From positions 1 to 64,000 of the forward strand of contig CANFLL010000008.1 of NCBI GenBank assembly GCA_947447825.1: a DNA stretch of 64,000 nucleotides, in the 5' to 3' direction. Below the pieces are notes generated by a model that was given only the letters and a program-made list of their open reading frames with translations, ran no database searches and was not told the origin of the DNA. Source of the stretch: Chitinophagaceae bacterium (lineage in GTDB: Bacteria > Bacteroidota > Bacteroidia > Chitinophagales > Chitinophagaceae). The translations under genes and the position numbers were made by a program. This document shows positions 1 to 64,000 of the stretch, piece by piece (within the stretch, counting starts at the first letter, position 1; each line of letters opens with the position of its first letter).

Positions 1-2
1 AA

Positions 3-107
3 CGATGGACTAAGAAAGGTGCTTGCAACATGCTTTGTATTAGAACAATCAAAATGAATGGACAGTGGGATAAAGTAGTCGACAGAATAAAGGCTAATGC
101 TGCTTAA
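3..107 (+). CDS. C-terminal fragment of a probable transposase (partial at window edge)
   Basis: The frame starting at base 3 is open from the window edge to a TAA at 105-107 and encodes 34 residues. The spacing W-T-K-K-G-A...ML.IRT...NG.W recalls the C-terminal tail of ISKra4-like transposases (W..GA..LL.LR...NG.W); this is pattern memory, not a search. Only the tail is visible, so catalytic residues cannot be checked. It ends a few bases before the point where the neighbouring secreted-protein gene loses similarity to its own internal repeat, as expected if an insertion sequence landed in that gene. It could instead be the end of an unrelated gene. Confidence 0.4.
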   Translation, partial: RWTKKGACNMLCIRTIKMNGQWDKVVDRIKANAA

Positions 108-114
108 AAAAATG

Positions 115-915
115 TTATACACCCATTTTACAAGATTGATATAAATTAGAATTAGTAGTATCAGCTGTAATTACCATTTGTGCGCTATTTATGGGACATG
201 TATTTTCAATTGGCAGCGTATAACAAATTTCAAGACGTATGTTTTTGTTTGTGTCAGTTGCTTGTCCAGCTTCAAATATCATACTGTTGTATGGGTTGTT
301 TTCAGTTTGCATTCTAAGCATTACCCCAAAGTTGCTATCTGGTTTAGCTACCCAACTTTGTATAAAGTAGGTCATGTCAACAATATAATCTTGAGCAGTA
401 TTGGTACTTTGAGCTAATACTATTTTAGAGACCGTATCTACTTTAGGGAGGTTTGTTAAAGAAACATTAGGAAAGACCCAGTTAGAAACAATTTTCTGTA
501 TTAGAACAGTATTATTTGTACCATACGTTGGTTGACCAGCCACCCCATTGAGTGCGCCAGTAGTTTTGGCATGTAAGTATAATTTTGCACTATTAATTTT
601 TGCATTTGATGGCAATTTGGAAAGGTTATATTTTATAAAAGACCTTCCATTATACAAGGGGACATTGATACTATTAGCCGTCCATGCAAACATTGCCAAT
701 TCGTTTTTACTAGAATCAGGATAAGAATTTGGTTTATTATCAATTTTACAAGATTGATATAAATTAGAATTAGCAGTAATAGTTATTTGTAGGCTATTTA
801 TACCGCAAGAGGTAGTTTGGCATTTTACTTTATTAAAAAAAAAGAAAGAAGAAATAAAGCAAAAAAGAAGTTTAGTTGAGCTTAAACGTAAATTTTTAAA
901 AATTTGTTTCTTCAT
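115..915 (-). CDS. Secreted DNRLRE-type repeat protein, C-terminally truncated
   Basis: The 266-residue product begins with a lysine-rich start and a hydrophobic stretch (about residues 12-30), a plausible signal peptide. Residues about 38-232 form one beta-rich module resembling DNRLRE domains of cell-surface proteins: it opens with a SLQITITANSNLYQSCK segment and contains FIKYNLSKLP, KLYLHA and a distal SWVAKPDSNFGVML stretch. After the linker LPIENTCPIN a second copy begins (AQMVITADTTNSNLYQSCK) but stops after three more residues (MGV). The gene therefore looks cut off just inside its second domain, where the transposase-like fragment begins. No T9SS sorting domain remains, so export to the surface may be lost. 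Function is unknown beyond likely extracellular structure or binding. Confidence 0.6.
   Translation of the reverse strand: MKKQIFKNLRLSSTKLLFCFISSFFFFNKVKCQTTSCGINSLQITITANSNLYQSCKIDNKPNSYPDSSKNELAMFAWTANSINVPLYNGRSFIKYNLSKLPSNAKINSAKLYLHAKTTGALNGVAGQPTYGTNNTVLIQKIVSNWVFPNVSLTNLPKVDTVSKIVLAQSTNTAQDYIVDMTYFIQSWVAKPDSNFGVMLRMQTENNPYNSMIFEAGQATDTNKNIRLEICYTLPIENTCPINSAQMVITADTTNSNLYQSCKMGV
126..155. repeat. 30-bp direct repeat, copy 1 (internal domain repeat)
   Basis: A 30-bp stretch here is identical to 744-773. Both encode the SNLYQSCK segment at the start of successive domains of the secreted protein at 115-915. Identity stops abruptly on the side facing the transposase-like fragment, which marks the truncation point near base 125. 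Confidence 0.85.
744..773. repeat. 30-bp direct repeat, copy 2 (internal domain repeat)
   Basis: Identical to 126-155; this copy lies in the complete first domain of the secreted protein, where the reading continues normally after the Cys-Lys codons. Confidence 0.85.
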
Positions 916-1046
916 ATTTATTTTTATACAAAATAAAGTGAAAAACTGACATAAAGTATTGTGCTATAAATATCTTTTTATCAAAAAAAAGGCTTTTGCA
1001 AAACAATGATCATTTAAGTTTTACTGCCGTTTAGTTAAGAAAAAAG

Positions 1047-1211
1047 TAACTCTTCAGGGGTTATTTACCACGAAGTACACAAGGAAAAAACTAAGTACAC
1101 TAAGGTTTAGAGTCCTCTAAAGGTAGTTCTGATGAAATAATACAACACAATCCTTGTGTTCTTTGTGGAAGCCTTAGTGAACATTGTGGTTAAATATCCC
1201 CTGAATAGTTA
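1047..1211. repeat. Inverted-repeat intergenic element of the CACAAAG/CACTAAG family
   Basis: The element reads TTCAGGGGTTATTTACCACG near its left end and GTGGTTAAATATCCCCTGAA near its right end, so the outer arms are imperfect reverse complements. The inner arms carry CACAAGG and CACTAAGG on one side and CCTTGTG and TTCTTTGTGG on the other. Related sequences occur at 27571-27622 and 41053-41163. No reading frame is conserved, so this is an interspersed non-coding repeat able to fold into a long hairpin. The rest of the 916-1627 spacer holds low-complexity repeats, the hairpin at 1563-1599, and no gene I can support. Confidence 0.6.
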
Positions 1212-1469
1212 CAGAAAAAAAATAACTGCAAAAGTCCCAGAGTTATTAACACAGAGAACCGCAGAGCAAGTTCATGAATAGCTTATGTAATGTTTGAGTT
1301 TAAGAACGCGAGGTGGAGAATATTATGAAATCAAGCTAAAATTAACAGCATTGATTAGTTGTAAGCAGTTAGTGATTAGTTGTTAGTGTAATGGGTGAGT
1401 TGTGTGTGCAGAACATAGTTTGAATGGTGATTAGTAGCATTTGGAATTCCTTTCTGAAATGAAGTTAAA

Positions 1470-1545
1470 GAGGATAAGAGGGGAGGAGGATAAGAGGATA
1501 AGAGGATAAGAGGGGAGGAGGATAAGTGGATAAGAGGAAAAAAAG
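1470..1545. repeat. Short tandem repeat of GAGGATAAGA-like units
   Basis: Purine-rich units of the form GAGGATAAGAGG and GGGGAGGAGGATAAG are repeated about six times. This is simple-sequence DNA and a likely site of slippage. Confidence 0.8.
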
Positions 1546-1562
1546 AGAATTGCTTAATTATT

Positions 1563-1599
1563 TGTGGTGAAGGCTTCTTTTTGCGAAGCTTTCACCACA
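1563..1599 (-). terminator. Hairpin downstream of hscA
   Basis: The arms TGTGGTGAAGGCTTC and GCGAAGCTTTCACCACA pair around a T5 loop with few mismatches, about 30 bp after the hscA stop codon. No strong T tract follows on the minus strand, so it may stabilise the 3' end rather than act as a classical terminator. Confidence 0.5.
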
Positions 1600-1627
1600 T
1601 AAATTATATTGGTTGAGATTTAAGATT

Positions 1628-3541
1628 TTAGTTCCCTAAAATGTTTTGCCCTTTCATGGCCGTATTGATGGCAGCATCCATTGCACGTTCAGCAAAAGGT
1701 CTAGTTACTTCATTAAGTTCCTCTGTTTTAGCTTGAATCAAATTTTTGTCTTCCATGGTTAAAGCTAATTGTAAGGCTTGCATGGCTTGTGCAGTAACAA
1801 TCATTTCTTCTTGGGTAATTAATCCTGCATTCTTGGTTAAAAACTTTTCCGTTACGCCCAATAGTTGTTCTCCTTCTGTACGAGCTTCTACCAATGCACG
1901 AGTCTGAATGTCATCTTTTGCATGGGTGATACTGTCCATCAACATTTTTTCTACCTGATCGTCGGATAAGCCATATTGAGGTTTCACTTCAATGCTTTGT
2001 TGAACACCGCTGCGCAACTCCTTGGCCGTAACAACCAATATTCCATCAGCATTGATCAAAAAGTTTACTTCTACTTTTGGTAATCCTGCTGGCATTCCGG
2101 GGATACCTGTCAGGTTAAATTCCGCCAACTTCCGGTTATCTTTCACCATATCACGCTCTCCCTGAAACACGGAAATACGCATACTTCCTTGCCCGTCCAC
2201 ATAAGTGGTATATTGTCTGCCCACCTTGGTAGGAATCTTCGAATTGCGAGGGATGAGTACGTCCATCAGTCCGCCCATAGTTTCCAAACCAAGGCTAAGT
2301 GGCGTTATATCTAATAAAAGAAAATCTTTGTTATTGCCAGCCAATATATCAGCCTGAACCGCCGCACCTAGCGCAACCACTTCATCAGGATTAACCGTAT
2401 CGTTTACTGGTTTGCCAAAAAAATTGCTTACTGCATTTTTAACCGCAGGAACCCTTGTGCTACCACCCACCATTACAATGGTGTCTACATCGGCAGTGGT
2501 GAGTCCAGCATCTTTAAGCGCATCACTGCAACTGGTAATAGTTCTATCAATTAATGGTTGAATAAGTTTATTGAAATCGGCTGTTGAAAGTTGAAAGTTG
2601 AATTTAGCCAATAAGGAATCATGCAATGAGAAGCGTACATCATCATTGGTAATTGGTAATTCATAATTCGTAATTGACAAATTGCTCAATTGCTTTTTAG
2701 CATCCTCCGCAATTAAACGAATTGTTTGAGAAAGCTGTTTATTGTTGTGCAAGACTTCTTCGGATAAACCATTTTGTTGTAGCCAATATTGAATAATTAA
2801 TCTATCAAAATCATCACCCCCTAAATAAGTATCACCGTTAGTACTCAATACTTCAAAAATGCCATTGGTGATGCGCAAAATAGATACATCGAAAGTGCCA
2901 CCACCCAAATCATATACAGCAATCGTTTTTTCTTCATCGGCTCTAAGTCCTAAGCCGTAAGCCAAACTAGCGGCTGTAGGTTCATTAACAATGCGCAAAA
3001 CATCCAGTCCTGCTAATTTACCTGCATCTCTTGTTGCTTGTCTTTGTGCATCGTTAAAATAAGCAGGCACAGTAATTACCGCTTTGGTAACAGGGGTTTT
3101 CATTATGTGTTCTGCACGTTGCTTTAGCTCCTTCAAAATAAAAGATGAAAGCTCAATAGGCGAAAAGAACTGGTTGCCCACCTGCACTTTCACCAAGCTT
3201 TCTGTGTTGTCATCAATTACTTTATAGGTAAAGAAGTTTGCATTCTTTTTGACGTCGTTATAGCTTTTACCCATCAAACGTTTAGCACTAAAGATGGTGT
3301 TTTGTGGTTCAGTTTCCAAGTACTGTTTAGCCACTTCTCCTACAGAAGCATTACCATAACTATCGAAGTGAACAATGCTTGGTACCAAACTACTAGAGTC
3401 ATGTTCTTTTAAAGCGATAGGTTTTTTTGTGTCAGGATGAATGATGGCCACCAAACTATTGGTCGTTCCCAAATCGATGCCCACTATTAGTTCTGCTTGT
3501 TGCAAACTACCTGTTACTATATTAATTCCAATCTTTGCCAT
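1628..3541 (-). CDS. hscA: HscA-type Hsp70 chaperone for Fe-S cluster assembly
   Basis: An Hsp70 ATPase that, in the HscA family, drives transfer of Fe-S clusters from the scaffold IscU with the co-chaperone HscB; neither partner is in the window. The 637-residue product has the phosphate-1 motif GIDLGTTNSLVA, AVITVPAYFNDAQRQATRDA, the adenosine region VYDLGGGTFDVSIL and MVGGSTRVP. The substrate domain LLLDITPLSLGLETMGGL and the segment GLSDDQVEKMLMDS are closer to HscA than to DnaK, and the short C-terminus fits HscA. I start at the ATG at 3541; an ATG 45 bp upstream would only add residues encoded by an intergenic repeat. Residues about 284-314 contain a foreign-looking ITNYELPITN segment made by an interspersed repeat. 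A generic DnaK paralogue is the alternative. Confidence 0.85.
   Translation of the reverse strand: MAKIGINIVTGSLQQAELIVGIDLGTTNSLVAIIHPDTKKPIALKEHDSSSLVPSIVHFDSYGNASVGEVAKQYLETEPQNTIFSAKRLMGKSYNDVKKNANFFTYKVIDDNTESLVKVQVGNQFFSPIELSSFILKELKQRAEHIMKTPVTKAVITVPAYFNDAQRQATRDAGKLAGLDVLRIVNEPTAASLAYGLGLRADEEKTIAVYDLGGGTFDVSILRITNGIFEVLSTNGDTYLGGDDFDRLIIQYWLQQNGLSEEVLHNNKQLSQTIRLIAEDAKKQLSNLSITNYELPITNDDVRFSLHDSLLAKFNFQLSTADFNKLIQPLIDRTITSCSDALKDAGLTTADVDTIVMVGGSTRVPAVKNAVSNFFGKPVNDTVNPDEVVALGAAVQADILAGNNKDFLLLDITPLSLGLETMGGLMDVLIPRNSKIPTKVGRQYTTYVDGQGSMRISVFQGERDMVKDNRKLAEFNLTGIPGMPAGLPKVEVNFLINADGILVVTAKELRSGVQQSIEVKPQYGLSDDQVEKMLMDSITHAKDDIQTRALVEARTEGEQLLGVTEKFLTKNAGLITQEEMIVTAQAMQALQLALTMEDKNLIQAKTEELNEVTRPFAERAMDAAINTAMKGQNILGN
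2648..2690. repeat. Interspersed TAATTGGTAATTC-type repeat inside hscA
   Basis: An AT-rich low-complexity block of GGTAATTGGTAATTCATAA type lies inside the hscA reading frame. It matches in style the intergenic AATTGATAATTG repeats at 3542-3604 and 30915-30950. It is in frame and encodes the ITNYELPITN peptide. Confidence 0.65.
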
Positions 3542-3604
3542 AATTATATAATTGATAATTGATAATTGACAATTGAAAATTATCAACTGTCAATTGTCAA
3601 TTAT
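3542..3604. repeat. AATTGATAATTG repeat with perfect 15-bp inverted arms
   Basis: Three ATAATTG units are followed by a perfect inverted repeat (3562-3576 pairing with 3590-3604). It lies between the hscA start and the RDD gene stop and overlaps that stop codon. It may act as a hairpin terminator for the RDD transcript while also forming the hscA leader. Confidence 0.7.
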
Positions 3605-3978
3605 ATTTCTACTACTTCTGTTTTGCTAAAAAAGTCGTGAAGGGTTTTGTCGATAAAAGGGATGAAAAACATGTCTATCAAAATAATCCTAGTGGCACTG
3701 CGAAGAAGTATTTGAGAAAAAGAAGGTCTAAGTCCTTGTTTATTTACCACTTTACTGTAGGTGAGCCATTTGCCAGGTGTACGGTTGAAGATGAATTCGA
3801 AGATGGTATAGTAGATAAAAAGTGTACCAAAAAAGAACCAACCAAAGTTGAAAAATGGATAACCATAGAACTGCACATACAAGTTCCAGCCGTGATAACA
3901 AAAGATACTAATGATGGCAATTAAAATGGTATCTACTATAAAATCAAACACCCTTGTTCCTATTCCTACTATATTCAT
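3601..3978 (-). CDS. RDD family membrane protein
   Basis: This 125-residue protein has the RDD signature near the N-terminus (R9, D12, D16 in GTRVFDFIVDTI) and three hydrophobic stretches (about 12-28, 45-65 and 95-110), with TPGKWLTYSKVV in the middle loop as is typical of the family. RDD proteins are inner-membrane proteins; some have been proposed to transport ions, but the function here is unknown. Its start codon lies 13 nt after a TAACTTCG -7 box whose first three bases are the stop codon of the C25 peptidase gene, so it may have its own leaderless transcript. Confidence 0.8.
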   Translation of the reverse strand: MNIVGIGTRVFDFIVDTILIAIISIFCYHGWNLYVQFYGYPFFNFGWFFFGTLFIYYTIFEFIFNRTPGKWLTYSKVVNKQGLRPSFSQILLRSATRIILIDMFFIPFIDKTLHDFFSKTEVVEI

Positions 3979-3983
3979 GGCGG

Positions 3984-3991
3984 CGAAGTTA
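3984..3991 (-). promoter_or_regulatory. -7 box TAACTTCG for the RDD gene (leaderless)
   Basis: On the minus strand TAACTTCG fits the Bacteroidota -7 consensus TAnnTTTG with one mismatch. It starts 13 nt before the RDD ATG, placing the predicted transcription start at or next to the start codon. The TAA is also the stop codon of the upstream gene. Confidence 0.45.
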
Positions 3992-6900
3992 TCTTAACAA
4001 GTACATCTTTCCATACCCTCCTTTAAAATATTGGTCAGTATTGGTGCCTCCACTATTACTGGAGTATTTCTCAAGTGTACTTCCATTCAATTTTGTAACG
4101 ACTCTATACAAATAAACGCCATTGCCCAATTTAGCTCCAAACATATCTGTTCCATCCCATTTATAGGTAGTTATATTATTTCCTATATGTATTGCGCCTA
4201 GTTGTTCTTTTGTAATTTCTTTAACAATCTTGCCTGTAATCGTCATAATCTCAATTTTCATATTCTGCGGCACTTCGCTTCCTGTTAGGGTAAAAACAAA
4301 AGCTGTAGAAGTAGTGAAAGGATTGGGATAGTTGAAGACATTACTAATCATTGCTGCATTTTTTACCATAAACTCAACTTTGTATTGACTCGTTTTATTT
4401 CCAGTTCTATTCTTTCCAGTCACCAATAATTGATATGTGCCATCTGTGGGAAGATAAGGGGCATAGTCAACTAATGCAGCATTTTCAGTACCAGAATAGG
4501 TGGCAGGTGTAAACCGTAAAGTATCCGAATCGAAGCTGATAGCACGTGATGTGCCATCAGGATAGCCTAATTTAACAGAAACCAATGAGGTGTCATTTAG
4601 TAAATAATAGCGTGAGTTTTCTACCAACTTAATCTTAATCTTTGGTTTACTAGAAACGATGTCATTATTCATAATGTGAACACCATCAAACGTAACATCC
4701 AACACAGGATTGGTATTATCGGGTGTAACATAAAAACTTTTATAAAGGAAGTTGTTGAAATGAAATTGTTCAGGCTGGCTATTGTTTGGATTTACATTCA
4801 CATATAAAGTATTATTTCCAGCATAGTTAGACGCATCAATAGTGAAATATATGATGGCGGTATCACCTGCAACCAATTTCTTCAATTTTGGAACAGTAAT
4901 CGTTGTCACATTATTACTATTGTCAGTAATCTGTACATTGACTTTTATGCTATCCGCAAAAGACACATCACTAATATTTTTGAAGGCAACTGCTACATTA
5001 ATTGGTTCGCCCACCTGAAAAGTATCTACTGATTTATTCGTTGCTTTATTGATAGTGTCTGCAAACAATAATTTAATGTTGGGCGCAAGTGCACCTTCTG
5101 GTACTAAGTCGCCAATTAAACGCCAATACCTAAGTTGATATGCAGTCATGTTTATGCTGTCTGCATTGCGCATAATTAGTTTTAGGTAAGGATATTTAGA
5201 AGCATCAATAGAAGAAATATCAATGTCTTGTTTACTATTATCTAAAGACATTAATTGCGTTTGATTACCAGCATCATCCACGCCTACTACATTAACATTT
5301 ACTACATCTCCTGCTATAGTTTCTAGTGAGTTTCCTCTCCATTTTAACTGTTTCCAATTTGTAGAAGGGCCAAACAATGGGGACGTTACAAAACCAAGCG
5401 TATCAGTTGCAGCGATGTTTAGTATTAAAGAAATATTATCGCCAATACCTTCACTCATTTTCCATTGTGTTTTAAAATCGGTTGATTCTTTTTTATAAAC
5501 CAGCACAAAAGTTCTGGCCCTAGTAAAAGAGTCTACATCGGCAAAACCAATACTTTTCAACGCAGTATATAATGTGTTGGCAGCACCATCAGTTGCAGAA
5601 TCAGCTTTCCATACATCTACAAAGGGCGTAGGGTCATCGTAGTTTAAACGGGCTGTAACAACATATCCTTGTTTAACCCAGTTCATAAAGTCCTTTGCAG
5701 CACGCCTTCCTGAAATATCAAAAAGTTGGTATTCAAAGTTGAATTCTCTGCCAGTATTTCCACAAAAGGTAGCACTTTTCATAAATCCTCCTTCATGTCC
5801 GTTATCTGTTGTGGAGGGACTAGCCTGATTGTAAAGCGGCAATAGTGTTACAGGATCATAGACATTAAAGATTAATGAATGACCAACGCACGCGCTTTGA
5901 GGACCAATTTTTCCATTAATGACGGTTGCAAAGAAGTTGTCTTCATTGAATATTTGACTAAAAACAGCACTTCTAATTTCGAAGCTAACATTGCTTGGTA
6001 AAAACTTCCAAGTGCGGCTAGTGCTATCTAAATAAATTCTACTAAAAGTAGATTCATCATGCTGGTATAAATGCGATTGATTGAAACCGCTACTAGAACC
6101 ATTAAGGTAAACAAAACTACTTGTGGCATAAACGTAAGCACCACTTGTAGGCACTTGCGCCACACGCCAGTAATAGACGGTACTGTCTGTGAGGGTTATT
6201 CCTGGGTTGAACGTAATAAGCCCCCCAATTGAACTTACTGTTTTAGTGATTTTTAATGAAGAATTGAATAATGCAGTCGTGTCCATTTCCATCACATAAC
6301 TAGTCAATGCACTTATTGGGTTTGCGGTTGAAGCTACTAATTGAATATTGGGTTTAGTTACAATTGCATAATTGTAAGGATATACTGGCGTGAGACCGGT
6401 ATTGAAGATTTCAAAAGAGGCAGTAACTGTGTTGTTATTATAAGTTATTTCGTCGATAGTTTTATTTCCATTTATCGTTACCCTGATCTGATTAGTGCCT
6501 TTATCTCTAGAACCCACAATTGGCACAGTTAGAATTACAGAGTCTTTGTAGTAGAAGTTGGCAATATTTTTATTAAAAAGCGTATCCAATTTACCATTAG
6601 GATACACACGCACAATCTGAACAGAAACTGCACTATCATTAGTAGCTCTGCCAATGTTGTATAAATAAGCCTTTACCTTAAATTCTGTGTTTGCTACGGA
6701 AAGTATTGATGGACTAATAACCACATTCTTTTGTTCAACCACATAATCTGGTTTAGCAGAAGCATAAATCTTTATGGCAGGGTCACCAGCTAAAACTGTT
6801 TCTTCGGCATGTATCCTCGGTCCATAACTATTGAACCCCCCAACACTTTTTAATGCGGCAATACCTGCCAACATATTATTAGAAACTTCTGTGTTGTAAC

Positions 6901-9076
6901 CAGAAGAACTTAGTGAATTATAAAACCCAGTTGAATAATTATCTAAATAGTTTGTAAGTCCAAAGTGCGAGTTGCCAATTACACCGATAGCCCCAATATT
7001 AGGTGCAAACAAATATTTTTCAGAGAAGGTGCTGATGACACTCATGCGCATTGTATCAAAATCGAAAAAGTTACCTACGCTACAACCATTAGTAAGGAAC
7101 ATGGGATATTTCCCTTTATTGTTGAATGCATAAGGGTCATTTATGTTTGCGTAATCGAGCAAGATGTTAGACCCATGACCGAAATAGGTAAGTAAGCTTA
7201 CGCCATTATTCATTAAATCAATCAATTGCTGACTGGCAACTGCCGTTACTGCACCAGTAGTTGTTTTATCGAAGTTGTAAACCAGACCTCCAAAATAGGG
7301 TGCAGTAATTTTGTTTTGGTAGGCTGTTACATACGATTTCAATAACGGATAAAGATTCGCATCATCAGCTCCTGTGATGTGAATTACGTTTTTCATCCAG
7401 CTTCTTTCCGCAATTGTTTGACCCACATTTTGCTGTGCCTCATACTCTTTAACCTTGCTTAGGTATGTGTAAACTTCTGCTTGAGAAACGGCTGAGATTC
7501 TACCAAAACCTATTGTAGGTGTTGGGTCTATTGTGGTTGAAGCTAGCATGGCATCGGAGGCAGGATAGCCCCAAGTAGGAACAAGGTTTAGTTTATCTGC
7601 AAAAGATGAAGTTTGGTTTAGGCGATATTGATTGTACGAAACTCCCTTGCCAATAAGCAAGAGAAAAGCAGGTTTAGTTGAAAAGTTATTGGTAGCAAAG
7701 CGTATGAAATTTTTAATGCTCAATGGATGCTTTTTAATGCCAAAAGCAAACTGATCTTCCAGTTCATCAATGTCGTACACTCTTGGTTTGTAGTTAATAC
7801 TTCTGTAAGCTCTATAATCTTCAACTGCACCAGAGGTTAAGCCTAATAATTTATTAGAGATGATGAGGTAATTACCTTGATTAACAGGCAAACTATAATT
7901 GATGAAGTTGCGTTGTTGCAAACCTGCTATCAATTTAATATTGCCCAAAGAAACATCTTCACAAACCAGCACAAAATCTCTAGAAGTGGTACTAATTGCT
8001 AATTGAAACTGAAGGATGCCAGCAATAGAAAGGTCGGCAGTATATCGAACATTGTTTGTTAGATCATATAATACAGGAGCCACACTCCCTGCCGTAAAAT
8101 TGGTAATCTGAATATAGTTTCCAGCAGTGTCTGGAAGGGTAAAAGTGAAACTGGTTTGTCCACCAAAGTTGAAAGTGTGCGGATAAGTTAGTTGAATATA
8201 ATTGCACACAGCAGCATCATAACTGTCCGAGGATTTCAATTTAGCGGTTAAACTAGTAGGATTTCTAACTAGTGAACTAACAGGAAAAGTGGCAGAAGCT
8301 ACGCCTGGTGTGAGAGCCGAAAGAGAGTCGAATAATATGTTGTTATTATCTAAATAGACGTTTACACTCCTACTCCCATAAATTGTAGCAACAAAAGCAG
8401 CTTTAATGGTGGCATCGGGGCCGTTAGCCGAGGCATTAATATTGGATAAAGGAATGGTAAGCGGTGAGGAACTATTGATGGACGAAGAACTACAAAATTC
8501 ACCCATATCATAAGCAGATGAATAAACATATTCTCCAACAGCAATGGCATAACCAGGGTTAACGTTGTCTTTGAAGTCAAAGTTCTGTGTGTGAATAAAA
8601 TAGGGTACTGGCGTTGGTTGAGGGGAAGGAATTGTATTGGCAATGTTCGCAAATCGAAGGTTTGGATTGGAAGTGGTTGGATTGCTGTTTACCGTTAGAA
8701 AAAAAGCGGCCGTATCTGTTTCTAGGCTTACTCTATCATTCAGCTGATTGTTAGCATCACGATATAAGTCTTTATCGGGTTTGCCATCATTTTTAACACC
8801 CCAAAATTCCAGATAGTCACTACCGCCTAAAGTGCCAGTAGCTACAGAAGTAAATAAAGGAACTTGAACACCATTGCGCCATAGCTGAAACTGCTCGACA
8901 GGGGTGTTTTGCAAATTTATATTTCCCAAGGCAGTCTGACTAATTCGATATAAGCCTGTAGTGCCTATTTTGAATTTATAATATGTTTTGCTGTAGTCAA
9001 TCCAGCCATTGTTTAATGGTTGAGAGATAGCCTTAACAGAAAGGCAGATAAAAAGTATAAAAAGTAGTTTGCGCAT
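3989..9076 (-). CDS. Secreted C25 (gingipain-type) cysteine peptidase, PorU-like T9SS protein
   Basis: The 1695-residue product has a signal peptide (MRKLLFILFICLSVKAISQ) and a C25 peptidase domain at about residues 420-790. The catalytic pair is visible: His in LTYFGHGSN (about 633) and Cys in FLTNGCSVGNFF (about 664). Beta-sandwich and CARDB-like segments follow (about 800-1560), then a C-terminal sorting-like domain beginning YPNPFTTSTAFVF and ending YGKMYLLR. In this phylum such proteins include PorU, the surface sortase that removes T9SS sorting domains, and larger PorU2-like forms. The length is well above classical PorU (about 1100-1300), so PorU2-like sortase or a secreted peptidase are both possible. 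It supports active T9SS in this organism. Confidence 0.8.
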   Translation of the reverse strand: MRKLLFILFICLSVKAISQPLNNGWIDYSKTYYKFKIGTTGLYRISQTALGNINLQNTPVEQFQLWRNGVQVPLFTSVATGTLGGSDYLEFWGVKNDGKPDKDLYRDANNQLNDRVSLETDTAAFFLTVNSNPTTSNPNLRFANIANTIPSPQPTPVPYFIHTQNFDFKDNVNPGYAIAVGEYVYSSAYDMGEFCSSSSINSSSPLTIPLSNINASANGPDATIKAAFVATIYGSRSVNVYLDNNNILFDSLSALTPGVASATFPVSSLVRNPTSLTAKLKSSDSYDAAVCNYIQLTYPHTFNFGGQTSFTFTLPDTAGNYIQITNFTAGSVAPVLYDLTNNVRYTADLSIAGILQFQLAISTTSRDFVLVCEDVSLGNIKLIAGLQQRNFINYSLPVNQGNYLIISNKLLGLTSGAVEDYRAYRSINYKPRVYDIDELEDQFAFGIKKHPLSIKNFIRFATNNFSTKPAFLLLIGKGVSYNQYRLNQTSSFADKLNLVPTWGYPASDAMLASTTIDPTPTIGFGRISAVSQAEVYTYLSKVKEYEAQQNVGQTIAERSWMKNVIHITGADDANLYPLLKSYVTAYQNKITAPYFGGLVYNFDKTTTGAVTAVASQQLIDLMNNGVSLLTYFGHGSNILLDYANINDPYAFNNKGKYPMFLTNGCSVGNFFDFDTMRMSVISTFSEKYLFAPNIGAIGVIGNSHFGLTNYLDNYSTGFYNSLSSSGYNTEVSNNMLAGIAALKSVGGFNSYGPRIHAEETVLAGDPAIKIYASAKPDYVVEQKNVVISPSILSVANTEFKVKAYLYNIGRATNDSAVSVQIVRVYPNGKLDTLFNKNIANFYYKDSVILTVPIVGSRDKGTNQIRVTINGNKTIDEITYNNNTVTASFEIFNTGLTPVYPYNYAIVTKPNIQLVASTANPISALTSYVMEMDTTALFNSSLKITKTVSSIGGLITFNPGITLTDSTVYYWRVAQVPTSGAYVYATSSFVYLNGSSSGFNQSHLYQHDESTFSRIYLDSTSRTWKFLPSNVSFEIRSAVFSQIFNEDNFFATVINGKIGPQSACVGHSLIFNVYDPVTLLPLYNQASPSTTDNGHEGGFMKSATFCGNTGREFNFEYQLFDISGRRAAKDFMNWVKQGYVVTARLNYDDPTPFVDVWKADSATDGAANTLYTALKSIGFADVDSFTRARTFVLVYKKESTDFKTQWKMSEGIGDNISLILNIAATDTLGFVTSPLFGPSTNWKQLKWRGNSLETIAGDVVNVNVVGVDDAGNQTQLMSLDNSKQDIDISSIDASKYPYLKLIMRNADSINMTAYQLRYWRLIGDLVPEGALAPNIKLLFADTINKATNKSVDTFQVGEPINVAVAFKNISDVSFADSIKVNVQITDNSNNVTTITVPKLKKLVAGDTAIIYFTIDASNYAGNNTLYVNVNPNNSQPEQFHFNNFLYKSFYVTPDNTNPVLDVTFDGVHIMNNDIVSSKPKIKIKLVENSRYYLLNDTSLVSVKLGYPDGTSRAISFDSDTLRFTPATYSGTENAALVDYAPYLPTDGTYQLLVTGKNRTGNKTSQYKVEFMVKNAAMISNVFNYPNPFTTSTAFVFTLTGSEVPQNMKIEIMTITGKIVKEITKEQLGAIHIGNNITTYKWDGTDMFGAKLGNGVYLYRVVTKLNGSTLEKYSSNSGGTNTDQYFKGGYGKMYLLR

Positions 9077-9475
9077 TTTATGATGGTGAAAATTTGTATT
9101 AAATTAATTATGGCCAATTGGCGAAGGAAATAGAACTATTAATTTAAAATTATACGCATTCAGGAATGTATTTGTTAATCATGCAATTTTAGTAAGAATT
9201 ATTTTAAAAAGGTGAATTATTCTTTTGTGGGCAGGAATAAATATCTTTTAACGTAAGAGCAAGATAGCAGTAAATGTTATTTCGTTGCTTGAAGAGTTAT
9301 TTCGAAATTTATTTAGAACAATACCAAAAGTGCATTATTGTTTACTTGCTAATCTTTTTTTACTTCATATCTGTTTCCATGGAACTGTTTAGTAATATAA
9401 TTTCTTTGATACAAAATCAGATTTCTATGCCTTATAAATTACAATGTAATATCATTGCATTTATTAAGGTAACTT
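9077..9475. other. Intergenic spacer without recognisable genes
   Basis: AT-rich spacer between the divergently transcribed C25 peptidase and MFS genes; it must hold both promoters. Short open frames here show no protein-like composition. I see no hairpin or repeat of note. Confidence 0.5.
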
Positions 9476-10684
9476 ATGGCAAAGGACAAAAAAGAAGCTG
9501 CACTGGGTTTTATATTCATCACATTACTCATAGATATTATAGGTTTTGGCATCATCATTCCGATATTGCCAGAACTAATTCAAAACCTAACGCATGGTTC
9601 AGTGAGTGACTCATCTCGTTATGGAGGGCTACTTATTTTTGCTTATTCGGTAATGCAATTTATTTGCTCCCCCATAATTGGCAACCTTAGCGATCAATAT
9701 GGAAGAAGACCTGTTTTGCTATGCTCCTTATTTGGTTTCGGAATAGATTATTTGTTTCTGGCTTTTGCCCCAACCATTGGGTGGATATTTGTGGGCAGAA
9801 TGGTTGCTGGCGTCACAGGTGCAAGCATCACTACAGGTTCTGCTTACATATCCGACATTAGTACGCCAGAAAAGAAAGCCCAAAACTTTGGTATGATTGG
9901 AGCCGCCTTTGGATTAGGGTTTATTATTGGTCCAGTATTGGGCGGACAATTGGCTCACTTTGGGGTGCGGATGCCCTTTATAGGGGCGGCTGTTTTGTCG
10001 CTCATTAACTGGTTGTACGGTTATTTTGTGTTGCCAGAATCATTGTTAAAAGAAAATAGGCGACCCTTCGACTGGAAAAGAGCCAACCCAATTGGCTCAT
10101 TGAAGATGCTGAAAAAGTATCCAGTCATTGAGGGATTGGTGGTTTCTATTACCCTAATTTATATCGCTTCTCATTCTGTTCAAACAACCTGGACTTACTA
10201 CACTATTGAAAAATTTGGCTGGTCGCCAACAATGAGAGGCTATTCATTGGGAGTAGTAGGAATTTGTGTGGCCATCGTGCAAGGACTGTTGATACGAAAA
10301 ATAATACCAAAGCTAGGGCAAGAAAAAAGTGTATACATAGGTTTAGCCCTTTATATGATTGGGTTTATTTTATTTGCGCTTGCATCACAAACATGGATGA
10401 TGTATGCATTTACGGCTGTTTATTGCTTGGGTGGAATTGCAATGCCATCTATTCAAGGTATAATTTCTGCTCATGTGCCAGCCAATGAGCAAGGAGAATT
10501 GCAAGGGGCACTTACTAGCTTAATGAGTGCAACTTCCATTGTTGGACCATTAATTATGACTAATGTTTTTGCCTATTTTACTTCATCGCAAGCCCCCTTT
10601 CATTTTGCTGGAGCCCCTTTTATTGTAAGTGCAGTGCTTACGCTTTTTAGTACAATATTAGCTTATAAGAGCCTTAAAAAGTAG
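9476..10684 (+). CDS. MFS transporter, TetA/TCR-like drug exporter family
   Basis: The 402-residue protein has twelve predicted membrane segments in two halves. The MFS loop 2-3 motif is [14 protein letters not shown] (about 70-83), preceded by the family-typical [17 protein letters not shown]. Motif C-like [16 protein letters not shown] lies in helix 5. The TetA-type N-terminus suggests a proton-driven exporter of drugs or metabolites in the inner membrane; the substrate cannot be read from sequence. The gene stands alone, with no TetR-type regulator beside it. The ATG at 9476 gives the usual short cytosolic N-terminus. Confidence 0.85.
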
Positions 10685-10800
10685 TTATTAGTTGTTAGAT
10701 ATTAGTGGTTATTCTTAACAGCTATCAACTAACAACTAATAACTAACAACTAATAACTAACAACTAATAACTAACAACTAATAACTAACAATTAATAATT
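10684..10800. repeat. TTAGTTGTTAGT / AACTAATAACTAAC simple repeat
   Basis: A TTAGTTGTTAG start is followed by at least five AACTAATAACTAAC units, so the first part can pair with the second. It fills the whole gap between the MFS gene and truB and must contribute the truB leader. The same family occurs at 13140-13190, 25990-26070 and 34866-34980. Confidence 0.85.
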
Positions 10801-11502
10801 ATGTTTACATCTATATCACAGTTTGCCGAAGGACAAGTTTTATTATTTGATAAGCCAATAGGCTGGACAAGTTTTGATATTGTTCGGAAGATTAGAAACA
10901 TCATAAAAGTGAAGAAAGTAGGTCATGCTGGTACGCTAGATCCTTTAGCCACTGGGCTTCTAATTGTTTGCACAGGAAAATATACCAAGAAGATAAATGA
11001 GTATATGGGAATGGAGAAAGAGTATGCGGGCACTTTTACCTTAGGGAGTACTACACCTAGTTACGACTTGGAAACAGATCCTGAAAACTTTAAAGACATC
11101 ACTCATCTCACCTCCGAAATCATTGAAGCAGCCACGCTTCCGTTCATTGGAGACATCATGCAGATGCCCCCACAACATTCTGCCATTAAAAAAGACGGCA
11201 AACCATTATATCTTTCCGCCCGACAAGGGATTGAAGTGAAAGTAGATGCCAGACCTGTGACTATTAAGGAGTTTGTGATTACAAAAATAGAATTGCCGAT
11301 TGTTCATTTTAGGGTTGTTTGCACAACAGGCACTTACATTAGAAGTTTGGCGAACGATTTTGGAGAATCATTAGGGGTTGGTGGCTACATGAGTAGTTTG
11401 TGCAGAACAAGAATAGGTGAATTTAAAAATGAAGATGCCCTAAACATTGAACAATTCGAGACAGAAGTTAGGGTGTTGCGAGATGGGGAAATAATACGGT
11501 AA
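10801..11502 (+). CDS. truB: tRNA pseudouridine(55) synthase TruB
   Basis: TruB converts U55 in the T loop of tRNAs to pseudouridine. The 233-residue product has LLFDKPIGWTSFD near the N-terminus, the catalytic motif HAGTLDPLATGLL with Asp47, the QMPPQHSAIKKDGKPLY segment, and GTYIRSLANDFGESLG. The length fits the short TruB form of Bacteroidota, which lacks a large C-terminal PUA domain. It lies directly after an intergenic repeat block. Confidence 0.95.
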   Translation: MFTSISQFAEGQVLLFDKPIGWTSFDIVRKIRNIIKVKKVGHAGTLDPLATGLLIVCTGKYTKKINEYMGMEKEYAGTFTLGSTTPSYDLETDPENFKDITHLTSEIIEAATLPFIGDIMQMPPQHSAIKKDGKPLYLSARQGIEVKVDARPVTIKEFVITKIELPIVHFRVVCTTGTYIRSLANDFGESLGVGGYMSSLCRTRIGEFKNEDALNIEQFETEVRVLRDGEIIR

Positions 11503-11559
11503 GTTTTCTAATCGTATGCAGACCACAGTCAATGCGCTAGCTCTGGTATTTATAAGCAA

Positions 11560-11680
11560 GTGACGCAGACTAGCCAATACAAGTTCAGTATGTTTTTATC
11601 TTAGCGAATTCCAGTTAAAAACTGGTTTGACTAATAGACACGAGTGACCGGCTATCGCCGAACACTTGCGCCAGTGGTAA
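11560..11680. repeat. Interspersed repeat module B, copy 1
   Basis: About 110 bp starting GTGACGCAGACTAGCC and passing through ATCTTAGCGAATTCCAGTT and CACGAGTGACCGG. It is about 90 percent identical, by eye, to 14278-14399. A small hairpin (CCAGTT/AACTGG) lies in the centre. It ends at the stop codon of the toxin-like gene. No coding function is apparent. Confidence 0.75.
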
Positions 11681-11980
11681 CTACTCCTTTAATAATTTGG
11701 CCACTACAAAATCACAGATAATAATTTCATTTTGCAAGCTTAGATATGCCACTACATACTTTTTCTTAAAACTCACGCATTGATATTCAAGGTCTATCCA
11801 TCTTTTATAGCTGCAAATCCTATTGTCAACAGTATCAATCGAAATTGTATCGAAGAAATCAAACGCATCGTCAACAAATTTCTTTGCAGTCATTTTCATT
11901 CCTTTTCCCTCAATAAAATAGGCAATTTCTGCAACTGATGTTGCTGCTTGTTGCAATATGCTTATTGTCCTTTTGCCCAT
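11681..11980 (-). CDS. RelE/ParE-like toxin candidate
   Basis: The 99-residue protein has the layout of ParE/RelE toxins: an N-terminal helical part (MGKRTISILQQAATSVAEIA, then FVDDAFDFFDTIS) followed by beta strands ending in YKRWIDLEYQCVSFKKKYVVAYLSL and IIICDFVVAKLL. Toxins of this fold act on gyrase or on translating ribosomes, but similarity is weak and the target cannot be inferred. Its start codon lies inside the 3' end of a 56-residue upstream gene (19-nt overlap), the usual arrangement of a toxin-antitoxin operon. It sits in an accessory patch between repeat copies. Confidence 0.55.
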   Translation of the reverse strand: MGKRTISILQQAATSVAEIAYFIEGKGMKMTAKKFVDDAFDFFDTISIDTVDNRICSYKRWIDLEYQCVSFKKKYVVAYLSLQNEIIICDFVVAKLLKE

Positions 11981-12132
11981 GCGTCAATCAATTGATAAGC
12001 ATGTGCCTTGCCTTCGTTAAGAGATAATTTTTTTTTTGTGGATTCTTTCAAAACAACAATTGGCTGTGACGGTTGTGGTTTTTGTTCTTTTAAAGTCAAT
12101 TGTTCCTTTTTTGAAATAATATTCCTTTCCAT
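11962..12132 (-). CDS. Small antitoxin candidate overlapping the toxin gene
   Basis: A 56-residue basic protein starting MERNIISKKEQLTLKEQKP and ending LSLNEGKAHAYQLIDAWAKGQ. Its last 19 nt overlap the toxin candidate in another frame, so the two are likely translationally coupled. The polar first half (about 1-35) looks disordered and the second half could form one or two helices; this fits a minimal antitoxin that wraps a toxin, but no DNA-binding domain is evident. I do not recognise a named family. It starts at the ATG at 12132; no strong purine-rich site is visible, as is common in this phylum. Confidence 0.5.
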   Translation of the reverse strand: MERNIISKKEQLTLKEQKPQPSQPIVVLKESTKKKLSLNEGKAHAYQLIDAWAKGQ

Positions 12133-12347
12133 AAAATCATTTTTGTAAAAATAACAGATTCATATCAGAATTAAACTTTTAATCCAATGTAATTTAGACG
12201 GTTGCAAGGAACTCTCGCAAAGCATTAAGTAGGTAAACCAATCTATCAAAGAACCATCTTATTATTTATCCTGAAACGAGTTGTTGCAACATCCCGAAAT
12301 CTTCATGATTTTAGGAAGTTTGTCCACATTAATTAGCCTCCCTATAA

Positions 12348-12378
12348 GATTTGGTAACTTTCATAAAGTTGACAAATC
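12348..12378. repeat. GATTTGGTAACTT palindrome
   Basis: An imperfect palindrome, GATTTGGTAACTT with AAGTTGACAAATC around a short loop. The same element occurs twice at 16891-16976, indicating a dispersed REP-like palindrome family. Confidence 0.6.
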
Positions 12379-12497
12379 GACCTATCCTCTTATCAAACCG
12401 TAATTCTCCTTTTCTAACCCTATTCCTTTTCTGAATCCCTTTACATTATCACACTTTAAAGACATGCGACAGCGACACCCTAATTTTCACGAGCGAT

Positions 12498-12612
12498 AGC
12501 GGGGGGTAGCTGCACTTTAACAAGGAAGGCTTCGCTTTGAGCGAAGCCTTCCTTGTGTGCGAACTCTGATTTTCAGTGCCTTACCACCTTTACCATTCCT
12601 GCGCTAGTGAGA
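12498..12612. repeat. Interspersed repeat module A, copy 1, with 16-bp perfect hairpin
   Basis: The module opens with TAGCTGCACTTTAA and contains a perfect stem of CAAGGAAGGCTTCGCT and its complement around TTG (12521-12555). It ends in TTTACCATTCCTGCGCTA. The same sequence is at 14160-14277. The stem is strong enough to end transcription, although no T tract follows. The spacer 12133-12497 otherwise holds only the palindrome at 12348-12378. Confidence 0.75.
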
Positions 12613-12651
12613 GGTTTAGATTGTAATTTAATTGCTAGTTTTTCGTGTACA

Positions 12652-12918
12652 TTATTGTACAAATTGCAGGTCAATTAATTTGGCTAAAGCAAAATCAAGT
12701 TCAGATAACCCACCTACATCATGTGTTGACAAGCTGATGGTTACTTTATTATAAACATTGTAGATTTCGGGATGATGGTTAAGCCGCATCGCATCATCTG
12801 AAACTCTTACAATGAATGCAATGGCTTCAGGGAAAGTACTAAACAGAAATTCTTTTTTAATATGATTTTCATTTAATATCCAATGATTCAACTTTGACAC
12901 TTCTACTTGTATATTCAT
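12652..12918 (-). CDS. 4a-hydroxytetrahydrobiopterin dehydratase (pterin carbinolamine dehydratase)
   Basis: The 88-residue protein matches the PCD/DCoH family, which dehydrates 4a-hydroxytetrahydropterin formed by pterin-dependent hydroxylases and so returns the cofactor to the quinonoid form. The active-site signature is visible as RLNHHPEIYNVYNKV (His48, His49, Pro50), His66 in STHDVGG and Asp75 in LSELDFALAK. Length is typical for short bacterial forms. No phenylalanine hydroxylase gene is nearby, but folE and two PTPS genes lie 35 kb away, together suggesting use of a reduced unconjugated pterin. Confidence 0.85.
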   Translation of the reverse strand: MNIQVEVSKLNHWILNENHIKKEFLFSTFPEAIAFIVRVSDDAMRLNHHPEIYNVYNKVTISLSTHDVGGLSELDFALAKLIDLQFVQ

Positions 12919-13139
12919 AGCTTATTGCTTATTGTTTTAACCTTTGTTATTATTAAGAGCATGCCTTTGTAGTGTTTTCTAACATTAAAACAAACTTAGT
13001 ATATAGAGTAATTGTCTCAAGTTAATTAATTTTTCCTTTTTTAAAACCTCAAGTAATTGATAGTACATGAAAGGATTCATGAACCAGACTTCGAGACATT
13101 CAGGAGCTAGCTGAGATTGAAGAGATTGATGCGGACTAG

Positions 13140-13183
13140 TGGGGAAGTAGTTATTAGGGATTAGTTATTAGTAACTATAATTA
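13140..13183. repeat. TTAGTTATTAGGGATTAGTTATTAG simple repeat
   Basis: Copies of the TTAGTTATTAG unit immediately downstream of the XRE gene, belonging to the same family as 10684-10800. Confidence 0.6.
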
Positions 13184-13546
13184 TCAATTCCCTTTCTCAT
13201 TCCCTTCCAGCCTTTGTATCTTTTCTTCTAATAGCCGTATCTTGTCATCATAAAGCTTTTGTATCTCAGGGCTTATATGGTAGTTGTTTACAGTATAGTT
13301 TTGACCAGAAGCATAGTGTGAACCATTGTTTATGTTAAAGAAAGTACCTTCATCTAAGTTCTTTATATCCTCTTCAGTTACCTGTAATATTTCAGCAATT
13401 TGTTTTAGGCGTATATCGGTTACTTTTATCTCATCCTTCTCCATGCGGGCATAATTGCTTTGGCTTACCCCTAGTTTATTAGCTACGTGTTCTTGCGTAA
13501 GATTCTTAAATTCTCGTATCTTTTTTATCTTGTTTCCAATACTCAT
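13184..13546 (-). CDS. XRE family helix-turn-helix regulator with C-terminal coiled coil
   Basis: The 120-residue protein has a Cro/C1-type helix-turn-helix at about residues 4-60 (IREFKNLTQEHVANKLGVSQSNYARMEKDEIKV), a Gly/Asn-rich linker (about 68-90) and a charged coiled coil (EIQKLYDDKIRLLEEKIQRLE). This layout suits a dimeric repressor controlling its own region. It lies beside vapD but a hairpin terminator separates them, so they are probably not one operon. Regulator of the accessory patch is a guess; the target is unknown. Confidence 0.85.
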   Translation of the reverse strand: MSIGNKIKKIREFKNLTQEHVANKLGVSQSNYARMEKDEIKVTDIRLKQIAEILQVTEEDIKNLDEGTFFNINNGSHYASGQNYTVNNYHISPEIQKLYDDKIRLLEEKIQRLEGNEKGN

Positions 13547-13630
13547 CGCTGCAATTATTAATTGACCAAAGTAAAGGAATTAAATAACACTAAAACGATT
13601 TGCCAGCATTTTGCTGCTTTATAAACAAAA

Positions 13631-13664
13631 AGTGCAGCTACCAACTTAATTTAGTAGCTGCACT
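13631..13664 (-). terminator. Intrinsic terminator of vapD
   Basis: AGTGCAGCTAC (13631-13641) pairs perfectly with GTAGCTGCACT (13654-13664). On the minus strand the stem is followed by TTTTTGTTTAT, so it should terminate the vapD transcript about 60 bp after the stop codon. The arm sequence is shared with the start of repeat module A. Confidence 0.75.
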
Positions 13665-13722
13665 GAATGCAATATTTTTCTTTAATTCAACTGCTGCATT
13701 AGATTGGTTGCTCCCAACAAAT

Positions 13723-14007
13723 CTACCTGATTGCGGGCATTAAATCATTGTTTTCCTCTATCCTTAGCATTCTCACATCTTTTACGCAGGTTGTAAACCA
13801 AGGGAATTGCCTTGCCAGCCTTTGTACAGCTAGAACACAAGTTACAGCTGTTATTTTATCATTTCCAAAATAGACACTTCCTTGCTGCCACTTAAAATCA
13901 TTAGCTTCCATAAACTTTCTAATATCACCATAAGCATTTGTACTAGAAGGAATATGGTATTCTTCTTTTAAACACTCTGTGTCTATATCAAAAACAACTG
14001 CGTACAT
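13723..14007 (-). CDS. vapD: VapD-like endoribonuclease (Cas2-related fold)
   Basis: The 94-residue protein has the VapD layout: MYAVVFDIDTECL at the start, AYGDIRKFMEANDFKWQQGSVYFG, then ITAVTCVLAVQRLARQFPWFTTCVKDVRMLRIEENNDL. VapD proteins are small RNases with a ferredoxin-like fold related to Cas2, found in virulence-plasmid and toxin-antitoxin contexts. The length matches the family. The usual VapX antitoxin is not seen beside it, and no cas gene is nearby, so this is a solitary VapD. The promoter box at 14027-14034 and terminator at 13631-13664 define a single-gene transcript. Confidence 0.8.
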   Translation of the reverse strand: MYAVVFDIDTECLKEEYHIPSSTNAYGDIRKFMEANDFKWQQGSVYFGNDKITAVTCVLAVQRLARQFPWFTTCVKDVRMLRIEENNDLMPAIR

Positions 14008-14026
14008 GGTAACTAATTTATTTGTG

Positions 14027-14034
14027 CAAAAGTA
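14027..14034 (-). promoter_or_regulatory. -7 box TACTTTTG for vapD
   Basis: A perfect TAnnTTTG match on the minus strand, 27 nt before the vapD ATG. No clear TTG box is found at -33. Confidence 0.5.
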
Positions 14035-14159
14035 AGAGCAAATGTATTTTAAAATTAAAGATTTCTGAAATTGACATCATTAAAGCCTACAACAGATACC
14101 ATTTTGAATTTCCCATTTTATCAATCTTAGTAACAACAGGCACATGACAGAGTCATGCT

Positions 14160-14399
14160 CTAGCAGCGTAGCTGCACTTTAATAAGGAAGGCTTCGCTTA
14201 AAGCGAAGCCTTCCTTGTGCGAGAACCCTGATTTTCGAGTAGTACCTTACGACTTTTACCATTCCTGCGCTAATGGGGTGACGCAGACTAGCCAGTACAA
14301 GTTCAGTATGTTTTTATCTTAGCGAATTCCAGTTGCAAACTAGTTTGACTAATAGGCACGAGTGACCGGGTATCGCCGAAAACTCGCATCTGTGGAACT
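14160..14399. repeat. Composite repeat: module A copy 2 joined to module B copy 2
   Basis: The first part (14160-14277) repeats 12498-12612, including the AAGGAAGGCTTCGCTT hairpin at 14184-14216 and the TTTACCATTCCTGCGCTA end. The second part (14278-14399) repeats 11560-11680. Here the two modules are contiguous, which suggests a single composite element whose parts survive separately at the other loci. Confidence 0.75.
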
Positions 14400-14468
14400 G
14401 ATGATACATAGCCATAAAAAATATTTTCGACCGCTTCGCGGTAAATTAATAATTTAAAAAGAAAATAG

Positions 14469-16829
14469 TTAAAAAGCCCGTACAGCACGCACACAGGCTA
14501 TGGACTGCTTATTGGTGTACCACTTTTCGCCATAGCCGAAGAACTCGATCCACGCAGCAGTCTCGGTAGACGGGTTCTCCGAACTGCTCCAATAGGGGGC
14601 AGTCGTCAAACCGCCAACCACAGCCCTAGTCTTATACAATTCAATTAGCTCGTCTAAAGATGGTAGGAACCAGTCTGTAAATCCCCCTCCACGGTAGTTT
14701 CTACAAAGTGAGGCAGCAACCCCGTTGCTGCCCAAAACAGCTATTATTTTGGTGGTGTTAGCAGCCCCTATGCCAATGGCCGTGCCTGTTGCAACCGTGG
14801 GGTTGGGGAAATAGGGGGTAATTTGGTTACTGTAAGTAGTGCCTGTGCTTTGGTCGGCAGTGGCGCACACAAGCCCATGTTTACCAGTACTATCTAAATA
14901 AAAAATAATGCCTCCAGCATATTGTTGCCCTATGGTCAATTTAGTTAAATTAGAAGTCGTAAAGCTTATTTCATTTCCAATTGTATTTCCCCCACTTGCA
15001 TCATTATATTGGTTATTATATCCCGATGCCCTTACATAGTAGGTAGTATTTGACAATAATGAATCCCCAGCACTTAATAAATCCACGTAGAAAGTGTCAG
15101 CGTTTCTTTGAAATGAGGTTATTTGTTTGCAGGATGAAATTGGGGCATTGGAAACTGTACTTATAAGAAAGGAGGTATTAACAGAATCGATTCCAATTCC
15201 TCCCCCATCAACAATAACTCCTTTCAATACCGCGTTATTTAATGAGATACCTGTTGCTGGTAAAGTTTTTATGGTTGGGTAGGTTAGCCCAGCCCATTGA
15301 GGGATGTTGTTACTGTTTAGCTGTAAAAATTGCCCTCTCTTTCCTACTTTTATCGTATCCCATATATTGCCATTCCAATACAAAATCTGTCCTAAAGCTG
15401 TTCCATTCTGAAAGCCAGCACCTTTTAATCCTCTTACATTACCTGCATTTACTTTTTGTCCTGTACTTAGCGTTACATACAAACTATCGCCAACTACTAC
15501 TGTATTTCTAACACTCACGCCACTATCACCCTTTGCTCCTGTAGCACCCTTCAATCCTTGTATTCCCTGAATGCCTTGCAATCCCCTTGCTCCACTATCG
15601 CCTTTTGCTCCTGTTGCACCAATCAAACCTTGAATCCCTTGTATACCTTGGTCACCCTTTAATCCTTGTATTCCCTGAATACCTTGTATTCCCTGAATGC
15701 CTTGCAATCCTCTTGCGCCACTATCCCCCTTAGCGCCAGTCAAACCCTGAATACCTTGAATTCCTTGGTCGCCTTTATCACCTTTTAAACCTTGTATTCC
15801 TTGTAAACCTCTTGCACCACTATCGCCTTTTGCGCCAGTAAGTCCTGCTGAACCAGTTAAACCTTGAATACCTTGGTCTCCTTTCAATCCTTGGATACCC
15901 TGAATACCTTGTAAACCTCTTGCACCAGTATCACCTTTTGCGCCGGTTGCTCCAGTCAACCCTTGAATGCCTTGTATTCCTTGGTCACCCTTTAATCCTT
16001 GTATTCCCTGAATGCCTTGTAATCCCCTTGCTCCACTATCGCCTTTTGCTCCTGTTGCACCAATCAAACCTTGAATCCCTTGTATACCTTGGTCGCCCTT
16101 TAATCCTTGTATTCCCTGAATACCTTGTAATCCCCTTGCGCCACTATCACCTTTTGCTCCTGTTGCCCCAGTCAAACCTTGTATACCCTGTATTCCTTGG
16201 TCGCCTTTATCGCCCTTCAATCCTTGTATGCCCTGAATACCTTGTAAACCTCTTTCACCACTATCACCTTTTGGCCCTTGAATACCAGTTGCGCCAGCAG
16301 CTCCTGTCAAACCTTGAATACCCTGTATTCCTTGGTCACCCTTTAATCCTTGTATTCCCTGAATACCTTGTAATCCCCTTGCTCCACTATCACCTTTTGG
16401 GCCTTGAATACCCTGAGGACCAGCCGTTCCACCGTTTGCTGCATACAATGCATAAGGTACACTTAATAGTTGCGTGGTGGTGTTAATGCTGTAATTATTA
16501 CCCCCAGAAGGGTCAGTTTCTATCTTAATAAAATAGTTACTTGCACCCCAGTTAATGCTACTAAAGCTACCTGATACTATACTACCTGTTCCTATTTGCA
16601 AACTAACCAATCCATTTGCATTGGTTTTTACATTTTGCGTTTCGCTATACACTACCGTTCCCGTGGCAGAATCTTTTACCAAGCTAATACGCTCGCCCAC
16701 TGCCTGATTGGTAATGAGGGCATTACTATTGTTTCTGATTACTGCCTGATAACTAAATTTTTGTGGTGCCTGTGCCTTGGTGGTAACTGCTGCAAACAAA
16801 ACAAGGGCTACGAAATAAATCTTCTTCAT
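14469..16829 (-). CDS. Secreted collagen-like protein with C-terminal DUF1566/Lcl-type domain
   Basis: The 786-residue product has a signal peptide (cleavage near TKAQ, about residue 20) and an N-terminal domain typical of Bacteroidota lipoprotein or adhesin genes (KFSYQAVIRNNSNALITNQ). Residues about 134-437 are roughly 100 uninterrupted Gly-X-Y triplets, rich in GIQGIQGLKGDQG and GAKGDSGARG, a predicted collagen-like triple helix. The last about 150 residues form an Lcl-C/DUF1566-type domain (DWFLPSLDELIELYK, PYWSSS, CVRAVRAF). Such proteins trimerise at the cell surface. The repeat DNA is nearly identical over 54- and 108-bp units, so length variation is expected. No T9SS sorting domain is visible; how it is exported is unclear. 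Confidence 0.8.
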   Translation of the reverse strand: MKKIYFVALVLFAAVTTKAQAPQKFSYQAVIRNNSNALITNQAVGERISLVKDSATGTVVYSETQNVKTNANGLVSLQIGTGSIVSGSFSSINWGASNYFIKIETDPSGGNNYSINTTTQLLSVPYALYAANGGTAGPQGIQGPKGDSGARGLQGIQGIQGLKGDQGIQGIQGLTGAAGATGIQGPKGDSGERGLQGIQGIQGLKGDKGDQGIQGIQGLTGATGAKGDSGARGLQGIQGIQGLKGDQGIQGIQGLIGATGAKGDSGARGLQGIQGIQGLKGDQGIQGIQGLTGATGAKGDTGARGLQGIQGIQGLKGDQGIQGLTGSAGLTGAKGDSGARGLQGIQGLKGDKGDQGIQGIQGLTGAKGDSGARGLQGIQGIQGIQGIQGLKGDQGIQGIQGLIGATGAKGDSGARGLQGIQGIQGLKGATGAKGDSGVSVRNTVVVGDSLYVTLSTGQKVNAGNVRGLKGAGFQNGTALGQILYWNGNIWDTIKVGKRGQFLQLNSNNIPQWAGLTYPTIKTLPATGISLNNAVLKGVIVDGGGIGIDSVNTSFLISTVSNAPISSCKQITSFQRNADTFYVDLLSAGDSLLSNTTYYVRASGYNNQYNDASGGNTIGNEISFTTSNLTKLTIGQQYAGGIIFYLDSTGKHGLVCATADQSTGTTYSNQITPYFPNPTVATGTAIGIGAANTTKIIAVLGSNGVAASLCRNYRGGGFTDWFLPSLDELIELYKTRAVVGGLTTAPYWSSSENPSTETAAWIEFFGYGEKWYTNKQSIACVRAVRAF

Positions 16830-16890
16830 GTTGATTCTTTTAAATGATAATTAGCGTGTAATTGTGATTAAGTGATTTGAATGATTGAAT

Positions 16891-16976
16891 GATTTGCCAA
16901 CTTTTCTGAAGTTGGTAAATCTAGAGGTAACGTTCTTACTCTTTAGATTTGGCAACTTCCAAAAAGTTACCAAATC
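16891..16976. repeat. Two GATTTGG-AACTT palindromes in tandem
   Basis: 16891-16921 and 16946-16976 each form a 13-bp imperfect stem of the type GATTTGGCAACTT with AAGTTACCAAATC around a 5-nt loop. They lie between the T9SS gene and the collagen-like gene and match the palindrome at 12348-12378. Confidence 0.75.
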
Positions 16977-17019
16977 ATCGTTGCCATTTTATTATTACTA
17001 ATTTCTATTAGCTGCCCCC

Positions 17020-17790
17020 TTAATTCCTGATTATTTTAATTGGAGCTACATCTATTCCTACTGCCTTTAGTGTATATGTTCCTGCTGCAAGCTGTGCCAC
17101 ATTCCAGTTGATAGTATTATTTCCTGCTTGGCAACTAACGGTTTTATTTATCACCGTTCTACCTAAGGCATTTACCAATAGCAATTGATAGGTTTTACTT
17201 TCTGTAGCATTGAAAGTAATGTTCAACTGTGTAATAACAGGGTTTGGGTACACTTTCAGCGATGCTATCTTGCTCAATGCCATGTTTACCAAAACTAGTT
17301 GCGAGTAGCTATCAAGTCCGTTATTATCCACTTCTTTCAATCGGTAATAAGTAACACCTTCTGTTACTAGATTATCGTTATAACGGTAAAGTTCATTGCC
17401 ATTACCTCCTTTAGCAGGTAGAGAAGCTAAGAAAGAAAAGTTATTGCTAACGGAGGCCTTCTTTTCTACTTCAAAATGATGAACATTTTGTTCGTGCGTT
17501 GTTTTCCAAGTAAGCAATGCTTGGTTGCCTTGTAGCGATGCAGTAAAAGACAATAACTGCAAGGGCAATGGGTTAGAAACTTCATAAGGTTGTTGCACAC
17601 CTTGTGTAACCGTGTTATTACCATCCGAATAAGTATCATCGACTAGTTGACCTATTGAATAGCTAACTGTTCCATTTGTTCCTTTGGTATCGCCGCCTGC
17701 TGCCACAGAACTTTGTTGCGCTTGAGATAGTGTAGAGATGCCCAATAAAACTATGGGCAATAAGAATGTTTTCTTTTTATGAAGATTCAC
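17020..17790 (-). CDS. T9SS type A sorting-domain protein
   Basis: The 256-residue protein has a signal peptide (LLPIVLLGISTLSQAQ), a short N-terminal region with AGGDTKGTNGTVSYSIGQL as in many small Bacteroidota surface proteins, a fibronectin-like segment (LLSFTASLQGNQALLTWKT, FEVEKKA), and a type A sorting domain from about residue 178 (LKVYPNPVITQLNITFN ... GTYTLKAV). The sorting domain directs it through the type IX system, after which it is normally cleaved and anchored. No enzymatic motif is seen, so it is likely structural or a carrier of the sorting module. Confidence 0.85.
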   Translation of the reverse strand: MNLHKKKTFLLPIVLLGISTLSQAQQSSVAAGGDTKGTNGTVSYSIGQLVDDTYSDGNNTVTQGVQQPYEVSNPLPLQLLSFTASLQGNQALLTWKTTHEQNVHHFEVEKKASVSNNFSFLASLPAKGGNGNELYRYNDNLVTEGVTYYRLKEVDNNGLDSYSQLVLVNMALSKIASLKVYPNPVITQLNITFNATESKTYQLLLVNALGRTVINKTVSCQAGNNTINWNVAQLAAGTYTLKAVGIDVAPIKIIRN

Positions 17791-17943
17791 GATGAACGTT
17801 TTACTGTTAGTAATGCAAGATTACAGTTGAATGGCTTTTAACATCACCTTGCTTTAGGGTAATTTATGCAAAGCACAAGCATAATATATGCAGGGAGATG
17901 CTTGCAGCATGACAATTTGGGTAGGCTGCTTATTTTGTTAGTT

Positions 17944-18039
17944 TGTCTGAATCAGGATTAGATTGATATTAGGATTAGCAAGATTAGCTAGCTCATTAAT
18001 CCTACCAATCTTTAAATCCTGAAAATCCTGATTCAGACA
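17944..18039. repeat. Inverted repeat with perfect 16-bp TGTCTGAATCAGGATT arms
   Basis: TGTCTGAATCAGGATT at 17944-17959 is perfectly complementary to AATCCTGATTCAGACA at 18024-18039. The interior also pairs loosely through AGGATTAG and CTACCAAT segments. It is a stand-alone hairpin element between the T9SS gene and the 41-bp array. Confidence 0.8.
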
Positions 18040-18170
18040 CCCTCATCTTCCAGCTAGTCAACGTCAATCATAATATATCCATACTAGTCGCAATAAATAA
18101 GCAAATGATTTATCCTCATTTGTAGCAATGTGGAGAGTTTGGGGTTGTTGTTGGTGGCAATTGCAGCAAA

Positions 18171-18585
18171 CACTTTCATTTATTCTATTTCCAAATGCCC
18201 TTTGCACCCCTTTTCATTTTTATAGGCATCTTATTTTGAAACATTCAGCCATTAATGCTATTGGGCGTATGTTTCATTTGGGAATGCTTCCATTGACAAT
18301 GTTTCTTGGATGTTTCATTAAATACACCATCCATTAATGCTGTTTGGTGTATTCTGCTGTGGAATATGCTTCCAGTAACGTTAATGGCTGAATGTTTCAA
18401 AATAAGATGCTTGTAAAAGTGTTAATGTATTGATATTTCAAAATAAGTTGCTTATAATAGAACTAATGTATGAATGTCTCAAAATAAGATGCCTCTATTA
18501 ACGTTAATGCATGTATTCCGCATTTAATAATGCTTCCAATAAGATCATTTGGTGTTGTTTTCATTTCAGAATACATACAGTAAAA
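18171..18585. repeat. Degenerate tandem array with 41-bp period
   Basis: Unit starts fall at 18211, 18252, 18293, 18334, 18381, 18422, 18463, 18504 and 18545, which is 41 bp each except one unit of 47 bp. A typical unit starts TTAATGNNTGAATGTTTCAA and continues AATAAGATGC. The unit near the left end is inverted: 18226-18255 is a perfect 30-bp reverse complement of 18381-18410. Because 41 is not divisible by three, no peptide repeat is encoded. The array fills the gap between the divergent T9SS gene and the unknown gene at 18775. The remaining 190 bp before that gene hold no feature I recognise. Confidence 0.8.
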
Positions 18586-18774
18586 TGAACTGGTTTTCTG
18601 ATAAAAATATTTATTTTTCGTTATTACTCGGAATACCAAGTATTGTGCTTTTAATAGCCTACTTTCGAAAAATAAAATTATCTAGATAAAGGACGACCTA
18701 ATTAACCGCCCCTCATTTCCCTAGTTTCATAAGTCTATTCAAAAAGCATTTAATCACTTTTTAAAGCATGAATC

Positions 18775-19725
18775 ATGGCGGGATTATTCGTTAACCATTT
18801 CGAATTGGCAACAAGGGGCAGCTCTACAGTAGCAGCTTACCTATTTAAACAACACGTGGACAGTTTGTTTGCCGATAGCGCAACAGTACCCATTGCATTG
18901 ATCTGTTATAACCGGGCAAATCCTAAGTATTTAATTTACAATGCCTGCACCATCACCCACACCAGCCAAACAGGCAAACAGAGTGGTAAGGTATTGAGCA
19001 TGAAGACCATTCTATTTGGTATGCCGGCACATGTGGATGATTGGGAAGCAAAAATAAAAAGTGTATATAAGGCAGGTTCATCAGAATTTAAGGCACTGTT
19101 TCCTAAAGGTAAAGCTCAGTTCAACACCGGAGGACAACAAAAAAGGGTGGATGCAGTGGCCGCATTGCTAGAAACCATCGGCTCGGATGCCAGCCTGGCG
19201 GCGGTAAAGGTGCTTGTGCAGGCTTTCTATGATACTATGCTTGCGGCTTTTGGCACAAAGGACGTGTCTGTTGAATCTACTAAAACAGATAGTATAGCAA
19301 CCGAAAAAGCACGGAAGGCCATGTGCAATGTGATGCAGGGTAATCTTGGATTGATAACGGATGAGTTTCAGGATGACCTGACACTGGGCGAGAAGTATTT
19401 TGATGAAGCTTATATGGGTAACAAGTTGCAGATGATTTTTAACTTGATTGTAAAAATGCTCTCCACTAAAAAAATATTGAAACGCACATTTGCCAATCCA
19501 CTCACACAAAAATTGCAGATTATAAACAACCGCAATACCACGTTGTACCTGTTTTTATGTGCTAATAAATTGGGGATTATGGGAACTGTGTTTGTAACGA
19601 TTTTACCTCTCAGTACCTCTACTCATTTATTAACCGCATTCGGAGACCCTACCACAGAAACATTCCTGAAAGCATACAATACTGATGATAAGATAAAGGC
19701 TGATATTACGGTAAAAGTTCTTTAG
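18775..19725 (+). CDS. Protein of unknown function
   Basis: I do not recognise this 316-residue protein. It has no signal peptide or membrane segment. The first 75 residues mix short strands with polar loops; residues about 85-150 contain a Lys/Ala-rich helical stretch (AKIKSVYKAGSSEFKALFPKGK); residues about 120-240 are mostly helical; the last third is hydrophobic and strand-like (TLYLFLCANKLGIMGTVFVTIL). The composition resembles small cytosolic proteins of Bacteroidota that carry a helical domain, but no motif is diagnostic. It is monocistronic, has a clear terminator at 19758-19791 and is preceded by the 41-bp array, so its expression could be influenced by that array. Confidence 0.65.
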   Translation: MAGLFVNHFELATRGSSTVAAYLFKQHVDSLFADSATVPIALICYNRANPKYLIYNACTITHTSQTGKQSGKVLSMKTILFGMPAHVDDWEAKIKSVYKAGSSEFKALFPKGKAQFNTGGQQKRVDAVAALLETIGSDASLAAVKVLVQAFYDTMLAAFGTKDVSVESTKTDSIATEKARKAMCNVMQGNLGLITDEFQDDLTLGEKYFDEAYMGNKLQMIFNLIVKMLSTKKILKRTFANPLTQKLQIINNRNTTLYLFLCANKLGIMGTVFVTILPLSTSTHLLTAFGDPTTETFLKAYNTDDKIKADITVKVL

Positions 19726-19757
19726 TTAGATAGGAATTATAAATTTTGAATTATTGG

Positions 19758-19791
19758 AAAGCCCTTGAATCGAATGTTTCAAGGGCTTTTT
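19758..19791 (+). terminator. Intrinsic terminator after the unknown gene
   Basis: AAAGCCCTTGAA pairs with TTCAAGGGCTTT around a short loop and is followed by a T run on the plus strand. Confidence 0.85.
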
Positions 19792-19943
19792 ATTTGCAAC
19801 TAATTATGCTCCATCACGCAATTCAACCATCTCAATTCTTACAATGTTAACTAATTAGTCACCTTTGCTTCTTGAAAAGGCAAATTGTTACGTACGGTGA
19901 TTCCTTCATTAACTTTTAGGTCTCTTTAGGAAAACGTGAACAG

Positions 19944-20210
19944 TAGAAAATAGACTATGTTTTTGAAATGGTAAAGAGTGTTGACCAAATTCCCCAACGC
20001 TTTTTAAACATTTAGAAGGTACTGACGGATTATATGAAATAAGGGTTGAATTTGCTGGCAATGCCTTTAGGGTATTTTTTTTTTGATGAAGGACGATTGG
20101 TGATTGTTATCAATTCTTTTCAAAAGAAAACGCAAAAGACGCCAAAGCAAGAACTGGAATTGGCTTTGAAATTAAAGAAGCAATATTTTATTGATAAGAA
20201 AAACATTTAA
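19944..20210 (+). pseudogene. Decayed HigB-type toxin gene
   Basis: Translated across frames the stretch reads FEMVKSVDQIPQRFL, then KHLEGTDGLYEIRVEFAG, then DEGRLVIVINSFQKKTQK and PKQELELALKLKKQY, which is the pattern of HigB/Gp49-like ribosome-dependent mRNA interferases (family PF05973). The frame is broken at least twice: one base is missing before KHLEG, and a run of ten T residues near 20075-20084 is one base too long. No intact start codon leads into it. It pairs with the decayed antitoxin that follows. Confidence 0.75.
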
Positions 20211-20525
20211 TAATTATTGAAAACACAGCAGTAGCAAAAAATGAGATAACCTCTTGGGATAGTCATCTGGATAAGAAATATGGCAAAAGCGGAACAGATT
20301 CAAGAGAAGCATTTGAAACAAAAGCCTATGCATTTATTGTGGGGAAATATTAAAGGAAGAAAGGGCGAAAGCCAAGATGACACAAGCCCAACTTGCTGAG
20401 AAAACTGGAATCAAGAAGAGTTATATATCTAGAATTGAAATGGGCGTGCAGATATTCAGCTTTCCACACTATACAGAATAATAGAACAAGGGTTTAATAG
20501 GAAACTAGAATTTTCAATTAAATAA
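20211..20525 (+). pseudogene. Decayed HigA-type XRE antitoxin gene
   Basis: Across frames it reads NEITSWDSHLDKKYGKSGT, then ILKEERAKAKMTQAQLAEKT with GIKKSYISRIEMG, then DIQLSTLYRIIEQGFNRKL. This is the HigA antitoxin pattern with its helix-turn-helix. There are at least two frameshifts and no ATG in the first frame. Order toxin-antitoxin is that of higBA. Confidence 0.75.
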
Positions 20526-20557
20526 CTATTTAATTTAAACCTTAAAATTTAAAACTA

Positions 20558-23500
20558 TCATTTATCCTCTACTTCATGCAACGAGTCGGCATCGCTGCCC
20601 CTTTTTAGTTTGATGATTGGGTTGGCCTGACTTCCTGTAACGCTGAAAGGAATACCAAAAATACCCAAAGGAGGTAGCCCTACTCTTCCCTTTAGGTTAT
20701 ACTTTCCATCGAGGCTCACCTGTCCTTCAAACCTTGGTCGGAAGCCTGCAATCTTCATCTTGGTTCTTTCGATGGTCATTATATTGTTATTGATATTAGA
20801 TTTTATGTCCACCTTCGATAAGTCGGGGTTTTTCAAACCATCCTTTTCGGTAGCCGTACTAACAGCGTCCATCAGCTTCATTCCTTTCAGCTTCACTTGC
20901 TGCAAACTCAATACCCCACTGCCTTTAATAGATGGCATAATGGGGTGCATATTAGCATCGAGCTTGCCAGCCAATTGATAATTGAGCGACACAATGCCTT
21001 GCACCCCTTTGGCCGAGGTAGCCATCTGCCTGAATAACGGGATGCCATCATAAGCCTTTTTAATGTCGAAGTCTTTAGCGTTTACCTTAAAATCGAACAA
21101 TGCCTTCAAGGGTGTAACAGTATGATAAGTAGCATCCATTACTGCACGCGCACCTACTATCATAAAGCCACTTTGCACCATCTTCAGGCTGCCACTATCC
21201 ACTAAAATATTCCCAACAATACTATCTATGATGATGCCCGAATAGTTTGTTTTGGCAATACTGGCATTGAAAGAAACAGAGAGATTCTTAGGAACCATCA
21301 CCACACCCTTGGCAGAGGAAGCAGGCGCAGCTGTAGATGTTGGGCTAGAAAAAGCCATAAACTCATTCACAAAGAGGTATTTACTCTTCAGGTCGAAGTT
21401 GCCTTTAAGTACCGCAGTGTCTTTTAGGGCATAGTTAACCACATTGTTCAGGTAACCATTCAGCACAAAATCCGATTTGCCATAAGTAGCCTTAAACTTA
21501 TCGAACACCATCCTGTCTTGGTCAAAATGAAAAGCCCCATCCTGTATATTAAACGGCTTAGGGAACAACTCGGAGGTAAGCGTAACATCTTTAATAGTCA
21601 ATGTACCCTTATTAAATAACTTGTTATATAGTCCTGCCGTTGCATCGCTTTGCAAGCCCCTCAATGCTAGGTCGGCTTTTATCAAACCCTTTACACCATA
21701 GCTTTTCAGTGCAAATACCTGATATATCTTACCAATATCTATCGTTCCGTTAGAACTGATATTGTAGCGAACATTGTTTAAATTCTTCACGTCTGCTTTC
21801 ACAGAAAAGGGTTGCCCTTCAAACACCAATGAGATTGGCAAAACAGAGATGCTAACATCTTTGGGTGACGATGATTTGCTAACCACCTTTGCAGATACCT
21901 GTATCTTTTCTATTGGATGAGGATAGTATTTGGTCTGGATAGAACCATCTTTCAGGTTGAAGCTGGCATTCACAACAGGATAAACTTTCTTTTTCATATC
22001 CAGTATTCCCTTCGCCTGCACATCTGCCAATACATCGCCTTTTAATGAAATACTATCCAATGGATAAAACTGTGGAATATCCTGTAGGCGCAACATACCC
22101 TTTAAATCTGCATCCACATTAAATATCTCTGCCCCCTTTAGCTTGATATAACCCTTTAAATAGTTATCTAAAACATTGGCATTTATGTTCTGCATATCTA
22201 TTTCTGTGTGCTTATAATCATTATCCGCACAAACAGCATTCAGGTTAAAAGCAATGTGTTCCAAAGCCTTTGGCAACAAAGGATATTTGATAAATCCATC
22301 AGCAAAAGAAGAAGTAAACTTAAACGATGGGATGCTAGCAATAACTGTATCCTGGTGTTTTTCCTTACGAACATTGCCTGTGGTATAAGTAATTACTTTT
22401 TTAAAATACTTGCCAGCAGCATCCCCTTCCATGGTATATTTTCCCTTCATTTCCAATCCTTTGATGCCTATGGCAGATTGCAGTTTGCCCAAATCCATCT
22501 CGGCTTTAAGGTGTGCTTTAATGAACGGAGTATCTACACCAACAATATGCATGTCGCTTTTTAGGTAGCTTTTATCAACCATAAAAGAAAGAGAATCCAT
22601 ATCCATATAAAGGCTATCCATATTTAGTTGTGGCAATCGAGTATTGAAATTCAAGTACAAGTTTGTGAGAGCGGTTGCGGCTTTTTCATGATCTAAGTAA
22701 CCATCACGAATCTTGATGCCAAATAATACGGTTGGCTTTAAATTCTGCGCAGCTACATATTTACCTTTCAAACTAAAGTTTACATCAGTCTTTCCCTTAG
22801 CATCCATTTTGGCAAACCACGGTGCATAAGCCGGCGGAATGGCAGCTAACACATCATATAAATCTGCGTTTACCGAATTGATATTAAAATCCATGTCATA
22901 CCCATCCTTCACAAATTCAAAACGTCCTTTAAAGTCAATAGGAAGATTATTAAGCGCAATATCATTTTTCTCAAAAACAAACGCCAGAGAAGTAGTATTA
23001 ACCTTGGTAACCAGATCGGCCTTCAGCTTTTTAGAACTGATGTAATGGGCATTATTAAACGTGAAATCAAAAGATTCTACCGACATTTTAGAACTCAAAT
23101 CGAATATCGCTTTCGTTAAATCCCCCCTCCCCAAATAGTTAAGATTCTTAGCCACCACCACCATTTTAGTCGATTGGTCATTATAGTGAATGTCTGTATT
23201 GTCTAGTTCTATCTTATCTATCTTAAGCGAAGCACTACCCTGTGAAGTATCAGCTTTGCTATTTTTGGCAGTGTCTCCCTTGTACACATTATAATTTGCT
23301 TTACCGGATGAATCCACCTTTACATCAATATCTCCTTTGGTAACATAGATTTCGTCGATACCAATTTTTTTGGAGAATACAGATTTTAGGTTAATGCCCA
23401 GTGCAACCTCATTAGCAGACACAAGGGTGTCTTTTTCGAAGGGAGCCGCTCCTTTTAGCGTAAAATCATACAGAGTTAGCGTTAATGAAGGAAAGTGATT

Positions 23501-23695
23501 GAAGAAAGATAAACGAGCTTTAGAGAAGTTCAATTCCCCATTGATGGTACTGTTCGTCCACTGTTTTATTTTTTTAGAAACTGTTCCAGGGAACAAGAAA
23601 GGCAATAAAAACATCAATACAAGTATAGATAGTAAGGCGATGCCACTTATTTTCAGGAATTTAAAGATTGCTTTTGAAGAAGAAGATTTATCCAT
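20558..23695 (-). CDS. AsmA-like outer-membrane biogenesis protein
   Basis: The 1045-residue protein has one N-terminal membrane anchor (about 15-36, ISGIALLSILVLMFLLPFLF) followed by an AsmA-type N-domain (INGELNFSKARLSFFNHFPSLTLTLYDFTL). It continues with repeated beta-rich segments up to an AsmA-like C-domain (about 850-1010, LNYQLAGKLDANMHPIMPSIKGSGVLSL, GFRPRFEGQVSLDGKYNLKG). AsmA-family proteins (with YhdP and TamB) form periplasmic lipid-transfer bridges between the two membranes; by homology this one is anchored in the inner membrane and faces the periplasm. It is monocistronic. Length is usual for the Bacteroidota form. Confidence 0.85.
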   Translation of the reverse strand: MDKSSSSKAIFKFLKISGIALLSILVLMFLLPFLFPGTVSKKIKQWTNSTINGELNFSKARLSFFNHFPSLTLTLYDFTLKGAAPFEKDTLVSANEVALGINLKSVFSKKIGIDEIYVTKGDIDVKVDSSGKANYNVYKGDTAKNSKADTSQGSASLKIDKIELDNTDIHYNDQSTKMVVVAKNLNYLGRGDLTKAIFDLSSKMSVESFDFTFNNAHYISSKKLKADLVTKVNTTSLAFVFEKNDIALNNLPIDFKGRFEFVKDGYDMDFNINSVNADLYDVLAAIPPAYAPWFAKMDAKGKTDVNFSLKGKYVAAQNLKPTVLFGIKIRDGYLDHEKAATALTNLYLNFNTRLPQLNMDSLYMDMDSLSFMVDKSYLKSDMHIVGVDTPFIKAHLKAEMDLGKLQSAIGIKGLEMKGKYTMEGDAAGKYFKKVITYTTGNVRKEKHQDTVIASIPSFKFTSSFADGFIKYPLLPKALEHIAFNLNAVCADNDYKHTEIDMQNINANVLDNYLKGYIKLKGAEIFNVDADLKGMLRLQDIPQFYPLDSISLKGDVLADVQAKGILDMKKKVYPVVNASFNLKDGSIQTKYYPHPIEKIQVSAKVVSKSSSPKDVSISVLPISLVFEGQPFSVKADVKNLNNVRYNISSNGTIDIGKIYQVFALKSYGVKGLIKADLALRGLQSDATAGLYNKLFNKGTLTIKDVTLTSELFPKPFNIQDGAFHFDQDRMVFDKFKATYGKSDFVLNGYLNNVVNYALKDTAVLKGNFDLKSKYLFVNEFMAFSSPTSTAAPASSAKGVVMVPKNLSVSFNASIAKTNYSGIIIDSIVGNILVDSGSLKMVQSGFMIVGARAVMDATYHTVTPLKALFDFKVNAKDFDIKKAYDGIPLFRQMATSAKGVQGIVSLNYQLAGKLDANMHPIMPSIKGSGVLSLQQVKLKGMKLMDAVSTATEKDGLKNPDLSKVDIKSNINNNIMTIERTKMKIAGFRPRFEGQVSLDGKYNLKGRVGLPPLGIFGIPFSVTGSQANPIIKLKRGSDADSLHEVEDK

Positions 23696-23739
23696 CGGTA
23701 GGGTATAATTATTCTGGCAAATTAACTGAAATAAGTAAT

Positions 23740-23945
23740 AGGAATGTGGGAAATATGATATAGGAAATGTGGAATATGAAGTATAAAATAGGATATTGGA
23801 AATAGGAGATATGAAATAGGGGATAGGAAGTATAAAATATGAAGTAGGAGATAAGAAGTAGGTTGAAATTAACTTTTTAAATAATTTACATAGCTTAATC
23901 CCTATTACTTACAACCTAATTCATATCTCCTATTTCATTTATTAC
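23740..23945. repeat. GGAGATATGAAATAGG-type simple repeat with inverted end
   Basis: Purine-rich variants of GAAATAGGAGATATGAAATA recur over 23740-23863, and the complement TTCATATCTCCTATTTCAT occurs at about 23920-23940, so a long stem can form in the spacer between the AsmA-like and malectin-like genes. Confidence 0.7.
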
Positions 23946-24625
23946 TAATTCAATCTTCTCACTTTTATTGCATTTAAGAATGTAGCTCCTTTTTCTTGTT
24001 CAAATGAAACAGTAAGCCCATTTTGTTCTTTTGCCTGAACAACAAAAGTTTTAGTGATGGCATTCAATGCCCCATATTGAACTGCAGGACAAAAATCTTC
24101 TATTACTTTCTTTCCATTTATTAATACATTGAACTGACTGATGTCCTTGCTTCTTTCTTGCGAATCGTTTACATCATACACTTCCTTAATTTGCTTATTT
24201 CCTAAGTCGGCAAAATGTAGTTCTACTTCATATTCTCCATCAGTTACATCAAATTTATAAGCAGATAGTCCATATCGGAATGTTTGGTACAACGGCACAT
24301 TACGTGTAAGGTTTACCTCCGATTGATGGCCAATTCTGGTTTCAGAAGACCTAAATAATTCTCCGCCCACATAACCAAAACTCCCACTTTTATAAGCTTG
24401 GTCTGGCAACCAAGTAGTATTGTTAATAGGGTCGTAGAAAAAACAATTGCTGCCCACATTAACCGCTAGCTGAAAAGCTTTGTTATGCATTTGATTTAGT
24501 ATGGCAGGAACAATTTCAAAATCTATTTGCATAGCATCTTCGCAAGTTGAATGTTCATTTACACCTCTTGCCATTAATGTGTTTCTTCCATTAACAAAAG
24601 GAATATTCCAAGGCGAGTATGCCAC
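23945..24625 (-). CDS. Malectin-like domain protein, likely 5'-truncated remnant of a GH2-type enzyme
   Basis: The 226-residue product lacks a signal peptide. Residues 1-40 (SPWNIPFVNGRNTLMARG, DAMQIDFEIV) resemble the Ig-like or DUF4982 module near the end of family 2 glycoside hydrolases, and residues about 48-225 form a malectin-like carbohydrate-binding domain (LAVNVGSNCFFYDPINNTTW, YEVELHFADL, FNVLINGKKVIEDF, ALNAITKTF, FLNAIKVRRL). In Bacteroidota this pair normally sits at the C-terminus of much larger beta-galactosidases, so I infer loss of the catalytic part. The only start is a GTG at 24625, directly preceded by an in-frame TAG. It may be an expressed fragment or a relic. Confidence 0.6.
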   Translation of the reverse strand: MAYSPWNIPFVNGRNTLMARGVNEHSTCEDAMQIDFEIVPAILNQMHNKAFQLAVNVGSNCFFYDPINNTTWLPDQAYKSGSFGYVGGELFRSSETRIGHQSEVNLTRNVPLYQTFRYGLSAYKFDVTDGEYEVELHFADLGNKQIKEVYDVNDSQERSKDISQFNVLINGKKVIEDFCPAVQYGALNAITKTFVVQAKEQNGLTVSFEQEKGATFLNAIKVRRLN

Positions 24626-24737
24626 CTAATATGGCAAGGATTTGTACAAGACTCGTCCAAAACAATGCTTTGTACATCTGTATTTCTAAACGATGGATTT
24701 CATCTTTTACAAAAGGTTGTGTAGCTAGTGTAGACAT
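24591..24737 (-). CDS. Small membrane protein with N-terminal helix
   Basis: A 48-residue frame reading MSTLATQPFVKDEIHRLEIQ, then MYKALFWTSLVQILAILGGI and ending LALEYSFC. A charged amphipathic helix precedes one membrane segment (about 25-44), a layout common in small coiled-coil membrane proteins of unknown function. It overlaps the start of the malectin-like gene by 35 nt in another frame. The last few residues may derive from the truncation junction. Confidence 0.45.
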   Translation of the reverse strand: MSTLATQPFVKDEIHRLEIQMYKALFWTSLVQILAILGGILALEYSFC

Positions 24738-24802
24738 ATTGTAAAGTTATAGTAGTTCATGCTAAACATTAGATAAACTATTTCAGGAACAAAATTGTCT
24801 TC

Positions 24803-25978
24803 CTACATCGCAGTTACTTCTACTATCAAGAACTTAAGATAATTAGTGTTCTCCAATCCCCAAATAATGGGATGATCGCTTGCTTGTGCCTTGAAGGTAA
24901 CTTGTCTTATCCGTTTCTTGGCATCCCTGGCAGCCGCAGCAATGGTATCCAAAAACAATTCAGGCGATACTAGATTCGTGCAACTACTTGTTACTAAGAA
25001 GCCGCCATTTTTCACTAGTTTCATTCCCCGAAGGTTTATTTCCTTGTAGCCAGTAACTGCCTTACCAATACTTTCCCTACTTTTAGTAAATGCTGGAGGA
25101 TCTAGCATCACCACATCATATTTCTTTTCTTCCTTATCCCATCTTTTCAGGGCATCAAAAGCATTCATGGCTTCAAAATTACAGATGCCATCTAGTCCAT
25201 TCAAAGCTGCATTCTTATTGGCTTGATCTACCGCTTGTTCGCTAATATCAATACCATAAACAGACTTGGCACCATAACCTGCAGCATGAATTTCGAAGGT
25301 TCCTGTGTAGGTAAATGCGCCTAGCACATCAGCTCCTTGAGCAATTTGTTTGATTGCTCTTCGGTTATCTTGTTGATCAAGAAAGTAGCCTGTCTTCTGT
25401 CCATTTTCTATATCAACATTAAACTTAAAGCCGTTTTCATTGATGACGATATTAGTATCGAATGGTTCAGTTAGGAAACCTTTTTGCTGCGTCAATCCTT
25501 CTAGCTCTCTTACTGGCACATCATTTCTTTCATAAATACCTTTAGGGCTAAATATTTCTTGCAAGGCATTCACAATGGCAGGTTTCCATCGCTCAATACC
25601 GAAAGAAAGTGTCTGGATAACAAAATAGTCATTGAATTTATCTATGATTAATGCTGGCAGATAATCGGCTTCGCCAAATACTAGTCGGCAGTTTTCAGTA
25701 TAGCCCAACTTCTGACGATACTTCCATGCTTGTTTTATTCTGTTCAGAAAGAAATCATCATTAATGTTTTCATGTTTGCGTGTTAATAACCGAATGGCTA
25801 TTTGCGATTGTTGATTAATATAACCACGCCCCACATACTTTTTATCATAGTAAAATACTTCTACAATATCTCCTGCGGCGGGCTCGCCCACTATCTTTTC
25901 TATTTCATTTCCATATATCCAAGGATGTCCATTGGCAATACGTGGTGCAATCTTACGCTTTAAAAACACTTTTGTCAT
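24803..25978 (-). CDS. rlmI: Class I rRNA (cytosine-C5) methyltransferase, RlmI type
   Basis: The 391-residue protein has an N-terminal PUA-like domain (MTKVFLKRKIAPRIANGHPWIYGNEI), a linker domain with GEADYLPALIID, and a SAM-binding domain starting GQKTGYFLDQQDNRRA. The catalytic region shows VVMLDPPAFTKS and the conserved Cys in FLVTSSCTNLV. RlmI methylates C1962 of 23S rRNA in E. coli; substrate identity here is by homology. Motif I reads GAFTYTGTFEIHA where many homologues have NCFSYTGGF, a small deviation. The start codon is 13 nt after a TATATTCG box. Confidence 0.85.
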   Translation of the reverse strand: MTKVFLKRKIAPRIANGHPWIYGNEIEKIVGEPAAGDIVEVFYYDKKYVGRGYINQQSQIAIRLLTRKHENINDDFFLNRIKQAWKYRQKLGYTENCRLVFGEADYLPALIIDKFNDYFVIQTLSFGIERWKPAIVNALQEIFSPKGIYERNDVPVRELEGLTQQKGFLTEPFDTNIVINENGFKFNVDIENGQKTGYFLDQQDNRRAIKQIAQGADVLGAFTYTGTFEIHAAGYGAKSVYGIDISEQAVDQANKNAALNGLDGICNFEAMNAFDALKRWDKEEKKYDVVMLDPPAFTKSRESIGKAVTGYKEINLRGMKLVKNGGFLVTSSCTNLVSPELFLDTIAAAARDAKKRIRQVTFKAQASDHPIIWGLENTNYLKFLIVEVTAM

Positions 25979-25983
25979 AGCAG

Positions 25984-25991
25984 CGAATATA
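25984..25991 (-). promoter_or_regulatory. -7 box TATATTCG for rlmI (leaderless)
   Basis: TATATTCG on the minus strand starts 13 nt before the rlmI ATG and overlaps the outer end of the inverted repeat at 25990-26070. Confidence 0.45.
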
Positions 25992-26070
25992 GTTGTTAGT
26001 GGTTAGTAATTAGACGTCAGCGATTTGCGAAACACCTTACTAATCACTAATTACTAACCACTAACAACTA
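25990..26070. repeat. Perfect 24-bp inverted repeat of the TTAGTTGTTAG family
   Basis: 25990-26013 (starting TAGTTGTTAGTGGTTAG) is the exact reverse complement of 26047-26070, with 33 nt between the arms. It lies between the divergent rlmI and trxA genes, so it is not a shared terminator; it belongs to the same family as 10684-10800. Confidence 0.9.
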
Positions 26071-26161
26071 AAAGAAAGTCTTTCTGTCAGGTTTTTACTG
26101 CATTCTCGTCATATACATACAATGTTGAAAAGTCATTTATGCACCCTGTATGCTTTGGGTG

Positions 26162-26169
26162 TATATTTG
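26162..26169 (+). promoter_or_regulatory. -7 box TATATTTG for trxA
   Basis: A perfect TAnnTTTG match 64 nt before the trxA start codon; the implied leader is about 50 nt. Confidence 0.5.
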
Positions 26170-26225
26170 ACAACTGTACGGGAAATTGGAGAATCACCTC
26201 AATAATAAATTTAAAATTAAAGAAA

Positions 26226-26543
26226 ATGGCTTTAGAATTCACAGACGCAAACTTTCAATCTGAAGTATTGGAAAGCACCACATTAAACGTAATTGACTTT
26301 TGGGCAGAATGGTGCGGACCTTGCCGTGCAATAGGACCAGTTATCGAAGAGTTGAGTAAAGAATACGCAGGAAAAGTGAAAATTGGTAAAATAAATGTGG
26401 ATGTAAATCCTAATACCAGCGTAAACTATGGCATCACTTCTATACCTGCCATCTTGTTTATTAAAGATGGAGTGGTGGTTGACAAACAAATTGGTGCTGT
26501 GCCTAAAAGTGTTTTGGATAAAAAAATTCAAGCACATTTATAA
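26226..26543 (+). CDS. trxA: Thioredoxin
   Basis: Small cytosolic disulfide reductase, 105 residues. The active site WCGPC is at residues 29-33, preceded by FWAEWC, and the cis-proline loop is TSIPAILF. I start at MALEFTDANF (26226) because upstream in-frame residues are not thioredoxin-like and the promoter box lies between them. It is followed by a terminator, so it is a single-gene transcript. Confidence 0.95.
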   Translation: MALEFTDANFQSEVLESTTLNVIDFWAEWCGPCRAIGPVIEELSKEYAGKVKIGKINVDVNPNTSVNYGITSIPAILFIKDGVVVDKQIGAVPKSVLDKKIQAHL

Positions 26544-26562
26544 TCAGTAAGGTTAAATAAAT

Positions 26563-26592
26563 AAAGGCTTCCTATTAATGGAGGCCTTTTTT
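26563..26592 (+). terminator. Intrinsic terminator of trxA
   Basis: AAAGGCTTCC pairs with GGAGGCCTTT (one G-U type mismatch) and is followed by a T run on the plus strand. Confidence 0.85.
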
Positions 26593-26673
26593 ATGTCTAT
26601 CACCCAGTGCCTTAGTGGCTAAATAAAAATGGATATAGCCTCGGATGTACTGAGAAAACTGAAAAAAAATTAT

Positions 26674-27534
26674 ATGAAGAAGTCAATCAACACGCTTTTA
26701 TTCTTATTGATTACCATTGGTTCTTTTGCTCAGCCACCCAAAGAAAAGGCTTTGCTATGGAAGATTAGCGGCAACGGACTTAAACAAGCATCCTATTTAT
26801 ATGGCACTATACACATAATGTGTCCAGACCAAATAAAGGTAGATTCTGCATTAAAACAAAGCTTTGCCTCTACCAAACAGCTTTATCTAGAGATAAATAC
26901 GAGTGACCCAGCAATGATGTCGAAGGCTATTAATGGTATGATGATGCCCGAAGGAGAAAGCCTAGAGAAGTTAGTAAGCAAGGCAGAATATGACAGTATG
27001 AGCCAAATATTTCAGGGCAAATCAGGAATGCCAATGATGCTGATGGCCAAAGCAAAGCCAATATTGTTAATGAGTGCAGTTTATCCTTCATTATTAGGAT
27101 GTGCGCCAGAAGGTTGGGAAACGAAGTTTCAGGTAATGGCAAAGGAGAGTAAATTGCCAATAAAAGGATTAGAGACTATAGAGTATCAGTTGAGTGTTTT
27201 TGATTCAATTCCTTACAAAACACAAGCTGCGATGCTAAAAGACTTTTTGTATAACCTTGATAGTACAAAAAAAAGCTTTGATGAAATGCTAACTATTTAT
27301 CTCGAAAAGAATATTAATGCCTTGTATGAAATGACCGTAAAAGACCCCGACTTTGGCAATTATGAAGCCCTGATGCTAAACAACAGGAATAATAACTGGA
27401 TAACCGTGATGTCTGCTGCTGCTAAAGATAAGCCTACCTTTTTTGCAGTAGGTGCAGCGCATTTAGGTGGAGACAAAGGGGTGATTAGTCTATTAAGAAA
27501 GAAAGGGTTTGAGGTTGTTCCTGTGAAATACTAA
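26674..27534 (+). CDS. TraB/GumN family protein, exported
   Basis: The 286-residue product (from the ATG at 26674) has a signal peptide (INTLLFLLITIGSFAQ). It shows the two hallmark motifs of the TraB/TIKI fold: LYGTIHIM near the start (GxxH) and FFAVGAAHLGGDKGV near the end, with GLETIEYQL in the middle. Eukaryotic TIKI members are metalloproteases; bacterial members are thought to be related enzymes, with unknown substrates. The signal peptide supports a periplasmic location. A longer frame from 26629 only adds 15 charged residues before the signal peptide. Confidence 0.85.
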   Translation: MKKSINTLLFLLITIGSFAQPPKEKALLWKISGNGLKQASYLYGTIHIMCPDQIKVDSALKQSFASTKQLYLEINTSDPAMMSKAINGMMMPEGESLEKLVSKAEYDSMSQIFQGKSGMPMMLMAKAKPILLMSAVYPSLLGCAPEGWETKFQVMAKESKLPIKGLETIEYQLSVFDSIPYKTQAAMLKDFLYNLDSTKKSFDEMLTIYLEKNINALYEMTVKDPDFGNYEALMLNNRNNNWITVMSAAAKDKPTFFAVGAAHLGGDKGVISLLRKKGFEVVPVKY

Positions 27535-27570
27535 GCAATTGATTTCTGGGTTGCAGTTTGTGTTGCATCT

Positions 27571-27622
27571 TGCAAAGTACACAAAGACAAAACAAAGGAC
27601 ACTAAGGTTTATAGTCTAAACC
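27571..27622. repeat. CACAAAG/CACTAAG interspersed repeat fragment
   Basis: GTACACAAAGACAAAACAAAGGACACTAAGGTTTA-like text closely follows the left arm of the element at 1047-1211 (GTACACAAGG ... CACTAAGGTTTAGAGTC). No right arm follows, so this is a half element. Confidence 0.6.
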
Positions 27623-27750
27623 GGTAATTCTACTTTCTACTAATTCTTCTTAGTATCACATTTAAAGTGTTTTTATCAACCAACCCTTTTTTTAACATTG
27701 AATGCTTAACTGACTTTTAGATGATGGTTGTATTAACTTAAAAAACAAAA

Positions 27751-27782
27751 AACGCTACACAGTATTTAAACCGTATAGCGTT
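27751..27782 (-). terminator. Terminator of the acyltransferase gene
   Basis: AACGCTA and TAGCGTT pair, extended by AC/GT next to a bulge. On the minus strand the stem is followed by TTTTTTGTTTTTT, about 30 bp after the stop codon at 27810. Confidence 0.75.
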
Positions 27783-27809
27783 CTAGTGGAACTGTATAAA
27801 ATCTAACAA

Positions 27810-29120
27810 CTAAGCAATGGATAATTGATGTGCCTCTTTTCTAATACCAACCCAGTATTTGATGTTTATCTCTTCTAATCTCACAAAATATAAGTAGCAT
27901 CCGCTAAACAATGATACTGGTTTGCGAATGATGAATTCCAAAGTGGAAACCAATGTATCGTAAACGTAATCAACAGCATAGTAGTATATTCCTTCTTTTC
28001 TGATGGTAACCAATGAGCGTTTGTCTATTTCACCTCTTCCGCCAGAGAATAGTAAATAGAACTTAGGAAAGTGTTGGTGAACAATTTTGTCTAATAAAAC
28101 CAATGAAGGAAGAAGAAGCGATGGAACAAATACGTAAGAAACAAGGTGAGAAGCAGTGAATGTGTAAAAATGCTTTGCCATTAAGAAATCGCCTATGTAA
28201 TTGATTAGTGGCGCATGGAAAGCATATACAAAAAAAGAACAAGTGCTTATTTGTGTGTACCATTTTTTGTTAATCATCATTGCTACAAAACCATCGAAGC
28301 AAAACCAACAAGCATATAACCCAAGAATTTCATTTACTTTAAATAGCATAGTCAACAAATATTTGATGTAACCAATGTTGCCGCCATGATAAAACGATAA
28401 GCCGGTACGTATAAAACACAACGCAATGAATAGGTGTAAAGCATAAATTGGTTTGAAGCTTGAAATTGGTTTTGAAAGGTCGATATTATACATTTTTAAA
28501 TAAAAACCAAAGATGTAAAAGATGAACCCTCTGTCTCTTATTTCACCATCAAGGTGATTCGTAAACATCCATACTAAAAACATTACACTTAATGCTTGAA
28601 TTGGAACCCTTTTTAAAACTGAACGAATAATTGGGGAAAAGGCAGCTAATAAGAATATGATTTTTAAATACCATAATTGAAATGAAACTGGATTAATGAA
28701 TAGAAAGTTTAAAATATCTTTCACTCCATAATGCCATAAGCTTTTGCCTAATAAACCATCATTACTGTGAAAACCATACACAAGTATTTCGAAAATACAT
28801 GTCAACACCAAACCTGTGATGCTGATGAAAAAGTAAGGTATTATTAAGGTCTTGAACTTTTTAATAAGTAATTGAGCATAAGGCAATTCTTTTGAATTAG
28901 CCATTAGATAACCTGATATTGCCATTAGTAACGGCATTCTGAAACGAAGAAGCGAATTAGAAACAAAAAGCTCAATGAACACTTCTAATGAAGCCTTTCC
29001 TTCAATGAGTGTTGAGGGCGTAATGGTGTATGGACTATAGTTATAGTTATGAATAAATAATAATCCAATCATACAGATAATTTGGTAAAACCTAATCTTC
29101 GATTTCAAAAATGTGTTCAT
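27810..29120 (-). CDS. Membrane acyltransferase 3 (OafA/YrhL-like) protein
   Basis: The 436-residue protein has about ten membrane helices. It starts RFYQIICMIGLLFIHNYNY, with a histidine in the first helix as in acyltransferase-3 enzymes, followed by LRFRMPLLMAISGYLMA, a close match to the family pattern (VRFFMPLFFFISGFLL). A later helix region has SFFVYAFHAPLI. Such enzymes O-acylate surface glycans or lipids using cytosolic acyl donors. About 90 C-terminal residues after the last helix are polar and extra relative to the basic family. No glycan synthesis genes are adjacent. Confidence 0.75.
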   Translation of the reverse strand: MNTFLKSKIRFYQIICMIGLLFIHNYNYSPYTITPSTLIEGKASLEVFIELFVSNSLLRFRMPLLMAISGYLMANSKELPYAQLLIKKFKTLIIPYFFISITGLVLTCIFEILVYGFHSNDGLLGKSLWHYGVKDILNFLFINPVSFQLWYLKIIFLLAAFSPIIRSVLKRVPIQALSVMFLVWMFTNHLDGEIRDRGFIFYIFGFYLKMYNIDLSKPISSFKPIYALHLFIALCFIRTGLSFYHGGNIGYIKYLLTMLFKVNEILGLYACWFCFDGFVAMMINKKWYTQISTCSFFVYAFHAPLINYIGDFLMAKHFYTFTASHLVSYVFVPSLLLPSLVLLDKIVHQHFPKFYLLFSGGRGEIDKRSLVTIRKEGIYYYAVDYVYDTLVSTLEFIIRKPVSLFSGCYLYFVRLEEINIKYWVGIRKEAHQLSIA

Positions 29121-29269
29121 ATCTTCCTGTTTTTTTTATTGATAGAACAAATATGAGCCATTAAAATAAGGGGGCATACCCCCTAAATAAATCGTATTAG
29201 AACTGATTAGTAATCGATAACTGTACTACTACAAGGGTGGTGAATGTTTTCTTTGATTGGTGAAAAGTC

Positions 29270-29425
29270 GAATGTTGAAAGCGGAGAGTCTGAAAATAAA
29301 CGCTCATAATTAACTTCGACTATATGATTTTCTACTTTTCACGTTCTACATTTGATTTGACACTCTTAACTCTTATCTCTTAACTTTTGACTTTCAACTC
29401 TCTACTTTCTACTTTTCAATCTACT
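29270..29425. repeat. TTTTGACTTTCAACTCTCTACTTTC-type simple repeat
   Basis: The left half (GTCGAATGTTGAAAGCGGAG) is partly complementary to the right half (CTTTCAACTCTCTACTTTC). This is one more low-complexity intergenic family, reaching to within 10 nt of the radA promoter box. Confidence 0.6.
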
Positions 29426-29430
29426 CCATT

Positions 29431-29438
29431 TATCTTTA
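29431..29438 (+). promoter_or_regulatory. -7 box TATCTTTA for radA (leaderless)
   Basis: TATCTTTA starts 12 nt before the radA ATG, so the predicted transcription start coincides with the start codon. Confidence 0.45.
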
Positions 29439-29442
29439 CCGA

Positions 29443-30819
29443 ATGAGTAAGGTAAAAACGGCTTTCTTCTGTAGTAATTGTGGCTATGAAAGTGTTAAAT
29501 GGGTAGGTAAATGTCCTGCTTGTAATGAGTGGAACACCCTAATTGAAGAAGTGTTAGATAAAGGCACAAAAGAACAAGCATGGACAGGAACTACAGGAAC
29601 AAAAGGTGGAAGAAAAGCGAACAAAGCCATCGCACTAGAAGACGTGACCGCACTAGAAGAAGTGCGAATGATTACCAAAGATGCTGAACTTAATAGGGTT
29701 TTGGGTGGTGGAATTGTGCCTGGAAGCATTGTATTAGTAGGTGGGGAGCCGGGCATTGGAAAGAGTACCCTGTTTTTGCAGCACGGACTAATGATGACGG
29801 AAACAAAAGTGCTTTACATTAGTGGTGAGGAAAGCGAACAACAGATAAAAATGCGTGCAGACAGGCTTAAAGCTGCTAATAAAAACTTTTATTTATTGAC
29901 CGAAACATCTGTTCAGGCCATCTTTGAAGAGATAAAAAAGCTGCAACCACAACTGGTTATTGTAGATTCTATTCAAACAATACAATCTAATTTAATAGAT
30001 TCTTCGGCAGGAAGCATTAGTCAGATAAGGGAATGTGCGGCTGAATTTCAACGGTTTGCTAAAGAAACAAATACGCCTGTGTTCTTAATTGGACATATAA
30101 CTAAAGACGGAAATATTGCCGGTCCTAAGATACTGGAACACATGGTAGATACCGTTTTGCAGTTTGAAGGTGACCGTCATTATGCGTACAGAATTTTGCG
30201 AACGTTGAAGAATAGGTTTGGTAGTACCTCCGAATTAGGCATCTATGAAATGACGGGCGATGGAATGCGGGTGGTATCTAATCCATCAGAAATACTAATT
30301 ACTCAACGAGAAGAACAATTGAGTGGTAGCGCCATTGCAGCATCGCTTGAAGGAATGCGACCACTATTGATTGAAGTGCAGGCTTTAGTAACCCAAAGCG
30401 TTTATGGAACGCCCCAAAGAACGGTGAGTGGGTTCGATTTGAGGAGATTGCAACTACTATTGGCTGTTCTTGAAAAAAGAGGAGGTTTCTTGTTTGGTAC
30501 AAAAGACGTGTTCGTGAATATTGCTGGAGGGTTGAAGGTGGAAGATCCCTCCATAGATTTGGCAGTGATTTGTGCATTGTTGAGTAGTTATGAAGATGTG
30601 CCATTGCCTGCCCACGTCTGTTTTGCCGGAGAAGTAGGTTTGAATGGTGAGATTAGGGCGGTAAACAGAATTGAGCAACGGATTGCAGAGGCAGAAAAGC
30701 TAGGGTTTGAAAAGATAATAGTCAGTAAATACAACAAGAAAAGCTTTGATCCCAAGGCATTTAAGATTCAGGTTGTTGCGGCAGGACAAGTTCATGAAGT
30801 ATATAAGTTGTTGTTTTAG
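29443..30819 (+). CDS. radA: DNA repair protein RadA
   Basis: RadA is a RecA-like ATPase that drives branch migration in recombinational repair. The 458-residue product has a four-cysteine zinc finger (CSNCG at 10-14 and CPACN at 24-28), a Walker A motif GGEPGIGKST (100-109), the RadA-specific KNRFGS motif (about 257) and a C-terminal Lon-like domain (DIFVNIAGGLKVEDPS-type text and CFAGEVGLNGEIRAV). Length is normal. Expression is predicted from an unusually close promoter, with comF downstream on the same strand. Confidence 0.95.
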   Translation: MSKVKTAFFCSNCGYESVKWVGKCPACNEWNTLIEEVLDKGTKEQAWTGTTGTKGGRKANKAIALEDVTALEEVRMITKDAELNRVLGGGIVPGSIVLVGGEPGIGKSTLFLQHGLMMTETKVLYISGEESEQQIKMRADRLKAANKNFYLLTETSVQAIFEEIKKLQPQLVIVDSIQTIQSNLIDSSAGSISQIRECAAEFQRFAKETNTPVFLIGHITKDGNIAGPKILEHMVDTVLQFEGDRHYAYRILRTLKNRFGSTSELGIYEMTGDGMRVVSNPSEILITQREEQLSGSAIAASLEGMRPLLIEVQALVTQSVYGTPQRTVSGFDLRRLQLLLAVLEKRGGFLFGTKDVFVNIAGGLKVEDPSIDLAVICALLSSYEDVPLPAHVCFAGEVGLNGEIRAVNRIEQRIAEAEKLGFEKIIVSKYNKKSFDPKAFKIQVVAAGQVHEVYKLLF

Positions 30820-30914
30820 AATTTAGAGTTGAATTTTTACCACAATTTGCATAAAGCGTTGATGAAAATTACAAAGAAAAGATTAAGGAGTGTACTGCTT
30901 AGGAGAGTTGGCAG

Positions 30915-30950
30915 TAACAATTCACAATTATCAACTATCAATTGTAATTT
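30915..30950. repeat. AATTATCAACTATCAATTG repeat fragment before comF
   Basis: A short copy of the AATTGATAATTG family, immediately upstream of the comF start. Confidence 0.5.
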
Positions 30951-31646
30951 ATGCTCAAGTCTTGGTTATCTGCGTTCATTCACTTAATCTATCCTCACAA
31001 TTGTGAAGGCTGCGGTACAGACATACTGAATGAGAAAAGTTTTTTGTGTACCAAATGCTTATTTCAATTGCCACAAACAGGATTCATATCAAATGCAAAT
31101 AATCCCATCGAGAAAAGATTATATGGAAGAGTAAAAGTTGAAGAAGCAGGTGCAGCTTTTTATTTTACTAAGGATGGATTATTGCAACACTTGATAGGGC
31201 AACTTAAATATAAGAACAATAGAGAAATGGGACTTTATTTGGGGCGACTGGTGGGTAATCAATTAAAAGCTACTCATCGATTTGATGGTTTGGAAGCTTT
31301 AATACCATTGCCCTTAAATGAAAGAAAACTACGAGTACGAGGCTACAATCAGTCGGAGATAATTTGCGAGGGCATTATTTCAGTATGGCCAAAAGCATTA
31401 ATAACAGATGCTGTTTGCAGGGTGATTGATACAGCCACACAAACAAATAAATCATTAACGGATAGGTGGGAGAACATTGAGGGGGCATTTGCCATTGCCG
31501 ATGCAACAAAAATAGAAGGTAAACATATTGCCTTGGTAGATGATATAATAACCACTGGTGCATCCATTGAATCTTGTGGAAGAGAGCTACTTAAAGTTAA
31601 AGGCGTGCGTCTTTCAGTGCTTTGTGTTGGTGCAACTAATTTATAA
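30951..31646 (+). CDS. comF: ComF family phosphoribosyltransferase-like protein
   Basis: The 231-residue protein has two N-terminal Cys pairs (CEGCG and CTKCL, a zinc ribbon), the segment ALIPLPLNERKLRVRGYNQSE typical of ComF, and the PRPP-binding loop IALVDDIITTGASIE. ComF proteins act in uptake or processing of single-stranded DNA during transformation in several bacteria, although the enzyme reaction is not established. It follows radA by 130 bp, so both may belong to one recombination-related unit. Confidence 0.9.
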   Translation: MLKSWLSAFIHLIYPHNCEGCGTDILNEKSFLCTKCLFQLPQTGFISNANNPIEKRLYGRVKVEEAGAAFYFTKDGLLQHLIGQLKYKNNREMGLYLGRLVGNQLKATHRFDGLEALIPLPLNERKLRVRGYNQSEIICEGIISVWPKALITDAVCRVIDTATQTNKSLTDRWENIEGAFAIADATKIEGKHIALVDDIITTGASIESCGRELLKVKGVRLSVLCVGATNL

Positions 31647-31696
31647 ATTATACTTGTAAGGATAGTTAGTTATCTGAAATATCTTGCTTTATTATC

Positions 31697-32074
31697 CCCA
31701 TATTTTCTTATTCATCGATTGCCTATTGCTACCTATGCTGCAAACTAGGGAGCCATATAAAGTGCATTTAGTGCCTTCTTAGCAGTGCGTTTTGCTAAAA
31801 TAAGTGCTTTACAATCCTTTCCTGCTAATTAGGAAGCTCATTCACTTGCTTTGGTTTCCTTCGCTGCAAGGAAGGAAGCTTATTCATGTAATTATGCTTC
31901 CTTTCTTGCTAATCAGCTTGCTCATTCAGATGCGTGAGCTTCCTACGCTGCAAAGCAGGAAGCTTAGTTGCTCCATTTTATTGCCTTCTCTGCTGAGAAG
32001 GAAGCTCATGCACGCCAACGAGGTAATTTCGGAGCAGAGAAGGCAGCTAAAACACTTTTTTACTAACTATACAG
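31697..32074. repeat. Tandem array of 42-bp hairpin units
   Basis: Units start at 31739, 31781, 31823, 31865, 31907, 31949, 31991 and 32033, exactly 42 bp apart. Unit starts alternate between TGCAA and TGCTAA/TGCTGA types. Each unit boundary sits in the loop of a stem such as GCTTCCT/AGGAAGC (31938-31944 with 31957-31963), CCTTCTC/GAGAAGG or TTCCT/AGGAA. On the plus strand one frame (31804-32085) is open and shows a 14-residue periodicity (RKLIH, RKLSC, RKLMH at the end of units), but its composition is not protein-like and it lacks context, so I treat the array as non-coding. It separates comF from pta. Confidence 0.8.
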
Positions 32075-32116
32075 CACAGCATTAGGCATAATTGAGCGCC
32101 TATTTGTTTGGGGTAT

Positions 32117-32777
32117 GTTTGCCATATTCGGGTGATTTGTATCACGCAGTAAATACAAAAAAACAATACTCGCAATATGGAATAATCCGCTTTAAGACAA
32201 TATGAGTGATAGACTGAAATCGCAAAGCATTATTCCTAATAATTAAATTTACTCAATACGCTGCATTGAATAGATTCATGCTGCTTCTTGCATAACTTAT
32301 ACTTGATTGAAAACATTACACAAATTGGTCGTTAGCATTTAGTATTTGTGAGGATAAGATAAGTGTAGGCATTCGTTTCAAGGGCTTATACAAATATCAA
32401 TGTGCTCATTTTGTGTAATCTTTCTTCACCTAGTTTACTTTTTCTGTATCACTGGCATTTCTTCAACATAACTTCTCTTCAGAAAAGCGTTCCATAAACT
32501 ATGAAGTTGCTTTCAAATGCTTACGTTCTTAAAAACTAAAAAGACTGTAAGGCTATGTTCCCATGTGTTTAGCTTTTTTTCTTTTTTAAAAGCTATATAA
32601 TAAGAAACACAAACTACTTCTTTTTTCATTTTTTATTAGATTATTGTGTGAATAGTAGATGTTGATAAGTAGAAGGATTGCCTATGATTATTGTCAGTTT
32701 TAGATTTGCAGCTAATCAGCATTTTTGCAGTTGTAATAAAAAAAGAATCTTTAGCATTAATTTAATTACTTTTATAT
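32117..32777. other. Long leader region of pta, no gene seen
   Basis: 660 bp of AT-rich DNA. An 11-bp inverted pair (ATTACACAAA-type near 32312 and TTTTGTGTAAT near 32411) is the only structure I note. A weak TACTTTTA box lies 11 nt before the pta start codon. Confidence 0.4.
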
Positions 32778-34865
32778 ATGAGCAATGCAATTTATATAGC
32801 TACCAACCAGCCTTATAGCGGTAAATCGGTTGTAGCACTCGGTCTGCTTAACATGCTTTATGGCAAAACAAAGAAAGTAGCTTATTTTAAGCCAATAATC
32901 TACCGCCCCAATGAAAAAGAAAAGGATTTTCATATCCAAATGATTTCTTCTTTTTTCAAACTAAATATCCCTTACGAGGACATGTATGCTTTTACTCGAG
33001 AAGAAGTTTTGCAACATCGAGCGGCTGGCAATGATGCTTTCGTAATAGATACTATCATTGAAAAGTTTAAACGCCTTGAAGAAAACAATGATTTTGTGGT
33101 GGTAGAAGGTACAGACTTTTTGAAAGATGGCGTATCGTATGACTTTGATGCAAACATTGCTATTGCCAAAAACTTAGGGATTCCAGTTATAATATTGGTA
33201 AGTGCTGATAAGTCAGAAAATGATTCAGTTGTAAATAATCTTTTAGCAGTCTGCAAAAGTTTTAGTGATAAAGATATTCAAGTTCTTGCCGCCATCGTTA
33301 ACAAGACTGCACCAGACGCTATTGATTCGTTGAGAGGTATATTGGAAAGTCAACTCCCAGAAAATTTATTGCTAAGTATTATTCCTAGTAATAAAAATCT
33401 TGATAGCCCAAGCATGAAAGAAATTGTAGAATCTATTGGAGGAACGGTGCTATTAGGGCATGAAAATCTAGGTAATCAAGTCGATCATTCAATTGTAGGT
33501 GCTATGCAATTAAGAAATTTGTTGCTTCGGCTAAAACCAAATACATTAATTGTAACTCCTGGCGATAGAGGTGATATTATTATGGCTGCCATGCAAGCTA
33601 ACATTTCTACCAACTATCCAAAAGTTGCTGGATTAATACTTACTGGAGGGCTAGAACCTGAAGAACCCATACTTAGGTTGGTGGAAGGTTTGGAAACTGT
33701 TGTTCCTGTAGTTCAGGTGCAAACAGGCACTTTTGAAACGGTTACCAACATAAGCAAAACACCGTCTAGAATAAGTATGGATAATGGTAGTAAAATACAA
33801 CTAGCTATTAATACTTTCGATAAATATGTGAATGCGGCAGGTCTCGAAGAAAAAATAAAAACCTTCCATACAGTCGGTATAACACCGCACATGTTTCAAT
33901 ACCAGATGGTTAAAAGAGCCAAGAGCCATAAGAAACACATTGTTTTGGCAGAAGGTAATGATGATAGGGTATTAACTGCTGCTGCCAGACTATTGCAACA
34001 GGATATTGTTACATTAACAATATTAGGAGACAAAGAAGAGATAGAAATTGCATTGCGGAGGCTGAATCTTAGTTTTCCAAAAGAAAATGTACAAATAATA
34101 AATCCTTTAAAGTCTGACATATTTAATGATTATGCAGATACGCTTTATGAACTTCGTAAGACAAAGAATGTTACTCCAGAAATGGCCAGGGATATGATGG
34201 CGGATGTTTCTTATTTTGGAACAATGATGGTATATAAAGGTGATGCAGATGGAATGGTTTCTGGTGCAGTACACACCACTCAACACACCATTCGTCCGGC
34301 ATTGCAATTTGTTAAAACTAAAGCTGGCATTAATACTGTTTCCTCTGTGTTTTTCATGTGTTTAGAAGATAGGGTTTGTGTGTTTGGCGATTGTGCGGTG
34401 AACCCTAATCCAACGGCAGAACAGTTAGCCGAGATAGCCATTTCTGCGGCAGAAAGTAGTGTTGCTTTTGGAATTGAGCCATTGGTTGCCATGCTTTCCT
34501 ATTCTTCTGGAACAAGTGGGGTAGGGGAAGATGTTGATAAGGTTAGGGAAGCAACAGCATTGGTAAGAAAGTTGAAACCTGAATTAAAAGTAGAAGGACC
34601 TATTCAGTATGATGCGGCTGTGGACCCTGTGGTAGGTAAACAAAAGATGCCTAATTCGCCAGTGGCTGGTCAGGCAAGTGTGTTGATTTTTCCTGATTTA
34701 AATACAGGTAATAATACCTACAAGGCAGTGCAACGAGAAACAGGAGCTTTGGCAATTGGGCCAATGTTGCAAGGTTTAAATAAACCAGTGAATGATCTTA
34801 GTAGAGGTTGCACCATTGATGATATATTTAACACGGTAGTCATTACTGCTATTCAAGCACAATAA
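32778..34865 (+). CDS. pta: Phosphate acetyltransferase
   Basis: Pta interconverts acetyl-CoA and acetyl phosphate. The 695-residue protein is the long form: an N-terminal P-loop domain (TNQPYSGKSVVALGL), a DRTGG domain in the middle (about 210-330, LIVTPGDRGDIIMAAM) and the catalytic PTA domain from about residue 370 (KKHIVLAEGNDDRVL, DGMVSGAVHTTQHTIRPALQ, YSSGTSGVGEDVDKV, FPDLNTGNNTYKAVQR). It is followed by ackA on the same strand; the pair yields acetate and ATP. Confidence 0.95.
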   Translation: MSNAIYIATNQPYSGKSVVALGLLNMLYGKTKKVAYFKPIIYRPNEKEKDFHIQMISSFFKLNIPYEDMYAFTREEVLQHRAAGNDAFVIDTIIEKFKRLEENNDFVVVEGTDFLKDGVSYDFDANIAIAKNLGIPVIILVSADKSENDSVVNNLLAVCKSFSDKDIQVLAAIVNKTAPDAIDSLRGILESQLPENLLLSIIPSNKNLDSPSMKEIVESIGGTVLLGHENLGNQVDHSIVGAMQLRNLLLRLKPNTLIVTPGDRGDIIMAAMQANISTNYPKVAGLILTGGLEPEEPILRLVEGLETVVPVVQVQTGTFETVTNISKTPSRISMDNGSKIQLAINTFDKYVNAAGLEEKIKTFHTVGITPHMFQYQMVKRAKSHKKHIVLAEGNDDRVLTAAARLLQQDIVTLTILGDKEEIEIALRRLNLSFPKENVQIINPLKSDIFNDYADTLYELRKTKNVTPEMARDMMADVSYFGTMMVYKGDADGMVSGAVHTTQHTIRPALQFVKTKAGINTVSSVFFMCLEDRVCVFGDCAVNPNPTAEQLAEIAISAAESSVAFGIEPLVAMLSYSSGTSGVGEDVDKVREATALVRKLKPELKVEGPIQYDAAVDPVVGKQKMPNSPVAGQASVLIFPDLNTGNNTYKAVQRETGALAIGPMLQGLNKPVNDLSRGCTIDDIFNTVVITAIQAQ

Positions 34866-34980
34866 ATTAGTGGTTAGGAATTAGTATTTAGTGGATAGTA
34901 TTTATGCTAATTCCTCTCACAACTTACAACTTACGACTCACCACTAACAGCTAATCACAAATCACTAATAACTAAATAAA
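34866..34980. repeat. TTAGTGGTTAG/CACTAACAGCTAATC repeat between pta and ackA
   Basis: The first half is rich in TTAGTGGTTAGGAATTAG-type text and the second half in its complement (ACTCACCACTAACAGC, CACTAATAACTAAATA), so the region can fold into a long stem. It belongs to the TTAGTTGTTAG family and could tune ackA expression relative to pta. Confidence 0.7.
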
Positions 34981-34982
34981 AG

Positions 34983-36182
34983 ATGCAAATTTTTGTAATA
35001 AACTGTGGTAGTAGTTCCATTAAATATCAGTTAATAGCAATGCCAGAAGCCAAACTTGTTTGTAGTGGACTTGTGGAAAGAATAGGTACTGATGAAAGCG
35101 TATTGAAGCACAAAGTATTTAAAGATAATGATGAATTTGTTCAGGTTAAACAAACTGGAAATGTAGATCATGGTGGTGCATTGGCAGCAGTGGTTGAGAT
35201 AATGATGGATAAAGTAAATGGCGTTATTACGTCGGCTGATGAAATTCATGCTGTTGGGCATCGGGTACTACATGGAGGAAAGGCTTTTTTTAAAACAATA
35301 CAGGTTAGTGAAGCTGTGAAAGCTCAGATAGAAACATTGTATCCACTAGGACCATTGCACCTTCCTGCAAATCTTACGGGGATTCAAGTAGCAGAAAAAT
35401 TGTTTCCTTCTTCTGCGCAAGTAGCCGTCTTTGATACTGCTTTTCACCAAACCATGCCACCGGTTGCTTATCGTTATGCAATTAGTAATGATTATTATGA
35501 AAAGAATGATGTTAGAGTATATGGATTTCATGGAACCAGTCATAAATATGTTTCGGCAAGGGCGGCGGATTATTTGCGCAATCCTGAAGCAAAAATTATT
35601 ACAATACATTTAGGAAATGGATGTAGTATGGCGGCTGTTAATGCTGGAAATTGCCTAGATACTTCCATGGGGTTAGGGCCTTTGAGTGGATTGATTATGG
35701 GCACAAGATGTGGAGATATTGATGCGTCAGTTGTTTTTCATTTGATGGAAACTTATGGGTTTTCAATTCCAGAAATGCAGACTCTTCTGAATAAGAAAAG
35801 TGGAATGTTGGGCTTATGTGGCTTTAGTGATATGCGAGATGTGAAAGCTGCCATCAAGGATGGAGATGAAGCTGCCAAACTAGCCTATGAGATGTATGCT
35901 TATAGAATTAAAAAATATATTGGATCGTATGCGGCTATCTTAAATGGCTTAGATGCTATTGTATTTACAGGTGGCATTGGAGAAAATGATGGTGCAATGC
36001 GTGCCTTGTCAGTAAAAAATTTAGAATTTTTTGGTATCACATATAATGAGAATACTGCGGTTATTTCAGTTGATGGAATAACGGAATATCAAAATGCTGG
36101 AGCTAGAGTAAAAGTTTTAGTTGTACCAACAAATGAAGAGCTGCAAATTGCCAAGGAGTGCTATGACTTAATAAATTTGTAA
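34983..36182 (+). CDS. ackA: Acetate kinase
   Basis: AckA converts acetyl phosphate and ADP to acetate and ATP. The 399-residue protein has the N-terminal phosphate motif INCGSSSIKYQLI, VGHRVLHGGKAF, VFDTAFHQTMPP, RVYGFHGTSHKYVS, TIHLGNGCSMAAV and the C-terminal FTGGIGENDGAMR. All catalytic regions are intact. It is the second gene of the pta-ackA unit. Confidence 0.97.
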   Translation: MQIFVINCGSSSIKYQLIAMPEAKLVCSGLVERIGTDESVLKHKVFKDNDEFVQVKQTGNVDHGGALAAVVEIMMDKVNGVITSADEIHAVGHRVLHGGKAFFKTIQVSEAVKAQIETLYPLGPLHLPANLTGIQVAEKLFPSSAQVAVFDTAFHQTMPPVAYRYAISNDYYEKNDVRVYGFHGTSHKYVSARAADYLRNPEAKIITIHLGNGCSMAAVNAGNCLDTSMGLGPLSGLIMGTRCGDIDASVVFHLMETYGFSIPEMQTLLNKKSGMLGLCGFSDMRDVKAAIKDGDEAAKLAYEMYAYRIKKYIGSYAAILNGLDAIVFTGGIGENDGAMRALSVKNLEFFGITYNENTAVISVDGITEYQNAGARVKVLVVPTNEELQIAKECYDLINL

Positions 36183-36249
36183 TGAAAATGAATTAGGATT
36201 GTCCAATAAGATAATATAAACTTGCAATTAATATTAAAATTTTTGGTTT

Positions 36250-36420
36250 ATGGTTGCAAGCAGAATATATAAAACATTACTACAAACCCAAGAAGGAATA
36301 AACTATCTGAACATCGGACTCATGGTTTTATGCTTTATTCTTATTGAGTATGATGCACGTATTTCTGGAGTTCCCATTGAATCATTTTACGTTTATTGGA
36401 ATAGGAAAAGAGTTATCTAG
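36250..36420 (+). CDS. Small hypothetical protein with one hydrophobic segment
   Basis: A 56-residue frame starting MVASRIYKTLLQTQEGINYL, then a hydrophobic stretch NIGLMVLCFILIE, then a polar tail ending YVYWNRKRVI. It lies in the convergent gap between ackA and the exosortase island, where no other gene fits. I recognise no family and no ribosome-binding evidence; it may be a chance frame. The remainder of the 36183-36474 spacer holds nothing else. Confidence 0.3.
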   Translation: MVASRIYKTLLQTQEGINYLNIGLMVLCFILIEYDARISGVPIESFYVYWNRKRVI

Positions 36421-36474
36421 TATCATAAAAAATAATAATTTTCAATAACTCTTTTTCTACTTCAAGAATGTTGA

Positions 36475-37212
36475 TTATATCCTATTGAAATATTCAGTTC
36501 CCATAATCTTATCTTTTGCTCTTAGTTGCCCTCTCACAATAAGAAATTGGTAGGTTCCATAACAGAAAGCACTAATACAGTCAACCCAAGTTTGCCTTCT
36601 GTGAAAGAAATAAAGACTACAGTCGAACAATAAGTTGGCTGTTATTAATAGTATTAAAGCCGTAATAGCAAAGGTAAAATTGAAGTTTTTGTTGTTGATA
36701 AAGATATTGATAATCGTAGTTGCCAAAACTGCCAGAGCTGTAGCATACAAATAAGTAAGTGGCTTTTTGGTAAGGGTAACGTTGTGGCTAGATGAAAAAT
36801 ATTCTAGTACTGCTATGTAAAGAATTAAGCCTACAAGAGAGATGAAAATAGCTAATTTGCTATCACTAAATGTAACATATTCCAATTTGTGAAACTGAAT
36901 CGCATATAAAATAAACGAGAGGCCATAGCAGCCTAAACCAGCCCATTGGTATAGAGGTGAATAGCTTATGGTTAAATAGTCGCCTAAGCAGGAGGCAATC
37001 ATTCCTCCAATGATAAAAAGGTGATTTCTTGAAATGAATTGTTGGAAGAATATTAAAAAAAGAATTGGTATCAATGTTGGTCTGGTATAAATTCTTTGGG
37101 TATAATATCTGTAATATAAAAAATAACACTCTGTTAAAAGTGTAATAAAATAGATACCAATGATGACATTTTGCAAAAGTCCTTTTCTAAGAACATCTAT
37201 AATCTTTTTCAT
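36475..37212 (-). CDS. YhhN/TMEM86-like multi-pass membrane protein (lysoplasmalogenase family candidate)
   Basis: The 245-residue protein has seven or eight membrane helices. IIGGMIASCLGDYLTI followed by WAGLGCYGLSFILYAIQF resembles the conserved GD and HxxY region of the YhhN family, whose animal members hydrolyse lysoplasmalogens. The similarity is moderate. It is the last gene of a three-gene minus-strand unit led by an exosortase, separated by 44 bp from the preceding gene, so a role linked to membrane lipid or to the sorted substrate is possible but inferred only from context. Confidence 0.5.
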   Translation of the reverse strand: MKKIIDVLRKGLLQNVIIGIYFITLLTECYFLYYRYYTQRIYTRPTLIPILFLIFFQQFISRNHLFIIGGMIASCLGDYLTISYSPLYQWAGLGCYGLSFILYAIQFHKLEYVTFSDSKLAIFISLVGLILYIAVLEYFSSSHNVTLTKKPLTYLYATALAVLATTIINIFINNKNFNFTFAITALILLITANLLFDCSLYFFHRRQTWVDCISAFCYGTYQFLIVRGQLRAKDKIMGTEYFNRI

Positions 37213-37256
37213 AAACTCTTTTTTATATGGTTAGCAAATATCTGAAAAATAAGAAA

Positions 37257-37628
37257 TTAAACTTTCTCTGTTTTGGTTTGAAAGAAGGCTTTGTTAATGA
37301 CCCAACCAAATACAAATGGGAAAGGGGTAAATATTTCATCAATTATACTAAGATATTCATTTAGGGAACGAAGTGCTGGAATTTTAAGCAGAACATAAAA
37401 TATAAGAAGTGCAGCATAAATCTTTATGAATAAATTAAATAACTTGCTATCAGTACTAACCCATAATCCATAAATACCTACTCCAATTTGCAAAGCCAAA
37501 TTTAGTTTGATAATGATATGCATCATTATTCTTGGAAGTAAATGAATTTCTGGTTTTAAAACTACCAACAAAAGTAAAGCCACCATGTTAAGTACCATGC
37601 ACACCCAAAAAATACTATCCTTTTTCAT
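37257..37628 (-). CDS. Small exosortase-associated membrane protein
   Basis: A 123-residue protein with three or four membrane helices (about 7-24, 34-57, 62-85 and 100-115). I do not recognise a named family. Its first 14 nt overlap the end of the exosortase gene, indicating translational coupling. Exosortase loci in Bacteroidota commonly carry a small hydrophobic partner of this size, which supports the assignment by context. Confidence 0.6.
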   Translation of the reverse strand: MKKDSIFWVCMVLNMVALLLLVVLKPEIHLLPRIMMHIIIKLNLALQIGVGIYGLWVSTDSKLFNLFIKIYAALLIFYVLLKIPALRSLNEYLSIIDEIFTPFPFVFGWVINKAFFQTKTEKV

Positions 37629-38169
37629 TAGCCTTAAGTTTATTAATGTACTTTACCCATCCGTAGAAAATAATTATGTACATGACCAATGTAAATAAAT
37701 AATGGTGAGTGGTTTCGAACATAGGGCGATAAAATTCGTAAACCCACTCTAAACCTGCACAGCGTAGCATATTAGTAATAATCAGGGCAATAATACCAAG
37801 AATGATGTGTTTTGTTTTTAATTTATTATCGCCAGGTAAAAGTGCTATTACACCAGCATAAATAAGCATTAGTTCTAACCCATTGCACGCATCACCTATC
37901 CTTAAAATTACATGATTGTTTCTCACTAACATTGCTTCAGGTTCAAACTTGCTTTCCATACTGTAAGCAGCTTTAACGCCTGATTTGCTGATTAAATTCA
38001 CAAATACAATGGTTCCATTTCCAATCAAATTCGTTAACATCCTATCTGGAATACGAATAGGTCTTAGGATGTAAACGTAAAGTAATCTCCAAACTAAAAC
38101 GCACAACACAGATTTAGCTATGAATTGCTTGGCAGGACTTAGGTTTAACCACTTTTCTTTCATCTGCAA
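37615..38169 (-). CDS. Exosortase/archaeosortase family transpeptidase
   Basis: The 184-residue integral membrane protein has the exosortase catalytic triad: Cys95 in GDACNGLELMLIYAG, Arg136 in ITNMLRCAGLEW and His155/156 in ETTHHYLFT. Exosortases cleave C-terminal sorting signals of exported proteins at the membrane and may attach them to a lipid or glycan. About six membrane helices are predicted. It heads a unit with two more membrane proteins. I cannot assign an Xrt subtype with confidence, and no protein with an obvious tripartite sorting tail is in the window, so its substrates must lie elsewhere. Confidence 0.8.
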   Translation of the reverse strand: MQMKEKWLNLSPAKQFIAKSVLCVLVWRLLYVYILRPIRIPDRMLTNLIGNGTIVFVNLISKSGVKAAYSMESKFEPEAMLVRNNHVILRIGDACNGLELMLIYAGVIALLPGDNKLKTKHIILGIIALIITNMLRCAGLEWVYEFYRPMFETTHHYLFTLVMYIIIFYGWVKYINKLKANEKG

Positions 38170-38270
38170 GAATTTAAAGATTATTATGTTAGTATTTGAA
38201 AATATGAGGCCGCAATATACATTCTTAACATCTTCATTCAGTTTTGGTGAATTTTTAAATCATTTGTTAA

Positions 38271-39044
38271 TCATTTTTTATTTGCCTCCATCATTCGCAT
38301 TTGCTTGGCATCTTGCAAGAAATCGGAAGCGAATATAAATTTATTGAGCAGCTCATCATCACTAAAAATAATTTCTTTATTGCTCCCTTCCCATTGTTTT
38401 TTCCCTTTATGAACATAAACAATGTTGTCACCAATTTCCATCACGCTATTCATGTCGTGCGTAACTACAATAGTAGTCATGTTATACTCCTTAGTGATTT
38501 CGTGGATTAATTTATCAATTAATAAAGATGTTTGTGGATCAAGCCCCGAATTGGGTTCATCGCAAAAAAGGTATTTTGGATTTAGTACAATCGCTCTAGC
38601 AATACCAACCCTCTTTTTCATACCCCCACTAAGTTCGGCAGGGAATTTATTATTAGAACCAACTAGGTTTACTTTCTCCAAAACCTCATTAACTCGTTTC
38701 TTTTTCTCGGCTAATGATTGTTTAGTAAACATATCTAGTGGGAACAATATGTTTTGCTCCACAGTCATACTATCAAATAAAGCTGACCCCTGAAAAAGCA
38801 TACCAATTTGTCTCCGTAAAGCTTTTCTTTCTTCCTCAGACATATCAATAATATTCTTTCCATCAAATATTATCTCGCCACTATCTGGTTCAAATAAGCC
38901 TACCATACACTTTGTCAATACCGTTTTTCCACTACCGCTTGTGCCTATGATAAGGTTGCACATGCCCGTTTCCATTACTGCTGAAATGTCTTCTAGTACT
39001 ACCCGACCATCAAACGATTTATGTATTTTACGTATTTCTATCAT
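38271..39044 (-). CDS. mlaF: ABC transporter ATPase, MlaF-like
   Basis: The 257-residue ATPase has Walker A GTSGSGKTVL (34-43), the ABC signature LSGGMKKRVGIARA (about 138) and Walker B YLFCDEPNSGLDP. The pattern KKRVGIARA and the DEPNSGLDP variant are typical of MlaF, which powers phospholipid movement between the inner and outer membranes. The permease (mlaE) and MCE-protein (mlaD) genes usually next to it are not in the adjacent positions; the neighbours are lysA and the exosortase unit. Confidence 0.8.
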   Translation of the reverse strand: MIEIRKIHKSFDGRVVLEDISAVMETGMCNLIIGTSGSGKTVLTKCMVGLFEPDSGEIIFDGKNIIDMSEEERKALRRQIGMLFQGSALFDSMTVEQNILFPLDMFTKQSLAEKKKRVNEVLEKVNLVGSNNKFPAELSGGMKKRVGIARAIVLNPKYLFCDEPNSGLDPQTSLLIDKLIHEITKEYNMTTIVVTHDMNSVMEIGDNIVYVHKGKKQWEGSNKEIIFSDDELLNKFIFASDFLQDAKQMRMMEANKK

Positions 39045-39109
39045 GATGTTGCAACAAAGAAAAGTAATTATTATTTTGAGTCCTTAATTTAAAATTTACC
39101 ATTCAAAAC

Positions 39110-40321
39110 TTAAAACAATACTTCAACTTGATTCTTCAATAAATCCTCGAAAACGTCTCTTCTTCTTATCAAATGAAATGCGCCATCTTTCACCAAGACT
39201 TCTGCAGGTTTATATCTACTATTGAAGTTGCTACTCATTTCAAAACCATAGGCTCCAGCATTGGCAAATACTAAATAATCACCCTCTCTTACTTCATGCA
39301 GTTTCCTGTCCCAGGCAAACGTATCCGTTTCGCAAATATTCCCAACTATAGCGTAGTGTTTTTCTTCTCCATTTGGGTTAGATATATTGGTGATGTTATG
39401 GTGAGCATCGTAAAACATGGGGCGTATTAAGTGATTGAAACCACTGTTTACACTTGCAAAATGTATAGCCTTTGTTTCTTTCAGCACGTTTACCTGTGTA
39501 ATTAAATAGCCAGCACCACTCACTAAATATTTTCCAGGTTCGAACCAAACCTGTAATGGTTTGCCATTAGGGTTTGGATGATTGGCAAACGCTTTTCCAA
39601 CCTTTTGTGCAAGAAGGGTAATGTCAGTTTCGTGATCCCCTTTTTTATAAGGAACCTTAAAGCCTCCACCAAGATCTATAAACTCTAATTCGTTGAACAA
39701 AGGAATTATATCGAATAATACCTCTATTCCTTTTATAAATATTTCTACATCCTTAATCTCGCTACCTGTATGAATGTGAAGCCCTTGAATGAAAAGATTT
39801 TTTTCTTTAATAATGGATAGTAAGTCATCTATCTGGTCAATAGGAATCCCAAATTTACTTTTATCGTGACCAGTAGATATTTTTAAGTTGCCTCCTGCCA
39901 TTATGTTAGGGCGCAAACGAACCCCAACAGGATAGGTATGACCATACTTTTCACCAAACTTAGTAAGATTAGAAAGGCTATCTATATTGATATGCACTCC
40001 CAAGCTTTGTGCTTCTTCAATTTCGTCGAAACCGATGCCATTGCTGGTATATAATACTCTTTCGGGCGGAAACCCAGCGTGCAATGCCAATTTAACTTCA
40101 TTGATAGAACTACAGTCTATATTAGAACCTAACTGTAAAAAATGTTTAAGGATGTTGATATTTGTTAGTGCCTTACAAGCATAAAATACCTTCACATCCT
40201 GACCAGCAAAGGCATTAGTAAGGTTATTATACTGCTGTGCCATTTTTTCGGCATGATAAACATAAACTGGTGTGTCAAATTGTTGTGCTATGTTGGTTAG
40301 CTGTTGATTCGATAACGTCAT
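39110..40321 (-). CDS. lysA: Diaminopimelate decarboxylase
   Basis: LysA decarboxylates meso-diaminopimelate to lysine using PLP. The 403-residue product has the PLP lysine K50 in VFYACKALTN, HTGSEIKDVE, DLGGGFKVPY, the substrate segment EPGKYLVSGAG, and ICETDTFAWDRKL with the active-site Cys from the partner subunit. The C-terminus (GAYGFEMSSNFNSRY) is intact. Confidence 0.95.
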   Translation of the reverse strand: MTLSNQQLTNIAQQFDTPVYVYHAEKMAQQYNNLTNAFAGQDVKVFYACKALTNINILKHFLQLGSNIDCSSINEVKLALHAGFPPERVLYTSNGIGFDEIEEAQSLGVHINIDSLSNLTKFGEKYGHTYPVGVRLRPNIMAGGNLKISTGHDKSKFGIPIDQIDDLLSIIKEKNLFIQGLHIHTGSEIKDVEIFIKGIEVLFDIIPLFNELEFIDLGGGFKVPYKKGDHETDITLLAQKVGKAFANHPNPNGKPLQVWFEPGKYLVSGAGYLITQVNVLKETKAIHFASVNSGFNHLIRPMFYDAHHNITNISNPNGEEKHYAIVGNICETDTFAWDRKLHEVREGDYLVFANAGAYGFEMSSNFNSRYKPAEVLVKDGAFHLIRRRDVFEDLLKNQVEVLF

Positions 40322-40366
40322 TATTCTTTAAAAATTTAATGGATAGTCTATTAAAACCTGACTGTT

Positions 40367-41041
40367 CTATTCTGTTACATCAAGTTCTCCATCCTTATTT
40401 ACTACAATGTTTGATGGCTTTCCATCTTCATCAAAGGTTTCTGTGCCAGAGGCAAAGTCTTCGGGCATCACTATTGTGCCTTGTGTGAATTGTTCCGCTA
40501 ATACTTCTCTTATTTTAGGCAAATCATCTGCCGAGTTAATGCCAAAATAATCCATAAAGTTCTTGGAAGTAGTATATAAAAGCGGATGTCCTGGCATCTT
40601 TTCATTACGCCCTGCAATTAGTATTAGTTCCTTTTCTAACAATTTCTGAATACTATAATCGCTATTCACCCCGCGAATGCTTTCCACTTCTCCTTTAGTA
40701 ATAGGTTGTTTATAGGCAATAATGGCAAGGGTTTCAAGTGCTGCATTCGATAATCTTTTCAAAAACTTATCTCCATTCAGTTGAGCAACTGTTTTATAGT
40801 AAGATGGTTTAGTTAAAAACTGTAGTCCGCCACCACTTTCTTTCACTTCAAATGGATAAAACTCTGCACTATATTTTTCTTTTATTCCATCAATGCAAGT
40901 TGTTACTTGATCCAATGAAACCCTTTGTTCCATAAAACCAAAAGCATTATTAATCAATTCCACAATTTCTAAAGCAGTTAAAGGCTTGTCGCTTGCAAAA
41001 ATGAGTACTTCTATATGTGGTATTATTTCGCTTAGTTCCAT
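40367..41041 (-). CDS. scpB: Chromosome segregation protein ScpB
   Basis: ScpB is a kleisin-associated winged-helix subunit of the SMC condensin complex. The 224-residue product carries ALETLAIIAYKQPITKGEVESIRGVNSD, the strongest family signature, and ends with an acidic tail. The start is taken at the ATG at 41041 (MELSEIIPHIEVLIFAS), because the in-frame extension upstream adds only nine non-conserved residues. scpA is not in the window. Confidence 0.92.
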   Translation of the reverse strand: MELSEIIPHIEVLIFASDKPLTALEIVELINNAFGFMEQRVSLDQVTTCIDGIKEKYSAEFYPFEVKESGGGLQFLTKPSYYKTVAQLNGDKFLKRLSNAALETLAIIAYKQPITKGEVESIRGVNSDYSIQKLLEKELILIAGRNEKMPGHPLLYTTSKNFMDYFGINSADDLPKIREVLAEQFTQGTIVMPEDFASGTETFDEDGKPSNIVVNKDGELDVTE

Positions 41042-41052
41042 CAGTATTAAGT

Positions 41053-41163
41053 TTCGCCACAAAGACACTAAGTCTCAAAGAAACATAAAGTTAAAAACTG
41101 AAAAAAGGCAGAATGAAACGCTTGGTGCTCCTTTCTGCCTTTGTGTTCTTTGTGGTTATTTGA
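41053..41163. repeat. CACAAAG/CACTAAG inverted-repeat element between scpB and atpG
   Basis: GCCACAAAGACACTAAG at the left and CTTTGTGTTCTTTGTGG at the right are reverse complements of the same family as 1047-1211. It sits 3' of atpG and 5' of scpB, so it could act as terminator for the first. Confidence 0.7.
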
Positions 41164-41170
41164 AAAAAAA

Positions 41171-42052
41171 TTATCCTTCTAATGCTGCTGCACCACTTAC
41201 AATTTCAGTAAGCTCGGTAGTGATAGCTGCTTGTCTTGCTCTGTTGTAGCTAAGTTTCAGGCTCTTTAATAATTCGTTAGCGTTTTCGCTTGCCTTATCC
41301 ATTGCCGTCATTCTAGCACCGTGTTCGCTAGCATTACCATCTAGAACCGCCTTATATAATTGTGTATTTAAAATCTTCGGCATTAATTCAGCAACCAAAA
41401 TGTCTTGTGCGGGTTCAAAAATGAAGTCAGCTTTCTTAACCCCAGTTTTATTTGTAACCTTAGGAATTGGCAAAAATTGTTCGGCCTTAAACTGTTGTGT
41501 AGCAGCATTTTTAAATTCACTATAAATCAACTCAATCGCATCAAATTCCTTGTTTTCAAAAGCTTTCATTGCAGCTACTGCAGCAGCCTGTACGTTCTCG
41601 AAGCTTAGTTTAAGATAAATATCTTTAAATGTTGCATCTGTTTTAAAACCAGATTTGGTTAAACTCTCCCATCCTTTTTTGCCAATATTCCAAACACTGA
41701 CATTTCCTTTTGCAAATTGGGTGCTATATTTTTCTTGTATGGTAGCTTTTGCCATCTTAACAACATTCGCATTATAGGCACCACACAACCCTCTATCACT
41801 GGTAATTACTATCAACAATACTTTTTCTACTTCTCTTGTCTCAGCTAGTTTCATTTCAGCATTGCCATCAGAGTTACTTACGATGTTACTCAACATTTCT
41901 TGCAACTTTTGGGCGTAAGGTCTCATTTGGATAATTGAATCCTGTGCCTTACGTAGTTTTGCCGCACTCACCATCTTCATGGCTTTTGTAATTTGTTGCG
42001 TACTCTGAACACTCTTAATCCTGTTACGTACTTCTTTTAATTGAGCTCCCAT
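41171..42052 (-). CDS. atpG: ATP synthase F1 gamma subunit
   Basis: The gamma subunit is the rotor shaft of F1 ATP synthase. The 293-residue product starts MGAQLKEVRNRIKSVQSTQQ, has TKAMKMVSAAKLRKAQ, the central SDRGLCGAYNANV and the C-terminal helix ASENANELLKSLKLSYNRARQAAITTELTEIVSGAAALEG; all are standard. No other atp gene lies next to it in the window: upstream is an 830-bp spacer and then a transpeptidase gene. The gene appears detached from the rest of its operon. Confidence 0.95.
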   Translation of the reverse strand: MGAQLKEVRNRIKSVQSTQQITKAMKMVSAAKLRKAQDSIIQMRPYAQKLQEMLSNIVSNSDGNAEMKLAETREVEKVLLIVITSDRGLCGAYNANVVKMAKATIQEKYSTQFAKGNVSVWNIGKKGWESLTKSGFKTDATFKDIYLKLSFENVQAAAVAAMKAFENKEFDAIELIYSEFKNAATQQFKAEQFLPIPKVTNKTGVKKADFIFEPAQDILVAELMPKILNTQLYKAVLDGNASEHGARMTAMDKASENANELLKSLKLSYNRARQAAITTELTEIVSGAAALEG

Positions 42053-42123
42053 TGTATACTTTTTCTTGTTTTATGTAGACTATTCAGTTAGATAGTTGTT
42101 CTTTAAGCCTATAATTTCGGCGG

Positions 42124-42131
42124 CAAAAGTA
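42124..42131 (-). promoter_or_regulatory. -7 box TACTTTTG for atpG
   Basis: A perfect TAnnTTTG match on the minus strand, predicting a leader of about 65 nt. It supports independent transcription of atpG. Confidence 0.5.
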
Positions 42132-42465
42132 ACAGAAAACTGTTTATTATTTTCCATTGATTTTATAGCGTGGATAAATGTTGTATCAATAAGTTAAAAG
42201 TGGTTGTTTTTTTCAATCACTTGATATTGCAGTTACTAAGTTTATTTATAGCCATTTTTATTACACTTTGATAAATTAAAACGATTATTATCCCTCATGA
42301 GGTCTACTGCTAATTTCATAAGGAAAAGCGACAAACTTTTATGCACTCGTTCCAACTCTCAGAAAATTCTAAACTTACTCGAAGCTTATCCCAAACACGC
42401 AGCTTATCAAAATGAGCTCTTTCTTTTGGCCTCTTTCTTCCATTTATTCAACTGAATCACGCTTA

Positions 42466-42645
42466 AGTTCACTTGAGTCAGTCAATGATTCACTTGAGTC
42501 AGTCCACGACTCACCTGAGTCAGACAAAGATTCACTTGAACAAGTCGACGACTCACTTGAGTCAGCCAAAGATTCAGTTGAGCGAGTCGACGACTCACCT
42601 GAGTCAGCCAAGGACTCACTTGAGTCGTGGACTGACTCAGGTGTG
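42466..42645. repeat. Tandem array of 21-bp palindromic units (42-bp dimers)
   Basis: Units GACTCACTTGAGTCAGCCAA and variants recur every 21 bp from 42466; their tails alternate so that the higher-order period is 42 bp. Each unit holds the palindrome GACTCA-n2-TGAGTC. Because of this symmetry both strands are open over about 80 codons and encode Ser/Asp/Glu-rich heptads (DSLESV on plus, SESLADS on minus). Neither frame has a signal or known domain, so I consider the array non-coding. The rest of the 42053-42886 spacer holds the atpG promoter and no recognised gene. Confidence 0.8.
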
Positions 42646-42886
42646 TAAATGACGTTTTTTGATGCTAAAATTGCTAAATTAAATGATGCATTCATTGACA
42701 GTAAAGGGTTTTAAGGGATTTATAGATTATACCCAACAGAATTTGGTTTGCAAAATGAGAGAACCTTCATTCATCTAAAGTCAAGGGAATTAATCGTTCC
42801 TTTTGGTAAAAGCAGAAAGCTAAACTTGCTTTTGATTGTTTATATTAAAGTTATTCAGACAGACTTGAACGTATTGTTTATGGGCA

Positions 42887-43609
42887 TTATCCAAACAAGG
42901 AATGTTTTCGATAGCTTACATCTGGATAATACATGTAAACACAAGACCCATTTTTAATGAAATTTATAATAGGTTTCGATAGTTCTTGTGAAACTGCTGG
43001 ACATCCTTGACTACGGCCTAATCGACCACTGTTTTTAATAAATTTTTCACTTACATACACCGCACCATGCATTACAATTCCTCTGGTTTCGGCATCATCA
43101 TTAATGCCTTTTTCTAAACCCTTCAAACACATCGATAGTCCATGATTTCCTATATAAGTCTGAGAAGACACATAGAATCCTAAGCTAGATTTAAACGAGT
43201 TTTGTGTATTTGCAAATGAAACCGCAAACTCATTTCCAGAGTTTCTTCCATGTGCAACGTAGGTATTAAAAACTACAACTGCTTTTTCTAAATCAATAAT
43301 GTAAAGCCTTTTTGAGTTAGAAGATTGTGAGAAATCAACAATGGTTAGCAATCCTGATTTGGGTAAAATATTTCTTTTTTTAAGAATGTTCCAGCCAGAA
43401 ATGGCTTTGTCATAAACTATTTTCTTTAAGCCAATGTCTGCAAGATGTAATTGTGCATATAGGTTTTGAGTTTCTGTTTGCTGAACTGAGTTCATTATAG
43501 GTTGGTATTCAATATTTCTTTTTCCATTAAATACGAAAAGAGAGAAAATTGAGGCAATAGTTATTCTGAAAAATAAATGTGACATAACAAAGTTTTTAAT
43601 TGTATTCAA
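42887..43609 (-). CDS. Murein L,D-transpeptidase catalytic domain family protein
   Basis: The 240-residue protein has one N-terminal hydrophobic segment (about 10-27), a signal anchor or signal peptide. The catalytic region shows IVMHGAVYVSEKFI and GRSQGCPAVS, the His and Cys of the L,D-transpeptidase fold as found in this Bacteroidota subfamily. Preceding strands LYIIDLEKAVVVFNTYVAHG match the family. Likely acts on peptidoglycan in the periplasm; substrate and linkage are not known for this subfamily. Confidence 0.85.
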   Translation of the reverse strand: MNTIKNFVMSHLFFRITIASIFSLFVFNGKRNIEYQPIMNSVQQTETQNLYAQLHLADIGLKKIVYDKAISGWNILKKRNILPKSGLLTIVDFSQSSNSKRLYIIDLEKAVVVFNTYVAHGRNSGNEFAVSFANTQNSFKSSLGFYVSSQTYIGNHGLSMCLKGLEKGINDDAETRGIVMHGAVYVSEKFIKNSGRLGRSQGCPAVSQELSKPIINFIKNGSCVYMYYPDVSYRKHSLFG

Positions 43610-44096
43610 ATGTTAGGCAAGCGACATAAGAGAGTTGATACCCCTTTTTTTTTGATTATTTTAACTCCGTCTAATCCAGTGAGATTCATCCTTCTTTCTT
43701 TCAAGATAAAACATGATTTTGGTTCAACTTCTCACAAATGTATCAAATGGTTTATGATTGCTATGTTAATGTTGATCGCAATGTTTGGTGAAGTCTATCT
43801 TAATGATTCTAAACGGTAGATTTTCTAAATTTAATAAGTAGTGTAAATTAATGCCCTATTGATTTGTAAAAAATAAAAAAGGAATGTTTAATAAAATGAT
43901 GTTAGATTGCAGTGTTGCAAAAAATAATTGCTGCTTACAGATAGATTGCTGACATAAAAAATATCTAATTTTTAATATTTTGTATGAGAAGAAAACAATA
44001 TTCATGCAAGATTATTTAGTAAGTCATATTTTTCTCATTTTGTTTTATTTTTAGTCAATTAATTTACTATTGATGGTAAATTTAATATGATGATTT
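43610..44096. other. AT-rich divergent spacer
   Basis: Separates the transpeptidase gene from the histidine kinase gene and must carry both promoters. A possible 69-residue frame at its left end has no recognisable features and is not called. I see no hairpin or repeat. Confidence 0.45.
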
Positions 44097-45893
44097 ATGT
44101 ATACTCAGATAAGTTCATTTATTCAGATTCGAATTATTTATGCAGCTACTATTCTTTTTTTAGTTGCACTCTCTGTATTTACTTTTATCCAGTTAAAAAA
44201 CTTAACAGAAGCATACATTCAAATAAATCATACACATCAAACAACGCAGTTACTTCAAAATGTTTTAACAGACATACTTCAGTCAGAAGATTGTAAGAGA
44301 GGTTTTCTTTTGTCAGGTGATTCTTTAGAGTTAAGGAAACGGAATTTGGCTTTAAATAATCTTTCTAAGGAATATCATGCTCTAGGTCACTTAATAATAG
44401 ATAATCCCAAACAGCAAGATAATCTGAACGTACTTACTATTCTTATAAACGAGAAACTAGCTAGTGTATTCAATATGCCTCTACAATTAAAAAAGTCATT
44501 CTTATCTGCCGATACAAAGCAAAATACACTTTTTGGGGTAAATAAAATGGATAAGGTTATTGCCCAGATTGAGTTAATGATTGCTTTTGAGGCTACTTTT
44601 TTATTACACATACAAGGAAATTATAATCAACTGTCTTTTATTACCCCACTTTTTATGATTGTTTTCTTTCTTGGAGCAATAATAATATTGTGGGCTTCCT
44701 ATCTGAAATTAATAAATGCTCTTTCTGTATCTGAAGTTTTGCAGGATAAACTTAAAATTGAAAATGAAGGAAAAGAAAACCTTGCTGCCGAATTGGTTAT
44801 TGCCAATATAGAATTAGCATTTCAGGTTGAAGAAAAAGGGAATCGTGCAGCAGAATTAATTATTGCCAACAAAACTTTGCACTACGAAAGTAATGCGAAG
44901 GAGTATCGTGCTGCAGAATTGGTAATAGCAAATAAAGAATTGGCATTTCAAGTAGAGGAAAAAGAATGCCGTGCAGCAGAGTTAGTTATTGCTAATAAAA
45001 CATTGCATTATGAAAGTAGTGAAAAAGAAGATCGAGCAGCAGAGTTGATTGATGCAAATAAAGAATTGGCATTTCAGGTTCGAGAAAAAGAAAATCGTGC
45101 AGCAGAATTGGTTACTGCGAATGCAGAACTTGCTTTTCAGATAGGAGAAAAGGAAAAAAGGGAATTAGAACTTATTAATAGTAATAAAGAACTACAATCA
45201 TTTGCACAGATAGCTAGTCATGATTTACAAGAACCATTGAGAAAAATTCAAATGTTTACTTCTAGAATTAGGGATAAAGATTACACTAATTTGTCCGATT
45301 ATGGACAAAAATATTTTGAAATAATTGAAGATGCAGCAGAAAGAATGCAGGTTTTAATTCAAGACCTGATTGCGTATGCACAAACAAATGATGAAGAACG
45401 GGCATTTGAAGAAACAGACTTGAATGTAATTTTAAAGGAAGTTATTGAAGAGTTATCCGATGCTATTTCTGAAAAAGGTGCTACCGTCAAATTGGGCAAC
45501 CTCTGTAACGCATATATTATACCTTTTCAATTTCATCAGTTAATAACTAACCTCATATCAAATTCCTTAAAGTTTGCAAAACAGGTATTGCCATGTCAAA
45601 TAACAATATGTAGTTGTGTTGAAAATGGAAACAATAATGTTAACAAAAGACTTTTAGCAAAGAGAAAATATTGTCACATCACCTACTCTGATAATGGAAT
45701 TGGCTTTGAAGAAATTTATAATGAGAAAGTATTTGAAATTTTTCAGCGTCTTCATGGCAGTGGAGAATACAAGGGGACAGGCATTGGGCTTGCCATTGTA
45801 AAAAAGATTGTCGATAATCACAAAGGAATGATTAAAGCTTTTGGGAAACCAAACGAAGGAGTTACGTTTGATATTTATTTACCTACAAAATAA
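44097..45893 (+). CDS. Sensor histidine kinase with CHASE3 domain and repeated coiled coil
   Basis: The 598-residue protein has two membrane helices (about 12-33 and 182-203) flanking a CHASE3-like periplasmic domain (LTDILQSEDCKRGFLLSGD). Residues about 222-368 consist of seven 21-residue repeats of the type RAAELVIANKELAFQVEEKE, alternating with an ANKTLHYES variant, forming a long signalling coiled coil. The kinase core has His375 in ASHDLQEPLRKI, NLISNSLKF, DNGIGF and GTGIGLAIVKKIV. The response regulator starts 5 nt downstream. The signal is unknown. Confidence 0.9.
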   Translation: MYTQISSFIQIRIIYAATILFLVALSVFTFIQLKNLTEAYIQINHTHQTTQLLQNVLTDILQSEDCKRGFLLSGDSLELRKRNLALNNLSKEYHALGHLIIDNPKQQDNLNVLTILINEKLASVFNMPLQLKKSFLSADTKQNTLFGVNKMDKVIAQIELMIAFEATFLLHIQGNYNQLSFITPLFMIVFFLGAIIILWASYLKLINALSVSEVLQDKLKIENEGKENLAAELVIANIELAFQVEEKGNRAAELIIANKTLHYESNAKEYRAAELVIANKELAFQVEEKECRAAELVIANKTLHYESSEKEDRAAELIDANKELAFQVREKENRAAELVTANAELAFQIGEKEKRELELINSNKELQSFAQIASHDLQEPLRKIQMFTSRIRDKDYTNLSDYGQKYFEIIEDAAERMQVLIQDLIAYAQTNDEERAFEETDLNVILKEVIEELSDAISEKGATVKLGNLCNAYIIPFQFHQLITNLISNSLKFAKQVLPCQITICSCVENGNNNVNKRLLAKRKYCHITYSDNGIGFEEIYNEKVFEIFQRLHGSGEYKGTGIGLAIVKKIVDNHKGMIKAFGKPNEGVTFDIYLPTK

Positions 45894-45897
45894 AAAA

Positions 45898-46350
45898 ATG
45901 AATAGTTACTACAAAACACTTAACATTTTGCTTGCAGACGATGATGAAAATGATCGTATGATTTTTCGGGAAGCATTGGAAGAATCTAAGATGAACACTT
46001 TAGTAGTGTCGGTAAATGACGGAGCTGCTTTAATGGAATATTTGCTAAAAGATGATACTCAATTACCGACTCTTTTGTTTCTTGATTTAAACATGCCACT
46101 CAAAAGTGGGATGGATTGTCTTAAGGAAATAAAGAGTGTTGCAAAGCTAAAAAACATAGTGATTGCCATTTATTCAACTTCGTCTTCAGAAAAGGATATA
46201 GAGCAAACATTTTTTTGTGGGGCAAACGTATATATGAAAAAACCAAATGATTTTGGGAAGCTAAAAGAATTGTTGAATAAAATAGTTACCTCGGTAAATG
46301 TTTATAGTGATCCTCCTTTTAATATTGCCAATTTTCTTTTGAAGCTCTAG
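45898..46350 (+). CDS. Single-domain response regulator
   Basis: A 150-residue receiver domain with acidic pocket (ADDDEND), the phosphoacceptor Asp63 in LLFLDLNMPLKSG, Thr/Ser switch in IYSTSSSE and Lys in YMKKPNDF. There is no output domain, as in Rcp1-like regulators working by protein contact. The ATG at 45898 is chosen because it follows the kinase stop by 4 nt and begins a standard receiver; an upstream in-frame ATG would overlap the kinase. Confidence 0.9.
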   Translation: MNSYYKTLNILLADDDENDRMIFREALEESKMNTLVVSVNDGAALMEYLLKDDTQLPTLLFLDLNMPLKSGMDCLKEIKSVAKLKNIVIAIYSTSSSEKDIEQTFFCGANVYMKKPNDFGKLKELLNKIVTSVNVYSDPPFNIANFLLKL

Positions 46351-47227
46351 ATTGATTTTAGACCTTTATTTATTTTGTCAACTTAAACCTAAGGAACAAA
46401 ATAAAATAGTAGATTATTCTCGCATTTTTTTTAACGAAAAAATCCTCAGATAAATTATGGAATTGCTGCTTAATTTAATATTTGGATTCCTACATTTATA
46501 TGACTTTTTTTCGAGTGATGAAAGTAAGTGAATATAGCAAAAATCCTTAGCTAAACTGCATTTATTGTTTAGTTGGTTTACACTGTCAGTTTCTTATCCT
46601 CTCACTTTTCCTCCCCATATCTTCTCTTAATCGTCATTGTCTTCCCTTTGCTGTTACTACTGCCTAAAAAATAGACCGTAAGAATCTGTCACTTCCGATT
46701 CAGAAATGGCATTCCAAAGCTTTTTATCCCCTTCAGTTTGCCTGTCCTAACGGTACAATGATATAGATTTCATTTAAGCTTGTGGTAAAGTTTTCTATTT
46801 GGTCGTAAATATCTCCCTTCCTATCCTGTAAATGGAAACTCACATAGAAAAATGCAAGACGATGATGGTCTTGTTGGGCAAGAAAAGAGTAACAAGATTG
46901 GAAGGGAGTTTTGGCAATGAAAAGAACTATTACTATTACAAAGGGGCAAAGTAAGGAATGCCATAACAGAAAAATGCTCGGTATTCTTTGGCATCTTATT
47001 GTGTTATGCCTACACAATTACCAACATGATGGAGGAGGCAAAGGAAAAAGAGACAAAAAAGGAAGCCTAGATAAACTTAAAAGGGCAACTAATTACAGAA
47101 GTATCCGCAAGAATAAAATCAAGCATCTGAAAATGACCACATTAGATAAAACGTGAACACATAAAGTGAAATCCAGTCAAGTTTAATATAAATTTATATC
47201 AAATATAAAAAATTACAGAGAATGCCT
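46351..47227. other. Long spacer without a supported gene
   Basis: Two mutually antisense frames (46733-47017 minus and 46911-47156 plus) are open but unfamiliar. The minus frame has one hydrophobic run and a C-terminal YDQIENFTTSLNEIYIIVP segment that looks protein-like, so a decayed gene is possible. I cannot name it. Confidence 0.35.
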
Positions 47228-47956
47228 TTAAAAGGCAGTTTTAAGTTCTAAGTATTTTAAGAATTCATTTCTGTTTCTTTCTTCCTTGAAAGCTCCTTCA
47301 TAAAAAGCGGTAACAGTGCTACTCGTATCATCCTTTACACCTCTGCTAGAAACGCACAAGTGTTTAGCATCAATAACCACTGCTACATCATCAGTGCCCA
47401 ATATTTCCTGAAGCTTTTTTCCTATTTGCATTGTAAGCCTTTCTTGTACTTGTGGTCGTTTTGCATAATATTCCACAATACGGTTCAACTTACTTAGCCC
47501 GATCACTTGGCCATTACTGATGTAGGCAATGTGGGCTTTACCCATAATGGGTACAAAATGATGCTCGCAATTGCTGTAGAAAGAAATGTTCTTTTCAACA
47601 AGCATTTGGTTGTACTTATACTTGTTTTCAAACAAAGCAACCTGAGGCATATTTGCAGGATTCAATCCACTAAATATTTCTTTCACATACATTTTAGCAA
47701 CTCTGCGTGGCGTACCTTTCAAGCTATCGTCTGTCAAGTCTAAGCCCAAAGTGTCCATTATTGCTTTGAAATGTTTTTCAATGACTGCTATCTTTTCATC
47801 TTCACTTAGCTCAAAAGCATCATTTCTCAAAGGTGTGTTAACCGAAGTGAGAATATGGTTATCACCTATTTCGTCTGTCATAATATCTGTTTCTGTTAAA
47901 ACCAACTTATTGTCTTCGTTAAGATGGATATTCGACAAAATTTCGTTCTGTTTCAT
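47228..47956 (-). CDS. folE: GTP cyclohydrolase I
   Basis: FolE converts GTP to 7,8-dihydroneopterin triphosphate, the entry to folate and reduced pterins. The 242-residue product carries FYSNCEHHFVPIMGKAHIAY, VIGLSKLNRIVEYYAKRPQVQERL and DAKHLCVSSRGVKD, with both zinc-ligand Cys residues and the His. The first about 45 residues are not conserved; the ATG at 47956 overlaps the upstream PTPS gene by 38 nt, and the ATG at 47881 is an alternative. It forms an operon with the PTPS gene upstream. Confidence 0.95.
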   Translation of the reverse strand: MKQNEILSNIHLNEDNKLVLTETDIMTDEIGDNHILTSVNTPLRNDAFELSEDEKIAVIEKHFKAIMDTLGLDLTDDSLKGTPRRVAKMYVKEIFSGLNPANMPQVALFENKYKYNQMLVEKNISFYSNCEHHFVPIMGKAHIAYISNGQVIGLSKLNRIVEYYAKRPQVQERLTMQIGKKLQEILGTDDVAVVIDAKHLCVSSRGVKDDTSSTVTAFYEGAFKEERNRNEFLKYLELKTAF

Positions 47957-48329
47957 AAAGTCTAATTTGTAAATCTAATTTGTTGTCAATTTTATCTCTC
48001 AGCAGATTGTAAATTACAATTACAATATTTTCTGCTGTTGGGTTTAAAGTTTCAAAATCGGTTGTATCAAGATTGAGATTTTTGTGGTCAAAACGTTCCA
48101 ATACTTCCTTACTAATAAGGTCACTAAGTATTTTCATGTCTATAACATAGCCTGTTTTTGGGTCTGGAATACCTGTAACTTTCACTATCAAATCATAATT
48201 ATGACCATGATAGTTTTTATTGTTGCATTTACCAAACAGGATCGCATTTTCCTTATCACTCAATGTAGGATTGTGCAAACGATGGGCTGCATTAAAATGT
48301 TCTCTTCTAAAAACGGCTACTTTGTTCAT
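47919..48329 (-). CDS. 6-pyruvoyl-tetrahydropterin synthase family protein, paralogue 1
   Basis: The 136-residue protein has zinc-binding histidines in REHFNAAHRL and NYHGHNYDL, the catalytic Cys in FGKCNNKNYHGH, Asp-His in ERFDHKNLN and the closing LYETERNFVEY. The spacing C-x5-HGH matches eukaryotic-type PTPS (CNNPNGHGHNY in mammals), whereas QueD for queuosine normally has C-x3-HGH. This suggests 6-pyruvoyl-tetrahydropterin formation from the FolE product. QueD-like activity cannot be excluded. Overlaps folE. Confidence 0.85.
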   Translation of the reverse strand: MNKVAVFRREHFNAAHRLHNPTLSDKENAILFGKCNNKNYHGHNYDLIVKVTGIPDPKTGYVIDMKILSDLISKEVLERFDHKNLNLDTTDFETLNPTAENIVIVIYNLLRDKIDNKLDLQIRLYETERNFVEYPS

Positions 48330-48722
48330 AATAAGTAAAACGGGATTAACTACTATTCAACCTGTTTTAAGGCTAAACCATTGTTGACTAACCATTTTTT
48401 TTCAATTGTTTATAAAACAAAAGAATGTTAAAACAATAATGTAAATAATCAAGAAACCAACGATTGCTAACTGTCAAGCACTGCGTAAAAAGTGTGTTTA
48501 CCAAGTGGCTATTCATATTATTAAGAGCAAAAAAGTTAGCAACAACGCTTCAGGCGATGCGACGAAATTAAATAACTGTTTCAGAACTAGTATTAAAAAC
48601 TTTAATCAATTCAGACCATCATGTACATATAAACGAGCAATGCCTTTTTTTTGTTTAATTGAGTGAAATAAAAATTAAACATTTTCCTATTTCAAAAATC
48701 AATACGTGTTTCATATAAATGA
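48330..48722. other. AT-rich spacer between PTPS paralogues
   Basis: No gene, hairpin or repeat recognised. It must carry the promoter of the folE unit. Confidence 0.45.
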
Positions 48723-49133
48723 TTATTCTCCAAAATATTCAACATAAATTCTGGAAGTTTCATAGAGTTTAATACAATGCAATTTAACAATAGGAGGGAT
48801 GTGAGCCACAAGTTCATTCCATATCCCGATTGCCAAGTTTTCTGTACTACACATTTTACCTTGCAGAAAATCTACATCCAGATTCAAGTTTTTATGGTCT
48901 AATTTTTTGATAACTTGCGTTTGAATAATCTTGCTAAGTTTTTTTACATCCATTAAAAAGCCTGTGTCAATGTCTGGTGTGCCTTTCACCGTTACAAATA
49001 ACTCGAAGTTGTGTCCATGCCAATTTTCGTTAGCGCAAACTCCAAATACTTCTTCATTTTTTTCTTTAGACCATTTTGGGTTATATAGTTTGTGTGCTGC
49101 ATTAAAGTGTTCCAATCGAGTTAAATAAACCAT
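48723..49133 (-). CDS. 6-pyruvoyl-tetrahydropterin synthase family protein, paralogue 2
   Basis: A second 136-residue PTPS with the same zinc histidines (RLEHFNAAHKL, NWHGHNFEL), the C-x5-HGH Cys in FGVCANENWHGH and LDHKNLN. It is roughly half identical to paralogue 1, by eye, with all catalytic residues intact, and is separated from it by about 390 bp with its own promoter. The two may have diverged toward pyruvoyl- and sepiapterin-type or queuosine-type reactions, but sequence alone does not tell. Confidence 0.85.
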   Translation of the reverse strand: MVYLTRLEHFNAAHKLYNPKWSKEKNEEVFGVCANENWHGHNFELFVTVKGTPDIDTGFLMDVKKLSKIIQTQVIKKLDHKNLNLDVDFLQGKMCSTENLAIGIWNELVAHIPPIVKLHCIKLYETSRIYVEYFGE

Positions 49134-49155
49134 TTCTAATTCTTCAAATTTTGCG

Positions 49156-49163
49156 CAAATGTA
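49156..49163 (-). promoter_or_regulatory. -7 box TACATTTG for PTPS paralogue 2
   Basis: A perfect TAnnTTTG match on the minus strand, 30 nt before the start codon. Confidence 0.45.
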
Positions 49164-49282
49164 ATGGTTAGGTTTTCTTTTATTAGTTATTGAGGCAGAT
49201 ACATGAAGTTAGACACTTAATATTTCTGTTATGAAAATGAATAGAGAAGTCAATATTTCTTTGTCATTTTTATTTCAAATAC

Positions 49283-49317
49283 AAAAAAGACTACCACTTT
49301 ATGTAATAGTCTTTTTT
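49283..49317 (-). terminator. Terminator of hppA
   Basis: AAAAAAGACTA and TAGTCTTTTTT pair perfectly around a 13-nt loop and give a T run on either strand. It lies 45 bp after the hppA stop codon and could also stop transcription from the other side. Confidence 0.85.
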
Positions 49318-49362
49318 AATGTTTAGGAATATTGTTTACTTAACTTTTATCAATCTCGAATT

Positions 49363-51801
49363 CTATTCTTCCTTTTCTATTCTCATCTTATAAAATGATC
49401 TCCAAACAAAAACTAAGGCGATTGCTAAAAAGCCCATTCCAACAAATGGGGCTATATCTCTAAAGGATTCGGATATAGCAATTTCCATGGCTAATAAACC
49501 AAAAAGTGTGGTGAATTTGATAATTGGATTTAGTGCAACAGAGGATGTGTCTTTGAATGGATCACCAACAGTGTCACCCACAACTGTGGCATCGTGCAAA
49601 GGTGTTCCTTTTGCTTTCAGTTCAACTTCAACTACTTTTTTTGCATTGTCCCATGCGCCACCTGCATTTGCCATAAAGATGGCCTGAAACAATCCAAAGA
49701 TGGCAATAGAAATTAAATAGCTTACAAATAGAGCTACGGCATTGTTGCCCCCAATGCCTGATGGAGAGGATATGCAAGCAAAGGCTAGTGCAAAAAAGAA
49801 GATCGCAATAAATATGTTAAACATTCCCTTTTGAGCATATTGTGTACAGATTTTTACTACGGCAGTAGAGAACTCAACCGAAGCTTTTTTAGGCCCATTC
49901 GGGTCGAGATTAATATGTTTTTTAATATACTCAACTGCCCTGTAAGCACCAGTGGTAACTGCTTGCATTGAGGCTCCTGTGAACCAATAGATTACTGCAC
50001 CTCCTAATATGAAACCTAAAAGAGTGTATGGATTTAACAAATTAAGTATAGTTTCTGGTTCAACGTGTAGCGTGTTTTTTATCATTAATATCAATGAAAA
50101 TATCATTGTAGTTGCCCCTACAACTGCTGTACCTATCAATACTGGTTTTGCCGTTGCTTTAAACGTATTACCAGCTTCGTCATTTGCTTCAAGATAATAT
50201 TTTGATTTGTTCCAATCGGGTTTAAAACCAAAGTCCTTTTCTATTTCAGCATCTATGTTTTCAATGCTTTCAATTAATGAAAGTTCATATACAGATTGTG
50301 CATTGTCTGTTACGGGACCATAACTGTCTACTGCAATTGTAACAGGCCCCATCCCCAACATGCCAAATGCAACTAGGCCAAAAGCAAAAACAGAAGGATA
50401 TACCATAAATTCGTTGAGTCCGAATGTGCTTACGAAATAAGCCATAAACATCAATACAAAAAATACCATCCCATTCCAGAAGGCACTAAAGTTGCCTGCC
50501 ACAAAACCAGATAATATCACCAGAGATGCTCCTCCTTCTTTGCCTGCACTCACAATTTCTTGTACATGATCAGATTTTGGAGAAGTGAAGTATTTTGTAA
50601 ATTCAGGAATCAAAGCAGCTCCTAAAGTACCACAACTTATTATGCATGAAAGTATCCACCACATTTTAGGGTTGCCATTTATATCGGGGAGCATAATATA
50701 GCTCGCCACAAACGTGGCAATAATGGATAGCAGCGACGTAATCCAGATTAGGCGAGTTAGTGGCACTTCAAAATCTAAGTCTTCTTTATCGCTGTATAAT
50801 ATTTTACTTATAACACCATTAATCCAAAAAGATAGAATAGAGGTGATTACCATCAATATCCGCATCACAAAAATCCATACCAGTAATTGTGTTTGCATGT
50901 GTTCGCCACCAGTAACGGCAAGTAGAATAAATGAAATTAATGCAACACCCGTTACTCCATATGTTTCAAATCCATCAGCTGTTGGCCCTACAGAATCACC
51001 TGCATTATCGCCCGCACAATCAGCAATTACACCAGGGTTGCGAGGGTCATCTTCTTCAATTTTAAAAACCACTTTCATCAAATCTGAGCCAATGTCTGCA
51101 ATTTTGGTAAAGATGCCACCCGCAATTCTGAGCGCCGAAGCACCTAATGATTCTCCAATAGCAAAACCAATAAAACAAGCTCCTGCTAAATTGCTCGGCA
51201 TCAGCAACAGAATAATCAGCATCATCGTTAATTCCACACAAATCAACACTACGCCGATGCTCATGCCTGCATTTAAAGGTATGGTCAATAGGTTTAGAGG
51301 CTTTTTTTGCAGTGATGCAAATGCCATCCTAGCATTTGCTAAGGTGTTCATCCTTATGCCAAATGCGGCCACACTATACGAACCTAATATGCCAATCACT
51401 GTCCACAACAAAATGAGTAAAACGCCTCCAATGCCAAACAGGGGATGTCCTTCGTGGTCTTTAGCCAAGAAGCCAAAATAGCCAGCCACTGCCGCACCGA
51501 TAAATAAGAAAAGAATTGCAAGAAATTTTCCTTGTTGTTGCAGGTAAGCACCACATGTTTTGTAGATAACGTTCCCAATTTCAAGCATTGATTTGTGTGC
51601 TGGTAATTTTTTAACTCTAGAAAACTGATAAAGTCCAAATAAAAGCCCAAGGATAGTTACGATAAAACCATAATAAAGAACGCTTTGATCTTTGATGGCT
51701 TTTGGGATTTGTAAATCTGCCTCACTGGCAGAAACGGCTATTGGCAAAGCAAATGCCGATAGTAAACTGAACAATACAATACGCTTTTTCATACTAAACA
51801 A
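49363..51801 (-). CDS. hppA: Membrane-bound proton-translocating pyrophosphatase
   Basis: HppA couples PPi hydrolysis to ion pumping across the inner membrane. The 812-residue protein has about sixteen helices and a signal-like N-terminus. Catalytic loops DDPRNPGVIADCAGDNAGDS and VGDTVGDPFKDTSSVALNP are intact, and DNAQSVYEL and WDNAKKVVEVE are present. The segment GNTFKATAK places Lys at the position that marks potassium-independent enzymes, most of which pump protons; that is inference. Long for the family because of an N-terminal extension and a loop at about 500-550. Confidence 0.95.
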   Translation of the reverse strand: MFSMKKRIVLFSLLSAFALPIAVSASEADLQIPKAIKDQSVLYYGFIVTILGLLFGLYQFSRVKKLPAHKSMLEIGNVIYKTCGAYLQQQGKFLAILFLFIGAAVAGYFGFLAKDHEGHPLFGIGGVLLILLWTVIGILGSYSVAAFGIRMNTLANARMAFASLQKKPLNLLTIPLNAGMSIGVVLICVELTMMLIILLLMPSNLAGACFIGFAIGESLGASALRIAGGIFTKIADIGSDLMKVVFKIEEDDPRNPGVIADCAGDNAGDSVGPTADGFETYGVTGVALISFILLAVTGGEHMQTQLLVWIFVMRILMVITSILSFWINGVISKILYSDKEDLDFEVPLTRLIWITSLLSIIATFVASYIMLPDINGNPKMWWILSCIISCGTLGAALIPEFTKYFTSPKSDHVQEIVSAGKEGGASLVILSGFVAGNFSAFWNGMVFFVLMFMAYFVSTFGLNEFMVYPSVFAFGLVAFGMLGMGPVTIAVDSYGPVTDNAQSVYELSLIESIENIDAEIEKDFGFKPDWNKSKYYLEANDEAGNTFKATAKPVLIGTAVVGATTMIFSLILMIKNTLHVEPETILNLLNPYTLLGFILGGAVIYWFTGASMQAVTTGAYRAVEYIKKHINLDPNGPKKASVEFSTAVVKICTQYAQKGMFNIFIAIFFFALAFACISSPSGIGGNNAVALFVSYLISIAIFGLFQAIFMANAGGAWDNAKKVVEVELKAKGTPLHDATVVGDTVGDPFKDTSSVALNPIIKFTTLFGLLAMEIAISESFRDIAPFVGMGFLAIALVFVWRSFYKMRIEKEE

Positions 51802-52096
51802 TTTTTGTTAATCAGAGAAACTTCTAATCTGAAAACGAAGCTAGATTACCCAAAAAGGGCATAATATGACAATTGTCATAGCTTTTTTATCGAAATAAAA
51901 TGATTAAAAATCTACTAATTTAAATTAACTATAATGGTAATTATTTCCTTACTAAAACGTTAACTTAGTTTTTGGGTAGTCTTTTTGTATAGTGAAATTA
52001 ATTAAATTTTTAACAGTATTTTCACATGATTGTTATGGATAAATAGTTTTTTGAAAGCTTGGCCATTATCGTAATAGTATGTTTTACTGGCTTTCC

Positions 52097-52104
52097 TATC
52101 TTCG
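52097..52104 (+). promoter_or_regulatory. -7 box TATCTTCG for pdxJ (leaderless)
   Basis: TATCTTCG starts 12 nt before the pdxJ ATG at 52109. The spacing matches that at radA exactly. Confidence 0.45.
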
Positions 52105-52108
52105 CAGC

Positions 52109-52834
52109 ATGACTAAGTTGAGTGTTAATATAAATAAGTTCGCAACCATTCGCAATAGCCGAGGGGGCGATAATCCAAATGTTGCTAAAGCAGCCATAGA
52201 TGCACAACGCTTTGGTGCAGATGGGATTACGGTTCATCCACGACCAGATGAAAGACATATTACTTACAAAGATGTTTTTGATATTAAGCCCTTAATCACC
52301 ACCGAATTTAATATTGAAGGCAATCCTACTGAGCAAAAATTTGTGGACTTAGTTCTTGCTTCAAAGCCGCATCAAGTTACATTAGTTCCCGATGCATTAG
52401 GACAAATTACTAGTAATCATGGTTGGGATACACTGCTGCACAAAGATTATTTAACTAATATTATTGCTGTGTTTAAAGCTTCTGGTATTCGAGTTTCCAT
52501 TTTTGTAGATCCTGTAGTTGAAATGGTAGAAGGTGCAGCTGCAACAGGAACCGATCGCATTGAACTTTACACAGAGGGTTATGCTAAAACTTACTCGGAA
52601 GGAAAGGGCGAAGTGGCAATTGCCCCATATATATTGGCTGCTACAAAGGCAAAAGAATTAGGATTGGGCATAAATGCAGGGCATGATTTAGACTTAACAA
52701 ATCTTAAATTTTTCGCTCAAAACATTCCGTGGGTTGATGAAGTAAGCATTGGTCATGCACTTGTTTGTGATGCGTTATATCTTGGTTTTGAGAATGCAGT
52801 GCAGATGTATAAACGTCAGCTAAATATTAGCTAA
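52109..52834 (+). CDS. pdxJ: Pyridoxine 5'-phosphate synthase
   Basis: PdxJ condenses deoxyxylulose 5-phosphate with 3-amino-2-oxopropyl phosphate to form pyridoxine phosphate. The 241-residue protein has LSVNINKFATIRNSRGG, ADGITVHPRPDERHI, QVTLVPD, RVSIFVDP and LGINAGHDLDLTNL, with typical length. I start at MTKLSVNINK (52109); an upstream in-frame ATG at 52079 lies ahead of the promoter box and would add ten unrelated residues. Its last 4 nt overlap the convergent DUF4258 gene. Confidence 0.95.
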   Translation: MTKLSVNINKFATIRNSRGGDNPNVAKAAIDAQRFGADGITVHPRPDERHITYKDVFDIKPLITTEFNIEGNPTEQKFVDLVLASKPHQVTLVPDALGQITSNHGWDTLLHKDYLTNIIAVFKASGIRVSIFVDPVVEMVEGAAATGTDRIELYTEGYAKTYSEGKGEVAIAPYILAATKAKELGLGINAGHDLDLTNLKFFAQNIPWVDEVSIGHALVCDALYLGFENAVQMYKRQLNIS

Positions 52835-53328
52835 TATTCATCTTGTGTTTTTTTGTTTAGTTCGCCACATTCGCAAGGCCACTTTTTGTCTAGGTCTATA
52901 CAAGTAACAATGGTTAACTTATTGCCACATGGAGATGCCACTACCCGTATGTGTTGGTTGTCTTTGCTGTAACCATCAATTGCAAACTTGCGTTGGCAAT
53001 CAACTTCATTTAGTTCGCTTTTGTTGATATTAATGTTGCCCCTCTTTAGAATATCCTGCACTTCATCGTCGGTAATGTGCCTACAAGACATTCTGCATTT
53101 GGCGTGTGCCGAGTAATCACGCACCATAGTAGCCCATTTAAAACTGCTATCACCTGTTTGTTTTTCAGTAGGATAGTAAACTGAATTTTTATATGCAGGA
53201 CCAAGGCATCGTTTAAGCGTCAGCGCAATTACCAACAAAGAAAACAGAACAGTATATAAAACCAATTTCTTTATATCTTTTTTATCCCTTATTTCCCTCT
53301 CTTTCTTGTATCTAGTTTGTCCTAGCAT
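52831..53328 (-). CDS. DUF4258 domain membrane-anchored protein
   Basis: The 165-residue protein has an N-terminal cytosolic basic tail, one membrane segment (about 24-40, LVLYTVLFSLLVIALTL) and a C-terminal DUF4258-like domain (HAKCRMSCRHITDDEVQDIL, IRVVASPCGNKLTIVTCIDL). DUF4258 is distantly related to RelE-type folds, but here it is fused to a membrane anchor and has four conserved-looking cysteines and a CEC near the end, so it is more likely a redox or structural exported protein than a toxin. Confidence 0.75.
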   Translation of the reverse strand: MLGQTRYKKEREIRDKKDIKKLVLYTVLFSLLVIALTLKRCLGPAYKNSVYYPTEKQTGDSSFKWATMVRDYSAHAKCRMSCRHITDDEVQDILKRGNININKSELNEVDCQRKFAIDGYSKDNQHIRVVASPCGNKLTIVTCIDLDKKWPCECGELNKKTQDEY

Positions 53329-53475
53329 TCGTTATTTATTCTTGTTAAAAGTTAGGTGCAATGATAGTATTTGTTTAGGATTTATGTTTACACATAAAAG
53401 GTTTAGGTGTATAAATGTTTTTTGCCAAACAGATTTAATAGCAACATTTTTGCGGCTTAAGTAAATTAATTTAAC

Positions 53476-53507
53476 GATAAATCTTGCTACTTTAGCAGCG
53501 ATTTATC
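53476..53507 (-). terminator. Hairpin downstream of the T9SS type B gene
   Basis: GATAAATC with GATTTATC, extended by an imperfect TTGCT/AGCAG pair, about 80 bp after the stop codon. The T tract is weak. Confidence 0.5.
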
Positions 53508-53585
53508 TTGATTAAACAGTAGAATTGGGTTTAATTTCTGCCATTAATTGCACATCAAGATACCAATCACACTCATCACTAACAA

Positions 53586-56500
53586 TTATCTCAACAAAAC
53601 ACTTGTTCCGTTTGCATAATGTCTTTTTCCATCTTTGGAGGTGAACTCTAATGACCAAATGTAGGTGCCCCCATTTTGTAGTTGACCATTTATTGTGCCA
53701 TCCCATCCGCTTATTAAATCGTGAGATTCGAAGATTAAATAACCGCCTCTGTTGAAAACCCTGAATAAAACGGATTTAACACTATTCAGCCCACCATAAG
53801 GTTTCAATAACGGATTATGGCCATTAGCATAGCTTCCTGTTGGAACAAATCCTGTGGGTACATAAACAGTGTCGCAGCTTGCATCTGATGTTCTGCTAAC
53901 ATTTATGTTTGTCATAGAATCTACAAGGCAGTCATCATTATTATAAATAGCCACATCATAAGCGCCTACACCAAGATTTGTTACATAAGAATTTGAATTA
54001 AATTTTTTGCCATTATATTCAAAAACGTATGGGTTTTCTTTACCAGAAATGGTAATAGTAAATGCCCCCGATTGAGGATTAAGGCATGTAGCAGGTTTTA
54101 TGGCCACGATTTCATTAGTCGGTTTCACACCAAGAACTGTCACACTACCTGTGTCAATTATTTGTCCGCAACTTGCATTCACTGTATAATTAATTTTAGC
54201 AATACCCGTACTTATACCAGTAACTACGCCCGATAGGCTATCTATTGTGGCAATAGTAGGGGAGAGGCTACTCCATACGCCACCTTTTGTAAGGTCTGTT
54301 AATTGGATGGTTGCTCCTTTGCAAACAGCAGTTGGTCCTTCTGGTGGATACTTTGTTGGGTCGTCCACAGTTAATGCCAATGTTGCCGCACTATCACAAC
54401 CTACACTATTGGTTAAATGAACGGTGTATTTTCCAGCAGTAGAATAATTAGAACCATTGAAAGTATAAGAATTGCCCAAACAGATACTAGCATCAGTGAG
54501 GGATGAAGAAGTGGCTTTTACGTTTAAAACCAACGTTGCCGCACTATCACAACCCATACTGTTTTTTAGATGAGTTGTGTAAGTTCCAGAAGTGGAGTAA
54601 GTGGATCCGTTGAAAGTATATGAACCTCCTGCACATATACTTGCCTTTGTAATTGAGGTAGAAGGTTTATTAACTATAAGTACCAATGTAGCAATGCTAT
54701 CACCTCCTGCTGCGTTTGTTAGATGAGCTGTGTATGTACCAGTTGATGTATAGTTTGTTCCATTAAACAAATAACTATTTCCTAAGCATATATTAGCCAT
54801 AACAGTTGAATTGGTTGGTTTATTAACTGTCAAAACCAAAGTTGCCGCACTATCGCAGCCTACGCTATTAATTAAATGGGCAGTGTAAGTACCAGCTATT
54901 GAGTAACTTGTTCCATTAAACAAATAACTACCTCCTTGTTTAATGTTAGCCGTTGTGGTAGATGAAGAAGTTGGCTTAACAATTAATACCAAAGTAGCAA
55001 TGCTGTCACAGTTCGCATTGGTTGTTAGATGAACGGTGTATGTTCCTGTGTTGGTATAAGAAGAACCATTGAAAGTGTAAGAGTCACCTGCGCAAATGCT
55101 GGCAGTGGTTGTACTTGTCAGCGTTGGTTTAACCGTTAAAACTAACGTTGCAACACTATCACAACTTGCATTGGTCATTAAATGAGCAGTATAAATTCCA
55201 ACAGTGGAATAAGTGGATCCGTTGAAAGTATAAGAACCTCCAGCACAGATACTAGCAAATGAGTTGCTTGTTAATATTGGGTTTATTGATAATACTAAAG
55301 TGGCAATGCTATCACAACCCACGCTGTTAGTTAAATGAGCTGTGTAAGTGCCGGCATTGGTGTAAGTAGTGCCATTGAAAGTGTAAGAGCCTCCTGTGCA
55401 GATACTTGCTTTTGTGGTGCTAGTGGAAGTTGTTTTTATTGTTAAAACTAAGGTTGCCGCACTATCACAACCTGTACTGTTTGATAGGTGAATGGTGTAG
55501 GTTCCGGCAGAAGAAAAGGTAGATCCATTGAAAGTGTAAGAACTTCCTGGACAAACACTTGCTTTAGTGGTACTATTAGAAGCAGTTTTCATGGTTAAAA
55601 CTAAGATTGCAGTACTATCACATCCTACACTGTTGGAAAGGGTTGCGGTATACGTTCCTGCAGTGGAGTAAGTTGAACCATTGAAAGTGTAAGAGCTTCC
55701 CGTGCAAATGCTTGCATTGGTAATTGAGGTAGAAGGTTTATTAATTGTAAGATTCAACGTAACAACACTATCGCCTCCAGCTGTGTTGGTTAAATGAATG
55801 ATATAAGTGCCAGATGAAGAATAACTTGTTCCATTAAACAAATAAACACTACCTAAACAGATGCTGGCAGAAACTGAGGCACTTGTTGGGTTATTAACTG
55901 TCAATACCAAAGTTGCTGCACTATCACAGCCCACACTATTGGTTAAATGGGCGGTGTAAGTACCCGATGTAGTGTAACTTATTCCATTAAATAAATAACT
56001 CTCTCCTTGTTTTATTTTGGCAGAAGTGATGGATGAGGAAGTAGGTTTAACACTTAAAATCAAAGTTGCCACACTATCACAACCTACACTGTTCGTTAGA
56101 TGCATAGTGTAAGTTCCTGCGGTGGTGTAAGTTGTTCCGTTGAAAGTGTGTGAACCGCCTGCACAAATGTTTATTGTTGTATTACTTGTTGAAGTTGGGT
56201 TAACTTTCAATATTAAAGTTGCCACACTATCACAACCTACACTGTTGGTTAGATGTGCAGTGTAAGTACCTGCGGTGGTGTAAACTGTTCCATTGAAAGT
56301 GTATGAACCACCTATACAAATGCTTGTAGCAGTTGTACTTGTTGATGTTTGTTTTACAGTTAATTCTAGAGTAGCCACACTATCACAACCTACACTGTTT
56401 GTTAGCGTTGATTTGTATGTACCTGCTGTTGTGTAAGTTGTTCCGTTGAAAGTGTATGAACCACCTGTGCAGATGCTTGCTTTTGTAGTAGATGCACTAG

Positions 56501-59357
56501 CATTTCGGACTGTTAATACCAAATTGGCAACACTATCGCAACTGCCCGAAAGATTGTAATTTACAGAATAATTGCCAGAAGCAGAATAGGAGCTACCACC
56601 AAACACTATCGATTTGCCCGCACAAATAGTATCATAAGTTGTAGAAGTTGCAGTATCTTTTATTGATAATATCAATGTTGCCACACTATCGCACCCCACA
56701 CTATTTGTTAGCGTAGAAGTATAAGTACCTGCGGTAGTATTTGTAGTTCCATTAAAAGTGTATGATCCAGTTTTGCAAATATTAGCTTTGGTACTGGATG
56801 ATGTTGGGTTTTTGATAGTTAAATTCAAGGTGGCAATACTATCACATCCTCCACTGTTTTTTAGGTTTGCTTTGTAAGTACCTGCCGAAGTATAGGTAAT
56901 GCCATTAAAAGTATAAGATTGGCCTTGGCAGATACTACTATTGGTAACTGAACTAGTGGGTTCGCTTACAGTAATAGTGTTGGTGGTATCTAGTGCGCCT
57001 GAAAATCGGGTAATTACTGCGTAATAATTTCCACCAGAAGTTGGAGTGTAAGTAGTATCAATGGTTGGTGCCCACTTTTGAACACGAAAATTGTTATAGT
57101 CTCCAACATAGATTGTCCCATTCATTACCCAAAGACCAGTTGGATTGTTTAATTGATTAACAGCGTTACCACCAATAGCTCCACCAGCTATTCTAACAAA
57201 ACTTGGTTTTTTATAGACTAACACATCATTACTTCCATGTTCGGTCATATATAAATTTCCTTTTTTATCTAAAAATGGAAAAGCAGGAGTTGATCCACTA
57301 CCTAATGAATTACCATTGTTATAATTTGCAGTTGCGGTGCCATTTAATGGGAATTTGCTGATTCCGTCTGAACCAAAGGGTAATCCGAAATAAACAATTT
57401 TACCCTGTGTAACATATAGCGATTCGTTGCCAGCTCCGCACAATCCACTAGGAAACCAAGAATAAGTTGGCCCTTGAATTACTACTGTGCCAGTTTTTGC
57501 ACTTGGCTCCCATTTAACTACTCTGTAGTTTCCTGCATCTGAAACGTAAACATTACCTGATGAATCTACATAAACTCCTGTGGGGTCTTTTAGTTGATTT
57601 GCAGCAGTTCCATTATTATTTCCTCCTGCTACCACCACTCCATTTGTTGCACTTGTTGAGCCAGATGGGAACTTTAGCACCCGACTGCCATTATAATCTG
57701 AAACGTACAAATTATCCTTAGAATCAATAAATACTGCTATTGGATTTTTTAGCTGATTCAAGGCTGCTCCCCATCCATTTCCTCCAGCAGCTATCGTGCA
57801 TGTCTTTGCCCCTGGTGCCCACTTGCTAACTTGGTTATTGGTTGAATCGCTTACATAAACATTTCCTTTACTATCAACTGCAACGCCAAGTGGATAGCCA
57901 ATTTGACCACTACCATTTCCTTTTGTTCCATTGCCGGCAACAGTTACCCCAGTGGTAGGTGCCACTTGAAGTGCTGTTTTAACTGGAATTGCATTGCCTT
58001 TTTTAAACCAGCTTATACTGACTGCATCAGATGCGCCAGTGATGGTTAGTGAATTATTGATACATATACTCACTGGCGATAAAGCAGTATCTAGCACATT
58101 AACCCCAAAGGTTGTAATGCTGTTGCAGCGAGTGTTATTAGGTGTAAAAGTGTAGTTTGTTATTCCTTTTGTTTCAGTGTTGATGCCTGTGTTCCAAGTA
58201 CCAGTGATTGGGGGGATATTAGTGGAATTAGTAGGGAGTTCGGGAGCTGCACTTCCTTGCAAAAGTGATATTGGGTTGAATGTGGGGGTTATATTTGTAG
58301 CTACATTGATGGTGTCGGTTTGCGATAGTTGACAAATTTTGCTGCCTGCACTGTAATTAACGGAATAGTTTAAACTGTAAGTTCCGTTTAAACCAGAGGG
58401 ATCAAAAAGGCCTGTTGAAGAGGTGCCAACTCCGCTCCAGCTACCACCTTGTGTTCCTGTAATGAGTGTTTTTAAGTCGATGATATTATCTGCACTGCAA
58501 ATAAGGTTTTTTGGACTATTCCAAGCTGGATTAGAAACCGAACCCAAGGTGTTAATGCCTAGCTTGATGGAATGAAAGTCTGGTTTAGCGGCGAAGTAGC
58601 CCGTTGATGTTGTGTATCCACTCCAATTATTTTTATTGCTTATTCTAGCAAGCCATTCAGTTTGAGTGGCAGCCGTTAGTAAGCCCGTGTATTTGTTAAA
58701 TTTTGACGCACTAGTAAGTGCCATTGTGAAACAGTCAGTACTAGGATATAAACCAGATTCACCTGTTGAGTTTTGTAATGAATTCCAACCGCCGCTAGTG
58801 GAAAAGCCAAACAGAATTCTTCCATTAACACCCGGGAAATCAGCATTAGGGGAGGTTGTGTTTCCACTTGCCGTGCTAGAAACAGTGCAAGATGAGTTGG
58901 GGATATTTGTCCATGTGCCATTTTGTGCAAAGTACAATTGGTCGCCCTTAGAGTTTAGGTTTAAGTAGGCAGCCGTTGCATTGTTAGGCGAAAGATCTTT
59001 AGTGCTCCAGTTTCCATCAGGATAAGTAAACTGTACAGAACTGCCATTTGTGTACGCATCCCTTAGTGTCATTACTGTTCCTGCCGGGATTGTTGAACCT
59101 GTTCTAGTAAAGGTTACACCCCCTTCTGCACTGCTCCAGGTGCCTGGTGCGCATGCCTCGTAGCCATTGTCGGTAAGTTGTATTTCTGTTCCTTTTGTAA
59201 TGTCTTGAAAACAAACAAAACTAATTTCATCTTGTGTGGATGGCGATATGGTGGAGTTCACTCCCAAAATAGCTAAATCGCCTCGGCTAAGAATTGTTTG
59301 GGCAATAAGTGAAGTGCCAATGAAGAATATGCTTAAGCAAACCAATACCTTGTTCAT
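53586..59357 (-). CDS. Giant T9SS type B surface protein with NHL region and seventeen 51-residue repeats
   Basis: The 1923-residue protein has a signal peptide (VLVCLSIFFIGTSLIAQ), an N-terminal lamin-tail-like domain (about 22-260, DEISFVCFQDITKGTEIQL), NHL-type beta-propeller repeats (about 480-770, GVAVDSKGNVYVSDSTNNQV, NPIAVFIDSKDNLYVSD, DPTGVYVDSSGNVYVSD), then seventeen 51-residue repeats (about 800-1666) of the form SICTGGSYTFNGTTYTTAG. A Big-2-like domain and a type B sorting domain follow (FVPTGSYANGHNPLLKPY, FRVFNRGGYLIFES, GWDGTINGQLQNGGTYIW). It is predicted to be exported by the type IX system and used as an adhesin or fibre. Confidence 0.9.
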   Translation of the reverse strand: MNKVLVCLSIFFIGTSLIAQTILSRGDLAILGVNSTISPSTQDEISFVCFQDITKGTEIQLTDNGYEACAPGTWSSAEGGVTFTRTGSTIPAGTVMTLRDAYTNGSSVQFTYPDGNWSTKDLSPNNATAAYLNLNSKGDQLYFAQNGTWTNIPNSSCTVSSTASGNTTSPNADFPGVNGRILFGFSTSGGWNSLQNSTGESGLYPSTDCFTMALTSASKFNKYTGLLTAATQTEWLARISNKNNWSGYTTSTGYFAAKPDFHSIKLGINTLGSVSNPAWNSPKNLICSADNIIDLKTLITGTQGGSWSGVGTSSTGLFDPSGLNGTYSLNYSVNYSAGSKICQLSQTDTINVATNITPTFNPISLLQGSAAPELPTNSTNIPPITGTWNTGINTETKGITNYTFTPNNTRCNSITTFGVNVLDTALSPVSICINNSLTITGASDAVSISWFKKGNAIPVKTALQVAPTTGVTVAGNGTKGNGSGQIGYPLGVAVDSKGNVYVSDSTNNQVSKWAPGAKTCTIAAGGNGWGAALNQLKNPIAVFIDSKDNLYVSDYNGSRVLKFPSGSTSATNGVVVAGGNNNGTAANQLKDPTGVYVDSSGNVYVSDAGNYRVVKWEPSAKTGTVVIQGPTYSWFPSGLCGAGNESLYVTQGKIVYFGLPFGSDGISKFPLNGTATANYNNGNSLGSGSTPAFPFLDKKGNLYMTEHGSNDVLVYKKPSFVRIAGGAIGGNAVNQLNNPTGLWVMNGTIYVGDYNNFRVQKWAPTIDTTYTPTSGGNYYAVITRFSGALDTTNTITVSEPTSSVTNSSICQGQSYTFNGITYTSAGTYKANLKNSGGCDSIATLNLTIKNPTSSSTKANICKTGSYTFNGTTNTTAGTYTSTLTNSVGCDSVATLILSIKDTATSTTYDTICAGKSIVFGGSSYSASGNYSVNYNLSGSCDSVANLVLTVRNASASTTKASICTGGSYTFNGTTYTTAGTYKSTLTNSVGCDSVATLELTVKQTSTSTTATSICIGGSYTFNGTVYTTAGTYTAHLTNSVGCDSVATLILKVNPTSTSNTTINICAGGSHTFNGTTYTTAGTYTMHLTNSVGCDSVATLILSVKPTSSSITSAKIKQGESYLFNGISYTTSGTYTAHLTNSVGCDSAATLVLTVNNPTSASVSASICLGSVYLFNGTSYSSSGTYIIHLTNTAGGDSVVTLNLTINKPSTSITNASICTGSSYTFNGSTYSTAGTYTATLSNSVGCDSTAILVLTMKTASNSTTKASVCPGSSYTFNGSTFSSAGTYTIHLSNSTGCDSAATLVLTIKTTSTSTTKASICTGGSYTFNGTTYTNAGTYTAHLTNSVGCDSIATLVLSINPILTSNSFASICAGGSYTFNGSTYSTVGIYTAHLMTNASCDSVATLVLTVKPTLTSTTTASICAGDSYTFNGSSYTNTGTYTVHLTTNANCDSIATLVLIVKPTSSSTTTANIKQGGSYLFNGTSYSIAGTYTAHLINSVGCDSAATLVLTVNKPTNSTVMANICLGNSYLFNGTNYTSTGTYTAHLTNAAGGDSIATLVLIVNKPSTSITKASICAGGSYTFNGSTYSTSGTYTTHLKNSMGCDSAATLVLNVKATSSSLTDASICLGNSYTFNGSNYSTAGKYTVHLTNSVGCDSAATLALTVDDPTKYPPEGPTAVCKGATIQLTDLTKGGVWSSLSPTIATIDSLSGVVTGISTGIAKINYTVNASCGQIIDTGSVTVLGVKPTNEIVAIKPATCLNPQSGAFTITISGKENPYVFEYNGKKFNSNSYVTNLGVGAYDVAIYNNDDCLVDSMTNINVSRTSDASCDTVYVPTGFVPTGSYANGHNPLLKPYGGLNSVKSVLFRVFNRGGYLIFESHDLISGWDGTINGQLQNGGTYIWSLEFTSKDGKRHYANGTSVLLR

Positions 59358-59499
59358 TTCGCTAATTTTTCAAAAAGAGGCAAATTACACTTTATTAGTT
59401 TATTTTAAAATAGTAACAGTGTTGCATGTTCAAAAAATAGTTAATGGCTTAAAGGATAATCATTAAATGACGTTTAGTTAATTGAAATTCTAAATACAA

Positions 59500-59534
59500 A
59501 GGAAGGTTTTGCTTAAAGCAAAGCCATCCTTAAC
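59500..59534. repeat. AAGGAAGGTTTTGCTT hairpin, diverged module A relative
   Basis: AAGGAAGGTTTTGCTTAAAG and its imperfect complement resemble the hairpins at 12521 and 14184 with about five changes. It lies in the spacer 59358-59567, where no gene is seen. Confidence 0.5.
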
Positions 59535-59567
59535 TAAAACGCATTATAAAAGAAATGTACAGAAGAG

Positions 59568-59645
59568 AAAAACGGCAAACAATAAATCTTTCGTTGCCGT
59601 TTTTAGGCCAATAAGGGCAACAGTTCTCCTTTTTATTGCCCTTTT
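59568..59645. terminator. Twin bidirectional terminator hairpins
   Basis: AAAAACGGCAA (59568-59578) pairs perfectly with TTGCCGTTTTT (59594-59604). A second hairpin, AAGGGCAA with TTGCCCTT (59613-59642), follows, and a third AAAAACGGCAA copy lies just after it. They can terminate the regulator gene at 59787-60416 on the minus strand. Confidence 0.75.
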
Positions 59646-59786
59646 TGAACCAAAAACGGCAATCAAACGACCTTAAATTTTTTTAATATTTTTTATTTAT
59701 AGCTTGAACTAGTAACTCTTTGCAAGCTTTATATTGATGTGAGCTAAGGTTGTATTTGATTTTTTGTTCCTTACATGAAGCATCTA

Positions 59787-60416
59787 TTACTTCCTCAATA
59801 GTTTTGAGATTAATTCAGATTTTGTTCTAACATCCATTTTTACATAAATATTCTTTAAATGGTCATTAACAGTTGATGCTGAAATGCCAAGAACGGCTGC
59901 TATTTCTTTGTAAGTAAGTCCTTTTAAAAGTTCATTTACCACATCGTTTTCTCTTGCTGTTAGATTAGCCGTTACATCTTGATAAGTATCTTTTGGTTTG
60001 TGAATTTTTTTAAAAAGCTTCATTGCTACATCGGGGGTAATTAATGCTCCACCTTTGCGTATAATATCAATGTTTTTAACAAGCGATTCAATGTTGAAAG
60101 GCTTCAATAAATAACCATTTGCACCTCGTTGAATGCAATCAAAAATAACACTGTCATTATCATTTCCAGTGGTTACAACAATGTGTGTTTCAACCCATTG
60201 TTGGCGAATAAGACTAATGCCTTCCATTCCCGAAATTCCAGGCAATCCCAAATCTATAAATATGATAAAAGGTTCATCAAGTGTACTTCTTTGTTCCAAA
60301 AAAGCTTCCATGCTGTTGCATGAAAAAGTGATGTACAAATCTTTTTGATTGTTAATATAAATCTCCAAACTACGTCTTAGTGGACGATCATCTTCTATTA
60401 TTCCAACTGTTATCAT
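59787..60416 (-). CDS. NarL/FixJ-type response regulator
   Basis: The 209-residue regulator has a receiver domain (Asp9, Asp10; phosphoacceptor Asp55 in FIDLGLPG; Lys in YLLKPF) and a LuxR-type helix-turn-helix (about 145-205, LTARENDVVNELLKGLTYKE, SASTVNDHLKNIY). No histidine kinase is adjacent; it is an orphan regulator. The start codon lies 12 nt after a TAACTTAG box, a weaker case of the leaderless spacing seen elsewhere. Confidence 0.9.
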   Translation of the reverse strand: MITVGIIEDDRPLRRSLEIYINNQKDLYITFSCNSMEAFLEQRSTLDEPFIIFIDLGLPGISGMEGISLIRQQWVETHIVVTTGNDNDSVIFDCIQRGANGYLLKPFNIESLVKNIDIIRKGGALITPDVAMKLFKKIHKPKDTYQDVTANLTARENDVVNELLKGLTYKEIAAVLGISASTVNDHLKNIYVKMDVRTKSELISKLLRK

Positions 60417-60420
60417 ACAA

Positions 60421-60428
60421 CTAAGTTA
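60421..60428 (-). promoter_or_regulatory. Possible -7 box TAACTTAG for the NarL-type regulator
   Basis: Minus-strand TAACTTAG begins 12 nt before the ATG; it matches TAnnTTTG at six positions only. Confidence 0.25.
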
Positions 60429-60606
60429 ATAAGTATCTGCTATTTAAATATAATTTTTTTATCAATTAGTGCAATCTGACTGAATTTGCTAAAAATGTTT
60501 AATATTTACGAGCAATATTATGCAATAATTTATACTACTCTGTGGTTTTATTTTGCAAATTAACGCCTTTTCCCACATTGATATACACATTTTAGTCAAG
60601 TTGCCT

Positions 60607-60614
60607 TAACTTCG
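60607..60614 (+). promoter_or_regulatory. -7 box TAACTTCG for queA
   Basis: TAACTTCG, as at the RDD gene, but here about 100 nt upstream of the start codon. The implied leader of about 90 nt contrasts with the leaderless genes. Confidence 0.4.
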
Positions 60615-60708
60615 CCGACTTTTAAAATTGATGCCGTAACATCAAGCGAACTGTTGACCTTATAGGTTCGTCTTAATGTGGCCTATTATTAAACAATTAA
60701 ATAGACAC

Positions 60709-61758
60709 ATGAAATTATCAGCTTTTAGGTATGATCTTCCACTGAACCTCATTGCACAAAACCCTACAAAGAGAAGGGAAGATAGCAGAATGTTGGTTGT
60801 GAACCGAAAAACGGGGAACATGGAGAACAAACATTTTAGAGACATCTTGGAGTATTATGATGACAGAGATGTTTTTGTTGTTAACAACACAAAAGTTTTT
60901 CCTGCCCGTATGTATGGACGAAAGGAAAAAACTGGCGCAAAGATTGAAGTTTTTCTACTTAGAGAACTGAACAAGCCGAACCGTTTGTGGGATGTTATTG
61001 TAGATCCTGCAAGGAAAATAAGGGTAGGTAATAAGCTTTACTTTGGTGATAATGAAGAATTAGTTGCCGAAGTAATTGATAACACAACAAGTAGAGGACG
61101 TACCATTCGTTTTTTGTGGGACGATGATGATGCTTCTCTAAAAAGAATGTTAGATGCATTAGGGGAGACGCCTCTGCCAAAATATATAAAGAGAGTTCCA
61201 GATACTGAGGATAGAGAACGCTACCAAACTGTTTATGCAAAACATGAAGGAGCTGTTGCGGCCCCCACTGCTGGGCTTCATTTTAGTAAAGAATTAATTA
61301 AGCGTTGCGAAATAAAAGGTATTCGTTTTGCAGAAGTAACCTTGCATACCGGTTTAACTACATTTAGACCAATTGAAGTAGAAGACTTGAGTAAACATAA
61401 AATGGATGCTGAATATTTTACCATCACAGATCAAGCAAGTGCAATTGTAAACAAAGCAAAAGAAACTGGACATAGGGTGTGTTCTATTGGTACAACTACT
61501 ATGAGGGCGTTGGAATCTAGCTTTACGGCTCAGAAACTGTTGAAACCTACCGAAGGTTGGACAAACCACTTTATTCATCCGCCATATAGTTTTAACATAG
61601 CAGACAGCTTAGTAACTAATTTTCATTTACCTAAAACAAGCTTGTTGATTATGGCTTGTGCTTTTGCTGGATATGATTTAACAATGGAAGCTTACAAAAA
61701 AGCAATTAAAGATAAATATCGCTTCTTTAGTTATGGAGATGCTCTTCTAATTATCTAG
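60709..61758 (+). CDS. queA: S-adenosylmethionine:tRNA ribosyltransferase-isomerase
   Basis: QueA transfers the ribosyl part of SAM to preQ1-modified tRNA to make epoxyqueuosine. The 349-residue protein starts [19 protein letters not shown] and has [15 protein letters not shown], the middle segment [23 protein letters not shown] and [11 protein letters not shown]. The ATG at 60709 gives the canonical N-terminus; an earlier in-frame ATG adds eleven non-conserved residues. Its presence implies queuosine modification of tRNA. Confidence 0.96.
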
Positions 61759-61779
61759 TTATTTTGGTTTATATGTTCC

Positions 61780-61816
61780 ATTCGCCATCAGTTACAAATA
61801 GAAACTGATGGCGAAT
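61780..61816. terminator. Shared terminator spanning the histidine kinase stop codon
   Basis: ATTCGCCATCAGTT and AACTGATGGCGAAT form a 14-bp perfect stem; plus-strand continuation is TTGTTTGT, suited to queA. The minus-strand kinase gene ends inside it (stop at 61792-61794), so its last codons and stop form one arm. Confidence 0.8.
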
Positions 61817-63144
61817 TTGTTTGTATTAGTTTCAAATGCTGTATAGTTCAGTTTGGCGTTGTGAATGTCAGCAATTTTATTTACTATAGATAGTCCAAGT
61901 CCAAAACCTTTACTTGTCATTGCATTATTTCCCCTGAAAAATGGGATATACATTTTTTCTTTTTCTTCCTCGCTAAGAATACTTCCTGTGTTTACAAATG
62001 TTATAACAATAATTTTTGGTTGCGTTTCTATTGAAATGTGAACCGTTTTATTGTCGGAATATAGATAGGCATTCTTTATTAAGTTTCTGAACGCAGATTT
62101 CAATAGCACTTCATTGCCCTTTACTAATAACTCCTCTTCGCACTCGGGTGTATTGTGGAAGTTAATTTCAATGTCAATATCGCTAAAAAAGCGTTTGCTT
62201 TCTGATAGGCTTTCATATAGCAATTCATCGATTCTAACATTTGGGAAGTCAGCGTTAGTGTTAATTTTCTCAAATTGCGACAAGACTAACAATGAATTTG
62301 TTAGCTCTATTAATTCAATTTGGTCATCTTGCAAAGACAATAGCAGTTCCTTGTATTCAGAATTTGATAAGTTTCTATTTAATGCACTTTCAGTTTGAGA
62401 AAGCATTTTAGTAAGTGGTGTTCGTAATTCGTGAGAGGCGTGTTGTACAAAGCTTTTTTGTCTTTCAAAACTTTGATTTAGCCTATCAAGCATGGCATTA
62501 AAGTTCTTGGCAATTTGCTCCAATTCATTCTTCCCCATTCCTTCATCCACTTTCTCAGACATATTTGCAGTAGTGGTTAGTTGCATTTGTTGGCTTAGTT
62601 TAATTAGTGGCTTTAACGCTTTCCCCACCATAATAAAAGATAGCACGGACGAAATGATTACGCCAGAAATGAATACACCTAAAAGGATATATAGCAAGTA
62701 AGTTAATTTTCGTAACCCTGTTTTATCCACCGCCCCACTAATGATGTAAACATGTATATCTGGCACATAAATTCCTAAACACTCATGTTCTCCATCTCTG
62801 AATCTAATTTCCTTTGTTTTTTTGATGCTATTTAGTAAAGAATCGCTAATCTTAAATTTGATTGAATCATTCTCTTTAAAGATAATATCGCTAGGAGATT
62901 TCAATAAATACATCTGCAACATATTCAAACTAACAGTGTAAGGGCGTGTTTGTCCCATTGCTGCACTATCAAGCTTTAAACTTCTGTATTCCCCTAATAA
63001 CGTATTTGAACGGGCTTTAAGCCGCATGTAATGGTCTTCTATTTTGTTGTTTCTGTAAAGGAGGAAAATTGAAATGGAGGATGCTAAAAGAATTGTAGCA
63101 ACAAAACAAGTTATAAAGGTGGCGAATCGGAGTTTTATATTCAT
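61792..63144 (-). CDS. HAMP sensor histidine kinase (two-component)
   Basis: The 450-residue protein has two membrane helices (about 8-30 and 147-171), a HAMP domain after the second (KALKPLIKLSQQMQL), His236 in HASHELRTPLTKML, an N-box AFRNLIKNAYLYS and GFGLGLSIVNKIAD. The periplasmic part is about 115 residues with no known fold visible. It follows the OmpR-type regulator by 13 bp and is its likely partner. The signal is unknown. Confidence 0.92.
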   Translation of the reverse strand: MNIKLRFATFITCFVATILLASSISIFLLYRNNKIEDHYMRLKARSNTLLGEYRSLKLDSAAMGQTRPYTVSLNMLQMYLLKSPSDIIFKENDSIKFKISDSLLNSIKKTKEIRFRDGEHECLGIYVPDIHVYIISGAVDKTGLRKLTYLLYILLGVFISGVIISSVLSFIMVGKALKPLIKLSQQMQLTTTANMSEKVDEGMGKNELEQIAKNFNAMLDRLNQSFERQKSFVQHASHELRTPLTKMLSQTESALNRNLSNSEYKELLLSLQDDQIELIELTNSLLVLSQFEKINTNADFPNVRIDELLYESLSESKRFFSDIDIEINFHNTPECEEELLVKGNEVLLKSAFRNLIKNAYLYSDNKTVHISIETQPKIIVITFVNTGSILSEEEKEKMYIPFFRGNNAMTSKGFGLGLSIVNKIADIHNAKLNYTAFETNTNKFAISFYL

Positions 63145-63157
63145 TAAACGTAGTTTA

Positions 63158-63844
63158 TTACTCTTTTATAAAGTAACCAAAGCCAGATTTAGTAAGGATT
63201 AATTTGTTGGAAAAGGGTTTGTCTATTTTGTTTCTTAAAAAACTAATATACACTTCAATGGTGTTTGTGCCGGTATCGAAGTTCATTCCCCATACGGTTT
63301 CCATAATCTCTTTTTTCGAAACAACTTTGCCTTTGTTTTTACACAGAAGAGAGAGTAATGAAAACTCTTTTGCTGTAAGAACTATTTCAGTGCCTGCACG
63401 CTTTACTATTTTATTTCTAAAATTAATTTCTAAATCATCTATTATCAGAATGTCATTGCCAGAAGTAAGAGATTCGGATCTTTTGATAAACACATTAATT
63501 CGTGCAAATAGTTCATCAAAATAAAATGGTTTCACAATGTAATCATCTGCACCAATACTAAAGGCTTTCACTTTGTCATGTATTTCTCCAAGAGCAGTTA
63601 AAATGATTATTGGAATTGATTTGTCTTTCTCTCTAAACGTTTTGCATAGAGTAAGCCCGCTGGTATAGGGCAAGTTTACATCAAGGATAATAAGGGAATA
63701 ACTGTTTTTATTGAACAATTCTTCTGCTTCTTTGCCATTAAGTGCAGTGTCAGTTTGAAAGCCTTTTCGTTCAAGCTCTTCTTTTATAACCTGATTAAGC
63801 TTGGGCTCATCCTCAGCCAATAAAATCCTGTATAATTTTTCCAT
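63158..63844 (-). CDS. OmpR/PhoB-type response regulator
   Basis: A 228-residue regulator with receiver domain (AEDEP; phosphoacceptor Asp55 in LIILDVNLPYTSG; Lys in YIVKPF) and a winged-helix DNA-binding domain (about 130-225, LTAKEFSLLSLLCKNKGKVV, NTIEVYISFLRNKIDKPF, LTKSGFGYFIKE). The ATG at 63844 is chosen because it starts a standard receiver; ten more residues upstream would be non-conserved. First gene of the two-component operon. Confidence 0.92.
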   Translation of the reverse strand: MEKLYRILLAEDEPKLNQVIKEELERKGFQTDTALNGKEAEELFNKNSYSLIILDVNLPYTSGLTLCKTFREKDKSIPIIILTALGEIHDKVKAFSIGADDYIVKPFYFDELFARINVFIKRSESLTSGNDILIIDDLEINFRNKIVKRAGTEIVLTAKEFSLLSLLCKNKGKVVSKKEIMETVWGMNFDTGTNTIEVYISFLRNKIDKPFSNKLILTKSGFGYFIKE

Positions 63845-63898
63845 CTTTCCAATTATAATTTCAGTATGGGGCAATAGCAGCGTGTAATAATATTACGA

Positions 63899-63927
63899 CA
63901 AAAGTAAGGTACTATAAGTTGCACCAA
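63899..63927 (-). promoter_or_regulatory. Promoter of the OmpR-type two-component operon
   Basis: Minus-strand TACTTTTG at 63899-63906 with TTG at 63925-63927, spaced 18 nt, is the best complete -33/-7 pair in the window; the leader would be about 50 nt. Confidence 0.5.
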
Positions 63928-64000
63928 TAAAAATATATTTTGATTAGAAATAGAAACTGATAATTAGAAAAATGGGATTATCGATTAGGATTACTATTAA

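Follow-up and report, generated by a model that had tools for sequence, protein, structure and literature searches.

Palindromic tandem arrays with a step of two helical turns at a comF-like locus and elsewhere in a Chitinophagaceae genus

Described repeat elements and the array between a comF-like gene and pta

The nearest published relative of the arrays described here is BrickBuilt in Porphyromonas gingivalis, a 23-nt minisatellite located within a MITE and present in 19 copies in one strain (PMC4596501). BrickBuilt elements are intergenic and consist of spacer-less units placed between a leader and a tail with inverted-repeat ends, and they are predicted to form long stem-loops (PMC4596501). 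The REP/BIME palindromes and the GTAG/CGTC families are short, extragenic, present in many copies and thought to be mobile, and each REP family has one consensus sequence and an end tetranucleotide (PMC3733652). Our arrays resemble BrickBuilt in that they occur in the Bacteroidota, are intergenic and multi-copy, and are built of contiguous tandem units of about two helical turns. However, BrickBuilt is one sequence family, while we estimate that there are about 300 arrays per genome here, which belong to many unrelated families but have one step, and most of them lack common flanks in the sampled sequence. Unlike REP/BIME elements, the arrays have a common step but no common sequence, and the number of Y1 transposases does not track them: the counts (0-7 per genus member) are no different from those in genera without observed arrays. 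A link to Y1/RAYT transposases was thus rejected, as was membership in the REP/RAYT system, since the array sequences are unrelated and not associated with a Y1 transposase. The iterons of plasmid and phage replication are also spaced about two helical turns apart, and bind proteins on one face of the DNA, but our arrays are chromosomal and found at hundreds of loci with unrelated sequences. We found no description in the open-access literature of a genus-wide array class that combines a single step with many sequences. Bacterial repeat families are usually recognised by their sequence, whereas here a single spacing is common to unrelated sequences in much of a genus, a situation paralleled by the nucleosome-sized periods that eukaryotic satellites have in common.

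The window, by which we mean the whole stretch of 64,000 nucleotides analysed, contains an array of seven 42-bp units at positions 31767..32060, to which no strand is assigned. To the left is a comF-like gene (30951..31646, + strand) and to the right is pta (32778..34865, + strand), followed by ackA (34983-36182). An earlier, sequence-only reading had placed the array between comF and pta. The identity of pta is confirmed by a strong Pfam match, as is that of ackA, but the left neighbour can only be called comF-like, as its matches to the phosphoribosyltransferase and zinc-ribbon domains in Pfam are both below threshold. The relatives of this gene are found in uncultured freshwater Chitinophagaceae.

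The period is exactly 42 bp across the array, with no indels, and the self-identity is 0.53 at lag 42 and 0.59 at lag 84, compared to 0.24-0.26 at lags 21, 41 and 43. For the somewhat longer segment originally delineated (31697-32074), the identity is 0.48 at lag 42 and 0.54 at lag 84, while 500 Markov shuffles of this segment gave a maximum of 0.37 at any lag from 3 to 119. The exact spacing proposed from the sequence is thereby borne out, although we count seven units rather than “eight or more”. The proposed alternation of two unit types is also real, because the identity at lag 84 exceeds that at lag 42. Each unit contains two palindrome axes placed 21.0 bp apart (at 31782.5 + 21n), one of them centred on a GC core between the arms CCTTC/GAAGG, which correspond to the stem arms previously noted, and the other near CACGTG, so that the GC-core axes alternate with CACGTG-like axes. 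The periodic-dyad score is 0.49 at exactly 21.0 bp, compared to 0.41 for the next-best period and a null maximum of 0.44. However, tandem repetition of any palindromic unit automatically creates an axis at the half-period, and the informative number is thus the repeat period rather than the 21-bp half-step.

The right end of the array, CTAAAACACTTTTTT (32047..32061, + strand), is where the local-alignment homology with two other copies ends. The left end motif, AAAATAAGTGCTTTAC (31797..31812, + strand), was read from the sequence and repeats the right end in inverted, degenerate form. In the family as a whole, the right end is sharp (CACTTTTTT), while the left end is degenerate and its boundary is not sharp. 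No target-site duplication was seen at the copies of this family. A CRISPR array was considered and rejected, as the diverged units follow one another directly and are palindromic over their whole length, with no identical repeats separated by unique spacers.

Copies, periods and families of the arrays

Two whole homologous copies of the comF-pta array are located in the same genome, at 43.4 kb and 88 kb on contig C2. They are 70-78% identical to the array at comF-pta and have the same seven-unit layout, with no indel. A single weak match in G035 contained no array upon inspection.

To survey the arrays without presupposing a period, we scanned 480 kb (about 10% of the genome), including the 64-kb window and three stretches chosen because they contain arrays, for tandem repeats with periods of 9-130 bp; a period was called where the identity over 105 bp reached a threshold of 0.58. 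Thirty-five of the 41 intergenic tandem arrays had periods at multiples of 20.5-21 bp, and none were found in Markov sequence. The observed periods are 21, 42, 63, 84, 105 and 126 bp, or belong to a 41/62/103/123 series, and Tandem Repeats Finder recovered the same spectrum. One of the 41-bp arrays is intergenic and located in the window (18241..18569, no strand assigned). The suggestion that 42 bp represents four helical turns agrees with this genome-wide spectrum, and a search of intergenic DNA in the genome sample and in the relatives, as had been proposed, revealed that periods of the 42-bp type recur widely, at multiples of 20.5-21 bp. Excluding the stretches chosen for their arrays, there were 28 arrays in 380 kb, from which we estimate roughly 300 arrays per genome.

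When palindrome axes at any regular spacing were searched for, 21.0 bp ranked top at 31.8 kb and 42.5 kb of the window as well as at loci with unrelated sequences. Compared to column-permuted controls, in which the tandem structure is kept, the dyads were significant in 33 of 63 arrays (p<0.05), and in 21 they were beyond all 200 permutations. About half of the arrays were individually non-significant, but these are mostly short 21-bp arrays, for which the test has little power. The window also contains a cluster of AAAACGGCAA-type inverted repeats (59568-59660) that adjoins a gene for a long hypothetical repeat protein; it has a dyad-scan score of 0.61 but is short.

The 35 sampled array bodies comprise about seven small families (three copies in family A, four in family B and two or three in each of the rest) along with many singletons. 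Outside families A and B, the members of a family have matching bodies but mostly different flanks. The arrays are found in gaps of tandem, divergent and convergent type at rates that roughly match the frequencies of these gaps, with no marked preference for gene orientation, and a terminator or promoter role tied to orientation was therefore rejected.

Family B is represented in the window by an array of the GAGTCA type with a 21/42-bp period (42446..42648, no strand assigned) and also occurs at L192:13584-14308. It is located within a multi-copy MITE with a consensus of about 707 bp and sharp boundaries, which has the terminal inverted repeat TTCTACTTTGACAGATTA and is found in more than 30 places in G000. 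The extended inverted symmetry at the ends of the copies would mask any target-site duplication. In 11 aligned full-length copies, the only indels in the array are -21, +21 and +21 bp, while the 528-bp flanks contain nine indel events of 1-4 bp each; about three small indels would be expected in the array and none were seen, such that the contrast with the flanks is small. Family B thus has both terminal inverted repeats and sharp ends, whereas the comF-pta family is sharp only at the right, and both consist of dispersed intergenic copies with a homologous body (three copies in the comF-pta family). Family B can plausibly be regarded as a new element of the BrickBuilt kind, that is, a minisatellite in a MITE. 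The statement in the sequence-only reading that no described family fits the array is nearly right: the comF-pta array had no match in Rfam, but a similar MITE with an internal minisatellite has been published for another species of the Bacteroidota (PMC4596501).

RNA structure and coding capacity

The covarying arms described from the sequence were taken to indicate selection on structure, as would be expected if the array were transcribed into a hairpin-array RNA. Consistent with this, the RNA fold of the comF-pta array is more stable than that of shuffles on each strand (z -3.75 and -4.14), although this is expected of any array of palindromes, and in the best fold it is the adjacent units that pair with each other rather than one hairpin forming per unit. 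The covariation did not hold up. At the paired positions in the three homologous copies, 242 are unchanged, 91 have single changes, 8 have compensatory changes and 5 have non-compensatory double changes, while mis-registered controls gave 0-8 compensatory changes. Single changes thus dominate, compensatory changes are not above the controls, and the arms are simply the better-conserved part of the unit. Across 35 arrays, there were 23 compensatory versus 20 non-compensatory double changes, compared to 15.5 versus 14.0 in shuffled data, such that both classes rise together, and eight copies of family B had 17 single changes and no compensatory change. Hence, selection on stem structure, as argued from covariation, is unsupported in all three datasets. 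Given also that an exact 21-bp step is unnecessary for RNA hairpins, we consider a structurally selected RNA very improbable, and with neither an Rfam match nor a compensatory excess, a structured RNA family was rejected for the comF-pta array.

Since 21 bp corresponds to a heptad of codons, the arrays could also be short or degraded coding repeats that encode small repeat proteins. In family B, 10 of the 11 copies have one frame that stays open across the array (with heptads such as SPESxxD), and indels of 21 bp preserve the frame. However, the comF-pta array and its two homologous copies have stop codons in all six frames of all three sequences, which refutes a coding role there. Moreover, periods of 41 bp (as in the array at 18241-18569), 62 bp and 80 bp are not divisible by three, and every frame is stopped in 11 of the 63 arrays whose periods are multiples of 21 bp. 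As a general explanation, coding repeats are thus hardly credible. Such arrays can nevertheless be misannotated as small genes or structured RNAs.

Distribution, spacing and mobility

The overall sample comprised about 10% of one genome and 7-206 kb from each of twelve others, all from fragmented assemblies. Most of the further genus members that were sampled have such arrays, although some of the smallest samples had none, and the step is sometimes 20 or 20.5 bp. For example, G012 contains some 80-bp (4 x 20) arrays with a 20-bp step, such as the one around position 12195 of L346, and a few arrays in the sampled genomes have other periods. The 508 kb sampled from other genera of this family yielded no such array, and neither did 276 kb from other bacteria. 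The comF loci of close relatives L088 and L089 contain 21/42-bp repeats. A conserved position of the array between comF and pta was rejected, as the sequence upstream of pta, where it was usable in genus members, had no visible array, the two closest named comF loci had none beside the gene, and the adjacency of comF and pta was not seen among the relatives examined. In the one orthologous gap that was compared, the placement is species-specific: the array in L193 is missing at the end of the orthologous gene in six genus members, including G004, in which the gene is 90% identical.

Judging from the sequences, at least some of the arrays appear to have spread as mobile elements. We lean towards the reading that the arrays are mobile, fast-evolving, lineage-specific noncoding “dyad satellites” composed of two-turn palindromic modules, which act, if at all, as duplex DNA. 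The comF-pta array would then be one copy of a dispersed noncoding element, the body of which is a tandem chain of palindromic modules. The modules would each span two helical turns (20.5-21 bp) and be paired into 42-bp units at comF-pta. The arrays may gain and lose units through slippage in unit-sized steps or through unequal recombination, and some probably ride in MITEs while others may move as bare arrays by some further route.

A possible, though rather unlikely, alternative is that the arrays are a neutral by-product of replication slippage and template switching at hairpins and of hitch-hiking in MITEs, with no binding partner, in which case the 21-bp step would be an amplification bias of the genus. 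The species-specific position, the variation in family B by whole units, the higher-order periods of 63-126 bp, the absence of a preferred gene orientation and the lack of an excess of compensatory changes all agree with this. However, slippage alone explains neither why unrelated sequences have one period nor why diverged arrays (70-78% identity) retain it without any small indel. A step that is common to unrelated sequences and kept at 22-30% divergence without small indels points to a constraint on duplex DNA. In the dyad-satellite reading, the step would be held by putative dimers of DNA-binding proteins, or by a recombination complex, positioned along one helix face; this is the weakest part of the proposed mechanism, and an array of proteins on one helix face would be only slightly favoured over an amplification process of fixed unit size. 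It is doubtful, but conceivable, that the arrays form a lineage-specific class of chromosomal satellites whose common feature is geometry, and that a dedicated protein, either nucleoid-associated or recombinational, keeps them in register by reading the spacing of the dyads, not their sequence. If a protein or repair process does measure two helical turns, the arrays would be its footprint and point to a clade-specific factor; even if they are neutral, the amplification of tandem repeats in this lineage would be quantised.

The motif AAAAAAGTGNTTTAC marks the ends of arrays in G000 and G002. In G002, it is located at arrays in six of six sites, which represent two unrelated array sequences, one of which has a 41-bp period, and the family of the comF-pta array ends in the same motif. 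In four other species, there were seven matches to AAAAAAGTGNTTTAC, none of which was at an array. An end motif common to all arrays was rejected, as CACTTTTTT is present in a subset only. A 41-bp palindrome array (GCATTCCGCATTGCGGAATCGATAAAA...) is also found in G002, with four copies in L327, L331, L332 and L333, all of them starting with AAAAAAGTGTTTTAC. Two of these start at contig ends, suggesting that such repeats may break assemblies. Finally, an element of about 165 bp with the inverted ends ACCACATAGACACA...TGTGTCTATGTGGT was identified at L053:1029-1193, L054:259-424, L055:915-1072 and L056:830-985. Its end sequence has many matches in most genus members, and the array copy at C2:43k has one such end just upstream.
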